Shown here in pieces: positions 1-50,336 of a stretch of DNA of 50,336 bases. Made by a program: the position numbers and the translations under genes. The number at the start of each line of letters is the position of its first letter. Position 1 is the first letter of the stretch. The notes under the pieces were generated by a model. It was not told where the DNA came from. It did not search any database and saw only the letters and a program-made list of their open reading frames with translations. Source of the DNA: Curtobacterium luteum (lineage in GTDB: Bacteria > Actinomycetota > Actinomycetes > Actinomycetales > Microbacteriaceae); assembly GCF_001475545.1 (NCBI RefSeq), contig NZ_LDQC01000083.1, forward strand, positions 1 to 50,336. Reading direction: 5' to 3'.

Positions 1-44
1 CCGCACCACCCCACCGCACCGCGCGTGAGATGAAGGAGTCTCGA

Positions 45-1700
45 ATGTCCGAACTGCTCGGCACCGGCGTCGGCCGTGGCGTCGCCCACGGACCGGTCCT
101 CCGGATGGCGGACCCGCTCGGCGCACCGTCGCAGGACGCGCTGGTCGGTTCGGCGGACGACGCGAAGCAGGCCGTCGCCGGGGCGCTCGCCGCGGTGGCC
201 GAGGACCTCAACAAGCGCGGACAGCTCGCCGGCGGCGACGCCCAGGCCGTGCTCGAGGCCCAGGCGCTCATGGCGCAGGACCCGACGCTCCTCGACGACG
301 TGCACGCCCGCATCGACGGCGGCACCAACGCCGAGCGTGCGGTCTTCGAGGCCTTCGGTCAGTTCCGCGACCTCCTCGTCCAGATGGGCGGGTACATGGG
401 GGAGCGTGCGGCGGACCTCGACGACGTCGCGCAGCGCATCATCGCCAAGCTCCGTGGCGTGCCGGCCCCCGGTGTCCCCGAGTCGGACACCCCCTTCGTG
501 CTCGTCGCCCGCGACCTCGCCCCGGCCGACACCGCACTCCTCGACCTCGACAAGGTGCTCGCCCTCGTCACGCGCGACGGCGGTCCGACCTCGCACACCG
601 CGATCCTCGCCCGGGCCAAGGGCATCACCGCGATCGTCGGCGTCACGGGTGCCGACCAGCTCGCCGACGGTACCGAGGTCGTCGTCGACGCCGCCGCCGG
701 CACGGTCGTCACCGAGCCGTCCGCCGAGCTCGTCGCCGAGGTGGAGCAGCGGATCGCCGACCGCCTCGCCGCCGCCGAGGCCCCCCTCACCGCCGGTGCC
801 CTGGCCGATGGCCACACCGTGCCCCTGCTCGCGAACCTCGGCAGCCCTGCCGACGCCGCGGGCGCCGTCGCTCTCGGTGCGGAGGGCGTGGGGCTCTTCC
901 GCACCGAGTTCCTCTTCCTCGACTCGCCGAAGGCCCCGACCGTCGCCGAGCAGCAGGAGTCCTACAAGCGCCTGCTCGAGGCCTTCCCCGGCAAGAAGGT
1001 CGTCGTCCGCGCGCTCGACGCCGGCGCCGACAAGCCGCTGCCCTTCCTCACCGACAAGGACGAGGAGAACCCGGCACTCGGCCGTCGCGGACTGCGCGCG
1101 CTGCGGAACCACGAGGAGGTCCTCCGCGACCAGCTCACCGCGCTCGCGCAGGCCGACGCCGAGACCGAGGCGGACCTCTGGGTCATGGCCCCGATGGTGG
1201 CCGACGCCGAGGAGACCGAGTACTTCGTGACCCTCGCCCGCGAGCTCGGCATCCGCACCGCCGGTGTCATGGCCGAGGTGCCCTCGCTCGCACTCATGGC
1301 CGAGCAGGTCTTCACCTCCGCCGACTTCGTGTCGATCGGCACGAACGACCTGACCCAGTACACGATGGCCGCCGACCGCATGCTCGGCACCGTCGCGTCC
1401 TACCAGGACCCGTGGCACCCCGCCGTCCTGCGGCTCGTCGCACAGCTCGGTGCGGCCGGCGCCGACGCGGGCAAGGCCGTGGGCATCTGCGGCGAGGCCG
1501 CGGCCGACCCGCTCCTCGCCGTCGTCCTCGTCGGCCTGGGCGCCACCACCCTGTCCATGACCCCCGCGGCCCTCGCCGACGTGCGCGCCGAACTCGGCAA
1601 GCACACGCTCGACCAGGCCCGCGAGATGGCGAAGGCGGCACTCGCCGCGTCGACCGCAGCGGCCGCCAAGTCCGCCGCGGCCGCCGCGCACGCCGTCTGA
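45..1700 (+). CDS. ptsI: Phosphoenolpyruvate-protein phosphotransferase (PTS enzyme I)
   Basis: Cytoplasmic first enzyme of the PTS, which moves phosphate from PEP to HPr. The 551-residue product has normal family length. The phosphohistidine motif GGPTSHTAILARA puts the active His near residue 184. The PEP-binding segment GLFRTEFLFLDS lies near 283-294, and the catalytic Cys sits in VGICGEAAADPLL near residue 482. I chose ATG 45 over the in-frame ATG 30 because GAAGGAG (32-38) is correctly spaced for 45 and lies inside the longer reading frame. It heads a tight operon with the mannitol transporter and mannitol-1-phosphate dehydrogenase. No HPr gene is in the window. The last 20 residues are Ala-rich, which is common in this GC range. 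Confidence 0.97.
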   Translation: MSELLGTGVGRGVAHGPVLRMADPLGAPSQDALVGSADDAKQAVAGALAAVAEDLNKRGQLAGGDAQAVLEAQALMAQDPTLLDDVHARIDGGTNAERAVFEAFGQFRDLLVQMGGYMGERAADLDDVAQRIIAKLRGVPAPGVPESDTPFVLVARDLAPADTALLDLDKVLALVTRDGGPTSHTAILARAKGITAIVGVTGADQLADGTEVVVDAAAGTVVTEPSAELVAEVEQRIADRLAAAEAPLTAGALADGHTVPLLANLGSPADAAGAVALGAEGVGLFRTEFLFLDSPKAPTVAEQQESYKRLLEAFPGKKVVVRALDAGADKPLPFLTDKDEENPALGRRGLRALRNHEEVLRDQLTALAQADAETEADLWVMAPMVADAEETEYFVTLARELGIRTAGVMAEVPSLALMAEQVFTSADFVSIGTNDLTQYTMAADRMLGTVASYQDPWHPAVLRLVAQLGAAGADAGKAVGICGEAAADPLLAVVLVGLGATTLSMTPAALADVRAELGKHTLDQAREMAKAALAASTAAAAKSAAAAAHAV

Positions 1701-1776
1701 GCCAGCAGCACCACCGCAGCACAGCAGCACCCCCACCCCTCCACCACTGCAGCACCCATCACAGAAAGCCAGGCAC

Positions 1777-3324
1777 ATGACAACGTCGTCCGTTGCAGCG
1801 CCCGACGCTCCCGCGAAGTCGCGGGGCGGCGCACGCGTCGCCGTGCAGAAGTTCGGCACCTTCCTCTCCGGCATGGTGATGCCCAACATCGCGATCTTCA
1901 TCGCGTGGGGCATCATCACCGCCTTCTTCATCCCGGACGGCTGGACCCCGGTCGCCGCGCTCGGCGGATCCCGTGACGGCAGCGTCGTCGGCGTCGTCGG
2001 CCCGATCCTGACCTACCTCATCCCGCTCGCGATCGCGATCCAGGGCGGCCGCATGGTCTACGAGACCCGCGGTGCCGTGGTCGGTTCGATCTTCGCGATG
2101 GGTGTCATCCTCGGCTCCGGCACGACGATGATCCTGGGCGCCATGATCTGCGGCCCGCTCGGCGCGTACCTGGTCAAGCAGATGGACCGCCTCTGGGACG
2201 GCAAGATCCGCCCCGGCTTCGAGATGCTCGTGAACAACTACTCCGCCGGCATCCTCGGCTTCGGGTTGTTCATGGCCGGCTTCTTCTGGCTGTCGAAGGT
2301 CTTCACCGCGATCGCGGACGGCCTCGGCGTCGCCGTGGAGTTCCTCATCCAGCACTCGCTGCTGCCGCTCGCCAGCATCTTCATCGAGCCCGCGAAGGTG
2401 TTCTTCCTCAACAACGCCATCAACCACGGCGTGCTCGACCAGCTCGGCGTCGACCAGGTCAAGGAGTCCGGCAAGAGCATCCTGTTCCTGCTCGAGGCGA
2501 ACCCCGGCCCGGGTCTCGGCATCCTGCTCGCCTTCACCTTCTTCGGTGTCGGCATCGCTCGCTCGACCGCTCCCGGCGCGATCATCATCCAGTTCTTCGG
2601 CGGCATCCACGAGATCTACTTCCCGTACGTGCTGCAGAAGCCCGTCCTGTTCCTCGCGGTCATCCTCGGCGGTGGCACCGGCGTCCTGACGAACGTCATC
2701 TTCAACTCGGGCCTGACCGCTCCCGCGTCACCGGGTTCGATCATCGCCGTGCTCGGCAACACGCCGCGCGACAGCTTCCTCGGCGTGATCCTCTCGGTCA
2801 TCCTCTCGGCCGGTGTGTCCTTCGCGGTCGCGTCGTTCTTCCTGCTCGCCACACGCAAGCGTGACCTCGCCGCGGGCAACGCCGGCGACATGAGCGCCGC
2901 GATGGCGAAGCTGCAGGCCAACAAGGGCCGCGACGTCAACGCCGCGACCTCCGGTCTGCTCGGCAACAACAGCCCGGCGAACGAGGAGGAGGCGGAGGCC
3001 TCCCTCGGTGGCGTCGGCTCGGCGACCACCGCGACCGCCACGCGCGTCGAGAACGTCGTGTTCGCCTGCGACGCCGGCATGGGCTCGAGCGCGATGGGCG
3101 CGAGCGTCCTGCGCAACAAGGTGAAGAAGGCGGGCATCGAAGGGGTCACGGTCGTCAACAAGGCGATCGCGAACCTCGACGGCACCGAGGACCTCATCAT
3201 CACGCAGGAGGAGCTCACCGACCGTGCTCGGCAGAAGAACCCGGGGGCACAGCACGTGTCCGTCGGCAACTTCATGAACGCGCCGCAGTACGACGAGGTC
3301 GTCGAACAGCTCAAGAACCAGTAA
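1777..3324 (+). CDS. mtlA: Mannitol-specific PTS transporter, EIICB
   Basis: Membrane permease that imports mannitol and phosphorylates it. The 515-residue protein has an EIIC domain (about 20-355) with several hydrophobic segments and the substrate-site motif GGIHEIYFPYV near 275-285. A polar linker (about 360-420) leads to an EIIB domain with the phosphocysteine motif VVFACDAGMGSSAMG, active Cys near 431. The EIIA domain is absent and is supplied by the separate downstream gene. The Shine-Dalgarno is weak (AAAGCCAGG before ATG 1777). The 76-nt gap after ptsI is rich in AGCAGCAC-type direct repeats and shows no terminator. Family assignment is secure from the EIIC and EIIB motifs together with the mtlD neighbour. 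Confidence 0.96.
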   Translation: MTTSSVAAPDAPAKSRGGARVAVQKFGTFLSGMVMPNIAIFIAWGIITAFFIPDGWTPVAALGGSRDGSVVGVVGPILTYLIPLAIAIQGGRMVYETRGAVVGSIFAMGVILGSGTTMILGAMICGPLGAYLVKQMDRLWDGKIRPGFEMLVNNYSAGILGFGLFMAGFFWLSKVFTAIADGLGVAVEFLIQHSLLPLASIFIEPAKVFFLNNAINHGVLDQLGVDQVKESGKSILFLLEANPGPGLGILLAFTFFGVGIARSTAPGAIIIQFFGGIHEIYFPYVLQKPVLFLAVILGGGTGVLTNVIFNSGLTAPASPGSIIAVLGNTPRDSFLGVILSVILSAGVSFAVASFFLLATRKRDLAAGNAGDMSAAMAKLQANKGRDVNAATSGLLGNNSPANEEEAEASLGGVGSATTATATRVENVVFACDAGMGSSAMGASVLRNKVKKAGIEGVTVVNKAIANLDGTEDLIITQEELTDRARQKNPGAQHVSVGNFMNAPQYDEVVEQLKNQ

Positions 3325-3338
3325 CCAAGTGCAGTATC

Positions 3339-3368
3339 GGAGGGGACGGGCCACGGCTCGTCCCCTCC
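3339..3368 (+). terminator. Intercistronic hairpin between mtlA and mtlF
   Basis: A perfect 10-bp stem, GGAGGGGACG with CGTCCCCTCC, closes a 10-nt loop. No T-tract follows. It may attenuate transcription or protect the mRNA 3' end inside the operon rather than end it, since mtlF and mtlD follow on the same strand. Confidence 0.45.
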
Positions 3369-3409
3369 ACACGTCCACGACGTCACGTCACGAAGCAAGG
3401 AGAACCCCG

Positions 3410-3847
3410 ATGCCCGTCCTGCAGGAGAGCCAGATCCGGATCCACACCGAGGACACCGCCCCGACCAAGTCGGAGGCGATGAAGGAGGCTGCCGAGATCC
3501 TCGAGGCTGCGGGCGCGGTCACCGCGGACTACTACCCGGCGATGCTCGAGCGCGAGAAGAGCGTCTCGACGTACATGGGCAACTTCCTCGCCATCCCGCA
3601 CGGTACGAACGACGCGAAGGACGCCATCAAGTCGTCGGCCCTGTCGTTCATCCGCTACGCCACCCCGATCGACTGGGACGGCAACCCCGTGCGCTTCGTC
3701 GTCGGCATCGCCGGCGTCAACAACGAGCACCTCGACATCCTCTCGAAGATCGCGATCGTGTTCTCCGACGAGGACGAGGTCCAGAAGCTGACCGACGCGC
3801 CGGACACCGCCGCGATCCTGTCGATCCTCGGCGAGGTCAACGAGTGA
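3410..3847 (+). CDS. mtlF: Mannitol-specific PTS EIIA component
   Basis: Cytoplasmic phosphocarrier that passes phosphate from HPr to the EIIB domain of MtlA. The 145-residue protein has the usual length for a free-standing EIIA of the mannitol/fructose family. The phosphohistidine motif NFLAIPHGTND puts the active His near residue 64. The start is ATG 3410 because AAGGAG (3398-3403) sits seven bases upstream; an in-frame start at 3329 would read through the intercistronic hairpin. Its stop overlaps the GTG start of mtlD by four bases, so the two are probably translationally coupled. Confidence 0.96.
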   Translation: MPVLQESQIRIHTEDTAPTKSEAMKEAAEILEAAGAVTADYYPAMLEREKSVSTYMGNFLAIPHGTNDAKDAIKSSALSFIRYATPIDWDGNPVRFVVGIAGVNNEHLDILSKIAIVFSDEDEVQKLTDAPDTAAILSILGEVNE

Positions 3848-5001
3848 GCGACCGCACCGCCGTCCACTTCGGCGCGGGCAACATCGGCCGCGGCTTCGTC
3901 GGCCTGCTCCTGCACGAGGCCGGGTACGAGGTCGTCTTCGCCGACGTCGCGGCCCCGCTCATCGACGCCCTCGCAGCGGCCGACTCGTACACCGTGCACG
4001 AGGTCGGGCAGGACGCGAAGGACCACGAGGTCACCGGGTTCCGCGCGCTGAACAGCGCGCAGGACGAGCAGGGCGTCATCGCCGAGGTCGCCGCCGCGGA
4101 CGTCGTCACCTGCGCCGTCGGCCCGAACGTGCTGAAGTTCATCGCGCCGGTCATCGCCGCCGGTCTGCAGCAGCGCGACGCCGGAGCACCGCCGCTCGCC
4201 GTCATGGCGTGCGAGAACGCCATCAACGCCACCGACCGGCTCCGCGAGTTCATCGTCGAGGCGCTGCCCGCCGAGACCCGCGACCAGGCGCTCGCCAAGG
4301 TGGTCTTCGCGAACACCGCGGTCGACCGCATCGTCCCCGCGCAGCCGGAGGGCGCCGGACTCGACGTCACCGTGGAGACCTACTACGAGTGGGCCATCGA
4401 CCGGACCCCGTTCAACGGGTCCGAGCCCGACATCCCGGGTGCGCACTACGTGGACGGACTCGCCGCGTCGATCGAGCGGAAGCTCTTCACGGTCAACACC
4501 GGCCACGCGACGGTCGCGTACCACGGGTACGTCGCGGGGGCGGACAAGATCGCCGACGCCATCGCGATCCCGGCGGTGCGGTCCGAACTCGAGTCCGTCC
4601 TCGCCGAGACGAGCGAACTGCTCGTCCGTCGCCACGAGCTCGACCCCGAGGTCCACCGCGCCTACGTCGAGGCGATCATCGCCCGGTTCGAGAACCCGCA
4701 CCTGCCCGACACCGTCACGCGGGTCGGCCGACAGCCGCTGCGGAAGCTCTCCCGCGACGAGCGGTTCGTCTCGCCGGCCGCGGCCCTCGCCGAGGACGGC
4801 ACCGAACCGACCGCCCTGCTCGACGCCATGGGTGCGGCACTCCGCTTCGACGTCGCCGACGACGAGCAGAGCGTCCAGCTCCAGGATCTGCTGCGGTCGG
4901 ACAAGACCGACGGCGAGGTCGCCTCGGAGATCACCGGGCTCGACGAGCAGCACCCGCTGCACGCTGCGTTCGCGGACCGGGTGCGCCAGGCCCGCGCCTG
5001 A
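3844..5001 (+). CDS. mtlD: Mannitol-1-phosphate 5-dehydrogenase
   Basis: NAD-dependent enzyme that converts imported mannitol-1-phosphate to fructose-6-phosphate, which enters glycolysis. The 385-residue protein has the family length. The N-terminal Rossmann motif is HFGAGNIGRGF (about 8-18). The conserved catalytic region RKLFTVNTGHATVAYHGY carries the Lys, Asn and His typical of polyol dehydrogenases. It starts with GTG in a GTGA overlap with the mtlF stop. A strong palindrome follows the stop at 5019-5058, so this is probably the last gene of the operon. Confidence 0.96.
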   Translation: MSDRTAVHFGAGNIGRGFVGLLLHEAGYEVVFADVAAPLIDALAAADSYTVHEVGQDAKDHEVTGFRALNSAQDEQGVIAEVAAADVVTCAVGPNVLKFIAPVIAAGLQQRDAGAPPLAVMACENAINATDRLREFIVEALPAETRDQALAKVVFANTAVDRIVPAQPEGAGLDVTVETYYEWAIDRTPFNGSEPDIPGAHYVDGLAASIERKLFTVNTGHATVAYHGYVAGADKIADAIAIPAVRSELESVLAETSELLVRRHELDPEVHRAYVEAIIARFENPHLPDTVTRVGRQPLRKLSRDERFVSPAAALAEDGTEPTALLDAMGAALRFDVADDEQSVQLQDLLRSDKTDGEVASEITGLDEQHPLHAAFADRVRQARA

Positions 5002-5018
5002 CGACGCTCGCGTCGTCC

Positions 5019-5058
5019 GACTGGAGGCACGGTGCCGGCTGGCACCGTGCCTCCAGTC
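5019..5058. repeat. Palindromic repeat, GACTGGAGGCACGG family (full copy)
   Basis: A perfect 18-bp inverted repeat (GACTGGAGGCACGGTGCC with its complement) around a 4-nt loop, with no T-tract. The same core recurs at 19488-19501, 21350-21359, 29490-29523, 37555-37569, 42595-42630 and 48230-48274. It probably works as a terminator for mtlD, but its dispersal marks it as a REP-like family. Confidence 0.85.
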
Positions 5059-5106
5059 CGTCAGCGGGTGCGACGCACGGCCGGGTCCCCTCGCGGGCGC
5101 GGCGCG

Positions 5107-5112
5107 TAGCGT
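5107..5112 (+). promoter_or_regulatory. -10 element for a leaderless transcript
   Basis: TAGCGT lies 7 nt before ATG 5120, matching the actinobacterial TANNNT -10 with transcription starting at the start codon. No clear -35 or Shine-Dalgarno is seen. Confidence 0.6.
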
Positions 5113-5119
5113 CGTGCGC

Positions 5120-6064
5120 ATGACGAAGCACTGGGTGGCACCGCGGTTCGGCGGCAGCGAGGTCCTCGAGTTCACCGACACCGAGGTGCCCGCGCCGGGC
5201 CCCGGCGAGGTCACCATCGCGGTGCGCGCCGCGGGCATGAACCCGGCGGACACGAAGCACACACGGCAGGGCGACCCGTCCGACCTGCCGATCGCGGTCG
5301 GCTACGAGGTCGCCGGCACCATCAGCGCGATCGGCCCCGACACGGAGATCGCCTCGGGCGGGGGAGCCGTCGGCGACGAGGTCCTCGCGTTCCGTGTCGA
5401 GGGCGGGTGGACCGAGGAACTGACCGTGCCCGCACGCGACGTGTTCACCAAACCAGCGACGCTCGGCTTCCCCGAGGCCGCGAACCTCCTCCTCGCCGGG
5501 ACCACCGCGGCCGACATGCTCCGCGTCACCCGGGCCTCCGGCGACGACACCGTCCTCGTGCACGGCGCTGCGGGGGCCGTGGGGGTCAGCCTCCTCCAGC
5601 AGCTCCACCTGCTCGGGGCACGGGTCATCGGGACCGCCTCGGAGCGCAACGCCGACGTCGTCGCGGACTTCGGCGGGGAGTGGATCGCCTACGGCGACGG
5701 GCTGGAGGACCGCGTCCGCGCGCTCGTCGGCGACGGGACGGGTGACGGCGTCACCGTGGCGCTCGACTGCGTCGGCACCGACGAGGCGGTCGACGTGTCG
5801 CTCGCGCTCGTCGCGGACCGTTCCCGCATCGTGACGATCGCGGCGTTCGGCCGCGCCGAGGCCGACGGCATCCGCGCGGTCGGCGGCGCGCAGCCGGAGA
5901 GCAAGGCGTTCCGGGACTCGGTGCGGCAGCGGCTCATCGACCTCGCGGGCGACGGGCAGCTCGTCGTGCCGGTCGCACGGACGTTCCCGCTCGCGGAGGC
6001 GAAGGCCGCCGCCGAACTGCTCGAGTCGCAGCACCCGGGCGGGAAGCTCGCGCTCGTCCCCTGA
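5120..6064 (+). CDS. NADP-dependent quinone oxidoreductase-like (zinc-free MDR family)
   Basis: Medium-chain dehydrogenase/reductase of the quinone oxidoreductase type, 314 residues. The GroES-like N-terminal half contains RAAGMNPADTKHTRQG. The cofactor-binding motif HGAAGAVGVSLLQQL (148-162) is the quinone reductase form of the Rossmann glycine loop. No zinc-binding Cys cluster is visible. The substrate cannot be read from the sequence; electrophilic carbonyls or quinones are typical. The start at 5120 is supported by TAGCGT seven bases upstream and by the normal family N-terminus after it. It stands alone between the mannitol operon and a membrane protein. Confidence 0.9.
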   Translation: MTKHWVAPRFGGSEVLEFTDTEVPAPGPGEVTIAVRAAGMNPADTKHTRQGDPSDLPIAVGYEVAGTISAIGPDTEIASGGGAVGDEVLAFRVEGGWTEELTVPARDVFTKPATLGFPEAANLLLAGTTAADMLRVTRASGDDTVLVHGAAGAVGVSLLQQLHLLGARVIGTASERNADVVADFGGEWIAYGDGLEDRVRALVGDGTGDGVTVALDCVGTDEAVDVSLALVADRSRIVTIAAFGRAEADGIRAVGGAQPESKAFRDSVRQRLIDLAGDGQLVVPVARTFPLAEAKAAAELLESQHPGGKLALVP

Positions 6065-6179
6065 TCGGGGGCGTCACACACCGGACGCGCGCGCGCTGCG
6101 TCTGGTTGACTCGGCAGCGCCCCGGCGAGGTGTCAGGGCAGCCCGATCTCGAACCGCGAGTCAGCAGGGGGATTCGAAC

Positions 6180-6833
6180 ATGAGCGACCAGTACCCGCCG
6201 CAGAACCCGAACGGCCAGGACCCGCACGGCCAGCAGCAGCCGTACGGCCAGCAGCAGCCGTACGGACAGCAGCCGCAGTACGGCCAACCGCAGTACGGCC
6301 AACCGCAGTACGGGCAGCAGCAGTACGGGCAGCAGCAGTACGGGCAGCCTGCGCCGACCGGTCCGAACGGCGAGCCGCCGCTCTGGGCGCCCTGGTACGG
6401 CATCTCGTTCCCGAACGCGGTGAAGCGGTTCTTCAAGAAGTACGTCCGGTTCGACGGGCGTGCGAGCCGGAGCGAGTTCTGGTGGTGGTACCTGGCGAAC
6501 GTCATCGTGTTCGCCGTCCTGTACGCCATCTACGGGATCGGTGCGGCGACGTCCGAGTACCGGACCGTCTCGACGGGCTACTCGACCAGCGCGGTGATGA
6601 CCTCCCCGTCGGCACTGTTCGTCATCGGCGGGATCCTGCTCGGGCTCTGGGGTCTCGCGACGATCGTGCCGAACATCGCCCTCGCCTGGCGCCGACTGCA
6701 CGACGCGAACTTCGCTGGTCCGTTCTTCTTCCTCGGCCTCATCCCGTTCGTCGGCGGCATCATCCTGCTCGTCCTCTACCTGCTCCCCTCGAAGCCCGAG
6801 GGCGCGCGGTTCGACCAGCCCCAGCGGGGCTGA
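6180..6833 (+). CDS. DUF805 membrane protein with Gln/Tyr/Gly-rich N-terminus
   Basis: A 217-residue protein of unknown function. Residues 1-60 form a low-complexity head of YGQQQP, YGQPQ and YGQQQ repeats. Residues about 75-215 resemble DUF805: FFKKYVRFDGRASRSEFWWW, then about three to four hydrophobic segments, with the family-typical ALAWRRLHDAN between two of them. GGGGGATTCGAAC precedes the ATG and contains a usable Shine-Dalgarno. DUF805 proteins are small inner-membrane proteins without an established biochemical role. The head is encoded by imperfect 12-18-nt repeats (about 6225-6350), so its length probably varies among strains. Confidence 0.88.
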   Translation: MSDQYPPQNPNGQDPHGQQQPYGQQQPYGQQPQYGQPQYGQPQYGQQQYGQQQYGQPAPTGPNGEPPLWAPWYGISFPNAVKRFFKKYVRFDGRASRSEFWWWYLANVIVFAVLYAIYGIGAATSEYRTVSTGYSTSAVMTSPSALFVIGGILLGLWGLATIVPNIALAWRRLHDANFAGPFFFLGLIPFVGGIILLVLYLLPSKPEGARFDQPQRG

Positions 6834-6853
6834 GCGACCCTCCGCCTCGACGA

Positions 6854-6889
6854 CGAACGGCCCTCCCGGACGCCCGGGAGGGCCGTTCG
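6854..6889 (+). terminator. Hairpin terminator after the DUF805 gene
   Basis: A perfect 16-bp stem (CGAACGGCCCTCCCGG and complement) with a 4-nt loop, 20 nt after the stop codon. There is no T-tract, as is usual in this GC range. Position after a stop and before a convergent gene supports termination. Confidence 0.75.
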
Positions 6890-6970
6890 CGTCTGCGGCG
6901 CGGTTGTGGCGCCGGCACGGACGTCGGGTCCGAGCGATCGCTGCCGACCAGCCGTGCACGGATCCGGTTC

Positions 6971-7009
6971 CGCTCGGCGGCGCGCAGATGCGGCGCCGCT
7001 CGGCGGCGC
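6971..7009. repeat. Short direct repeat in the 309-bp convergent gap
   Basis: The 13-mer CGCTCGGCGGCGC occurs at 6971-6983 and 6997-7009. The gap 6834-7142 otherwise holds only the two hairpins annotated here; I see no gene in it. Confidence 0.5.
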
Positions 7010-7018
7010 ACAAGCGAA

Positions 7019-7056
7019 GCCCGTCCGAACCGCGAAGACGCGTGGTTCGGACGGGC
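7019..7056. terminator. Bidirectional hairpin between convergent genes
   Basis: Stem of GCCCGTCCGAACCGCG with CGTGGTTCGGACGGGC, 16 bp including one G-U pair, loop AAGACG. It lies between the convergent DUF805 and TNT genes. Its CCGAACC/GGTTCGG core resembles the hairpins flanking the gene at 26244. Confidence 0.65.
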
Positions 7057-7142
7057 GTTGCTCGTGTGGACGCGGCGGGCGTGGTGGACGCGGCGCGGGC
7101 GCGTCGTGCGGGCGCGGTTCAGGCGGTCCCGGTCGGGCGGCG

Positions 7143-7784
7143 TCAGACCACGCGGACGCGAGCGAGCGAGCCGTCGACGACGAGGTCGCGCACGGTGACC
7201 GACGGGTCGGCCGTCTCGAAGCGCATCGCACCGCCGGGCTGGTCGAACCACGGCTGGACGAACCGCACCGTCACGAGGAACGGCCGCTCCACGACGTAGC
7301 GGTGGGTCTCCGGTGCCGACGCCACGTGCGGCGGCAACGAGCGCTGGGGGAGCGGGGTGTCGAGCGGGTGCAGGAGGTACCCGTCCGGTCCGCCGACGCG
7401 GTCGACGGGCACGCCGGCCGGGATCTGGATGGTCAGCCCCCGTTCGCCGGCCTGTGACACCTGCTGCGCGAGCTGCGGGTACGTCGAGGCCGCACGGTCG
7501 CGGAGCCCGTCGAGCTCGTGCCGCGGGATGTCGCGCGGCGCGGGGAACGGCCGGTTGAGGAAGCGCCGGAGCATCTCGACCGCGTCCTCCTCGCCGTTCG
7601 CGGTCGCCAGTCGGCGTGCGGTGCCGTAGTCGACGACCTCGAGCGCGTACTCGGCGGCACCCACCTGGGTGATGCGGAGCGCCCCCTCGACCGGCGGTTC
7701 GTGCAGGGTCTCCCCGGGGAGTTGCACGTACCGGACGGTGTAGCCGAGCTGGTCGAGGATGGGGCGGGTCTCCGCGAACGTCAT
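7143..7784 (-). CDS. Stand-alone TNT (DUF4237) domain protein, NAD glycohydrolase toxin-like
   Basis: A 213-residue protein whose second half matches the tuberculosis necrotizing toxin fold family. DRVGGPDGYLLHP (128-140), RSLPP (148-152), HRYVVERP (161-168) and QPWFDQPGGA (177-186) occur in the expected order; the last carries the conserved Gln and QPGG loop. Known TNT members cleave NAD(P)+ and are secreted toxins. Here no signal peptide, membrane anchor, LXG, WXG or PAAR module precedes the domain. The first 120 residues are unrecognised and contain a helical segment (EEDAVEMLRRFL). No immunity gene adjoins. The start is supported by TAGGCT seven bases upstream. The fold call is firm; whether the enzyme is active or toxic is inference. 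Confidence 0.8.
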   Translation of the reverse strand: MTFAETRPILDQLGYTVRYVQLPGETLHEPPVEGALRITQVGAAEYALEVVDYGTARRLATANGEEDAVEMLRRFLNRPFPAPRDIPRHELDGLRDRAASTYPQLAQQVSQAGERGLTIQIPAGVPVDRVGGPDGYLLHPLDTPLPQRSLPPHVASAPETHRYVVERPFLVTVRFVQPWFDQPGGAMRFETADPSVTVRDLVVDGSLARVRVV

Positions 7785-7791
7785 GGGCGCG

Positions 7792-7797
7792 AGCCTA
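7792..7797 (-). promoter_or_regulatory. -10 element for a leaderless TNT transcript
   Basis: Read on the minus strand, TAGGCT lies 7 nt before ATG 7784. No Shine-Dalgarno is visible. Confidence 0.6.
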
Positions 7798-7808
7798 CCG
7801 GGTGCGAC

Positions 7809-8582
7809 CTATGCCTTCCCCCGCATGATCGCCTGCTTGACCTCCGAGATCGCCTTCGTGACCTGGATGCCGCGCGGGCACGCGTCGGTGCAGTTGAAGG
7901 TCGTGCGGCAGCGCCAGACGCCCTCCTTGTCGTTGAGGATGTCGAGACGCACGTCGGCCGCGTCGTCGCGCGAGTCGAAGATGAAGCGGTGCGCGTTGAC
8001 GATCGCCGCCGGGCCGAAGTACTGCCCGTCCGTCCAGAACACCGGGCACGACGACGTGCACGCGGCGCAGAGGATGCACTTCGTGGTGTCGTCGAAGCGG
8101 GCGCGGTCCGCGACGGACTGCACGCGTTCCTTGCCCTTCTCGGGGGCGGAGGATGCCTGGAGGAAGGGCTGCACCTCGCGGTAGGACGCGAAGAACGGCT
8201 CCATGTCGACCACGAGGTCCTTCTCGAGCGGCAGCCCCTTGATGGCCTCGACGTAGATCGGCTTCGAGACGTCGAGGTCCTTGATGAGGGTCTTGCACGC
8301 CAGACGGTTGCGACCGTTGATGCGCATCGCGTCCGAGCCGCAGACGCCGTGCGCGCAGGAGCGGCGGAACGTGAGCGAACCGTCCTGCTCCCACTTGATC
8401 TGGTGCAGTGCGTCGAGGATGCGGTCGGTGGGCAGCATCATCACGTCGAAGTCCTGCCAGCGCGGCTCGTCGTCGACGTCCGGGTCGAACCGGCGGACGA
8501 TGATCGTGACGGGGAACGATCCGGGAGGGGCGTCCTGCACGGTCTTGGTGCGGGGGGCGTCGGAGACCAGGGTGTCGGTCAT
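7809..8582 (-). CDS. sdhB: Succinate dehydrogenase iron-sulfur subunit
   Basis: Electron-transfer subunit of respiratory complex II at the inner face of the membrane, 257 residues. It has the [2Fe-2S] cluster ligands in RRSCAHGVCGSDAM with a further Cys in RLACKT. The [4Fe-4S]/[3Fe-4S] ligands are in CILCAACTSSCPVFW and CRTTFNCTDACPRG. The ATG start at 8582 shares one base with the sdhA stop. It is the last gene of sdhC-D-A-B. The first 30 residues are a non-conserved polar extension. Confidence 0.97.
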   Translation of the reverse strand: MTDTLVSDAPRTKTVQDAPPGSFPVTIIVRRFDPDVDDEPRWQDFDVMMLPTDRILDALHQIKWEQDGSLTFRRSCAHGVCGSDAMRINGRNRLACKTLIKDLDVSKPIYVEAIKGLPLEKDLVVDMEPFFASYREVQPFLQASSAPEKGKERVQSVADRARFDDTTKCILCAACTSSCPVFWTDGQYFGPAAIVNAHRFIFDSRDDAADVRLDILNDKEGVWRCRTTFNCTDACPRGIQVTKAISEVKQAIMRGKA

Positions 8583-10390
8583 CAGTACTTCCTCTCCATC
8601 GGCTCGTAGCGCGTCACCACGACGGGCTTCCAGTCGAGCGTGATGTGGTCGTCGGCGAGTGACGAGTGCGGGTCGCCCGTCAGGTACGCCATGGTGTGCT
8701 GCATGTAGTTCTCGTCGTCGCGCTTCGGGTAGTCGTCGCGCATGTGGCCGCCGCGGCTCTCCTTGCGGTTGCGGGCGGAGTAGACGACGACCTCGGCCAG
8801 GTCGAGCAGGAAGCCGAGCTCGACGGCCTCGAGCAGGTCGGTGTTGAACCGCTTGCCCTTGTCCTGCACGGAGACCTGCAGGAACCGGTTCCGGAGCTCG
8901 TGGATCGTCTCGGTGACCTTCGCGAGCGACTCGTCGGTCCGGAACACCTGCGCGTTCCGGTCCATCTCCTCCTGGAGTTCCTTGCGGAGCGCCGCCACGC
9001 GCTCGGTGCCGGTCGACGCGCGGAGCTGGTCGAGCATGTCCTTCACGCCCCGCTCGGGGTGCTCCGGAAGGGGCAGGAACTCGGCGGTCTGCACGTACTC
9101 CGCCGCGTTGTTGCCCGAGCGCTTGCCGAACACGTTGATGTCGAGCAGCGAGTTCGTGCCGAGGCGGTTCGAGCCGTGCACGGACACGCAGGCGCACTCG
9201 CCGGCGGCGTAGAGCCCGGGCACGACCGTGGTGTTGTCGTACAGGACCTCGGCCTTGACGTTGGTCGGGATGCCGCCCATCGCGTAGTGCGCGGTCGGCA
9301 TGACCGGCACCGGCTCGACGACCGGGTCGACACCGAGGTAGGTCCGGGCGAACTCGGTGATGTCCGGCAGCTTGGTCTCGAGGACCTCCGCCCCGAGGTG
9401 CGTGCAGTCGAGGAGCACGTAGTCCTTGTTCGGACCGGCGCCACGGCCCTCGGCGACCTCCTGCACCATGCACCGGGCGACGATGTCGCGTGGTGCGAGG
9501 TCCTTGATGGTCGGGGCGTACCGCTCCATGAAGCGCTCGCCCGAGGCGTTGCGGAGGATCGCCCCCTCACCGCGGGCGCCCTCGGTCAGGAGGATGCCGA
9601 GGCCGGCCAGCCCGGTCGGGTGGAACTGGAAGAACTCCATGTCCTCGAGGGGGAGTCCGGTGCGCCAGACGATGCCGACGCCGTCGCCCGTGAGCGTGTG
9701 CGCGTTCGACGTCGTCTTGAACATCTTGCCGAAGCCACCGGTGGCAAAGATCATCGCCTTGGCGTGGAAGACGTGCAGCTCACCGGTCGCGAGCTCGAAC
9801 GCCACGACGCCGGCGGGCTGCTTGCGGGTGACGCCGTCGTCGCCCGTGACGTCGACCATGATGAGGTCCAGCGCGTAGAACTCGTTGAAGAAGTTCACGC
9901 CGAGCTTCACGCAGTTCTGGAAGAGCGTCTGCAGGATCATGTGCCCCGTGCGGTCCGCCGCGTAGCAGGCCCGGCGCACGGGGGACTTGCCGTGGTCGCG
10001 CGTGTGGCCGCCGAAGCGCCGCTGGTCGATCTTGCCCTCGGGCGTGCGGTTGAACGGCAGGCCCATGTTCTCGAGGTCGATGACGGCGTCGATGGCCTCC
10101 TTCGCGAGGATCTCGGCGGCGTCCTGGTCGACGAGGTAGTCGCCGCCCTTGATCGTGTCGAACGTGTGCCACTCCCACGAGTCCTCTTCGACGTTCGCGA
10201 GGGCCGCCGCCATGCCGCCCTGCGCCGCACCGGTGTGCGAACGCGTCGGGTAGAGCTTCGAGATCACGGCCGTCTTCGCCTTCGGACCGGCCTCGATGGC
10301 AGCGCGCATGCCAGCGCCGCCCGCGCCGATGATGACGATGTCGAACTGGTGGTGGTGCACGGTGATGTCTGACGGGGTGTTTGCAGGCAC
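8582..10390 (-). CDS. sdhA: Succinate dehydrogenase flavoprotein subunit
   Basis: Catalytic subunit that oxidises succinate to fumarate, 602 residues. The N-terminal FAD-binding motif is [13 protein letters not shown] (19-31). The His that carries covalent FAD lies in [11 protein letters not shown], residue 52. Substrate-site motifs include [19 protein letters not shown] and [15 protein letters not shown]. The start is GTG 10390 with a GAAAGA purine run upstream; upstream in-frame sequence overlaps sdhD and is not conserved-looking. The 41-nt gap to sdhD shows no terminator. Confidence 0.97.
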
Positions 10391-10431
10391 GGGGGTCTTT
10401 CGTTCAGGGGTGGAGCGGGCGTTCGGAGCTG

Positions 10432-10878
10432 CTAGCGGGCCGGGCAGAACGACGGCAGGTCCGCGGCAGCGGCGCCGGCGGGGCACGGGTCGAACGTCCA
10501 GCACACGAGCAGGCCGAGGACGATCAGCGCGACGCACGCGATGAGCATCGCGACGAGGAGCGTCTTCCGGATGCCCGGCTTCGAGACGTAGTCGTTGACG
10601 ATCGTCCGCATGCCGTTCGAGCCGTGCACCAGTGCGAGGACCAGCATCAGCGAGTCCCACACCTGCCAGAAGGGGTTCGCCCACTTGCCGGCGACGAACG
10701 CGAAGTCGATCTGCTTGACGCCCTCGCCCGCCACCATGTTCACGAAGAGGTGGCCGAAGATCAGCACGACGAGCAGGACGCCCGACGCGCGCATGTAGAT
10801 CCAGCCCCACTTCTCCCAGTTGGTGGTCCGGCGGGCAGCCTGTGCGCTGCGGGGCGGTTCGATGGTCTGCGTGGTCAT
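10432..10878 (-). CDS. sdhD: Succinate dehydrogenase hydrophobic membrane anchor subunit
   Basis: A 148-residue membrane subunit that helps bind haem and quinone. Three hydrophobic segments are visible: about 30-48 ([17 protein letters not shown]), 75-92 ([14 protein letters not shown]) and 108-130. The conserved HGSNGMR region in the second segment fits a haem or quinone site. The C-terminus ends in an unusual Cys-containing tail ([10 protein letters not shown]). ATG 10878 follows TAGGAGCACCAG, a good Shine-Dalgarno that overlaps the sdhC stop. The gap to sdhC is 9 nt. Confidence 0.92.
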
Positions 10879-10887
10879 CTGGTGCTC

Positions 10888-11337
10888 CTACTGGAAGTCC
10901 GCGACGAGGTTCATCAGCTGGCGCGGCAGGAAGCCCGCGATCGCGATCGCCCAGAGGACGAGGACGATCCAGAACATCGCGCGCTGGTACTTCGGCCCCT
11001 TCGACCAGAAGTCCACCAGGATGATGCGCAGCCCGTTGAACGCGTGGAACACGATCGCCATGACGAGGGCGATCTCGCCCAGGTTCATGATCGGCGTCTT
11101 GTACTGGCCGATCACCGCGTTGTAGGCCTCGGGGGAGACCCGCACGAGTGCCGTGTCGAGGATGTGCACGAGCAGGAAGAAGTAGATCGCGACGCCGGTG
11201 ATGCGGTGGAGCACCCACGACCACATCCCGGTCGAAGCCCGGTACAGGGTGCCTTGCGGCGTGCGAGAGGCGCGGGGCGCCTCGATCGTCACGCGGGGTT
11301 CAGCGGTTGCCGTCCCCCCTGCGGTCTGCTCGGCCAT
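10888..11337 (-). CDS. sdhC: Succinate dehydrogenase cytochrome b556 subunit
   Basis: First gene of the sdh operon, a 149-residue membrane anchor. [20 protein letters not shown] shows the family motif SxxHRxTG, and the following HILD and HAFNGLR segments supply candidate haem and quinone ligands. Three hydrophobic segments are seen. The polar N-terminus (about 1-32) is longer than in many relatives. A strong GGGAGGA Shine-Dalgarno precedes ATG 11337. A TAGGAT element further upstream predicts a leader of about 65 nt. Confidence 0.93.
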
Positions 11338-11409
11338 GAGCGAGTCCTCCCGTAGGACGGGCCCGCCGATCGGCGAGCCGTTGCCGTTGGTGTTCTGTGG
11401 AACACCCCC

Positions 11410-11415
11410 ATCCTA
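11410..11415 (-). promoter_or_regulatory. Possible -10 element of the sdh operon
   Basis: TAGGAT on the minus strand lies about 73 nt before the sdhC start and overlaps the 3' end of the neighbouring glycosyltransferase gene. No convincing -35 box is seen. Confidence 0.4.
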
Positions 11416-12651
11416 TGCTCGCGCACTGACGTTCTCGTGCCAACGTGCCCGGACCGCCCGCGCCGCCGCCGGCGGCGCCCCGATCGTCCGCGCCGTGTCG
11501 TGGTGCGCGAGCAGTTGGTCGCCGACGGCCTCCCACGTCGTCCCCTCGACGCGGAGCCGCCCGGCCGATCCCATCCGGGCCGCGAGCGCACGGTCGTGGT
11601 GGAGCCGGAGCACCGCCCGGCGGAGCCCCTGGGGCTCGTCGGGGTCGTACAGGTCGCCGTCGAGTCCGGGAGCGACGAGGTCGACCGGCCCGCCGGACGC
11701 GGGTGCGACGACCGGCAGACCCGTCGCGTGCGCCTCCTGCAGGGTCTGCCCGAAGGTCTCGGCGGGCCCGGTGTGGACGAAGACGTCGAGAGCCGCGTAG
11801 GCGTCGGCCAGCACGTCGCCCCGCAGCGGCCCGGTGAAGTGCACGTCGAGGTGCCGGAGGCGACGCTCCAGCAGCGGCCGGGAGGGACCCCCTCCCGCCA
11901 CCACTACCCGGATGCCCGGGATCCCGCCGAGCTCGGCGAGCCGCTCGACCTCCTTCTCCGGTGCGAGCCGCCCCACGTACCCCACGATCGTCTCCCCACC
12001 CGGGGCGAGCCGCCGCCGAAGCGCGCGGACGTGCGCCGCGTCGCGGCGTCCGGGGTGGAACAGCGCGGTGTCGACGCCGCGGCCCCACCGCGCGACGCGA
12101 GGGACGCCGTCCTCGGCGAGCATCGCCGCGGTGGCGCTCGACGGGGCGAGCGTCAACGACGCCCCCTCGTGGATCCGCCCGAGGATCCTCCGCACCAGCG
12201 GGACGGTCGCGGTCAGGCCGTTGCGGCGGGCGAACCCGACCACGTCGGTCTGGAAGACGGCGACGGAGGGGATGCCGAGCCTCCCGGCCGCCGTGATGGC
12301 GCGCCCGCCCAGCAGGAACGGACTCGCGGCGTGGAGCACGTCGGCGCCGGAGGCGGCGAGGATCGTGTCGAGGACCGGGTGGGGGAGGGCGACCGGGAAC
12401 TGGCGGTAGGCGACCGCGGGCACGCGGTGCACGTCGTAGCCGTTGAACCGCTCGACGTGGTCCTTCGGTCGGAGCTGCGCGATGCCCGGGGTGTCCGGCG
12501 CGATGACGACCGCCCTGTGGCCGCGGAGCCGCAGGTGGTCGAGCACCGCGATGACGCTCGTGGTCACGCCGTTGAGGGTGGGCAGGAAGCTCTCGGTCAC
12601 GACGGCGACGGTCCGTTGGGACGTGCCGCGCTCCACGCTGCGTGCGCTCAT
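11413..12651 (-). CDS. GT4-family glycosyltransferase, probably GDP-mannose dependent
   Basis: A 412-residue cytoplasmic or membrane-associated glycosyltransferase of GT-B fold. The N-terminal half has TESFLPTLNGVTTSV and HAASPFLLGG. The C-terminal donor domain has VGYVGRLAPEKEVERL and the nucleotide-sugar motif HTGPAETFGQTLQEAHATGLP with the EX7E acid pair. These resemble MgtA/PimB-type alpha-mannosyltransferases that build mannolipids in actinobacteria. The divergent gene makes GDP-mannose, which supports mannose as the donor sugar. The start is uncertain: ATG 12651 is chosen because the conserved N-terminus begins about 14 residues later, but 12663 and 12756 are also open. Confidence 0.87.
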   Translation of the reverse strand: MSARSVERGTSQRTVAVVTESFLPTLNGVTTSVIAVLDHLRLRGHRAVVIAPDTPGIAQLRPKDHVERFNGYDVHRVPAVAYRQFPVALPHPVLDTILAASGADVLHAASPFLLGGRAITAAGRLGIPSVAVFQTDVVGFARRNGLTATVPLVRRILGRIHEGASLTLAPSSATAAMLAEDGVPRVARWGRGVDTALFHPGRRDAAHVRALRRRLAPGGETIVGYVGRLAPEKEVERLAELGGIPGIRVVVAGGGPSRPLLERRLRHLDVHFTGPLRGDVLADAYAALDVFVHTGPAETFGQTLQEAHATGLPVVAPASGGPVDLVAPGLDGDLYDPDEPQGLRRAVLRLHHDRALAARMGSAGRLRVEGTTWEAVGDQLLAHHDTARTIGAPPAAARAVRARWHENVSARA

Positions 12652-12802
12652 GGTGCGACCCATGCTCCGGGTGCGCCGTGACGGGGCGGTGGGGGCCGCG
12701 TGAACGATGGGCACGGCGGGGGTGAACAGGTCGTGCCGTGTTGCGGGAGCGCGCATGCGGGAAACGTGCGGTCGTCGCCCAGGGACCGCCGCGGCGGACC
12801 GG

Positions 12803-12808
12803 TACGGT
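12803..12808 (+). promoter_or_regulatory. -10 element for leaderless manC
   Basis: TACGGT lies 6 nt before GTG 12815, inside the divergent intergenic region shared with the glycosyltransferase gene. Confidence 0.6.
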
Positions 12809-12814
12809 GAGCGG

Positions 12815-13930
12815 GTGACCGACGAGCTCAGCGACTTCTACGCGATCATCCCCGCCGGCGGCATCGGCTCGCGGCTCTGGCCCCTGTCGCGTGCGGACGC
12901 GCCGAAGTTCCTGCACGACCTGACCGGGTCCGGGACGTCGCTGCTGCGGCAGACGTGGGACCGACTGGCGCCGCTCGCCGGCGACCAGCGGATCATGGTC
13001 GTCACCGGGCGCGCGCACCGTGCCGCGGTCGAGTCGCAGCTGCCCGGTGTCGCGGACCACAACGTCGTGCTCGAGAGCGAGCCGAAGGACTCCACCGCTG
13101 CGATCGGTCTCGCCGCGGCGATCCTGCGCCGTCGCGAGCCCGACGTCGTCGTCGGGTCGTTCGCCGCCGACCACGTGATCGGGGACGCCCGCGGGTTCCG
13201 ACGCTCGGTTCGCGAGGCCGTCGCCGCGGCTCGAGCCGGGTACGTCACGACCATCGGCATCACGCCGACCGAGCCGGCGATCGGGTTCGGCTACATCCAC
13301 GCCCACGGCGACACCATCGGGATCGACGGCGCCCCGACCGCACACGCGGTGCGGTCGTTCGTCGAGAAGCCCGACCTCGACACCGCCCGCTCCTACCTCG
13401 AGCAGGGCACGTACCTCTGGAACGCCGGCATGTTCATCGCACGTGCGGACGTGCTGCTCGCCGAGATCGGCCGGACGAAGCCCGACCTGCTCGCCGGCAT
13501 CGAGGAGCTCGCCGACGCCTGGGACACGTCGTCGCGTGGCGCGGTCGTCGACGCCGTGTGGCCGGGGCTCGAGAAGATCGCGATCGACTACACCGTGGCG
13601 GAACCCGCCGCGGCCGCCGGTCGGATGGCCGTCGTGCCCGGGGACTTCGACTGGGACGACGTCGGCGACTTCGCGTCGCTCGCGAAGCTGCAGTCGGGCG
13701 GACGGGCGAACAACCTCGCCGTGCTCGGGGACGGCGCCCGCATCCTGGCGGACTCGTCGAGCGGCATCGTGGTGTCGCACAGCCAGCGGCTGATCTCGCT
13801 CATCGGGGTCGAGGACATCGTCGTCGTGGACACCCCCGACGCCCTCCTCGTGACCACCAGCGCGAACGCCCAGCGGGTCAAGGGTGTGGTGGACGCACTG
13901 AAGATCAGCGGCCGCGGCGACGTCCTGTAG
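12815..13930 (+). CDS. manC: Mannose-1-phosphate guanylyltransferase
   Basis: Makes GDP-mannose from mannose-1-phosphate and GTP for mannosylation of lipids and glycans. The 371-residue protein begins with the nucleotidyltransferase signature IIPAGGIGSRLWPLSR. It continues with FAADHVIGD, the VEKPDL motif and FDWDDVGDF, all typical of the family. It lacks the C-terminal phosphomannose isomerase domain of bifunctional enzymes. GTG 12815 is preferred because TACGGT stands six bases upstream and the conserved N-terminus follows at once. A mutase that could supply the substrate is encoded at 24379. Confidence 0.93.
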   Translation: MTDELSDFYAIIPAGGIGSRLWPLSRADAPKFLHDLTGSGTSLLRQTWDRLAPLAGDQRIMVVTGRAHRAAVESQLPGVADHNVVLESEPKDSTAAIGLAAAILRRREPDVVVGSFAADHVIGDARGFRRSVREAVAAARAGYVTTIGITPTEPAIGFGYIHAHGDTIGIDGAPTAHAVRSFVEKPDLDTARSYLEQGTYLWNAGMFIARADVLLAEIGRTKPDLLAGIEELADAWDTSSRGAVVDAVWPGLEKIAIDYTVAEPAAAAGRMAVVPGDFDWDDVGDFASLAKLQSGGRANNLAVLGDGARILADSSSGIVVSHSQRLISLIGVEDIVVVDTPDALLVTTSANAQRVKGVVDALKISGRGDVL

Positions 13931-14040
13931 CGCTCCATCACGAAAAGCGTTTGACGGCACGTGAACACTGGCGTCGCGTTACGGGCACGTTTCCGCCTGA
14001 TCGCGATCCCGTAACCGATCGCGAGCCCGTCAGCAGGGGG

Positions 14041-14070
14041 TTCTGTACCGGTCGGACTGTCGTGTACTGT
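14041..14070 (+). promoter_or_regulatory. Candidate promoter of the nucleoside transport operon
   Basis: TACTGT (14065-14070) preceded at 18 nt by TTCTGT (14041-14046). The match to -35 is weak. The leader would be about 50 nt and ends in the GGAGGA Shine-Dalgarno of the lipoprotein gene. Confidence 0.35.
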
Positions 14071-14127
14071 CGCCACGATCGCCCGGAACCACAGCTCCGG
14101 GCCAACGCCCCCGGAGGAATCACCCAA

Positions 14128-15201
14128 GTGTCATCCCGCACCCGAAAGATCGCGCTCAGCGGCCTCGCACTCGTCGGCACCGTCGCCGTCCTCGCCGGCT
14201 GCTCCGCCGCCCCGTCCGACAATGCCTCGGCCAAGAAGACCGACTTCCGTCCCTGCATGGTCTCCGACTCCGGCGGCTTCGACGACAAGTCCTTCAACCA
14301 GCTCGGCTACGAGGGCCTGCAGGACGCAGCCAAGGAACTCGGCGCGACCTACAAGTCCGCCGAGTCGAAGGACTCGACGGTCTACGACTCGAACATCGAG
14401 CAGCTGATCAACCAGAACTGCAAGCTCATCGTCACCGTCGGCTTCAACCTCGCCGACGCCACGAAGAAGCAGGCCGCTGCGAACCCCGACACCGACTTCG
14501 CGATCATCGACGACAACTCGATCAAGGCGAAGAACGTCAAGCCCATCACCTTCGACACCTCGCAGGCGGCGTTCCTCGCCGGCTACGCGGCCGCGTCGTA
14601 CTCGAAGTCCGGCGTCGTCGGCACCTTCGGCGGCATGCAGATCCCGACCGTCACCATCTTCATGGACGGCTTCGCGGACGGCGTGAAGTACTACAACGAG
14701 CAGAAGAAGAAGGACGTCAAGGTCGTCGGCTGGGACGTCGACAGCCAGAAGGGCTCCTTCACCGGTGGCTTCGAGGCCGGCACCCAGGCCAAGGCCGTCG
14801 CGCAGACGCTCCTCGACCAGGACGCCGACGTCATCCTGCCCGTCGGTGGCCCGATCTACCAGTCGGCGGCCGAGGCCATCAAGGACGCGAACAACGGCTC
14901 CGTCCTGATCGGTGCGGACAGCGACCTCTACGAGGCCGACCCCCGCTACAAGGACATCGCGTTCACGTCCGTCGAGAAGGGCATGCGTCCCGCGACCCGC
15001 GACGTCGTCGAGCAGGCCGCAAAGGGCGACTACTCGAACACGCCGTACGTCGGCACGCTGAAGAACGAGGGCGTCGGCATCGCCCCGTTCCACGACTACG
15101 CCTCCAAGGTCGACAGCGGCCTCGAGGGCGAGCTCGACAAGATCAAGTCCGGCATCATCGACGGCTCGATCACGGTCAAGACCGAAGCGACCGTCAAGTA
15201 A
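14128..15201 (+). CDS. BMP-family nucleoside ABC transporter substrate-binding lipoprotein
   Basis: Extracellular lipoprotein that probably captures nucleosides for the ABC importer encoded downstream, 357 residues. The signal peptide ends in a lipobox, LAGC, with the lipidated Cys near residue 24. The mature protein shows BMP-family features: DSGGFDDKSFNQ, VTVGFNLADATKKQA, TFGGMQIPTVTIFMDGFADG and ILPVGGPIYQSAAEA. GTG 14128 is set by GGAGGA (14113-14118). A hairpin after the stop separates it from the ATPase gene and could raise its level relative to the transporter. Substrate assignment rests on the salvage genes in the same run. Confidence 0.93.
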   Translation: MSSRTRKIALSGLALVGTVAVLAGCSAAPSDNASAKKTDFRPCMVSDSGGFDDKSFNQLGYEGLQDAAKELGATYKSAESKDSTVYDSNIEQLINQNCKLIVTVGFNLADATKKQAAANPDTDFAIIDDNSIKAKNVKPITFDTSQAAFLAGYAAASYSKSGVVGTFGGMQIPTVTIFMDGFADGVKYYNEQKKKDVKVVGWDVDSQKGSFTGGFEAGTQAKAVAQTLLDQDADVILPVGGPIYQSAAEAIKDANNGSVLIGADSDLYEADPRYKDIAFTSVEKGMRPATRDVVEQAAKGDYSNTPYVGTLKNEGVGIAPFHDYASKVDSGLEGELDKIKSGIIDGSITVKTEATVK

Positions 15202-15210
15202 CACCACGGA

Positions 15211-15240
15211 TGCGGGCGGGGGAGGAATCCCTCGCCCGCA
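15211..15240 (+). terminator. Attenuator-like hairpin after the binding-protein gene
   Basis: TGCGGGCG pairs with CGCCCGCA, extended inward past one mismatch, 9 nt after the stop. No T-tract. Such a structure between a binding protein and its transporter genes fits partial termination or mRNA stabilisation. Confidence 0.55.
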
Positions 15241-15278
15241 TTCCCGTGCCCCGACACGAGGAACTGCGCAGCACAGAC

Positions 15279-16795
<1,517 letters not shown>

Positions 16796-16799
<4 letters not shown>

Positions 16800-18196
16800 G
16801 CACCACGCCACCCGAGAACAGCGCGCGCAGCACGCAGCCCGACACCAGCGCGAGCAGCACGCAGCCCGACACCAGCGCGAGCAGCACGCAGCCCGAGCAG
16901 ACCCCGGTCACCGACGACCGTCTGCAGGAGGAGGCTGCGACGCCCCACCTCATGACGGACTCGGCGGCCGACTCCGAGCGTCGCGCCGGCGGCGACCGGT
17001 GGAGCACCGCGCTCCAGGGCATCGTCAACGGGTCGGTGCTCGTCACCGTCCTCGCCGTCGTGCTCGCCCTCGTGGCGTGCGGCGTCCTCATCGCCGTCAC
17101 GGACGAGAACGTCCGTGCGGCCGCCGGGTACTTCTTCGCCCGGCCGTCGGACACGTTCCAGGCGATCGGCTCCTCGGTCGGCGGAGCCTACGCCTCGCTG
17201 TTCCAGGGCTCGGTCGTCAACTTCGGGGCGAGCTCCTTCGCGCAGGCGATCGTCCCTATCACGCGGTCGCTCGACTACGCCGTGCCGCTCGTCGCCGCCG
17301 GCCTCGGCATCGCGGTCTCGTTCCGCGCCGGCCTGTTCAACATCGGCGGCCAGGGGCAGATCCTCATGGGCGCCGCGGCGGCCGGCTGGGTCGGGTTCTC
17401 GTTCGACCTCCCCGCGATCGTGCACATCCCGCTGACGATCATCGCCGGCATCGTGGGCGGTGCGGTCTGGGGCGGGATCGTCGGCCTCCTCAAGGCCCGC
17501 ACCGGCGCCAACGAGGTCGTCCTCACGATCATGCTCAACTACGTCGGGCTCTACCTCGTCAGCTACATGCTGCGCACGCCGGGGCTGCTGCAGGCGAACG
17601 GCAGCCCGAACCCGATCTCGCCCGCCATGAAGGACAGCTCGGTGCTGCCGCAGCTGTTCGGCCCGCGGTACGGCATCGACCTCGGGTTCGTCGTGGCGAT
17701 CATCGCCGTCGTCGTGGTGTGGTGGCTGCTGAACAAGTCGTCGCTCGGCTTCCGGTTCCGCACGATCGGCGAGAACCCCCGTGCCGCCCGGGTCGCCGGC
17801 ATGAGTGTCCCGTCGCTGACCATCTGGGTCATGCTCATCTCGGGTGCCCTCGTCGGCATCGCGGGTGCGTACCAGGTGCAGGGCGCGGTGACGAGCGGCT
17901 TCACCTCGAACATCGACGCCGGCATCGGCTTCGACGCCATCACGGTCGCGCTCCTCGGGCGTTCGAAGCCGTGGGGCGTGTTCTGGGCCGCGATCCTCTT
18001 CGGCGTGCTGAAGAACGGCGGCTACGCGATGCAGGCCGCGAACGGCATCCCGATCGACATCGTCGGGGTCATCCAGGCCCTCATCGTCCTGTTCATCGCG
18101 GCCCCGCCGCTCGTCCGCGCGATCTTCCGGATCCCGCAGCCGGGCGCCCGCCGCCGAACCCGCACCAAGCAGAGCAAGAAGGCGGTCGCCGCGTGA
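16796..18196 (+). CDS. Nucleoside ABC transporter permease 1
   Basis: A 466-residue integral membrane subunit of the BMP-type importer. Residues 1-60 are a cytoplasmic low-complexity head with nine-residue repeats SSTQPDTSA. At least eight hydrophobic segments follow. The family region GLFNIGGQGQILMGAAAAGW lies near 178-197, and GENPRAARVAGMS is the cytoplasmic coupling loop. The GTG start overlaps the ATPase stop (GTGA) and the stop overlaps the next permease, so the three are coupled. Confidence 0.92.
16829..16897 (+). repeat. 27-bp tandem repeat in the permease N-terminus
   Basis: Two full copies (16829-16855, 16856-16882) and a partial third copy of a 27-nt unit beginning AGCACGCAGCCCGAC. 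It is in frame and encodes the STQPDTSAS nonapeptide. Confidence 0.85.
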
Positions 18197-19485
18197 GCAC
18201 CATGACCCCCACCGCGGTCCCCGCACTGCCCGCCCAGGGCCGCGACCTCGAGACCACCCGCAGCTGGAAGACCGCGATCGGGTACGGCGTGTTCACCGTG
18301 ATCGCGTTGCTGCTCTTCGGCCTCGCGCACCGGCCGGGCACGGCGACCTTCCGCCTGTCGTCCACGGGTGACTTCTTCGCCCTGCCGAACCTGCCGCTGC
18401 CGTCCACGGCGACCGGGATCGTCGTCATCGTGCTCCTCGCGCTGGCCACCGTCTACGCGGTCGTCGAGACGCGCGCGAACCGTCGGGTCCGCCTCTGGGT
18501 GACCGCGCTGTTCGCGATCGTGTTCGTCGTGGGCTTCCTCGCCTGGGCGGTCGCGGGTGACTCGATCACGATCCCGGGCATGCTGGTCGGCGCGCTCGGA
18601 CTCAGCGTCCCGCTCGTGTTCGGTGCCCTCGGCGGCGTCATCTCCGAGCGGGTCGGCGTCGTCAACATCGCGATCGAGGGCCAGTTCCTCGCCGGCGCGT
18701 TCACCTCGGCCCTCGTCGCGTCCGTCACGGGTACGCCCTGGGCGGGCCTCGTCGGCGCGGTCGTCGCGGGCGTCCTGGTGTCGTTCATCCTCGCGGCGTT
18801 CAGCATCAAGTACCTCGTCGACCAGGTCATCGTCGGCGTCGTCATCAACGCGTTCGTCTCCGGCCTGACCGGATTCCTGTACTCGCAGGTGCTGTCGCCG
18901 AACGAGTCGACGCTCAACGTGGGTCTGCGGTTCCCGAAGCTCGAGATCCCGCTGCTGCACCAGATCCCGATCATCGGCCCGATCTTCTTCGAGCAGACCG
19001 TCGTGGTGTACCTGGCGTACGTCGCGGTGGCGGTCGTCACGTTCTGCCTGTTCAAGACCCGCTGGGGCCTCCGCCTCCGCTCGGTCGGGGAGCACCCGCA
19101 GGCAGCGGACACGGTCGGCATCAACGTGAACCGCACCCGGTTCTGGAACGTGTCGCTCGCCGGAGCCATCGCCGGCCTCGGCGGTGCCTACTTCACGCTC
19201 GACGCCGTGGGCGGCTTCACGAAGGACATGACCGCCGGCGCCGGCTACATCGCCCTCGCCGCCGTCATCTTCGGCCGCTGGGACCCGATCCGCGCGACCC
19301 TCGCGGCCCTGCTGTTCGGCTTCGCGTCGAACCTGCAGAACGCACTGAGCGTCGTGCAGGGGTCGCCCGTCCCGAGCGAGTTCCTGCTCATGTTGCCGTA
19401 CGTGGTCACGATCCTCGCGGTCGCCGGCCTGGTCGGGCAGGTGCGCGGCCCCGCCGCGGCCGGCAAGCCCTACATCAAGAGCTGA
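18193..19485 (+). CDS. Nucleoside ABC transporter permease 2
   Basis: A 430-residue second membrane subunit, similar in layout to permease 1. It has about ten hydrophobic segments, the family loop RVGVVNIAIEGQFLAGAF near 154-171 and the coupling loop GEHPQAADTVGINV. GTG 18193 overlaps the previous stop by four bases. A possible alternative is ATG 18202. The stop is followed within three bases by a half-copy of the GACTGGAGGC repeat, which leads into cdd. Confidence 0.92.
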   Translation: MSTMTPTAVPALPAQGRDLETTRSWKTAIGYGVFTVIALLLFGLAHRPGTATFRLSSTGDFFALPNLPLPSTATGIVVIVLLALATVYAVVETRANRRVRLWVTALFAIVFVVGFLAWAVAGDSITIPGMLVGALGLSVPLVFGALGGVISERVGVVNIAIEGQFLAGAFTSALVASVTGTPWAGLVGAVVAGVLVSFILAAFSIKYLVDQVIVGVVINAFVSGLTGFLYSQVLSPNESTLNVGLRFPKLEIPLLHQIPIIGPIFFEQTVVVYLAYVAVAVVTFCLFKTRWGLRLRSVGEHPQAADTVGINVNRTRFWNVSLAGAIAGLGGAYFTLDAVGGFTKDMTAGAGYIALAAVIFGRWDPIRATLAALLFGFASNLQNALSVVQGSPVPSEFLLMLPYVVTILAVAGLVGQVRGPAAAGKPYIKS

Positions 19486-19487
19486 CG

Positions 19488-19501
19488 GACTGGAGGCACG
19501 G
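19488..19501 (+). repeat. Half-copy of the palindromic repeat acting as cdd Shine-Dalgarno
   Basis: GACTGGAGGCACGG is identical to one arm of the 5019-5058 palindrome. Its GGAGG lies 8 nt before ATG 19505, an ideal ribosome-binding position. Confidence 0.75.
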
Positions 19502-19504
19502 CAC

Positions 19505-19999
19505 ATGACCGACACGAACCCCTCCGGCGACCAGGCGGTCACCCCGGCCGACGGGGCGGACGCCGCCACGGGCCTCCAGGCCGGCGCCCCGTCCGCCGAC
19601 GTCGACTGGAGCGTCCTGCGGGACGCGGCCACGGCCGCGATGCGGCACGCGTACGCGCCGTACTCGTCCTTCCCGGTGGGGGCCGCGGCGCTCACCGACG
19701 ACGGCCGCGTCGTCTCCGGCTGCAACGTCGAGAACGCGTCGTACGGTGTGACGCTCTGCGCGGAGTGCTCGCTCGTCTCGCAGCTGCACATGACCGGCGG
19801 CGGCAAGCTCGTCGCCTTCACGTGCGTCGACGGCGACGGCGCGACCCTGATGCCGTGCGGCCGCTGCCGGCAGCTGCTGTTCGAGCACTCCGCCGAGGGG
19901 ATGCTCCTCGAGACCGTCTCCGGCATCCGCACCATCGACGAGGTCCTGCCGGACGCCTTCGGGCCCCGCACCCTCGTCACCTACCAGCAGGAGCACTGA
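19505..19999 (+). CDS. cdd: Cytidine deaminase
   Basis: Converts cytidine and deoxycytidine to uridine and deoxyuridine in pyrimidine salvage. The 164-residue protein is the tetrameric zinc form. The zinc site is TLCAECSLVS (Cys, catalytic Glu) with PCGRCRQLL supplying the other two Cys, and GCNVENASYG is the substrate loop. The first 35 residues (Ala/Gly/Asp-rich) exceed the usual family N-terminus. They include a stretch at 19571-19584 that reads as a GCCTCCAGGCCGG fragment, so repeat sequence may have extended the gene. ATG 19505 has GGAGG supplied by the upstream repeat half-site. Confidence 0.95.
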   Translation: MTDTNPSGDQAVTPADGADAATGLQAGAPSADVDWSVLRDAATAAMRHAYAPYSSFPVGAAALTDDGRVVSGCNVENASYGVTLCAECSLVSQLHMTGGGKLVAFTCVDGDGATLMPCGRCRQLLFEHSAEGMLLETVSGIRTIDEVLPDAFGPRTLVTYQQEH

Positions 20000-20004
20000 T
20001 CCAC

Positions 20005-21303
20005 ATGGCCGTCGAGCCCTTCGACACCGTCGACCTCATCCGCACGAAGCGCTCCGGCGGTGCCCTCGCCACCGCCGAGATCGACTGGCTGGTCGACGCG
20101 TACACGCGCGGCTACGTCGAGGACCCGCAGATGGCGGCACTCGCGATGGCGATCTTCCTGAACGGCATGGAGCGGCGGGAGATCAAGGACCTCACGCTCG
20201 CGATGATCGCCTCGGGGGAGCGGATGTCGTTCGACGCCCTCGGCAAGACCACCGTCGACAAGCACTCCACCGGCGGGGTCGGCGACAAGATCACGCTCCC
20301 GCTCGCGCCGCTCGTCGCCTCGTTCGGCGTCGCGGTGCCGCAGCTGTCCGGCCGTGGGCTCGGCCACACCGGGGGGACGCTCGACAAGCTCGAGTCGATC
20401 CCCGGCTGGCAAGCGTCGTTGTCGAACGACCGCATGCTGTCGATCCTGTCCGACGTCGGCGCGGTGATCTGCGCAGCCGGGTCCGGGCTCGCCCCCGCGG
20501 ACAAGAAGCTCTACGCACTCCGGGACATCACCGGCACCGTCGAGTGCATCCCGCTCATCGCGTCGAGCATCATGTCGAAGAAGATCGCCGAGGGCACCGG
20601 CGCGCTCGTGCTCGACGTGAAGTTCGGGTCCGGCGCGTTCATGCCCTCGTACGAGGCCTCGCGCGAGCTCGCGCGGACGATGGTCGACCTCGGGAACGAC
20701 GCCGGGGTGAAGACCTCGGCGCTCCTGACCGACATGGAGGTCCCGCTCGGGCTGACCATCGGCAACGCGCTCGAGGTCCGAGAATCCGTCGAGGTGCTGG
20801 CGGGCGGCGGCCCGGCCGACGTCGTCGAGCTCACCGTCGCGCTGGCGACCGAGATGCTCACGCTGGCCGGGCTGCCGGACGCCGACCCGACCGCGGCCCT
20901 CGCCGACGGCCGCGCGATGGACACCTGGCGCCGCATGGTGGAGGCGCAGGGCGGCGATCCGTCCGCGGCGCTCCCCGTCGCTCGCGAGCAGCACGTCGTC
21001 ACCGCGCCGTCCTCGGGCGTGCTCGACTCGCAGGAGGCGCTGCCGTTCGGCGTCGCGGCGTGGCGTCTGGGCGCCGGTCGTGCGCGCGCGCAGGACCCGG
21101 TGCAGGCGGGCGCCGGCATCGAGCTGCACGTCAAGCCGGGCGACACCGTGACCGCCGGGCAGCCGCTCTGGACGCTGCACACCGACGAGCCGGAGCGGTT
21201 CGACCGGGCGCTCGAGTCGCTCGAGGGCGCGTGGTCGATCGGTTCGTCCGACGCCGCTGCGGCGGTCCGCGGGCCGATCGTGCGGGAGCGCATCGCGGGG
21301 TGA
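20005..21303 (+). CDS. deoA: Thymidine/pyrimidine-nucleoside phosphorylase
   Basis: Splits thymidine or uridine with phosphate to base and (deoxy)ribose-1-phosphate. The 432-residue length fits the family. Motifs include VDKHSTGGVGDKITLPLAP (phosphate and nucleoside site), SGRGLGHTGGTLDKLESI and the KKIAEGTGALVLDVKFG Lys-rich substrate loop. AGGAG lies 12 nt before ATG 20005 within the cdd 3' end. It is five bases from cdd and clearly co-transcribed. Its sugar phosphate product could be isomerised by the mutase at 24379. Confidence 0.96.
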   Translation: MAVEPFDTVDLIRTKRSGGALATAEIDWLVDAYTRGYVEDPQMAALAMAIFLNGMERREIKDLTLAMIASGERMSFDALGKTTVDKHSTGGVGDKITLPLAPLVASFGVAVPQLSGRGLGHTGGTLDKLESIPGWQASLSNDRMLSILSDVGAVICAAGSGLAPADKKLYALRDITGTVECIPLIASSIMSKKIAEGTGALVLDVKFGSGAFMPSYEASRELARTMVDLGNDAGVKTSALLTDMEVPLGLTIGNALEVRESVEVLAGGGPADVVELTVALATEMLTLAGLPDADPTAALADGRAMDTWRRMVEAQGGDPSAALPVAREQHVVTAPSSGVLDSQEALPFGVAAWRLGAGRARAQDPVQAGAGIELHVKPGDTVTAGQPLWTLHTDEPERFDRALESLEGAWSIGSSDAAAAVRGPIVRERIAG

Positions 21304-21349
21304 TCCTGCCCGTGTCGCTGCTCGCGCGTTCCTGCGCTCCGTGTGGGGA

Positions 21350-21359
21350 GCCTCCAGTC
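21350..21359. repeat. Half-copy of the palindromic repeat
   Basis: GCCTCCAGTC matches one arm of the 5019-5058 palindrome, between deoA and the add promoter. The partner arm is missing. Confidence 0.5.
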
Positions 21360-21411
21360 CGGCCGTCCGTCTGTTGTGCACAGGTGACGGCGCGCGGTCG
21401 GTGACCACCGA

Positions 21412-21417
21412 TAGCCT
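21412..21417 (+). promoter_or_regulatory. -10 element for leaderless add
   Basis: TAGCCT lies 7 nt before ATG 21425. This suggests a new transcription unit starts here within the salvage gene run. Confidence 0.6.
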
Positions 21418-21424
21418 GGAGTGC

Positions 21425-22537
21425 ATGAGCGCCGACGCCACGACCTACCGCCTGCCCGACGCCGGAGCGGTCATCAACGACCTGCCCAAGGTGTCGCTGC
21501 ACGACCACCTCGACGGGGGGCTGCGGCCGGCGACGATCGTCGACCTCGCGTCGTCGGCCGGTGTCGACCTGCCGACCACCGATCCCGCGGCGCTCGGGCA
21601 GTGGTTCGCCGACCAGTCCAACTCGGGCTCGCTCGTGGAGTACCTCAAGACGTTCGACGTCACCACCTCGGTGATGCAGACCGCTCCGCAGCTGCACCGG
21701 GTCGCCAAGGAGTTCGTCGAGGACCTCGTCGCCGACGGCGTCGTCTACGGTGAGGTCCGCTGGGCACCCGAGCAGCACCTGCAGGGTGGGCTGACGCTCG
21801 ACCAGACGGTGGAGGCCGTGCAGGCCGGCATCGAAGAGGCCGTCGACGCCGCCGGCGGCTCGATCCGCGTCGGCCAGCTCGTCACCGCGATGCGGCACGC
21901 CGACCGCGCGCAGGAGATCGCCGAACTCGCCGTCCGCCACCGCGACCGCGGCGTCGTCGGCTTCGACATCGCCGGCGCCGAGGCCGGGTTCCCGCCCGCG
22001 AACCACCGGGCCGCGTTCGACTGGCTGGCCGCGCAGCTCTTCCCGGTCACGGTCCACGCGGGCGAGGCCGACGGGCTCGCCTCGATCCGGTCGGCCCTCG
22101 TCGACGGTCGTGCGCTCCGCCTCGGACACGGCGTCCGGATCTTCGAGGACATCTCCCTGTCCGACGCCGGCGACGGGTCGACCCTCGCGTCCCTCGGTGA
22201 GATCGCGTCGTGGGTGCGCGACCGCGAGATCCCGCTCGAGGTCGCGCCCTCGTCGAACCTGCAGACCGGTGCGATCGCAGCGTGGGGCGACGGCCTCGCC
22301 GACCACCCGTTCGACGTGCTGTACCAGCTCGGGTTCCGCGTGACGGTGAACACCGACAACCGCCTCATGAGCGACACCTCGCTCTCGAAGGAGCTCGCGC
22401 TCCTCGCCGGGACGTTCGGCTACGACCTCGACGACCTCGCCGCGTTCCAGATCAACGCCGCCCTGGGCTCGTTCCTCCCGCTCGAGGACCGCGAGGAGAT
22501 CATCGCCACCATCACCGCAGGACACCAGGAGGCCTAG
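21425..22537 (+). CDS. add: Adenosine deaminase
   Basis: Deaminates adenosine and deoxyadenosine to inosine forms, which the downstream purine nucleoside phosphorylase can cleave. The 370-residue protein has the metal motif SLHDHLDGGLRP near the N-terminus. The later motifs are TVHAGEADG (metal His and catalytic Glu region), LGHGVRIFED, PSSNLQTGA and NTDNRLMS with the metal/catalytic Asp. ATG 21425 is chosen because TAGCCT stands seven bases upstream and the family N-terminus follows; an in-frame start at 21341 would place the promoter inside the gene. Confidence 0.95.
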   Translation: MSADATTYRLPDAGAVINDLPKVSLHDHLDGGLRPATIVDLASSAGVDLPTTDPAALGQWFADQSNSGSLVEYLKTFDVTTSVMQTAPQLHRVAKEFVEDLVADGVVYGEVRWAPEQHLQGGLTLDQTVEAVQAGIEEAVDAAGGSIRVGQLVTAMRHADRAQEIAELAVRHRDRGVVGFDIAGAEAGFPPANHRAAFDWLAAQLFPVTVHAGEADGLASIRSALVDGRALRLGHGVRIFEDISLSDAGDGSTLASLGEIASWVRDREIPLEVAPSSNLQTGAIAAWGDGLADHPFDVLYQLGFRVTVNTDNRLMSDTSLSKELALLAGTFGYDLDDLAAFQINAALGSFLPLEDREEIIATITAGHQEA

Positions 22538-22540
22538 GAC

Positions 22541-23011
22541 GTGCCGCTCCCACCGCTGCCGGACGCCGCCGTCGTGCTCGGCGCCACCGCGTCGTCGTGG
22601 CGCGAAGCACTCCGGCTGACCGGGGACGCCCTCGTCGCCTCCGGCGCCACCACCGAGCCGTACACCGACGCCATGATCGAGATGGTCGAGGAGCACGGCC
22701 CGTACATCGTCATCTCACCGGGGCTCGCGTTCGCGCACGCCCGACCGGGCTCGTCGGTGGTCCGGGACGGCCTCGCGCTCGTCACGCTCGCGTCGCCGGT
22801 GGCGTTCGGGCACCCGCACAACGACCCCGTACGGGTCGTGCTCGGGCTCGCCGTCGCCGAGGTCGGGACGCACCTGGAGTCGATCGGTGAGATCGCGAAC
22901 ACCTTCAACGACGACACCGTGACGTCGCGGTTGGAGGCTGCGGGAACGGCGGACGAGATCCGGGCGATCCTCGGGGTCGCGTCCTCCGGTGCTGCGGGGG
23001 GCGCGTCGTGA
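22541..23011 (+). CDS. Orphan PTS EIIA component (ascorbate/mannitol-type)
   Basis: A 156-residue PTS EIIA domain. MVEEHGPYIVISPGLAFAHA carries the phosphohistidine (AFAHA) in the form seen in ascorbate-type (UlaC-like) EIIA proteins. The remainder (ALVTLASPVAFGHPHNDPV) also matches the fold. AGGAGG (22527-22532) is well placed before GTG 22541. It follows add by three bases, and its stop overlaps the EIIB start. No EIIC permease gene is in the window. The pair could serve a distant permease or act as a phosphorylation sensor; neither role can be decided from sequence. Confidence 0.87.
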   Translation: MPLPPLPDAAVVLGATASSWREALRLTGDALVASGATTEPYTDAMIEMVEEHGPYIVISPGLAFAHARPGSSVVRDGLALVTLASPVAFGHPHNDPVRVVLGLAVAEVGTHLESIGEIANTFNDDTVTSRLEAAGTADEIRAILGVASSGAAGGAS

Positions 23012-23286
23012 AGATCGTGACGATCTGCGGCGCCGGCATCGGATCGAGCGGGATCCTCAAGGTCAACGCCGAGAAGGCGCTGGCGTCGCTCGGGCTGAGC
23101 GCCGCCGTGGTGGCCGCGGACGTCGCCTCGGTCCGTGACGTCGCGGAGGATGCGAACGTCATCCTGACGAGCCAGGAGTTCGTCGAGGCGATCGGGGACA
23201 CCTACGCAGAGGTCATCGTGATCCGGAACCACTTCGACCAGGGCGAGATCACGGCGGCGGTGGACCGGGCGCTCGGCGAGCACTGA
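23008..23286 (+). CDS. Orphan PTS EIIB component (ascorbate-type)
   Basis: A 92-residue EIIB domain. The phosphocysteine loop near the N-terminus, IVTICGAGIGSSGILK, is of the UlaB/SgaB type. GTG 23008 overlaps the EIIA stop by four bases. As with EIIA, no EIIC partner is adjacent. The conserved Cys (residue 7) is intact, so phosphotransfer should be possible. The gene runs directly into a GC-rich tandem-repeat tract. Confidence 0.88.
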   Translation: MKIVTICGAGIGSSGILKVNAEKALASLGLSAAVVAADVASVRDVAEDANVILTSQEFVEAIGDTYAEVIVIRNHFDQGEITAAVDRALGEH

Positions 23287-23295
23287 GCCGCGCGT

Positions 23296-23495
23296 GGGTG
23301 GTGCGGTCGCGCGTGCGGTGCGGTCGCGTGTGTGCGGTGCTGTGCGGTGCGGGCGTGCGGTCGCGCGTGTGTGGTGCGGGCGTGCGGTCGCGCGTGTGTG
23401 GTGCGGTCGCGCGTGTGCGCTGCGGGCGTGCGGTCGCGCGTGTGTGGTGCGGGCGTGCGGGCGTGCGGTCGCGCGTGTGCGCTGCGGGGGTGCCG
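23296..23495. repeat. GC-rich degenerate tandem repeat, about 27-bp unit
   Basis: Four to five imperfect copies built from GCGGGCGTGCGGTCGCGCGT and short alternating GTGTG tracts fill nearly the whole EIIB-pnp gap. Long alternating purine-pyrimidine runs give Z-DNA potential. No gene is seen here. Confidence 0.8.
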
Positions 23496-23506
23496 TCGGC
23501 GCGCCC

Positions 23507-23512
23507 TAGGAT
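23507..23512 (+). promoter_or_regulatory. -10 element for leaderless pnp
   Basis: TAGGAT lies 6 nt before ATG 23519, immediately after the tandem-repeat tract. Confidence 0.6.
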
Positions 23513-23518
23513 CGGTGC

Positions 23519-24382
23519 ATGAGCACGGACAACCCGCTGAACGACCCCGCCGCCGACCCGTTCGAGGTCGCACGCGCCGCCGCCGACGTCATCGCGTCGA
23601 AGTCGGGGATCGAGCGGCACGACATCGCCCTGACCCTCGGATCCGGATGGGGCAAGGCCGCCGACATCATCGGCGAGACGGTCTCCGAGATCCCCGCGTC
23701 GGAGGTCCCCGGCTTCAGCGCCTCGGCCGTCCCCGGACACTCCGGCACGGTGCGCTCCATCGCCCTGCCGGACGGTCGCCACGCCCTCGTGATCGGTGCC
23801 CGGACGCACTACTACGAGGGCCACGGCGTCCGCCGCGTCGTGCACAGCGTCCGCACCGCCGCGGCGACGGGCGCCGCGGTGATGATCCTCACGAACGGGG
23901 CCGGTGGCATCAAGGAGCACTGGACGCCGGGCACGCCGGTCCTCATCAGCGACCACATCAACCTGACCGCCGACAGCCCGCTCGAGGGCGCGACCTTCGT
24001 CGACCTCACCGATCTCTACTCGGCACGACTCCGCGCCGTCGCACGCGGCGTGGACCCCTCGCTGGACGAAGGCGTCTACACGCAGTTCCGCGGCCCGCAC
24101 TACGAGACCCCGGCCGAGGTGCAGATGGCGAAGACCATCGGCGGGCACATCGTGGGCATGTCCACCGCGCTCGAGGCCATCGCCGCACGGCAGGCGGGCA
24201 TGGAGGTCCTCGGGTTCTCGCTCATCACGAACCTCGCGGCGGGCATCCAGAAGACGCCGCTGTCGCACGCCGAGGTGCTCGAGGCCGGCCGCGAGGCCGA
24301 ACCGCGCATCGCCGACCTGCTCGCCCGCGTGGTGGCGGCGATCGGGTCGTCGCCGGAGGCCGCCGAGGGATCCGCACTGTGA
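23519..24382 (+). CDS. Purine-nucleoside phosphorylase (trimeric, PNP/MTAP family)
   Basis: Cleaves inosine and guanosine nucleosides with phosphate to purine base and (deoxy)ribose-1-phosphate. The 287-residue length fits the trimeric family. Motifs: TLGSGWGKAAD (phosphate loop, Ser), HYYEGHGVRRVVHSV, LTNGAGGIKEHWTPG and GPHYETPAEVQMAK, plus the C-terminal ITNLAAGI loop. Start ATG 23519 has a TAGGAT -10 six bases upstream. Its GTGA stop overlap with the mutase gene links phosphorolysis directly to use of the sugar phosphate. Confidence 0.95.
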   Translation: MSTDNPLNDPAADPFEVARAAADVIASKSGIERHDIALTLGSGWGKAADIIGETVSEIPASEVPGFSASAVPGHSGTVRSIALPDGRHALVIGARTHYYEGHGVRRVVHSVRTAAATGAAVMILTNGAGGIKEHWTPGTPVLISDHINLTADSPLEGATFVDLTDLYSARLRAVARGVDPSLDEGVYTQFRGPHYETPAEVQMAKTIGGHIVGMSTALEAIAARQAGMEVLGFSLITNLAAGIQKTPLSHAEVLEAGREAEPRIADLLARVVAAIGSSPEAAEGSAL

Positions 24383-26043
24383 AGCTCGACGTCGACGCGG
24401 TCGTCGCCGCCGGGCGTGCCTGGTCCGCGCAGGACCCCGACGACGAGACCCGTGCCGAGCTCGACGCCGCCGTCGCGGCAGCGGCGAGCGGGGACGGGCC
24501 TGCCGTGCAGGAGCTCGCCGCGCGTTTCGCCGGTCGTCTGGCGTTCGGCACCGCAGGACTGCGCGCCGAGCTCGGGTACGGCCCGTTGCGGATGAACCGT
24601 GTCGTGGTGACGCAGGCCGCCGCGGGACTGGCCCGCTTCCTCATCGACTCCGGTCGGTCCCGGAGCGTCGTCATCGGGTACGACGGGCGCGTCAACTCCG
24701 ACGTCTTCGCCCGCGACTCCGCCGAGGTCATGCGCGGGCTCGGGCTCGACGTCACCCTGCTGCCGTCCGCGCTGCCCACCCCGGTGCTGGCGTTCGCCGT
24801 CCGGCACCTCGGGGTCGGTGCGGGTGTGATGGTCACCGCGAGCCACAACCCTCCGCGTGACAACGGCTACAAGGTGTACCTCGGCGAGGGCGACGAGGGC
24901 TCGCAGATCGTCCCCCCGGTCGACGCGACCATCGCCGCAGCCATCGACGCCGTCGCGGCCGGGTCGATCGTCGACCTCCCCCGGGCGACGGACTACACCG
25001 TGGCGGGCCCGGACCTCCTCGAGGCCTACGTCGCCGCGACGGCCGCCACCGTACCTGCGCCGGCGCTCCCCGCGCCGGACCAGCCGACCGTCGTGTACAC
25101 GGCGATGCACGGCGTCGGGTGGGAGACCGCACGTGCCGTGTTCGAGCGGGCCGGGTACGCGGTCCCGGACACCGTCCCGGAGCAGATCCAGCCGGACGGC
25201 GCCTTCCCGACGGTGTCGTTCCCGAACCCGGAGGAACCGGGCGCGATGGACCTCGCGATCGCACGCGGCCTTGCGGCTGGTGCCGACCTGGTGATCGCGA
25301 ACGACCCCGATGCCGACCGCCTCGCGCTCGCGATCCCGGACGGTGCGGGCTCCTTCCGACGGCTCTCCGGCAACGAGGTGGGATGGCTCCTCGGGTGGCA
25401 GGCCGCTGCCCGCGCGGCCTCCGACCGACGGGGTGGCACGCTCGCTGCCTCCATCGTGTCCTCGCCCGCACTGGCTCGTGTCGCGGAACGGCACGGTCTG
25501 GGGTACCGCGACACGCTGACCGGCTTCAAGTGGGTGTCGCGCGTGCCGGACCTGGTGTTCGGCTACGAGGAGGCGCTCGGGTACCTCGTCGACCCCGATG
25601 TCGTCCGTGACAAGGACGGCATCTCCGCGGCCCTGGCGCTGCTGGACCTCGCAACGACGCTCGCGGCCGACGGTCAGACCATCGCCGACCGCCTCGAGGC
25701 CTTCGCCGCCGAGTTCGGCGCGTTCGCGTCCGGGCAGGTGGCGACACGGGTGGACGACCTCGCGCGCATCGGCGAGATCATGGCCGCGCTCCGGGCCGAC
25801 CCGCCGTCGTCGCTCGGTCCGGTGGCCGTGCGGTCGGTGACGGACTACGCAGACGGGGCCGACGGGTTCCCGCCGTCGGACATCCTGCGGTACGACCTCG
25901 AGGGCGACGCCCGCGTGATCGTCCGGCCGAGCGGGACCGAGCCGAAGGTCAAGGTCTACATCGACACGGTCGCGGGGACGTCCGCCGAGGCTCAGGGCCT
26001 CGTCGACGCCCTCGCCACCGCCGTCCGCCCCCTCGTGTCGTAG
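24379..26043 (+). CDS. Phospho-sugar mutase (PGM2/phosphopentomutase-like)
   Basis: A 554-residue alpha-D-phosphohexomutase-superfamily enzyme. The phosphoserine loop is MVTASHNPPRDNG. The metal loop is IANDPDADRLAL. The sugar-binding loop GYEEALGYL and the phosphate loop RPSGTEPKVKVY complete the four domains. The length and N-terminal GRLAFGTAGLRAELG are typical of the PGM2-type branch, which includes enzymes acting on pentose-1-phosphates. Coupling to purine nucleoside phosphorylase argues for conversion of ribose-1-phosphate to ribose-5-phosphate. Phosphomannomutase or phosphoglucomutase activity cannot be ruled out. The GTG start overlaps the previous stop. Confidence 0.9.
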   Translation: MKLDVDAVVAAGRAWSAQDPDDETRAELDAAVAAAASGDGPAVQELAARFAGRLAFGTAGLRAELGYGPLRMNRVVVTQAAAGLARFLIDSGRSRSVVIGYDGRVNSDVFARDSAEVMRGLGLDVTLLPSALPTPVLAFAVRHLGVGAGVMVTASHNPPRDNGYKVYLGEGDEGSQIVPPVDATIAAAIDAVAAGSIVDLPRATDYTVAGPDLLEAYVAATAATVPAPALPAPDQPTVVYTAMHGVGWETARAVFERAGYAVPDTVPEQIQPDGAFPTVSFPNPEEPGAMDLAIARGLAAGADLVIANDPDADRLALAIPDGAGSFRRLSGNEVGWLLGWQAAARAASDRRGGTLAASIVSSPALARVAERHGLGYRDTLTGFKWVSRVPDLVFGYEEALGYLVDPDVVRDKDGISAALALLDLATTLAADGQTIADRLEAFAAEFGAFASGQVATRVDDLARIGEIMAALRADPPSSLGPVAVRSVTDYADGADGFPPSDILRYDLEGDARVIVRPSGTEPKVKVYIDTVAGTSAEAQGLVDALATAVRPLVS

Positions 26044-26094
26044 CGCCGGCGCGCCTCGCGCGCGGGGAGATGGTGCAGTTACCGCATCGATCCG

Positions 26095-26162
26095 CGGAAA
26101 CGACATCGAACCAGCAGGAGGTGCTGGTTCGATGTCGCACTCGTGGTTCGACGCGACTCCTG
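26095..26162. repeat. Flanking hairpin element, copy A
   Basis: A 68-bp element containing a perfect 16-bp stem (26101-26116 with 26122-26137) around a GGAGG loop, followed by CGTGGTTCGACGCG. It aligns without gaps to copy B at 27194-27261; by my count about 52 of 68 positions match. It lies between the mutase stop and the AbiEi-like gene. Confidence 0.8.
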
Positions 26163-26206
26163 CACATGCGATCGCAGCCGCGTGTCGTCCACACGGCCGA
26201 AGCTGA
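26132..26206 (+). CDS. Possible 24-codon leader peptide
   Basis: A short open frame starting ATG with AGGAGG (26116-26121) 10 nt upstream. The Shine-Dalgarno is exposed in the loop of hairpin copy A. It ends 37 nt before the AbiEi-like gene. It could be a regulatory leader or chance; copy B has no equivalent start. Confidence 0.2.
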   Translation: MSHSWFDATPAHAIAAACRPHGRS

Positions 26207-26243
26207 CGGCGCTCCAGAGCGAACCCGCGCGCACGATGACCAG

Positions 26244-27179
26244 ATGTCCGTCCCGCACCTCATCGTTGCTCATCCCGATCCCGCCGCGGCGAGGAAGCAG
26301 CAGCGTGACGTGCGGAGCGGTGCGCTGCTCCGCGTGGCCCACGGCGTCTTCGTGACCCGGGCGGAGTGGGAGACTGCGACGACGTGGGAACAGCACATCG
26401 CGCGCGCCGCGGCCGTCCAGCTCCGGTCGCCTGGCAGCATCGTGTCGCATGCATCAGCGGTCATCGTTCATCGGCTCCCTTGGATCCGGCCGGTACCCGA
26501 CCGTGTCACTCTGCTCGTTCCCGGCCGGGCCACGGCGCAGCGCACCCGGTTCGCTGACAAGGTCGCAACGACAGGTCGCGAGCTCGACACCGTCTCCGTG
26601 GACGGCGTGGACGTCACCGACCCCGCCACGACGGCAGTCGACGTCGCACTGCGGTACGACCGTGGACGCGCTCTCATGGTGGCCGACGCGGTCCTCCGCC
26701 GCGGCTGGCCGGAGGAACTGCTCGCCGGGCGAGCTGCCGCCCGGCCGAACGTGCGGGCGAGTCGTCGGCTCCGCGACGTGCTCAAGCTCGCATCACCGTT
26801 GTCCGAGTCCGCGGGGGAGAGCATCACCCACCTGGCCATGCACGACCTCGGCTTGCCTGCTCCCGTGCAGCAACAGGCCTTCCGCGACCAGGCCGGATTG
26901 ATCGGTCGCGTCGACTTCTGGTTCCCGGACCACGGCGTCGTCGTGGAGTTCGACGGTCTGGTGAAGTACCGCGACGCATCCCACCGCTCCGGCCGTTCGG
27001 CGGAAGAAGTCGTCATCGACGAGAAGCTGCGCGAGGACCGCCTCCGCGCGGTGCCCGACGTCCGCCACGTCGTGCGGCCCGTCTGGCGCGACGTCATGCC
27101 CGGCGGTCGACTCCCGACGATGCTTTCGGCAACAGGCTTGCCTGTTGCTCGGGGCATCACGGCGACGCTGCCGTGGTGA
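26244..27179 (+). CDS. AbiEi-like HTH protein with PD-(D/E)xK-type C-terminal domain
   Basis: A 311-residue protein. The N-terminal part (about 15-80) resembles the AbiEi antitoxin-type winged-helix region: RKQQRDVRSGALLRVAHGVFV, then SHASAVIVHRLPWI. The C-terminal part (about 185-270) resembles DUF559/Vsr-like nuclease folds: SAGESITHLAMHDLGLP, then RVDFWFPDHGVVVEFDGLVK, giving Asp224, Glu235, Asp237 and Lys241 in a PD-(D/E)xK-like order. Such proteins are common in Microbacteriaceae without a known toxin partner, and none is seen here. ATG 26244 is chosen since conservation starts just after it; the open frame extends to 26070 through a hairpin. Its base use looks less GC-skewed than its neighbours. 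Function is unknown: repressor, orphan antitoxin or nuclease. Confidence 0.75.
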   Translation: MSVPHLIVAHPDPAAARKQQRDVRSGALLRVAHGVFVTRAEWETATTWEQHIARAAAVQLRSPGSIVSHASAVIVHRLPWIRPVPDRVTLLVPGRATAQRTRFADKVATTGRELDTVSVDGVDVTDPATTAVDVALRYDRGRALMVADAVLRRGWPEELLAGRAAARPNVRASRRLRDVLKLASPLSESAGESITHLAMHDLGLPAPVQQQAFRDQAGLIGRVDFWFPDHGVVVEFDGLVKYRDASHRSGRSAEEVVIDEKLREDRLRAVPDVRHVVRPVWRDVMPGGRLPTMLSATGLPVARGITATLPW

Positions 27180-27193
27180 CCACTGACGAACTA

Positions 27194-27261
27194 CGAAAAC
27201 GACGTCGAACCGACTCGGGGAGCTGGTTCGACGTCGTTTTCGTGGTTCAACGCGGCTCGCG
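27194..27261. repeat. Flanking hairpin element, copy B (also likely terminator)
   Basis: A perfect 18-bp stem (27194-27211 with 27225-27242) with a 13-nt loop, ending in a TTTT-containing arm, followed by CGTGGTTCAACGCG. It is a direct repeat of copy A and lies between two convergent genes, so it can terminate both. Confidence 0.82.
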
Positions 27262-27292
27262 GCTCGCGGCACGCGCCGCGAGCGCGCCCGCC

Positions 27293-29071
27293 CTACGCGA
27301 GCTCGAGCAGCACGTGGCCGGACGAGATCGTCTGGCCGACGGGGGCGTTGAGCGACTTCACGACTCCGTCGCGGCTCGCCTGCACGGGCTGCTCCATCTT
27401 CATGGCCTCGAGCACGACGAGCAGGTCGCCCTTCACCACGGTGTCACCCTCGGCGACCGCGACCTTCACCACGGTCGCCTGCATGGGCGACGTCACCGAG
27501 CCCGACGAAGCGAGCCCGCCGCGGACGCCGGACGACCGACGCTTCGGGGGAGCGGACGGCCCCGCGGGGCGACGACCGGCGGCACCGGCAGCGCCACCGC
27601 CGACGATCGACGGCATGGTGACCTCGATGCGCTTGCCCTGCACCTCGACCACGACGGTGTCGCGCGGCGTCGGAGCGGGCAGCTCCTCGGTCGCACCGCT
27701 CCACGCCGGGATGTCGTTGACGAAGTCGGACTCGATCCACTGCGTGTAGATGCTGAAGGGCGTCTCGTCGTCCGTGGCGAAGGCCGGGTCCGACACGACG
27801 GCGCGGTGGAACGGGAGCACGGTCGGCAGGCCGGTGACCTCGAACTCCGCGAGGGCACGACGGGACCGCTCGAGCGCCTCGGCACGCGTGGCGCCGGTCA
27901 CGATCAGCTTCGCGAGCATCGAGTCGAACGAGCCGGACACGACGTCGCCGGACACGACGCCGGAGTCGACGCGGACGCCGGGGCCGGACGGCGCGTTGAA
28001 GGCGTGCACCGGGCCGGGCGCGGGGAAGAAGTTCCGGCCGGCGTCCTCGCCGTTGATGCGGAACTCGAACGAGTGGCCCTTCGGCGCAGGGTCCTCGTAG
28101 TCGAGCACGCCGCCCTCGGCGATGCGGAACTGCTCGCGCACGAGGTCGATGCCCGTGACCTCCTCGGAGACGCAGTGCTCGACCTGCAGGCGCGTGTTGA
28201 CCTCGAGGAACGACACGGTGCCGTCGGCCCCGATGAGGAACTCGCAGGTGCCGGCGCCGACGTAGCCGACCTCGCGCAGGATCGCCTTGGACGACTCGTA
28301 GAGGCGCTCCTGCTGGTCGTCCGTCAGGTACGGCGCGGGGGCCTCCTCCACGAGCTTCTGGTGGCGGCGCTGCAGCGAGCAGTCGCGCGTGGAGACGATG
28401 ACGACGTTGCCGTGCTGGTCCGCGAGGCACTGGGTCTCGACGTGGCGCGGCTTGTCGAGGTACTTCTCCACGAAGCACTCGCCGCGACCGAACGCTGCGA
28501 TGGCCTCACGCGTGGCCGATTCGAAGAGTTCCTCGACCGACGAACGGTCTCGCACGACCTTGAGCCCGCGGCCGCCGCCGCCGAAGGCCGCCTTGATCGC
28601 GACGGGCAGTCCGACCTGGTCGACGAAGTCGAAGACCTCGGACACGTCCTGCACGGGCTCGATGGTGCCGGGTGCGAGCGGTGCGCCGACCTTCTCGGCC
28701 ACGTGGCGGGCGGAGACCTTGTCACCGAGGCGCTCGATCGACTCCGGCGACGGTCCGATCCAGGTCAGCCCGGCGTCGATCACGGCACGGGCGAAGTCGG
28801 CGTTCTCCGCGAGGAACCCGTACCCCGGGTGGACCGCGTCCGCGCCGGACCGGCGAGCGACGGAGATGATCTTGTCGATGACGAGGTAGGTCTCGGCGCT
28901 CGTGGTGCCGTTCAGCGCGTACGCCTCGTCGGCGAGACGGGCGTGGAGGGCGTCACGGTCCTGGTCGGCGTAGACAGCGACCGATGCCTTGCCTGCGTCG
29001 CGGGCCGCGCGGATGATGCGGACGGCGATCTCGCCGCGGTTCGCGATGAGGACCTTGCTGATACGGGGCAT
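27293..29071 (-). CDS. Acyl-CoA carboxylase biotin carboxylase/BCCP subunit
   Basis: Alpha subunit of an actinobacterial acyl-CoA carboxylase, 592 residues, supplying malonyl- or methylmalonyl-CoA. The biotin carboxylase part (about 1-450) starts [21 protein letters not shown]. It has the ATP-grasp glycine loop [12 protein letters not shown] and the active-site [19 protein letters not shown] Pro/Ala/Gly-rich linker with Arg follows (about 490-515). The C-terminal carrier domain has [11 protein letters not shown] with biotinyl-Lys558. It resembles AccA3. Its partners, beta and epsilon subunits, lie about 6 kb away on the same strand, with the biotin ligase beyond. TACGCT eight bases before ATG 29071 suggests leaderless transcription. 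Confidence 0.95.
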
Positions 29072-29079
29072 GGTAAGTC

Positions 29080-29085
29080 AGCGTA
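29080..29085 (-). promoter_or_regulatory. -10 element upstream of the biotin carboxylase gene
   Basis: On the minus strand TACGCT lies 8 nt before ATG 29071, in the 79-bp gap after maf. Confidence 0.5.
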
Positions 29086-29150
29086 TTCGTGCTGCCGCAG
29101 CCCGAATTGACCGGCGTCCACAAAGAACCGGCGGGAAGAAGTGTGGATGT

Positions 29151-29942
29151 CTACATCGACCACAGGTCGTGCCACGTCGCGCCGAACCCGCGCAGCAGCA
29201 TCGAGCGCAGCACCGGCAGCGACAGGCCGACGACCGCCGACGGCGCACCGTCGATCCGGGTGATGTACGCGGCCGCCCGACCGTCGATCGTGAAGGCCCC
29301 GGCGACCTCGAGCGGTTCCCCGCTCGCGACGTACGCGTCGATCTCGTCGTCCGACACGTCGTCGGCGAAGGTCAGCACCGCGCTGTCGACCGCGACGACG
29401 CGGTCGCCGTCGGCGACCATCGCGGACCCGCCGGGCGCGGCGTCACCGATCAGGCCGTCACCGGCCGGGGAGGTGGGCAGCGGTCGGACGGGAGGCACGG
29501 TGCGGTCCCGCCCCGCGCCTCCCGGCCCGGACGCGGTCGCCCCCAGGGCCGTGGTGCGGTCCGCACGGCGGTCCAGCACGCAGTGCCCGCTCCACAGCGT
29601 CCCACCGCCCACCGCGAGCATCTGCCGCCACCGCTCCCGCGCGACCGCCGGGTCGTGGGGCTTGCCGTAGAGCGTGCCGTCGACCTCGAAGGCGGAGTCG
29701 CCGCCGAACACGAACCCGTCGACCGGGCGCCCGGCGACCTCCGCGTCCGCGACGGCCGAGGCCTTCGCGACCGCGAGCAGCGAGACGAGCTCCGGCCCGG
29801 ACAGCTGCCGTCCGAGGGTGGCCTCGTGCGCGGCGACCGCGGCGTCCTCGTCGACCCCCGGCGCCACGAGCACGGGCTCGATGCCGGTCTGGGCGAGCAG
29901 GGCGCGGCGGGCGGGGGAGGTACTCGCGAGGTACAGACGCAT
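29151..29942 (-). CDS. maf: Maf-family nucleotide pyrophosphatase with internal insertion
   Basis: Hydrolyses non-canonical or selected nucleoside triphosphates (housecleaning role), as known for the Maf family. The 263-residue protein is longer than the usual ~200. The N-terminal signature LASTSPARRALLAQTGI and the GGDSAFEVDG and YGKPHDPAVARE motifs are intact. So is the C-terminal YVASGEPLEVAGAFTIDG region. Between them residues about 135-178 are extra, Gly/Pro/Arg-rich, and encoded by DNA containing the GGAGGCACGG repeat core (29490-29523). The insertion stays in frame. Only 14 bp separate its start from the divergent methyltransferase gene. Confidence 0.92.
   Translation of the reverse strand: MRLYLASTSPARRALLAQTGIEPVLVAPGVDEDAAVAAHEATLGRQLSGPELVSLLAVAKASAVADAEVAGRPVDGFVFGGDSAFEVDGTLYGKPHDPAVARERWRQMLAVGGGTLWSGHCVLDRRADRTTALGATASGPGGAGRDRTVPPVRPLPTSPAGDGLIGDAAPGGSAMVADGDRVVAVDSAVLTFADDVSDDEIDAYVASGEPLEVAGAFTIDGRAAAYITRIDGAPSAVVGLSLPVLRSMLLRGFGATWHDLWSM
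29490..29523. repeat. Palindromic-repeat copy inside maf
   Basis: GGAGGCACGGTGC (29491-29503) is identical to 13 bases of the 5019-5058 palindrome. GGGAGGC (29490-29496) pairs with GCCTCCC (29517-29523). It sits in the extra segment of the Maf protein. Confidence 0.65.
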
Positions 29943-29956
29943 GGGAACATCGAACC

Positions 29957-31216
29957 ATGGGTGAATCCGTCGGAACGCTGCTCGAACTCGACGTCACCGG
30001 GATCGCCCACGGCGGCATCTCGGTGGCACGGCACGAGGGACGCGTGGTGTTCGTCTCGGACGCGATCCCGGGCGAACGTGTCACCGCACGCGTGACCGAG
30101 GACCGCAAGAAGTCCTTCTGGCGCGCCGACACCGTCTCGGTGGAGCAGCCGAGCGAGCACCGCGTCGAGCACGTCTGGCCCGAGGCCGCGCTCGATCGCG
30201 ACCCCGCTGCCCGTGCCGGTGGTGCGGAGTTCGGCCACATCGCCCTCGCGCACCAGCGCCGGCTCAAGCAGGACGTCCTCGTCGACGCGTTCGCGCGGTT
30301 CGCCCGGACCGACCTCGCCGAGGTGCTCGGGCACGACGTCGCGGTCGAGGCGGTCCCCGGCGACGACGCGGTGAACGGCACCGGTTGGCGCACCCGCGTC
30401 CGCCTGCACGTCGACGCGGACGGCACCCCTGGGCCCTTCGCCGCACGCTCGCACACCGTCGTCCCGGTGACGTCGCTGCCGCTCGCGACCGCGGCGGTGC
30501 AGGAGAGTGCCCCGCTCGGCCGCGGGTCGATGCCGGGCGCGTCCGTGATCGACGTCCTCGCGCCCTCCGACTCCGAGGGCGCGCGGCTCGTGATCGACAC
30601 GCAGTCACCGACGGTCGTCACCGAGACCGTCGGGGAGCGCACGTTCGCCGTGGACGACAACGGCTTCTGGCAGGTGCACCGGCAGGCCCCGGCGGTCCTG
30701 ACCGCGGCCGTGCAGGACCTCGTCGACCGGGACCGCCTCGACCCCGAGGGGCAGCACCTCGACCTCTACGGCGGGGTCGGGCTGCTCGCAGCGGCGCTCG
30801 GGGACCTCGTCGGGCCGCGCGCCAAGCTCACCAGCGTGGAGGGGTCCGAGCGTGCGACCGAGCACGCGCAGGAGAACCTCGCCGAGTGGATCGGCGCCCG
30901 CGCGGAGACCGGCCGCGTCGACCGCTGGCTCGCCCGGACCGCCGCCGGTGCCTCGCAGCCGGAACGCGCCCGTCTCCGCGCCGGCACCGTGGTCCTCGAC
31001 CCGCCGCGGTCCGGCGCCGGCCGCGAGGTCGCGGTGCAGATCGCGGCGCTGCAGCCCGCGCAGGTCGTGTACGTCGCCTGCGACCCCGTGGCGCTGGCCC
31101 GCGACGTCGCGACGTTCGCGGACCTCGGCTACCGGCTCGAGGCGCTCCGTGCGTTCGACCTCTTCCCCCACACCCACCACCTGGAGGCCGTCGCCCGCCT
31201 GGTGCCCGTCGCCTGA
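29957..31216 (+). CDS. TRAM-domain class I RNA (uracil-5-)methyltransferase
   Basis: SAM-dependent methyltransferase of the RumA/RlmD/TrmA type, 419 residues, probably acting on rRNA or tRNA uridines. The TRAM domain is at the N-terminus (about 1-60: LELDVTGIAHGGISVARHEG, VFVSDAIPGERVTARV). The SAM loop is LDLYGGVGLLAAAL. The catalytic motifs are VVLDPPRSGAG and YVACDPVALARD with nucleophile Cys375. The 4Fe-4S Cys cluster of RumA-type enzymes is not present in the central domain, so it is the cluster-free form. The substrate position cannot be read from sequence. It is transcribed away from maf. Confidence 0.92.
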   Translation: MGESVGTLLELDVTGIAHGGISVARHEGRVVFVSDAIPGERVTARVTEDRKKSFWRADTVSVEQPSEHRVEHVWPEAALDRDPAARAGGAEFGHIALAHQRRLKQDVLVDAFARFARTDLAEVLGHDVAVEAVPGDDAVNGTGWRTRVRLHVDADGTPGPFAARSHTVVPVTSLPLATAAVQESAPLGRGSMPGASVIDVLAPSDSEGARLVIDTQSPTVVTETVGERTFAVDDNGFWQVHRQAPAVLTAAVQDLVDRDRLDPEGQHLDLYGGVGLLAAALGDLVGPRAKLTSVEGSERATEHAQENLAEWIGARAETGRVDRWLARTAAGASQPERARLRAGTVVLDPPRSGAGREVAVQIAALQPAQVVYVACDPVALARDVATFADLGYRLEALRAFDLFPHTHHLEAVARLVPVA

Positions 31217-31264
31217 CACCGGCGCGTCCCGCGGTCAGCGCGCCGAACCTGGGTCGGACCTGGG

Positions 31265-31270
31265 TATCCT
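31265..31270 (+). promoter_or_regulatory. -10 element of the two-component locus
   Basis: TATCCT lies 6 nt before GTG 31277. If translation starts instead at GTG 31331 the message would have a leader of about 54 nt. Confidence 0.5.
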
Positions 31271-31276
31271 TGCCCG

Positions 31277-32050
31277 GTGATGACGACCCGGTTTCAGGGG
31301 CCGGGCCGCGCATCGGAACGAGAGGCCACCGTGGCAGCAGCAACGACACCAACCACCGGGACGACCGGCGGCGTGCAGACCGGGCCGGTCCGCGTCGCGA
31401 TCGTCGACGACCACGAGTCCGTGCGGCTCGGCATCCAGGCCGCGTGCCAGAACGAGGGCTTCGAGGTCGTCCTCACGGCAGCGAGCGTGCCCGAGTACAT
31501 CCGGGAGCTCGGTGACCGCGAGGTCGACGTCGTCGTGCTCGACCTGTCGCTCGGCGACGGATCGACCGTGACCGAGAACGTCAAGGGGGTGCAGGGGACC
31601 GGTTCGGCCGTGCTCGTGCACTCGATCGCGGACCGCGTCGCGAACGTGCGTGAGGCGCTCGCCGCCGGCGCCGCCGGCGTGATCCCGAAGTCGTCCGCGA
31701 CGAAGACCGTCATGGCCGCCGTGGCGACCGTGGCCCGCGGGGACGTGCTGAACAACCTCGAGTGGGCGAGCGCGATCGACGCCGACCGAGACTTCGCGAA
31801 GGCGCAGCTCGGGCGACGCGAACGCGAGATCCTGCACCTCTACGCGTCCGGCCTCCCGCTCAAGCTCGCCGCGCAGCAGCTCGGCATCGGCTACTCGACA
31901 GCGCGCGAGTACCTCGACCGCATCCGCGTGAAGTACGTCGAGGTGGGCCGACCCGCACCGACCAAGGTCGACCTCCTCCGCCGCGCGGTCGAGGACGGCA
32001 TCCTGCCCGGCCTCGACTCGGGGATCGACCCCGACGCCGACGGCCGCTGA
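31277..32050 (+). CDS. NarL/FixJ-family response regulator
   Basis: DNA-binding response regulator, 257 residues from GTG 31277 (239 from GTG 31331). The receiver domain starts VRVAIVDDHESVRLGI, has the phospho-acceptor in VVVLDLSLGDGS (Asp89 counting from 31277), and the conserved Lys near VIPKSSATK. The LuxR-type HTH is LGRREREILHLYASGLPLKL followed by GIGYSTAREYLDRIRVKY. TATCCT six bases upstream favours 31277; GAGAGG before 31331 favours the shorter form. The histidine kinase genes follow directly, and the signal is unknown. Confidence 0.92.
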   Translation: MMTTRFQGPGRASEREATVAAATTPTTGTTGGVQTGPVRVAIVDDHESVRLGIQAACQNEGFEVVLTAASVPEYIRELGDREVDVVVLDLSLGDGSTVTENVKGVQGTGSAVLVHSIADRVANVREALAAGAAGVIPKSSATKTVMAAVATVARGDVLNNLEWASAIDADRDFAKAQLGRREREILHLYASGLPLKLAAQQLGIGYSTAREYLDRIRVKYVEVGRPAPTKVDLLRRAVEDGILPGLDSGIDPDADGR

Positions 32051-32055
32051 CCCCG

Positions 32056-32202
32056 ATGACGGTCGCGTCCGGGGCGGGGTCGACGCTCAGGTCCGGCTCG
32101 GCGTCCGGCGCCGGCGCGTCGGGCGCGTCCGGGCCGTCCGGTCCGACCGCGGCGTCCGGGCGTCCGGTGCGGCCGGGGTGTCCGGCGGTGGCTCGCCGAT
32201 GA
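32056..32202 (+). CDS. Small open frame between regulator and kinase, coupling ORF or frameshifted kinase start
   Basis: A 48-codon frame begins 5 nt after the regulator stop and ends in an ATGA overlap with the kinase start at 32199. It encodes a Ser/Gly/Ala/Pro tract made from repeated GCGTCCGG units. Either it is a small coupling peptide, or the kinase originally began here and an indel in the repeats shifted the frame. Confidence 0.3.
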   Translation: MTVASGAGSTLRSGSASGAGASGASGPSGPTAASGRPVRPGCPAVARR

Positions 32203-33449
32203 CGCCCGGAGCGTCGGCGCCGGCCGCTGCCGGGGGGACGCCGTTCGGGGCCGACCCGTCGCGGAACGTCCGCGCGACCATCACACAGGCGTCGGTGGAG
32301 CGTGCGTTCACCATCCTCCTCGCGATGGGCGCGGTGGGCCTCGGCGTGGTCGACGCACCGCTGGTGCTCGCGCAGCTGCCCTACTTGCACCCGGTGTGGG
32401 GACTGCTGACGATCGTCGCGCTCGCGGCGTCGTTCGCGTTCGTCGGGATCGCCGCGTTCCTGCCACGGCTCGCCCAGCCCGCGCAGATCGCCTGTGCGCT
32501 GGTCTTCCTGGTGGCGCTCGTCACGTGGCCGCTCACCGTCCAGGAGACGATCCCGCCGACCCAGCACCCGTGGCCGTGGTGGTTCATCACGATCGGGTCG
32601 ACCGCAGCCGCGATGGGCTTCGCCCCGTGGCGCGCGACCGTGTACACGGCGCTCGCGCCGGCGGTCTTCGTGGTCATCCGGCTGCTCCCGACCGGCGGCG
32701 GCGTCGGGGTCACGAACGCCCTGCTCGACGGCGTCTACACGGCCATCCTCAGCGGCGCTGTGCTCGTCATCGCGGTCGTGCTGCGCCGGGCGGCCACCGC
32801 GGTCGACGCGGCGCAGGCCACGGCGGTCCGGCGGTACTCGGCCGCGATCCGCGAGCACGCGACCGAGGTCGAGCGGGTGCAGGTCGACGCGATCGTGCAC
32901 GACAGCGTGCTCACCACACTGCTCTCGGCCGCGCGGGCGGAGACCGTCGACGCGAAGGCCCTGGCGGCACGGATGGCGCGGAACGCCATCGACCACCTCG
33001 CGGCCGCGGCCGCCGACACCCCGGGCGCCGCCGCTCCGGTGTCCCTCGTCGACCTCCGCGCACGCATCTGCAGCGCCGTGTCCGCCCTCGCCGCGCCGGT
33101 CCGGCTCGTGGAGCGACGGGTCGACCCGGTCCCGCTGCCCGCCGTCGTGGCCGACGCGCTGGCGTCCGCCGCGCTGCAGGCCGCGGTGAACTCCGTGCAG
33201 CACGCCGGCGGTGCTGGCGTGGACCGTTGGATCGTCGTCGAACAGCGCGGTGCGGGTGTGCACATCGAGGTCGCGGACGACGGGGCCGGGTTCGACCCGG
33301 CCGGGATCCCTGCCGAGCGGCTCGGTGTGCGTCGGTCGATCATCGAACGCGTCGAAGCGGTCGACGGCACCGCCGAGGTCGTCTCCGAACCGGGCGGCGG
33401 CACCATCGTCCGCCTGGCGTGGGCGCCGGGGACGGGGGAGTCGTCGTGA
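32199..33449 (+). CDS. Sensor histidine kinase, membrane-bound
   Basis: A 416-residue sensor kinase likely paired with the upstream regulator. About five to six hydrophobic segments occupy residues 30-190 with short loops and no large extracellular domain, so it probably senses within the membrane. The dimerisation/phosphoacceptor helix contains VDAIVHDSVLTTLLSAAR, His being the likely site. The ATPase domain has ALQAAVNSVQHAG (N box), VADDGAGFDPAGIP (G1) and SEPGGGTIVRLAW. ATG 32199 is chosen for the ATGA overlap; GTG 32178 is also possible. Its stop overlaps the next gene by four bases. Confidence 0.85.
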   Translation: MTPGASAPAAAGGTPFGADPSRNVRATITQASVERAFTILLAMGAVGLGVVDAPLVLAQLPYLHPVWGLLTIVALAASFAFVGIAAFLPRLAQPAQIACALVFLVALVTWPLTVQETIPPTQHPWPWWFITIGSTAAAMGFAPWRATVYTALAPAVFVVIRLLPTGGGVGVTNALLDGVYTAILSGAVLVIAVVLRRAATAVDAAQATAVRRYSAAIREHATEVERVQVDAIVHDSVLTTLLSAARAETVDAKALAARMARNAIDHLAAAAADTPGAAAPVSLVDLRARICSAVSALAAPVRLVERRVDPVPLPAVVADALASAALQAAVNSVQHAGGAGVDRWIVVEQRGAGVHIEVADDGAGFDPAGIPAERLGVRRSIIERVEAVDGTAEVVSEPGGGTIVRLAWAPGTGESS

Positions 33450-34495
33450 AGGTCTCGCTGCCCACCGGCGTCGCGATCGGCCTCGCCGCGCTCTTCTCGC
33501 TCTACCACCTCGTCCTCGCAGCGACGACCTTGCCGCGCGTGCACGACGTCGCGCCGATGATCGCCTGCATGCTCCTCTACGCGGCGGCGACCGGGGTCGC
33601 GCTGTTCGCGCCCGGCCGCGTCCTGCCGGTCTGGGCGGCGTGCTTCTCGCTCGCGACCGCCGTGGTCGTGCCGGTCGTCGCCGCGCCGGTCGTGGCGGTC
33701 CCCTCCGGCCCGGGCGCCTCGACGTGGTGGGTCGCGGCCGTCGGCACGCTCATGGTCGTCCTCGTCGTCCGTGGTCGCGGCCCGTTCGCCTGGGTCGGCG
33801 TCGGGTTCCTGACCGTGCACACCGTCGCGTGGGCGGGGCTGGGTTCGCTCGGTCAGCTCGGAGTGGCGGCCAGCCTCGGCTGGGTCGCGATCGCCGCGGT
33901 CTTCTCGAGCGCGATGAACCGGGCGACCCGGGTCCGCCGGGAGTTCACGCGGGCCGAGCAGGAGACCGAGGACTGGCAGGCCGCTCAGGACGCCCACGTG
34001 TTCGAGCGCCAGTTCCGACTCAGCCAGACGACGCGCATGGCGCTCCCGGTGCTGCAGCGGATCGTCGATGCGCACGGCGAGTTGTCCGAGGCCGAGCGCG
34101 ACGAGTGCCTGCACCTGGAACAGGCGATCCGCGACGAGATCCGCGGTCGGTCGCTGCTCTCCGACGACGTGCGCGCGGAGGTCATGCGCCTGCGCCGGTC
34201 CGGAGCGACCGTGCAGCTGCACGACGACGGCGGGCTCGACGACCTCGAGGCCGACGACATCCGACGCATCCACGCGCAGGTCGCGGACGCGTTGCGACAG
34301 GCGCGCGGCGCCGACAACGTCATCGTGCGGACCGTCGCCGAGGGTGCGGACACCGCGGTCACGGTCGTCGGTCTCCGACTCGACTCCGCCGCGAGCGAGT
34401 CCGCCGCGCTCGGAGCGGACCTCGACGACGAGGACGGCGACGAGGACGACTCGGTGGCGCTCTGGATGGAGATCCCGCGGCACGTGGTCGTCTGA
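33446..34495 (+). CDS. Histidine-kinase-like membrane protein lacking catalytic motifs
   Basis: A 349-residue protein, GTGA-coupled to the kinase. Residues 1-155 hold about five hydrophobic segments. Residues 160-349 are cytoplasmic: a charged helical region (RREFTRAEQETEDWQAAQ, ERQFRLSQTTRMALPVLQ) that resembles a dimerisation domain without a HD phosphoacceptor, then a C-terminal half with no recognisable N or G boxes. It ends in an acidic stretch (DLDDEDGDEDD). It may be a degenerate kinase that acts as partner or accessory sensor for the preceding gene. The assignment rests on layout and context. Confidence 0.7.
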   Translation: MKVSLPTGVAIGLAALFSLYHLVLAATTLPRVHDVAPMIACMLLYAAATGVALFAPGRVLPVWAACFSLATAVVVPVVAAPVVAVPSGPGASTWWVAAVGTLMVVLVVRGRGPFAWVGVGFLTVHTVAWAGLGSLGQLGVAASLGWVAIAAVFSSAMNRATRVRREFTRAEQETEDWQAAQDAHVFERQFRLSQTTRMALPVLQRIVDAHGELSEAERDECLHLEQAIRDEIRGRSLLSDDVRAEVMRLRRSGATVQLHDDGGLDDLEADDIRRIHAQVADALRQARGADNVIVRTVAEGADTAVTVVGLRLDSAASESAALGADLDDEDGDEDDSVALWMEIPRHVVV

Positions 34496-34529
34496 GGGAG
34501 GTCAGGCGGAACGAACGCGGCGCGCCGGT

Positions 34530-34567
34530 CCCGGCCGCGGGCCCTGTGCCCACAGGGCCGTGCCGGG
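34530..34567 (+). terminator. Hairpin terminator of the two-component operon
   Basis: Nested stem: CCCGGC pairs with GCCGGG outside, and GGCCCTGTG with CACAGGGCC inside, 35 nt after the stop. No T-tract. Confidence 0.6.
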
Positions 34568-34750
34568 TCAGCATCGGACGCCCAGAGGGCTGGGTTGGTC
34601 TTGCGTCGCGCCGCTCGTGGGCGGGTGGGCGACGTCACCGGCGCGAAGTGACGGAATCGAGCTCGACGTCGTCCGTTCCTTCCCATTGCGTCTGCAATGC
34701 GAAGCGGGAACGCGCATACCAGGCGGGAACGGACAGCCAGGCTCGCCCGG

Positions 34751-34788
34751 AAGTGCCAGGTACGTGCGGAAATGCCAGGTACGTGCGG
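34751..34788. repeat. 19-bp direct repeat
   Basis: AAGTGCCAGGTACGTGCGG (34751-34769) is followed at once by a copy with one change (34770-34788). Non-coding. Confidence 0.8.
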
Positions 34789-34883
34789 CGGAGGCAGGGA
34801 GGCGCGGAAGGGGCACGGCCGCGCGAACAGGGTCGGAGCAGCGGCGCGCGGGCGGCTCGCGGCGGACGGGCACCCGGGAACGG

Positions 34884-34916
34884 GGAACGGGCCGGTCGGT
34901 GTCCGACCGGCCCGTT
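34884..34916. terminator. Strong hairpin in the 744-bp non-coding gap
   Basis: A perfect 15-bp stem (GAACGGGCCGGTCGG and complement) with loop TGT. It may end minus-strand transcription from accE or shield against plus-strand read-through. Confidence 0.6.
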
Positions 34917-35239
34917 CACGACCCGAGTCTGAGCGACAACCCGAATATCGCCCTGACTCGCAGCGGGCGGTGGCGTCGTACCCTAGTCGGCCACCGTCCA
35001 GCGATGTTCTTCTGTGAAGGACACCGAACACAGACCATGATGCCGACTCCGACAATGGATGTCAGTCGTCATTATGGGGGACAAATTCGACCAATTCTGC
35101 CGACTGCCAGAAAACATGTCCCCCGGACGAGGGGAGACCGTTCGGGAAGTGCAGCCTGCAACGGGCCCCGCAGCCCCCGTGTCCGGGGTACATGCTCGCT
35201 CGCTTCCCCCCGCAGCACAAGACCCGCCGCGCGGAGTGG
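34917..35239. other. Gene-free stretch with a locally AT-richer patch
   Basis: Part of the 744-bp gap 34496-35239. About 35000-35115 is clearly less GC-rich than the rest of the window. TACCCT (34979-34984) could be a plus-strand -10 but no convincing gene follows. Two C5-N6-G4 hairpins occur at 35120-35134 and 35174-35188. Open frames here look like chance. Confidence 0.4.
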
Positions 35240-35551
35240 TCAGCGGAGCGAACGACCCCAGGCGCCGGGGCCGTGCTCGAGCGGCCGGCGGAGTCCGCGG
35301 GTGGAGGCGTCCCAGCCGGCGCGCGGCGAAGCGGTGACCTCGGCCCGACCGGCTGCGGCGACCTCGTCGGCCTGACGTTGCAGCACGGCGACGACCGCCG
35401 CGAGCTCCTCGGGGGTCGGCTCGCCCGACACCACCCGCACGTCCGCGACCGCCGCGGGGGCGTCGGTCGGGACGGCGGCTGCGTGCTTGCCCGGCGTCAC
35501 CCGGCGCGGCTGTGATGTTCCCGTGCCGGACGGGTCGACCGGATGGTTCAC
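35240..35551 (-). CDS. Acyl-CoA carboxylase epsilon subunit
   Basis: A 103-residue small subunit known in actinobacteria to stabilise the biotin carboxylase-carboxyltransferase complex. The C-terminal part is conserved: [20 protein letters not shown] near the middle and a Gly/Trp-rich end, [15 protein letters not shown]. The first 30 residues are non-conserved and Pro/Thr-rich. GTG 35551 overlaps the beta subunit stop by four bases. This pairing with the beta subunit is the main support for such a short protein. Confidence 0.88.
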
Positions 35552-37143
35552 AGTGGGATGTTCCCGTGCTTCTTGGGCGGGAGCGAGGCGCGCTTGCCGC
35601 GGAGGGCCCGCAGCGCCTTCACCACCGAGACGCGCGTGGCGTGCGGCTGGATGATGCCGTCGAGCTCCCCGCGCTCGGCCGCCAGGTACGGGGACGCGAC
35701 GTTGTAGGTGTACTCGTTCGCGAGCTTCGTGCGCACCGCGGCGACGTCCTCGCCGGCCTCCTCCGCACGCTTGATCTCCGAGCGGTAGAGGATGTTGACG
35801 GCGCCCTGGCCGCCCATCACCGCGATCTCGGCGGTCGGCCACGCCAGGTTGATGTCCGCGCCGAGCTGCTTCGACCCCATGACGATGTAGGCGCCCCCGT
35901 ACGCTTTGCGCGTGATGACGGTCACGAGCGGCACGGTGGCCTCGGCGTACGCGTACAGCAGCTTCGCGCCGCGGCGGATGACGCCGGTCCACTCCTGGTC
36001 GGTGCCGGGCAGGTAGCCGGGCACGTCGACGAGCGTCAGGATCGGGATCCCGAACGCGTCGCAGAACCGGACGAAGCGCGCAGCCTTCTCGCCGGCGTCG
36101 ATGTTCAGCGTGCCGGCCATCGCCTGCGGCTGGTTCGCGATGATGCCGACCGTGCGACCCTCGACCCGGCCGAAGCCGATGAGGATGTTGGGCGCGAACA
36201 GTGGCTGCACCTCGAGGAACTCGCCGTCGTCGACGACGTGCTCGATGATCGTCGTGACGTCGTACGGCTGGTTCGTCGAGTCGGGGATGACGACGTCGAG
36301 CTCGTGGTCGGCGTCGGTCGTCTCGAGCTCCGGCGCCACGTCGTACGCGGGCGGGTCGGAGAGGTTGTTGTCCGGGAGGAAGCCGACGAGCGAACGCGCG
36401 TAGTCGAGCGCGTCGGACTCGTCCTCGGCGAGGTAGTGCGCGACGCCCGAGACCGCGTTGTGCGTCTGCGCGCCACCGAGCTCCTCGAAGCCGACGTCCT
36501 CGCCCGTGACGGTCTTGATGACGTCCGGCCCGGTGACGAACATGTGGCTGGTCTTGTCGACCATGATCACGAAGTCGGTCAGGGCGGGGGAGTACACCGC
36601 ACCGCCCGCCGCCGGACCCATCACGATCGAGATCTGCGGGATGACCCCGGACGCCTGGGTGTTCAGGCGGAAGATCTCGCCGTACTTGCCGAGCGCGACC
36701 ACGCCCTCCTGGATGCGGGCGCCGCCGGAGTCGAGGATGCCGATGATCGGCACGCCGGTCTTCAGCGCGTGCTCCATGACCTTGATGATCTTCTCGCCGG
36801 CGACCTCGCCGAGCGAACCGCCGAAGACGGTGAAGTCCTGCGCGTAGACCGCGACGCTCCGGCCGTGGATCGTGCCGACACCCGTGACGACGGCGTCGCC
36901 GTACGGCCGCTTGGCGTCCATGCCGAACGCGGTGGTGCGGTGCCGGACGAACTCGTCGAACTCCACGAAGGAGTTGTCGTCGAGGAGCTGCTCGATGCGC
37001 TCCCGGGCGGTGCCCTTGCCCTTCGCGTGCTGCTTCGCGATGGCGGCCTCGCCCGCGGCGGTCACGGCTTCGTGGTACCGGTCGCGGAGGTCGGCGAGCC
37101 GGCCGGCGGTCGTCGAGAGATCGGGGGTGTCACCTTGAGTCAC
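35548..37143 (-). CDS. Acyl-CoA carboxylase carboxyltransferase (beta) subunit
   Basis: Carboxyltransferase that moves CO2 from biotin to acetyl- or propionyl-CoA, 531 residues, AccD5/PccB-like. The N-terminal half has [20 protein letters not shown] and [18 protein letters not shown] sequence ([17 protein letters not shown]). The oxyanion loops are [18 protein letters not shown] and [20 protein letters not shown] 37143 is set by TATGGT six bases upstream on the minus strand and by the normal family N-terminus. The biotin ligase gene is divergent, 73 bp away. Confidence 0.96.
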
Positions 37144-37149
37144 CCGCTC

Positions 37150-37155
37150 ACCATA
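37150..37155 (-). promoter_or_regulatory. -10 element for leaderless accD
   Basis: TATGGT on the minus strand lies 6 nt before GTG 37143. Confidence 0.65.
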
Positions 37156-37204
37156 CCGGCGGGCCCCACGCCCACGGTTGGAGGTCGTCCACGGTTCCTG
37201 GCCG

Positions 37205-37210
37205 TAGATT
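37205..37210 (+). promoter_or_regulatory. -10 element for leaderless birA
   Basis: TAGATT lies 6 nt before ATG 37217 and is divergent from the accD promoter. Confidence 0.65.
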
Positions 37211-37216
37211 GCGTGC

Positions 37217-38038
37217 ATGTCCACACCCGCGTCGTCGTTCCCGGTCACCCGCTCCCAGGTCGAGGCCGGCGGGGCCACCCTCGTCGTGCCGGCGACGACC
37301 GGCTCGACGAACGCGGACCTCCTCGCCGCCGCCGCTGACCTGCCGCACGGCAGCGTGGTGGCCACCCTCGACCAGACCGCCGGGCGCGGCCGACTCGACC
37401 GCTCCTGGTCGGCGCCCGCCGGGCAGACGCTCGCGGCGAGCCTGCTCGTCCGCGCCGACCTCGACGACCGCTCGCGCGGCTGGTTGCCGCTCGTCGCGGG
37501 ACGTGCGATGCGGGACGCGGTGTCCGCCCGCCTGGGCGGCGGGGCGGGGCCGGGCCGTGCCTCCAGGCCGGTCGTCGAGGTGAAGTGGCCGAACGACGTG
37601 CACGTCGACGAGCGCAAGGTGTGCGGCATCCTCTGCCAGGTCGCGGCCGACGGCAGCGTCGTCGTCGGTGCCGGCGTGAACCTCACGATCCCGGCCGACG
37701 CGCTGCCGACGCCCACCGCGACCTCGCTGGCGGTGGCGGGAGCCCGCGGCACCGCACCGGAACTCGCCGACGCGGTCCTCGCGGACTTCCGGGCGGCCGT
37801 CCTGGAGGCGGTGGTCGCCCTGGCGACGGGCGGTGCGGCAGCCGAGGCGGTCCGGGCCGACGTCCGCGCCGCGTGCGGCACGATCGGTCGACGCATCCGG
37901 CTGGAGCTGCCCGACGGCACCGCCGAGGAGGCGGACGCCGTCGGCATCGACGACGACGGCCGCATCACGATCCGGCACCGGGACGGTGCGACCAGGGGCG
38001 TCGCGGTCGGCGACGTCACGCACCTGCGCTATGCATGA
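37217..38038 (+). CDS. birA: Biotin-[acetyl-CoA-carboxylase] ligase
   Basis: Attaches biotin to the carrier domain of the carboxylase encoded nearby. The 273-residue protein has the catalytic domain only, without the N-terminal repressor [17 protein letters not shown], the adenylate loop [13 protein letters not shown] (residues 52-64) and [17 protein letters not shown] carry the active site. The C-terminal beta-barrel follows ([20 protein letters not shown]). A short Gly/Ala/Arg/Pro-rich insertion (about 107-118) just before KWPND contains a palindromic-repeat half-site. The ATG 37217 start follows TAGATT by six bases. Confidence 0.94.
37555..37569. repeat. Palindromic-repeat half-site inside birA
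   Basis: CCGTGCCTCCAGGCC matches the right arm of the 5019-5058 palindrome in its first 12 bases. It encodes part of an extra loop in BirA. Confidence 0.55.
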
Positions 38039-38042
38039 GGGC

Positions 38043-38591
38043 ATGACCGCCGAGCCGCCGCCGGAACGGGTCGTCGCCCGGCTCCGGCCGCACGCGCGAC
38101 GACTCGTCCGTCCCTCGGTGTTCGTCGTGCTCGTGACGGCCGCCGGGGGCTTCGGCTTCGGCGTCTTCCGCGCACAGCTCGCGTGGCTCAACGTCGTCGT
38201 CGCACTCGTCACGCTGCTGCTCGTCGTGCTCGGCGGGGTCGTGCCGCTCGTCCGGTGGATGTCGCAGCGGTACGTGCTCACCACCCGTCGGCTCGTGGTG
38301 GTGCACGGGCTCGGCACCCGGACGCGTCGGGAACTGCTGCACGCGCGGGGGTACGACGTGACGGTGCGGCGCCGCGGGCTCCAGGGGGTGTTCCGTTCCG
38401 GGGACGTCCTGGTCTTCCCCGGCGACGACCCGGTCGTGGTGCTCGCGGACGTGCCGCACGCGGACCTCGTCGTCGCGGTGCTGCACGACCTCGTCGAGGC
38501 GTACGAGGCACGGCGGCGGCACCGCGAGCCGGACTGGGACGAGATCGTCGGGGGCACCGAGCGCCCGCCGTGGGGGGACGTCCGCGGCTGA
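38043..38591 (+). CDS. PH-domain (bPH2) membrane protein
   Basis: A 182-residue protein of unknown function. Two hydrophobic segments (about 21-60) form a hairpin, followed by QRYVLTTRRLVVVHGLGTRT and a beta-rich domain with RGYDVTVRRRGLQGVFRSGD, as in bacterial PH-like domains. ATG 38043 is a cautious choice; ATG 38031 overlaps the birA stop and is equally open. It is probably co-transcribed with birA. The C-terminal 25 residues are charged. Confidence 0.8.
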   Translation: MTAEPPPERVVARLRPHARRLVRPSVFVVLVTAAGGFGFGVFRAQLAWLNVVVALVTLLLVVLGGVVPLVRWMSQRYVLTTRRLVVVHGLGTRTRRELLHARGYDVTVRRRGLQGVFRSGDVLVFPGDDPVVVLADVPHADLVVAVLHDLVEAYEARRRHREPDWDEIVGGTERPPWGDVRG

Positions 38592-38650
38592 CCGGTGCGG
38601 TCGCCCGTGCCGTCCGCTCGGCGTCCGGTGTACGGACACGCAGGAACCTG

Positions 38651-38656
38651 TACCGT
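38651..38656 (+). promoter_or_regulatory. -10 element for leaderless ugd
   Basis: TACCGT lies 6 nt before GTG 38663. Confidence 0.6.
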
Positions 38657-38662
38657 CTTCCC

Positions 38663-39970
38663 GTGCGTATCTCTGTCATCGGCTGCGGTTACCTCGGTGC
38701 CGTGCACGCCGCCTCCATGGCCAAGCTCGGGCACGACGTCGTCGCGGTGGACGTCGACCCGGCGAAGATCGAGCGACTCGCAGCGGGCGAGGCTCCCTTC
38801 TTCGAGCCCGGACTGCCGGAGATCCTGACCGAGGCGCTCGCCTCCGGCCGGATCCGGTTCACCACCGACATGGCCGAGGTCGCCGGGGCCACCGTGCACT
38901 TCCTCGCCGTCGGCACGCCGCAGGGTCCGACCGGCGCCGCCGACCTCACCTACGTCGACGCGGCGGTGGCGTCACTCACGCCGTACCTCTCCGCCGGCGA
39001 GTACGTCGTCGGCAAGTCCACCGTCCCGGTCGGCACCGCGGCACGGCTCGCCGCCGAGGTCGAGCAGGCCGCCCCCGGCGCGACGCTCGTCTGGAACCCC
39101 GAGTTCCTGCGCGAGGGCTTCGCCGTGCAGGACACCATCTCGCCGGACCGGCTCGTCTACGGCGTCCCTGCAGGCGAAGTGGGAGAGCGTGCGACGGCCG
39201 TCCTCGACGAGGTCTACGCCACGGCGCTCGCCGAGGGGACCCCTCGGCTCGTCGTCGACCTGCCGACGGCGGAGCTCGTCAAGGTCAGTGCGAACGCGTT
39301 CCTCGCCACCAAGATCTCCTTCATCAACGCGATGGCGGAGATCGCCGAGGTCGTCGGCGCCGACGTCACCGCGCTCGCCGACGCGATCGGCCACGACGCG
39401 CGCATCGGCCGCAAGTTCCTGAACGCCGGGCTCGGCTTCGGTGGCGGGTGCCTGCCGAAGGACATCCGCGCGTTCCAGGCCCGCGCCGCCGAACTGGGCG
39501 TGCCCGAGTCGCTCGCCTTCCTCGCGGACGTCGACGCCATCAACCTCCGTCGCCGCGACCACGTCGTGTCCCTGTCCCAGGAACTCCTCGGCGGTGACGT
39601 CGTCGGCAAGCGTGTCGCCGTGCTCGGGCTCGCGTTCAAGCCGAACTCCGACGACGTCCGCGACTCCCCGTCGCTCGACATCGCGGGTCGACTGCAGGCA
39701 CTCGGCGCGCAGCTCGCCGCGTACGACCCCGAGGCGGTCGTCACGGCACGACGGGTCCGGCCCGAGCTCGACTACGTCGAGACGGCTGCGGACGCCCTCC
39801 GCGGTGCCGAGCTCGTCCTCGTCCTCACCGAGTGGAACGAGTTCCGCGAGCTCGACCCGACCGAGGTCGCCTCGCTCGTCGCCGAGCGGGTCGTGGTCGA
39901 CGGCCGCAACTGCCTCGACCGCGACGCCTGGACGGCAGCCGGGTTCACGGTCCGCGGCATGGGGCGCTGA
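38663..39970 (+). CDS. ugd: UDP-glucose 6-dehydrogenase
   Basis: Oxidises UDP-glucose to UDP-glucuronate, a precursor of acidic exopolysaccharide. The 435-residue protein begins with the NAD-binding motif RISVIGCGYLGAVHAASM. Conserved segments are FLAVGTPQG, NPEFLREGFAV and the catalytic Cys263 in GFGGGCLPKD. The C-terminal domain has VAVLGLAFKPNSDDVRDSPS. GTG 38663 is set by the Rossmann strand beginning at residue 2 and by TACCGT upstream. The hairpin at 39995-40029 ends the unit. It opens a group of envelope-glycan genes. Confidence 0.95.
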   Translation: MRISVIGCGYLGAVHAASMAKLGHDVVAVDVDPAKIERLAAGEAPFFEPGLPEILTEALASGRIRFTTDMAEVAGATVHFLAVGTPQGPTGAADLTYVDAAVASLTPYLSAGEYVVGKSTVPVGTAARLAAEVEQAAPGATLVWNPEFLREGFAVQDTISPDRLVYGVPAGEVGERATAVLDEVYATALAEGTPRLVVDLPTAELVKVSANAFLATKISFINAMAEIAEVVGADVTALADAIGHDARIGRKFLNAGLGFGGGCLPKDIRAFQARAAELGVPESLAFLADVDAINLRRRDHVVSLSQELLGGDVVGKRVAVLGLAFKPNSDDVRDSPSLDIAGRLQALGAQLAAYDPEAVVTARRVRPELDYVETAADALRGAELVLVLTEWNEFRELDPTEVASLVAERVVVDGRNCLDRDAWTAAGFTVRGMGR

Positions 39971-39994
39971 CGAGGCCCGCTCCGACCACGAACG

Positions 39995-40029
39995 CCGACG
40001 GCCGGTGCGCGGTGCGCACCGGCCGTCGG
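39995..40029 (+). terminator. Hairpin terminator after ugd
   Basis: A perfect 16-bp stem (CCGACGGCCGGTGCGC and complement) with a 3-nt loop, 24 nt after the stop. No T-tract. Confidence 0.75.
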
Positions 40030-40116
40030 TGTCGTGTCGGGAGCGTCGAGTCAGCGCCTCCGGTGTCGTGTCGGGAGCGTCGAGTCAGCGCCTCCGGTGT
40101 CGTGTCGGGAGCGTCG
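40028..40116. repeat. 34-bp tandem repeat reaching a stop codon
   Basis: Two identical 34-nt copies (40028-40061, 40062-40095) and a diverged partial third copy (from 40096) that runs into the stop codon (40118-40120) of the minus-strand glycosyltransferase. The unit begins GGTGTCGTGTCGGGAGCGTC. Confidence 0.9.
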
Positions 40117-40117
40117 G

Positions 40118-41296
40118 TCAGCGCATCGCCGCGCGGAGGACCGCGCGGTAGCGCTCGCCGATCCGCTCGGTGGAGAACTCCGCGGCCGCGGCGACGGCGC
40201 GCTCGCGGTAGCGCGCGCTGGCAGCGTCGTCCGTGAGGACCCGGTGCAGCGCCGCACGGAGCGCGGGCACGTCACCCGGCGGCACCAGCAGGCCGGACTC
40301 GTCGTCCGAGACGACGTCACGGATGCCGGGGAGGTCGCTCGCGACGATCGCGGAGCCGACGGCCGCGGCCTCGAGGAGCGTCACGGGCAGGCCCTCCTGG
40401 TCGCCGTTCGCGGCCGGGATCGACGGTACGGCGACGACCGTGGCGGACGCGAGCGTCTCGAGCACCTGGGTGCGGCCGCGCTGACCCGTGAAGGTCACGG
40501 GGAGGCCGGCAGCCTGCTGTTCGAGCTGCTCGCGGTACGGGCCGTCACCGACGACGGTGAGCCGCCAGGGGACGTCCTCGCCGAGTCCGCGGAGGGCCTC
40601 GAGCAGGTTGCCGAAGCCCTTCTTCTCGACGAGCCGACCGACGGCCACCACGTGGTGCTCCTGCGGCGCCGTGCGTTCGCGAGCGGCTCGCGCGGGTCCG
40701 AGGTCGACGCCCATCGGGATCACGCTCGAACGGTCCTCGGGCACTCCCCACGCGGTGAGCCGGTCGCGCATCTCGGAGTTCACGGTCGTGACGTGGGCTG
40801 CGCGACCGAAGATCCAGCGCTTCAGTCGGACGAGGGGAGCGGCGCGCAGCGCGTAGACGTCGCCGCCGTGGGTCGTGACGACGAGCGGGACCCCGGGGGC
40901 GGCGAGCGTGGCGACGAGTCCCTGGGGGATCGCCCAGTGCGCGTGGATGACGTCCGGTCGGCCGGAGCGCACTGCGGCACGGACGGCGCGGTACTGCGCG
41001 AACACGAGGGCGGGTACCTGTACCAACCGCGTCCGCTGCTCCTTGAGGTTGTCGAGGATGGCGCCGTCGGCGAGGTCCTCGAAGGCCTTCGGGAAGTAGG
41101 GGAACCGGCGGACGTGCACGGCGCCGATCTCCTCCCGTGCAGCACCGTCCGGTACACGGGGCGTGAGCACGAGGGTGTCGAACTCGGTCGCCTCCTGGTG
41201 GGCGAGGTCGAGCACGAACGCGGGCACCCCGTCGTCGGGCCGGGCCGGGAAGGTCGATCCGAGGACGAGCAGGCGGGGACGGGTGCTGCGGGACAA
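40118..41296 (-). CDS. GT4-family glycosyltransferase
   Basis: A 392-residue GT-B glycosyltransferase, likely for surface polysaccharide. The N-terminal domain starts PRLLVLGSTFPARPDDGVPA. THGGDVYALRAAPL and the donor-site region VAVGRLVEKKGFGNLLEAL follow. The EX7E pair is in NGDQEGLPVTLLEAAAVG. It starts at TTG 41296 with GAGAGG five bases upstream. The start region is divergent from the pyruvyl transferase gene, and the stop codon lies in a tandem repeat. The sugar substrate is unknown. Confidence 0.88.
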   Translation of the reverse strand: MSRSTRPRLLVLGSTFPARPDDGVPAFVLDLAHQEATEFDTLVLTPRVPDGAAREEIGAVHVRRFPYFPKAFEDLADGAILDNLKEQRTRLVQVPALVFAQYRAVRAAVRSGRPDVIHAHWAIPQGLVATLAAPGVPLVVTTHGGDVYALRAAPLVRLKRWIFGRAAHVTTVNSEMRDRLTAWGVPEDRSSVIPMGVDLGPARAARERTAPQEHHVVAVGRLVEKKGFGNLLEALRGLGEDVPWRLTVVGDGPYREQLEQQAAGLPVTFTGQRGRTQVLETLASATVVAVPSIPAANGDQEGLPVTLLEAAAVGSAIVASDLPGIRDVVSDDESGLLVPPGDVPALRAALHRVLTDDAASARYRERAVAAAAEFSTERIGERYRAVLRAAMR

Positions 41297-41330
41297 GGAG
41301 GCCTCTCGGGGTCGTGGCGGACGGGACCGC

Positions 41331-41336
41331 TAGGCT
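41331..41336 (+). promoter_or_regulatory. -10 element for a leaderless pyruvyl transferase transcript
   Basis: TAGGCT lies 8 nt before GTG 41345. Confidence 0.55.
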
Positions 41337-41344
41337 CTGGACCC

Positions 41345-42568
41345 GTGCGCGTACTGATCCACAATAGCGATTCGCCCCACAACCGAGGCGACCGGGCGAT
41401 CCTCGCGGGGAACGTCGAACTGGTCCGTCGCCGCTGGCCCGACGCGGAGATCGTCTCCCTGTCGCAGTACCCCGAGCGCGACGCGCGCTGGTTCGGGATC
41501 CGGTTCCTCCCGGTGTCGCCGTACAGCACGGGCATCGGCGACCTGTTCGCGTTGCTCCGTGCCGCACGCGGTGCCGACGTCGTCCTCTGGGGCGGCGGCG
41601 AGATCCTCAAGGACTACACGAACAAGCTCGGCCTCGTGTACTGGTTCGGCAAGATGCTGCTCGTCCGCGCCGCCAACCGGAACCTCGTCGGGGCCTTCCA
41701 GGGCATCGGCCCGACGTCCGCGGGGATCAGCAAACGCCTCATCCGCGCGACGGTCGACCTCTGCCGTTCGTTCGCCGTCCGCGACGACGAGTCCCGCGAG
41801 AAGCTCCGCGCCTGGGGCGTGCGCACCCCGGTCGTCTCCTCCTTCGACCCCGCCGTCGTCGGCACGGTCGCGCAGCCGGACGCCGACGTCCTCGACCGGC
41901 TCGAACGGTCCACCGGGCTCACCGCCGACCGGCTCGAGGGCTCGATCGGCTTCGGCGTCCGCCGCTGGTTCCACTACAAGCGCAGCGGCTGGATCCCGTT
42001 CCGCTTCCTGCCGAAGCGCTTCCGCGGCACGGGGGTCGACAGCGACCGGCTCGTCGCGTACCGGCAGGCGCTCGCGGACCTCGCGGACCGCCAGGTCGAG
42101 CGCTGGGACGCCGACGTCGTCTTCTACCCGATGCACATGGAGGCGTCCGAGGGGGACGCCGCCTTCGCCCGCGAGGTCATCGCGCTCATGCAGCACGGTG
42201 ACCGCACGCACGTCGTCGAGGCCGACGTGTTCTCGCCGGCCGAGTACGCCGGCCTGATGTCGCGGAGCCGCCTGTTCCTCGCGAGCCGCCTGCACTCCGC
42301 CATCGTCGCGACGATCGCCGGTGTGCCGTCGACGTGCCTCTACTACGTCGACAAGGGGCGCCTGTTCTTCGAGCAGATGGGCCAGCAGGCCTACTCGAAG
42401 CCGATCGAGTCGGCCCTCGAACCGACCTTCGTCGGGGACGTCACAGCGCTCCTCGAGGACCTCGACGAGCGACGCGACGCCGTCCGCCGGCAGCTCGCCG
42501 ACGGCGTGTCCCGGATGGCGACGCGGCTCGACGCCGACTTCGCCGAGGTGACCGCCGCCACGCGGTGA
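41345..42568 (+). CDS. Polysaccharide pyruvyl transferase family protein
   Basis: A 407-residue protein of the CsaB/WcaK-like family, which adds pyruvate ketals to glycans using PEP. N-terminal NSDSPHNRGDRAILAGNVEL and GADVVLWGGGEILKDY, and C-terminal SRSRLFLASRLHSAIVATIA with the conserved Arg-Leu-His near residue 315, are family features. Other members of the fold have different roles, so the reaction is inferred. GTG 41345 is preferred since the Rossmann strand VLIHNSD starts at residue 3 and TAGGCT is 8 bases upstream. It lies beside a glycosyltransferase and downstream of ugd. Confidence 0.87.
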   Translation: MRVLIHNSDSPHNRGDRAILAGNVELVRRRWPDAEIVSLSQYPERDARWFGIRFLPVSPYSTGIGDLFALLRAARGADVVLWGGGEILKDYTNKLGLVYWFGKMLLVRAANRNLVGAFQGIGPTSAGISKRLIRATVDLCRSFAVRDDESREKLRAWGVRTPVVSSFDPAVVGTVAQPDADVLDRLERSTGLTADRLEGSIGFGVRRWFHYKRSGWIPFRFLPKRFRGTGVDSDRLVAYRQALADLADRQVERWDADVVFYPMHMEASEGDAAFAREVIALMQHGDRTHVVEADVFSPAEYAGLMSRSRLFLASRLHSAIVATIAGVPSTCLYYVDKGRLFFEQMGQQAYSKPIESALEPTFVGDVTALLEDLDERRDAVRRQLADGVSRMATRLDADFAEVTAATR

Positions 42569-42594
42569 CCACCGGGTCGCGACGCGACCGACCG

Positions 42595-42630
42595 ACGGCC
42601 TGGAGGCGCGGTGCCAGCTGGCACACCTCC
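42595..42630. repeat. Degenerate palindromic repeat copy
   Basis: ACGGCCTGGAGGCGCGGTGCC, then AGCTGGCACACCTCC. The outer GGAGG/CCTCC and inner GTGCC/GGCAC pairs remain while the middle has decayed. Confidence 0.6.
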
Positions 42631-42646
42631 CTCGCAAGCTCGGTCG

Positions 42647-42692
42647 GCGCGCCCCGCGTGACGCTGGCGCGTCACCGCTGAGCGGGGCGCGC
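42647..42692. terminator. Bidirectional nested hairpin between convergent genes
   Basis: Outer stem GCGCGCCCCGC with GCGGGGCGCGC (11 bp) and inner stem GTGACGC with GCGTCAC. It lies between the convergent pyruvyl transferase and lysozyme genes. Confidence 0.65.
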
Positions 42693-42732
42693 TCCCGGCC
42701 GTCAGCTGCGTGCGTCAGCACGCCGGCGCGCG

Positions 42733-43710
42733 TCAGTCGCGCCGGGTCGCCATCTTCTTCAGCCAGTCCCCGGTGCTGCGGTAGACGTCCTGGTCGCCCG
42801 GGAGCGGCCCGCTCGACGCCCACTGCCAGAACGACCAGTTGCTCCAGCTCCGACCGAGCTCACCCGGGCTCGTGAAGTCGTGCACCGGGTAGATCGCGAC
42901 GAACAGCGGGTTCTTCGAGAACTGGATGCTGTTGTTCGTGCAGCGCTTCCACCAGTCCGTCGTCGTGTAGATCGCCGGGTACCGGCCCGTCTTCGCGTAG
43001 ACGGTGTTCGAGAAGTCCTTGATCCAGTTGCGCATGCCCTCGAGGCTCTTGCCGTAGCAGGTGCCCTGCGACGCGCTGCCGTACTCGATGTCGAGCAGCG
43101 GCGGCAGCGTCAACCCGTCCGGACTCCAGCCGCCACCGTTCTTGAAGAAGAAGTTGGCGGTCGCCGCGCCACTGGCCTGGCTCGGCTGCGCGTACACGTA
43201 GCCGCCGCGGATGATCTTCCGCGTCCGAGCGGTCTCGTAGTGCTGCTTGTAGACGGGACTGACGTACGAGACGCCCTCGGTGGCCTTGATGTACGCGAAC
43301 CGGGCGCCGGCGTCGTAGGCGTTCCGGAAGTTCACGTTCGGCTGCCACGCGCTGATGTCGAAGCCCCGGATCTTGCCGGGCGGCGGTCCGCCCGTCGCCG
43401 CCGCCCGCGCGGTCGCGTCGGTGCTCGCGGCCCCGGGCACCGCCGTCTGCACGGTGCTCCGCCCCTCGTGGCGTGCGATCCCGGCACCCATCTGGTGGTT
43501 GCCGGTGCGGTCCATCTCGGCGACGGACGTCGTGGTCGTCGTCGCCGCGGTCGTCGTGGTGCTGCTGGTCGTCGTCGAGCCCGCGCTCGTGGCCGACGGA
43601 CCGCTGCCGGCCGGGGTCGCACCCCACGCCTGAGCCGGTCCGGCGACGAGCGCCCCGAGCACGACCACGGCCGCTCCGACGCCGATCGACCTGTTCCTGG
43701 TGGCGCGCAT
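42733..43710 (-). CDS. Secreted GH25 lysozyme (muramidase)
   Basis: Extracellular peptidoglycan hydrolase, 325 residues. A signal peptide covers about residues 1-28 (hydrophobic AAVVVLGALVAG, cleavage after AQA). A Ser/Thr-rich linker (about 35-62) follows. The GH25 domain begins IRGFDISAWQPNVNF (114-128), with IKATEGVSY and the acidic catalytic pair in LLDIEYGSA (Asp207, Glu209). Aromatic-rich SWSNWSFWQWASSG near the C-terminus is typical. ATG 43710 is set by GGAGG 9-10 bases upstream on the minus strand. It could remodel the wall or attack competitors. The Thr-rich linker is a likely site of length variation. Confidence 0.92.
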   Translation of the reverse strand: MRATRNRSIGVGAAVVVLGALVAGPAQAWGATPAGSGPSATSAGSTTTSSTTTTAATTTTTSVAEMDRTGNHQMGAGIARHEGRSTVQTAVPGAASTDATARAAATGGPPPGKIRGFDISAWQPNVNFRNAYDAGARFAYIKATEGVSYVSPVYKQHYETARTRKIIRGGYVYAQPSQASGAATANFFFKNGGGWSPDGLTLPPLLDIEYGSASQGTCYGKSLEGMRNWIKDFSNTVYAKTGRYPAIYTTTDWWKRCTNNSIQFSKNPLFVAIYPVHDFTSPGELGRSWSNWSFWQWASSGPLPGDQDVYRSTGDWLKKMATRRD

Positions 43711-43853
43711 GCCGCCCACCCTCCTCGTCGAGTTGGCGCGAGGCCCTGTCTCCCCGCGCCGGGTCCGAGCGATGCTACCCGACATGTGCGGCGGATCGGG
43801 GGCGACCGACCTCCGCGGACAGGCAGGGGCACGGGGGCTGACAGGCGCGGCGA

Positions 43854-43859
43854 CTACGA
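43854..43859 (+). promoter_or_regulatory. -10 element of the flippase-like gene
   Basis: TACGAT predicts a start of transcription near 43866 and a short leader that includes AGGAG (43879-43883). Confidence 0.5.
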
Positions 43860-43889
43860 TGTCCTGAGCCCCGACCGCAGGAGACCCGT

Positions 43890-44924
43890 TTGTCCGAGAC
43901 CAGCAGCACCGACCTCGCAGCCCCCGAGGGGAAGCGTCGGCCAGGCCTGCGCCGGTTCCTCGGCAAGGCGGTGCCGATCGTCTTCTACGTGCTGCTCGCG
44001 GTCTTCCTCGTCCTGTACCTGCGCAGCGTCGACTGGGCGCAGCTGGCGGAGGCCGACTGGAACTGGGGCTGGGTCGCCGTCGCCACGCTCATCAGCCTGG
44101 GCTTCCGGTACTGGGGCGTCGGCATCTGGTTCTACCTGCTGCGTCGGCTCGGTGCCACGGGCCTGAAGGGCAGCGGCGTCACCCTCACCTACGTGTACGC
44201 CAAGTCGTGGATGGGCCGGTACATCCCCGGCGCCGCCACCTGGATCATCGGCAAGGTCTACTTCGCCTCGAAGCACGGCGTCTCGAAGGCGCGGCTCGGG
44301 GTGAGCGGCCTGCTCGAGGGTGCGCTGCAGATCGCCGCGACGCTCGCGCTCGCGCTCGTCCTGCTGCTGGTCGACCCCCGCACCCACCAGCTCGACCCGT
44401 GGCTCATCGCGCTCATGGTCGCCGCGTTCGTCGGCTGCGTCGTCTGCCTGATCCCGCAGGTGTTCGTGTGGCTCATCGGGCTCGCGCTGCGGATCCTCCG
44501 CCGGAAGCCCCTCGACGACGACGTCCGTCCGGGGCTCGGCACGGTGCTCGGCGGCGCCGGCCTGTACGTCGCCGGGGCGATCCTGTCCGGCAGCGCCTAC
44601 TACTTCATCACCCTCGCCGTGTACCCGTCGCTCAAGGGCACCGATGCGGCGTTCGTGATCGGCGCGGCGAGCATGGCGTCGGCGATCAGCATGCTCGCGG
44701 TCTTCGCTCCGGGCGGGCTGGGCGTCCGCGAGGGCGTGCAGGCCCTCCTGCTCAGCATCGTGATGCCGGTGCCGATCGCGCTCGTCGTCGTCGTCGTCAC
44801 CCGGGTCTGGAGCCTCGGTGTCGACGGGCTGTTCCTGCTCTGCGCCGCGGTGCCGACGTGGTTCCGCCGCGGTGGAGCGGGCGACGACGCGGCGGTCGTG
44901 CACGACGGGGCGCCCGCGGCCTGA
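43890..44924 (+). CDS. Lysylphosphatidylglycerol synthase TM-region/UPF0104 flippase-like protein
   Basis: A 344-residue integral membrane protein with about eight hydrophobic segments. It resembles the membrane domain of MprF and AglD-type proteins: KSWMGRYIPGAATWIIGKVY near 105-124 and FAPGGLGVREGVQALLLS near 272-289 are the family's two signature loops. It lacks the aminoacyl-transferase domain, so a lipid or lipid-linked sugar transport role is likelier than lysyl transfer. TTG 43890 is preferred because AGGAG lies six to seven bases upstream. Glycan genes surround it. Confidence 0.85.
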   Translation: MSETSSTDLAAPEGKRRPGLRRFLGKAVPIVFYVLLAVFLVLYLRSVDWAQLAEADWNWGWVAVATLISLGFRYWGVGIWFYLLRRLGATGLKGSGVTLTYVYAKSWMGRYIPGAATWIIGKVYFASKHGVSKARLGVSGLLEGALQIAATLALALVLLLVDPRTHQLDPWLIALMVAAFVGCVVCLIPQVFVWLIGLALRILRRKPLDDDVRPGLGTVLGGAGLYVAGAILSGSAYYFITLAVYPSLKGTDAAFVIGAASMASAISMLAVFAPGGLGVREGVQALLLSIVMPVPIALVVVVVTRVWSLGVDGLFLLCAAVPTWFRRGGAGDDAAVVHDGAPAA

Positions 44925-44942
44925 GGCGCCTCGCGCCGTCGG

Positions 44943-46478
44943 TCAGCGGACGGAGACGAGACGGCTGCGGCCGGACCGGGTGACCAGCACGACGGACACG
45001 ACGAGCCCGGCTCCCGCGAGCAGCACCACCACCGCGAGGACCACGGGTGGCACGGGCCCCACCTCCGTGTACCGCAACACCCCCCGACCGGTGACCGGGA
45101 ACCCCGCGGCGTTCCAGAACCACGATGCCGCGACCGCGAAGCCGTACACGCCCAGGGCGGGCAGCAGGACCGCCAGCGCGGTGGCCACGACGGTGCGGGG
45201 ACGTCCTGCCGGCACCAGCCGCCGCCACGCGATCGCGCTCAGCACGATCAGGCACACGACCGCCGGGAAGTAGTACCGCCCCTGGGTGGCAGCGACCTCC
45301 GCCTTCGTGAGGTACGCGTGGATGCTCGTCTCGTTCTGGATGAGGACGAGGAGCAGCGGGAAGACGGACAGGCACACGGCCGTCCGGAGCTGCGGCCCGT
45401 GCCGGTAGGCCCACCCGACGACCACGGCGAGGACCACGATCGTGACCACGGCCGTGAGCAGGTCGCCGATGCTGACCTGTGCACCCTTGCCGAAGCTGCC
45501 CCAGAACGTCCTGGTGATGGTGCCCCAGCTGACGTCGAGGAAGTGCGCGACGGTGGGGTGCTCGCCCGGTGGGAAGTCCTTCGGTGGACGCAGCGCGGCG
45601 TAGCCGTCCGGCTGCACCCGTCCGTACGCGAGCACGTTGTGGAGCCACCACCACGCACCGATGCCGCCCGCGACCGCCAGGACCACGACGGTGCGGAGCG
45701 CCCGCACGCCCCACCCGAGGACGCCCGCTCCCGAGGCCAGCACGACGACGGCGACGAACGGCACGGCGGGGAGCCCCGTGCCCTTGACCCAGACGAGCGC
45801 CCCGAGCGCCACGGCGAGTCCGATCGCGGTCCGCCAGCGGAGATCGCCCGTGAGCATCCTCGTGGCGAGCAGCACGGTGACGCCGGCCAGGAGCAGCACG
45901 GGCGCGTCGTTCGAGACCGACGACCCGATGGACGCCAGCTCGGGGGATGCGAACACCGCGAGGGCGCCGATCAGTGCGGCCCGCGGCGACCGGGTCACCC
46001 GTCGCACCGCCGCCCACGCGACGAGCGGCAGCGCCGTCACGAACGCCACGTCGGTCAGCCGGAGCGCGAGGAACGCGTGGTCCCAGCGCAGGTCGCCGTA
46101 GTGCACGGCGCGGAGGACCGCGGCGCCGACCGCGTAGGCCGTCGGCGGGTGCTGGGTCATCTGGTTGACCGTGGTCGAGGGGCCCGGGTAGGCCTGCAAC
46201 AGTTCGGTGACGGTGGACCACTGGTCGGACGGCAGCGTCGCCTGCTGCACGGCTGCTGCGTTCACCGCGCGTTCGACGCGGAGGTCACCGGGCGCCACCC
46301 ACGGGTCGCCGAGTGCGAGGTGCACCGAGGCGTCGATGTGTGCGGTCTCGTCGGGCGCCTGGAACACCGGGACGAGCAGCGCCCACGCCACGAGCCAGAG
46401 CCCGAACGTCGCGGTGACGACCGCGATCGCGACCCGCTCCCAGCGTGCGACGGCCGGGGGAGCGTCGGTGTCGTTCAC
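44943..46478 (-). CDS. DUF2142 polytopic membrane protein
   Basis: A 511-residue protein with about twelve hydrophobic segments. The N-terminal loop after the first segment, VFQAPDETAHIDASVHLA, and the later ATQGRYYFPAV are typical of DUF2142, a family linked to cell-surface polysaccharide synthesis, probably of GT-C type. The acidic DE pair in the first loop resembles the catalytic acids of GT-C enzymes. GTG 46478 follows TAGCAT by seven bases. It ends 18 bp from the convergent flippase gene. Donor and acceptor are unknown. Confidence 0.85.
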   Translation of the reverse strand: MNDTDAPPAVARWERVAIAVVTATFGLWLVAWALLVPVFQAPDETAHIDASVHLALGDPWVAPGDLRVERAVNAAAVQQATLPSDQWSTVTELLQAYPGPSTTVNQMTQHPPTAYAVGAAVLRAVHYGDLRWDHAFLALRLTDVAFVTALPLVAWAAVRRVTRSPRAALIGALAVFASPELASIGSSVSNDAPVLLLAGVTVLLATRMLTGDLRWRTAIGLAVALGALVWVKGTGLPAVPFVAVVVLASGAGVLGWGVRALRTVVVLAVAGGIGAWWWLHNVLAYGRVQPDGYAALRPPKDFPPGEHPTVAHFLDVSWGTITRTFWGSFGKGAQVSIGDLLTAVVTIVVLAVVVGWAYRHGPQLRTAVCLSVFPLLLVLIQNETSIHAYLTKAEVAATQGRYYFPAVVCLIVLSAIAWRRLVPAGRPRTVVATALAVLLPALGVYGFAVAASWFWNAAGFPVTGRGVLRYTEVGPVPPVVLAVVVLLAGAGLVVSVVLVTRSGRSRLVSVR

Positions 46479-46485
46479 ACCCGAG

Positions 46486-46491
46486 ATGCTA
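46486..46491 (-). promoter_or_regulatory. -10 element for leaderless DUF2142 gene, overlapping the gtrA stop
   Basis: On the minus strand TAGCAT lies 7 nt before GTG 46478 and its TAG is the stop codon of gtrA. Confidence 0.5.
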
Positions 46492-46956
46492 TTGCGCGAC
46501 CTCGGAGGCGACGGGCTCCGCGACCGGCGCGGCGGTCCGCTCGGGGTGGTACACCCACACCTTGTAGAGCCAGAAGCGGAAGATCGTGCCGAGCCCGAGG
46601 CCGACGATGTTCGCCACGTTGTCCGCGAACGCCGAGGTGTACCCCAAGACGTAGTGGGAGACGCCGAGGGTCGCGAGCGCGATCACCATGCCGCCGAGCG
46701 ACACGACGACGAACTCGACACCCTCGCGCGTCGCCACGGCACGCCGTTGGTCGCGGAAGGTCCAGTAGCGGTTGCCCATCCAGTTCACGAAGATCGCGAC
46801 GGTGGTCGAGATGACCTTCGCCCAGAACGGCCCCGAGTGCACGTCCGCGGGGTCGAGCACGGTGAACCGGAGGAGGTTGAACACTGCGGTGTCGACCACG
46901 AAGCCCACGGCGCCGACCACCCCGAAGCGGGCGAGCTGGGCGATGAGTCGGCGCAC
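46489..46956 (-). CDS. GtrA-family membrane protein
   Basis: A 155-residue protein with four hydrophobic segments, of the GtrA/DPMS flippase-associated family that is thought to help move lipid-linked sugars across the membrane. LARFGVVGAVGFVVDTAVFN and the aromatic NWMGNRYWTFRDQRR motif near the middle are diagnostic. GTG 46956 is preferred, with CTGGAGA upstream; an in-frame start at 47064 would run into the purK promoter region. The next gene (DUF2142) may be its functional partner. Confidence 0.9.
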   Translation of the reverse strand: MRRLIAQLARFGVVGAVGFVVDTAVFNLLRFTVLDPADVHSGPFWAKVISTTVAIFVNWMGNRYWTFRDQRRAVATREGVEFVVVSLGGMVIALATLGVSHYVLGYTSAFADNVANIVGLGLGTIFRFWLYKVWVYHPERTAAPVAEPVASEVAQ

Positions 46957-47069
46957 GGGGTCTCCAGGGTCCGTAGAGTTGTCACGGGCCACCCAGCGGG
47001 TGACCAGGAGGTCGATTCTAGACAGGGCGCTCAGACCGTTCGGTGTGAGCGACGGAAGGAACACACAGC

Positions 47070-48206
47070 ATGGCGTTGCGCGTCGGGGTCATCGGTGGGG
47101 GACAGCTGGCACGGATGATGGTGCCCGCGGCACTGGAGCTCGGCATCGACATCCGGGTGCTGGCCGAGGGGCCGGGCATGTCGGCCGGCATCGCCGCGAC
47201 GGCCGAGGGCGACTACCACGACGTCGACACGGTCCTGGCGTTCGCGCGCGAGGTCGACGTCGTCACCTTCGACCACGAGCACGTCCCGCAGGACGTCCTC
47301 CGGGCGCTCGTCGACGCGGGTGTGGCGGTGCAGCCGGGGCCGGAGCCGCTCGCCGTCGCCCAGGACAAGATCACGATGCGCAGCCGCCTCTCCGAACTCG
47401 GTCTGCCGGTGCCGGACTGGGCCGCGGTGCACGACCCGGACGAGCTCCGCGTCTTCCTCGACGACCACGGCGGGCGCGCGGTCGTGAAGACCGCCCGCGG
47501 CGGCTACGACGGCAAGGGCGTCCGCGTCGTCGCGGACCCGGCCGACGTCGAGGACTGGTTCATCGCCGTCGCAGAGGCCGGTGACGGGCAGGCGCTCCTG
47601 GTGGAGGAGCTCGTCCCGTTCACCCGCGAGCTCGCCCAGTCCGTGGCGCGCCGCCCCTCCGGCGAGGTCGTCGCGTGGCCGCTCGTCGAGACCGTGCAGC
47701 AGGACGGTGTCTGCGCCGAGGTGTTCGCGCCGGCGTCGGACAGCGCCGGACGCATCGCCGACCTGACCGAGGAGATCGCGGTGCGCATCGCCGAGGAGCT
47801 CGGTGTGACCGGCGTCCTCGCGGTCGAGCTGTTCCAGACGGCCGATGAGCGGATCCTCATCAACGAGCTCGCGATGCGGCCGCACAACACCGGGCACTGG
47901 ACGATCGACGGTGCGACGACGAGCCAGTTCGAGCAGCACCTCCGTGCCGTGCTCGACCTGCCCCTCGGTGCCACGGGGATGCACGCGCCCGCCGCGGTCA
48001 TGATCAACGTGCTCGGTGGTCCGGCCGACGGCGACCTCGCCGCCCGGTACCCGGGGGCGCTCGCCGCCTTCCCGGAGGCGAAGTACCACTTCTACGGCAA
48101 GGCACCGCGGCCGGGCCGGAAGATCGGGCACGTCACGGTCGTCGGCGACGACCTCGACGACGTCGTGTACCGGGCGCGCGCCGCAGCGGCGCACTTCGAC
48201 GACTGA
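47070..48206 (+). CDS. purK: 5-(carboxyamino)imidazole ribonucleotide synthase
   Basis: ATP-grasp enzyme of purine synthesis that converts AIR to N5-CAIR, 378 residues. VGVIGGGQLARMM begins the protein. The ATP-binding loop is VVKTARGGYDGKGVRVV. The metal and substrate region VELFQTADERILINELAMRPHNTGH is diagnostic. ATG 47070 has GGAAGGA 9 nt upstream. The mutase partner purE, often next to purK, does not follow; a cellulase gene does. Confidence 0.96.
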   Translation: MALRVGVIGGGQLARMMVPAALELGIDIRVLAEGPGMSAGIAATAEGDYHDVDTVLAFAREVDVVTFDHEHVPQDVLRALVDAGVAVQPGPEPLAVAQDKITMRSRLSELGLPVPDWAAVHDPDELRVFLDDHGGRAVVKTARGGYDGKGVRVVADPADVEDWFIAVAEAGDGQALLVEELVPFTRELAQSVARRPSGEVVAWPLVETVQQDGVCAEVFAPASDSAGRIADLTEEIAVRIAEELGVTGVLAVELFQTADERILINELAMRPHNTGHWTIDGATTSQFEQHLRAVLDLPLGATGMHAPAAVMINVLGGPADGDLAARYPGALAAFPEAKYHFYGKAPRPGRKIGHVTVVGDDLDDVVYRARAAAAHFDD

Positions 48207-48229
48207 CGCGCGCCCGGAGCGACCAGCCG

Positions 48230-48274
48230 ACGGCCTGGAGGCTCGGGGCGGGCCCGTCCGAGCCTCCAGGCCGT
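48230..48274. repeat. Palindromic repeat, ACGGCCTGGAGGC family (full copy)
   Basis: A perfect 17-bp inverted repeat (ACGGCCTGGAGGCTCGG and complement) around an 11-nt loop, 24 nt after the purK stop. A variant of the 5019-5058 family. Likely also acts as a terminator. Confidence 0.85.
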
Positions 48275-48371
48275 CTCCGGGCAGGTCCGCAGAAGTGCGG
48301 ACACCCGCTCGGGTGGCACCCGATCTGGCGTGTGTCGGCATGTGCGCAGCACGTGTTGTCATGGACGCTCC

Positions 48372-48413
48372 GACCGGCCAGGGGGCCGGTCCGACCGGCC
48401 AGGGGGCCGGTCC
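48372..48413. repeat. Two tandem 21-bp palindromes upstream of the cellulase
   Basis: The 21-mer starting GACCGGCCAGGGGGCCGGTC occurs twice end to end (48372-48392, 48393-48413). Each copy is itself an inverted repeat. They lie just before the cellulase ribosome-binding site. Confidence 0.9.
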
Positions 48414-48433
48414 GAGCAGCCCAGGGAGCCCGT

Positions 48434-50092
48434 ATGCGCAGCCTCGCCGTCCTCGGCGCCGCCGCAGTCCTCACCACCGTCGTCACCACCGCCGGTGTCG
48501 CCCCGACCGCCGACGCGGCGACGCCCACCGTGCGGACGGCGGCTGCCACGGCTCTCTTCGCCGGTGGGCCCTACCGCTCGGCGACCAGCGAGGCCGCGAA
48601 GGCCGCCGACGCCCTCCGCACGACCGACCCGGACGGCGCCGCCGCGGCGGCCACCATCGCGCGGTACCCGGTCGCGATCTGGCTCGGCGACTGGACGCGC
48701 GGGACGACCCTGACGACCACCGTCGACCGCGCGGTCGCCGCGGCCGAGCAGGCCGGCACGACCCCCGTCTTCGTGACCTACGCGATCCCGGACCGCGACT
48801 GCGGCGGGTACTCCGCCGGTGGCCTCGACGAGGCCTCCTACGACGCGTGGATCGACCAGATCGCGGGACGACTGCGGGGACACCGTGCCGCGGTCGTCGT
48901 CGAACCGGACTCGTTGGCGATGCTCAGCAACACGGCGTGCGACGCCTCGCTCGACGCGCAGCGCTACCGGATCCTCAAGCGCACGGTCGGGGCGTTCACG
49001 GCGGCCGGTGTGCCGTCGTACCTCGACGGCGGCAACTCGAACTGGGTGCCGGTCGCGACGATGGCCGACCGGCTGCGGCAGGCGGGGGTGACCTCCGCAC
49101 GCGGCTTCTCCACGAACGTCGCGAACTACTACCCGACGGCGCAGGAGCAGGCCTACGCGGAGAAGCTCTCCGCGGCGACGGACGGCTCGCACTACGTGAT
49201 CGACACCTCGCGCAACGGGCAGGGCTGGCGCGGCACGTGGTGCAACGGCCCCGGAGCCGGACTCGGCACCGCACCCCGGGTGGTCGGCGGCGGCACCGCC
49301 CTCGACGCCCTGCTCTGGGTGAAGACCCCGGGAGCGAGCGACGGCACCTGTGACGGCGGCCCTGCGGCGGGGAAGTGGTACCCGTCGTTCGCGCGGACGC
49401 TCGTGGCGAAGGCGCAGCTCGGGGCGCCCGCGGTCCAGCCGGCCCGCGCGTACCGATCCGATCCCTACGTGGCGCTCGAGCGCGCCGTGTCGGCCACCGG
49501 GGGCGTCGCCGTGACCGGCTGGGCCTTCGACGGTGACGCGCCCGACACCGCGCTCAGCGTCGCCCTGACGCTCGACGGTCGCTCCGTGCGGACCGTCACG
49601 GCCGACGCCCGTCGTGCGGACGTCGCGGCGCAGTGGGGCGTCGGCGGCGCGCACGGCTTCACGGGGGTGGTGCCGACCACACCCGGGAAGCACACCGTGT
49701 GCGCGGTCGCCCGCAACACCGGCAGCGGTGCGGACCGGCGGTCGGACCCGTGCCGCACCGTGAGCGTAGCGGCGGTGGCACCGACCGGTCGCATCGACGC
49801 GGTCTCGTCGCCGAGCCATCGTCGCGTGTCCGTGCGGGGCTGGGCGTTCGACCGGGACGACACCGGGCGCGCGGTCCGGGTCCGGATCACCGCCGACGGC
49901 CGACAGATCGGGACGTCGACGGCGGGGAGCCGTCGAGCCGACGTCGACCGGGTGCACGGCGTCGGACCGTCCCACGGTGTGTCCAGCACCGTGGTCGTCG
50001 CCTCGGGGAAGCGGAAGGTCTGCGTCGTGGCGGTCGGGATCGGGTCGGGAGGGGACCGATCGCTCGGCTGCCGTGTCGTGACGGTGCGCTAG
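48434..50092 (+). CDS. Secreted GH6 cellulase with two C-terminal beta modules
   Basis: Extracellular endoglucanase-type glycosidase acting on beta-1,4-glucan, 552 residues. The signal peptide is about 1-29 (LAVLGAAAVLTTVVTTAG, then ADA). The GH6 domain (about 40-340) has VTYAIPDRDCGGYSAGG with the conserved catalytic Asp of PDRDC, VVVEPDSLAML, LDGGNSNWVP and VIDTSRNGQGW. Two similar ~95-residue modules follow (about 350-450 and 455-552). Each has a GWAFDxD core, a RRADV segment and a Cys pair, a pattern seen in other actinobacterial secreted hydrolases. GGGAG precedes ATG 48434. No carbohydrate-binding module of known type is recognised. A plant-associated lifestyle would fit. Confidence 0.92.
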   Translation: MRSLAVLGAAAVLTTVVTTAGVAPTADAATPTVRTAAATALFAGGPYRSATSEAAKAADALRTTDPDGAAAAATIARYPVAIWLGDWTRGTTLTTTVDRAVAAAEQAGTTPVFVTYAIPDRDCGGYSAGGLDEASYDAWIDQIAGRLRGHRAAVVVEPDSLAMLSNTACDASLDAQRYRILKRTVGAFTAAGVPSYLDGGNSNWVPVATMADRLRQAGVTSARGFSTNVANYYPTAQEQAYAEKLSAATDGSHYVIDTSRNGQGWRGTWCNGPGAGLGTAPRVVGGGTALDALLWVKTPGASDGTCDGGPAAGKWYPSFARTLVAKAQLGAPAVQPARAYRSDPYVALERAVSATGGVAVTGWAFDGDAPDTALSVALTLDGRSVRTVTADARRADVAAQWGVGGAHGFTGVVPTTPGKHTVCAVARNTGSGADRRSDPCRTVSVAAVAPTGRIDAVSSPSHRRVSVRGWAFDRDDTGRAVRVRITADGRQIGTSTAGSRRADVDRVHGVGPSHGVSSTVVVASGKRKVCVVAVGIGSGGDRSLGCRVVTVR

Positions 50093-50105
50093 GGAGCTGC
50101 CGGGC

Positions 50106-50243
50106 GTGACGGTGCGGGCGCCGGGCGTGACGGTGCGGCTGCCGGGCGTGACGGTGCGGCTGCCGGGCGTGACGGTGCGGCTGCCGGGCGTGACGGTGCG
50201 GCTGCCGGGCGTGACGGTGCGGCTGCCGGGCGTGACGGTGCGG
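50106..50243. repeat. 21-bp tandem repeat after the cellulase
   Basis: Six full copies and a partial seventh of a 21-nt unit beginning GTGACGGTGCGGCTGCCGGG. The same GTGACGGTGCG forms the last codons of the cellulase (50078-50088), so the array seems to have grown from the gene's 3' end. Reading it as VTVRLPG repeats is probably meaningless. Confidence 0.92.
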
Positions 50244-50283
50244 TCGGCGCTGCTGCCGCCCCCGTGTGCGGGATCATGGACGC

Positions 50284-50336
50284 ATGCCGCGTGATCTCGT
50301 CCGTCGTGCCGCCCGCCGACTCCGCCGCGCGCTGCC
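50284..50336 (+). CDS. Start of an unidentified gene, cut by the window end
   Basis: ATG 50284 opens a frame that runs off the window: a short Arg-rich N-terminus (PRDLVRRAARRLRRAL). GATCAT six bases upstream resembles the window's leaderless -10 elements but for its first base. Too short to identify. Confidence 0.4.
   Translation, partial: MPRDLVRRAARRLRRAL

Follow-up and report, generated by a model that had tools for sequence, protein, structure and literature searches.

A palindrome-recognizing nuclease with cognate palindromes dispersed through the genome, working in the manner of a REP/RAYT system but with an unrelated protein, is the best explanation (probability roughly 0.6) of a 311-residue gene and its flanking repeats in Curtobacterium luteum. 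The window, by which is meant the whole 50,336-nucleotide stretch of DNA that was analysed (contig NZ_LDQC01000083.1), holds this one gene between two palindromes of 67 bp each, and comparison across the genus shows that gene and palindromes have been swapped together as a matched set between species. The protein would be the agent, presumably driving the copying or exchange through putative binding and cutting of the palindromes, which would in this way be mobile. The features concerned are as follows.

24379–26043, plus strand: phosphomutase gene (pgm-like), the conserved left neighbour (Pfam PGM_PMM I–IV), which adjoins the family gene in related loci
26086–26152, no strand assigned: upstream type A palindrome, with arms 26086–26112 and 26126–26152 and a 13-nt spacer 26113–26125 (E = 6.7 × 10−16 with a covariance model built from sequences that include this one)
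26244–27179, plus strand: 311-residue gene for an AbiEi-like and Vsr-like nuclease protein
26247–26795, plus strand: AbiEi-antitoxin-like part, residues 2–184 (predicted fold)
26802–27143, plus strand: Vsr-like PD-(D/E)xK nuclease part, residues 187–300 (predicted fold)
27185–27251, no strand assigned: downstream type A palindrome, with arms 27185–27211 and 27225–27251 and a 13-nt spacer 27212–27224 (E = 6.2 × 10−18 with the same model, this copy likewise being among its source sequences)
27293–29071, minus strand: biotin carboxylase/biotin carrier protein gene (acc; Pfam), the convergent right neighbour, which adjoins the family gene in most related loci

The bounds 26244–27179 were adopted for the gene; an alternative 369-residue open reading frame starting at 26070 would read through the upstream palindrome. 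As originally predicted, the gene is compositionally unlike its neighbours, with a GC3 of 0.83 against a mean of 0.948 (s.d. 0.019) for the 42 other called genes of the window, about 6 s.d. lower. Residues 2–184 are modelled with an AbiEi-like fold and residues 187–300 with a Vsr-like nuclease fold, and the PADLOC AbiEi models match the protein family; the AbiEi-type region and nuclease-like part that had been read from the sequence are thus both recovered. Within the nuclease part, residues E192, D224, E235, D237 and K241 are invariant among the 54 members counted at the pgm/acc site, and the protein has both the fold and the conserved acidic residues of the PD-(D/E)xK superfamily. The curated AbiEi model NF047376 scored 13.1 bits, below its cut-off of 150; the Pfam family DUF559 (PF04480) did not match the window protein and matched one of 13 members (E = 0.06), and a PDB sequence search with the family profile gave a single match (E = 0.044), to an unrelated protein. 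The models support a protein in which an AbiEi-like part is joined to a PD-(D/E)xK (Vsr-like) part with predicted nuclease activity.

An AbiE toxin–antitoxin pair was ruled out by the lack of a toxin gene beside the 311-residue gene. No AbiEii/DUF1814 gene is present among its two immediate neighbours because these encode the phosphomutase and the biotin carboxylase/biotin carrier protein, in agreement with the earlier remark that the gene has no partner. AbiEi and its relative Rv2827c are described in passages of PMC3985639 and PMC7319586 as binding pairs of 23 bp inverted repeats separated by 3 and 13 bp. The resemblance to these proteins lies in the predicted fold of residues 2–184 and in a likely binding site of two inverted repeats at a short fixed spacing. 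Unlike the AbiE type IV toxin–antitoxin system, which has an AbiEii neighbour, the Curtobacterium protein carries an extra nuclease domain, and binding-site-like palindromes lie on both sides of its gene and are dispersed in the genome. It differs from the Vsr endonuclease and other PD-(D/E)xK nucleases (TnsA, XisH and DUF559) in being fused to an AbiEi-like part, and nothing found here points to a function in mismatch repair or to a Tn7-like partner. No link between AbiEi or DUF559 proteins and dispersed palindromes was found in the titles and abstracts of papers listed by searches of the open-licence PMC literature. Elsewhere in the window, Maf profiles match two stretches of a Maf-like gene (29151–29942) with about 60 unmatched residues between them, which are perhaps an insertion.

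The direct hairpin copies said to frame the gene were confirmed as an ungapped alignment of 72 bp with 76% identity (26088–26159 and 27187–27258), and the perfect inner stems (16 and 18 bp) and the common end CGTGGTTC[G/A]ACGCG are as had been claimed. Folded as single strands, the two palindromes give z-scores of −7.0 and −8.0, with none of 200 shuffles as good. No Rfam family and no match to a strict pattern with 12 bp arms were found in the window. The signal resides only in the whole palindrome, since the end motif alone is no commoner than chance (13 matches, with as many in 40 of 100 shuffles). Among stems with loops of 3–8, no T-run follows a G+C-rich stem in 25900–27500; nor is there a T-run in the 25 bases past either flanking stem, so that neither qualifies as an intrinsic terminator.

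In the 3.59 Mb C. luteum genome, the type A palindrome forms a dispersed family that was detected by BLAST and by a covariance model. The model, built from 19 copies, places it at 22 sites with E < 1 × 10−5; two copies cut by contig ends (C140 and C182) and further model matches (C1, C175 and C173) were left out of the 19-copy alignment, and one BLAST match (C170) was dropped since it was not a palindrome when inspected. A matched pair flanks the gene, but the element is not confined to it. All 19 aligned copies have 27 bp arms and a spacer of exactly 13 nt that is free in sequence, as expected of a pair of binding sites on double-stranded DNA. Nine of the 27 base pairs between the arms have changed on both sides, and none of 500 shuffles reaches the covariation score of the alignment, although copies that are related by descent can outscore such a control even when there is no structure. 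According to a home-made gene caller, 16 of the 19 copies lie between convergent genes and three between tandem genes (in three of the convergent cases the called left gene is 303, 540 and 2127 bp distant), whereas convergent spaces make up about 19% of all spaces in three related 400 kb regions (binomial p = 1.5 × 10−9). Integron attC sites were set aside as an identity for the palindromes, given that ordinary genes in convergent orientation flank most of the copies. A type-G-like palindrome was also noted in the window itself, at 6999–7077 in the convergent space 6834–7142, as a weak model match.

This location, together with the preservation of the palindrome by covariation and the description of AbiEi proteins as autoregulators that bind inverted repeats, is what a regulator or 3′-end factor might produce, with the palindromes as its binding sites between convergent genes (roadblocks, terminators or insulators), the gene flanked by operators and nothing moved by the protein. 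Such a regulator with operators at 3′ ends is one of the two main rivals, the other being hitchhiking terminators. It is nevertheless an unlikely one: the nuclease residues are invariant, one palindrome lies downstream of the gene, and the repeated exchange of the unit and the differing types at shared slots described below are not what a stable regulon would show.

In 63 of the 66 Curtobacterium genomes, a family member adjoins pgm or acc. The relatives are present as different alleles and the gene is therefore not a cassette that comes and goes. Of the three exceptions, G028 has three fetched members, all elsewhere, and G035 and G040 have no family match. The flanking palindromes match each other with a score of at least 40, a threshold chosen after the scores were seen, in 59 of the 63 loci, where 400 shuffles reached no more than 37; the four loci below 40 are G051, G064, G011 and G060, in the first two of which acc is also missing to the right. 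The pair varies in sequence by species, being type A in C. luteum and B, C, D, E, G, G1, G2 or H elsewhere (types A–H of gene loci were assigned by eye, and groups G, G1 and G2 are interrelated). Where one genome holds two different family genes, the palindromes of the different members match only at chance level, with a median cross-match of 15 against a null median of 14 (30 comparisons, 27 loci) and 71 for own pairs (73 loci).

Matched pairs were nearly confined to the AbiEi–Vsr family in a control scan of 1,011 called genes in three 400 kb regions, 126 of which have stems on both sides. Pairs scoring at least 40 occur at two of the 1,011 genes, both of the family, and two genes outside it score 39 and 30; two other called members of the family in these regions have no upstream stem, and the home-made caller missed the pgm/acc-site gene in G009 and G001. 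This near-confinement argues against the second main rival, in which the palindromes would be plain bidirectional terminators that have nothing to do with the protein and hitchhike with a defence-like gene, itself exchanged through homologous recombination within the conserved genes on either side. The stable folds, the convergent location and the presence, in comparable places, of terminator-like hairpins with a different sequence would all fit such terminators. The lack of a T-run after the two window stems, a spacer that is fixed in length and free in sequence, and dispersed copy numbers that lean with gene type (see below) make this reading improbable.

Among members fetched from other sites, which are a chosen part of all paralogues, a matched pair is present in 13 of 45 testable loci, so that not every member of the protein family has this arrangement. 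One C. luteum paralogue (L032; contig C5, 82–969) is flanked by palindromes of a very different sequence, GAGACTCG...GGACACTTTCG, that match each other with a score of 82, and the pattern of this pair has no further copy in 253 kb of C. luteum sequence. In another group of paralogues (L125, L132–L134, L150, L153, L237 and L238) a palindrome was detected upstream of the gene but none downstream. Members are also present in two other genera of the family to which Curtobacterium belongs (L246–L248): a matched palindrome pair with a score of 112 occurs in one of these genera (G068) and none in two loci of the other (G069). Long hairpins around GGACGGGAGGCGCGG, which look like ordinary terminators, lie between convergent and tandem genes in the G009, G030 and G001 regions (L155–L214).

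Comparison of the gene with its flanks at 55 loci shows that gene and palindromes have been exchanged as a unit. The median protein identity is 66% (range 56–100%) for pairs of the same palindrome type and 46% (38–70%) for pairs of different type, whereas the similarity of the flanking genes is about equal (87 and 85%, respectively). The flanks of G041 and G013, for example, are 98.5% identical and their genes 43.7% (types B and E), and the corresponding values for C. luteum and G009 are 95.6 and 51.7% (types A and C). Mapped onto the gene tree, palindrome type requires seven changes, the minimum for eight states, whereas the tree built from the flanking pgm and acc DNA requires 27 (34.4 on average with shuffled labels); both are quick trees without bootstrap, from which G039 (gene in two pieces) and loci without pgm or acc in the fetched stretch were excluded. 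At the gene site, type stays within a protein clade across the 55 loci except for a split of the related group G1. Since type tracks the gene tree far better than the flank tree, gene and palindromes have been exchanged together. In seven inspected pairs out of the 14 closest different-type pairs listed, identity reaches approximately the stop codons of both neighbours and then drops; exact exchange edges are not claimed because intergenic spaces diverge quickly. Homologous recombination in the neighbouring genes could be the carrier of the exchange. The original prediction of a mobile or exchanged cassette consequently stands as regards exchange of the unit at its site, and falls as regards a cassette that comes and goes.

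By fixed pattern, types C, D, E, G and A are present in 39, 20, 48, 29 and 25 of the 66 genomes, respectively (reversed-pattern controls gave 0 or 1). Copies of a given type, minus the two flanking ones, are commoner where the gene is of that type for all five types in the 58 typed genomes (Mann–Whitney p = 1.2 × 10−4 for A, 5.6 × 10−5 for C, 7.9 × 10−7 for D, 9.4 × 10−5 for E and 1.1 × 10−5 for G). In tree-aware pairs, 17.5 run in the same direction and 2.7 in the opposite direction when summed over types, with no single type significant. In 30 of 46 genomes the gene's own type outnumbers each of the other four; the remaining 16 (G020 is a tie) include C. luteum itself, in which type G outnumbers the type A of its gene (21 versus 16 copies by pattern, with 11 of type C). 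G004 and G044 have 30 and 32 type D copies yet a type E gene. Dispersed copy numbers thus lean with gene type in a loose fit, and a lag after recent exchange would explain the exceptional genomes. The coupling of protein and palindromes that had been proposed is borne out by this lean, by the matched pairs at 59 of 63 loci and by the agreement of type with the gene tree.

Types also differ between species at dispersed slots. In four closely related species compared over about 100 kb, three slots are type D in G004 and all type C in G061; G032 has type D at two of them by pattern and at the third by eye, and G001 has type D at two and lacks one. The 2.4 kb around one of these D/C slots are about 94% identical between species. 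A fourth slot (G001 near 2,576,214) was not placeable in G061 or G032. Differing types (e.g. A, G and D) are likewise present in orthologous convergent spaces of more distant genomes. Orthologous convergent spaces typed in both species number 2, 4 and 3, where 1.2, 1.0 and 1.9 are expected, a weak result because pattern typing misses some types that are visible by eye. These differences could arise from replacement or from repeated insertion into favoured places.

In the proposed mechanism, the AbiEi-like half of the protein would recognize palindromes of its own type by binding their arms as a pair of inverted repeats, by analogy with the AbiEi family, and the Vsr-like half would nick or cut at the cognate palindrome. 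The gene with a palindrome at each end would in this way become replaceable as a unit in its chromosomal slot, where exchange is observed and the nuclease would be its agent. Copies of the palindrome would spread to convergent-gene spaces, or replace the palindromes already there, by a putative route that is consistent with the observed dispersal and slot differences.

The arrangement looks like a counterpart of REP/RAYT without the Y1 transposase, working alike but not a member, since the Y1 (RAYT) tyrosine transposase family PF01797 was found in none of the 66 Curtobacterium genomes (five of 14 control genomes matched). In the passages of PMC2817692 and PMC3733652 that describe it, a REP/RAYT system (REPtron) consists of one gene with a copy of a palindrome on either side; the palindrome is also scattered over intergenic spaces, frequently at the 3′ ends of convergent genes, and the genes are repeat-specific. 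A GTAG or CGTC tetranucleotide head is given as a further feature. The Curtobacterium gene is similarly flanked by two cognate copies (59 of 63 pgm/acc-site loci) of a palindrome dispersed between genes (22 places, with 16 of 19 aligned copies convergent). It differs in its predicted AbiEi and Vsr folds, in longer palindromes with a fixed spacer, in copy number (up to 57 copies per genome, compared with the more than 100 described as usual for REPs in PMC2817692) and in a gene that stays at a single chromosomal slot, where it is exchanged. REP-like repeats are found in many bacteria, and for one large class at least, the CGTC REPs, PMC3733652 reports that there is no dedicated transposase. A further alternative, in which an ordinary transposase moves the palindromes as REP or MITE repeats and the nuclease gene is a bystander, would suit their dispersed, intergenic, REP-like 3′-end location and their numbers, but is very improbable given the coupling of the palindromes to the AbiEi–Vsr gene family and the negative transposase search, which covered Y1 only.

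The palindrome-recognizing nuclease may, more speculatively, take part in a homing-like contest, in which each AbiEi–Vsr nuclease would cut palindromes of rival types, or slots that lack its own type, and a copy of its cognate palindrome would be inserted. A newcomer would then overwrite the genome type by type, and rival genes with their palindromes would displace each other at one slot. This extension is doubtful, if conceivable; if true, it would define a transposase-free class of repeat system, whether selfish or domesticated. A nuclease family that is unrelated to RAYTs and has type-specific cognate palindromes offers a testable agent in an actinobacterial genus, and the AbiEi–Vsr types would form a natural series of protein–DNA specificity pairs. 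The finding would also suggest a role for solitary genes that family models group close to AbiEi antitoxins although they have no toxin alongside.
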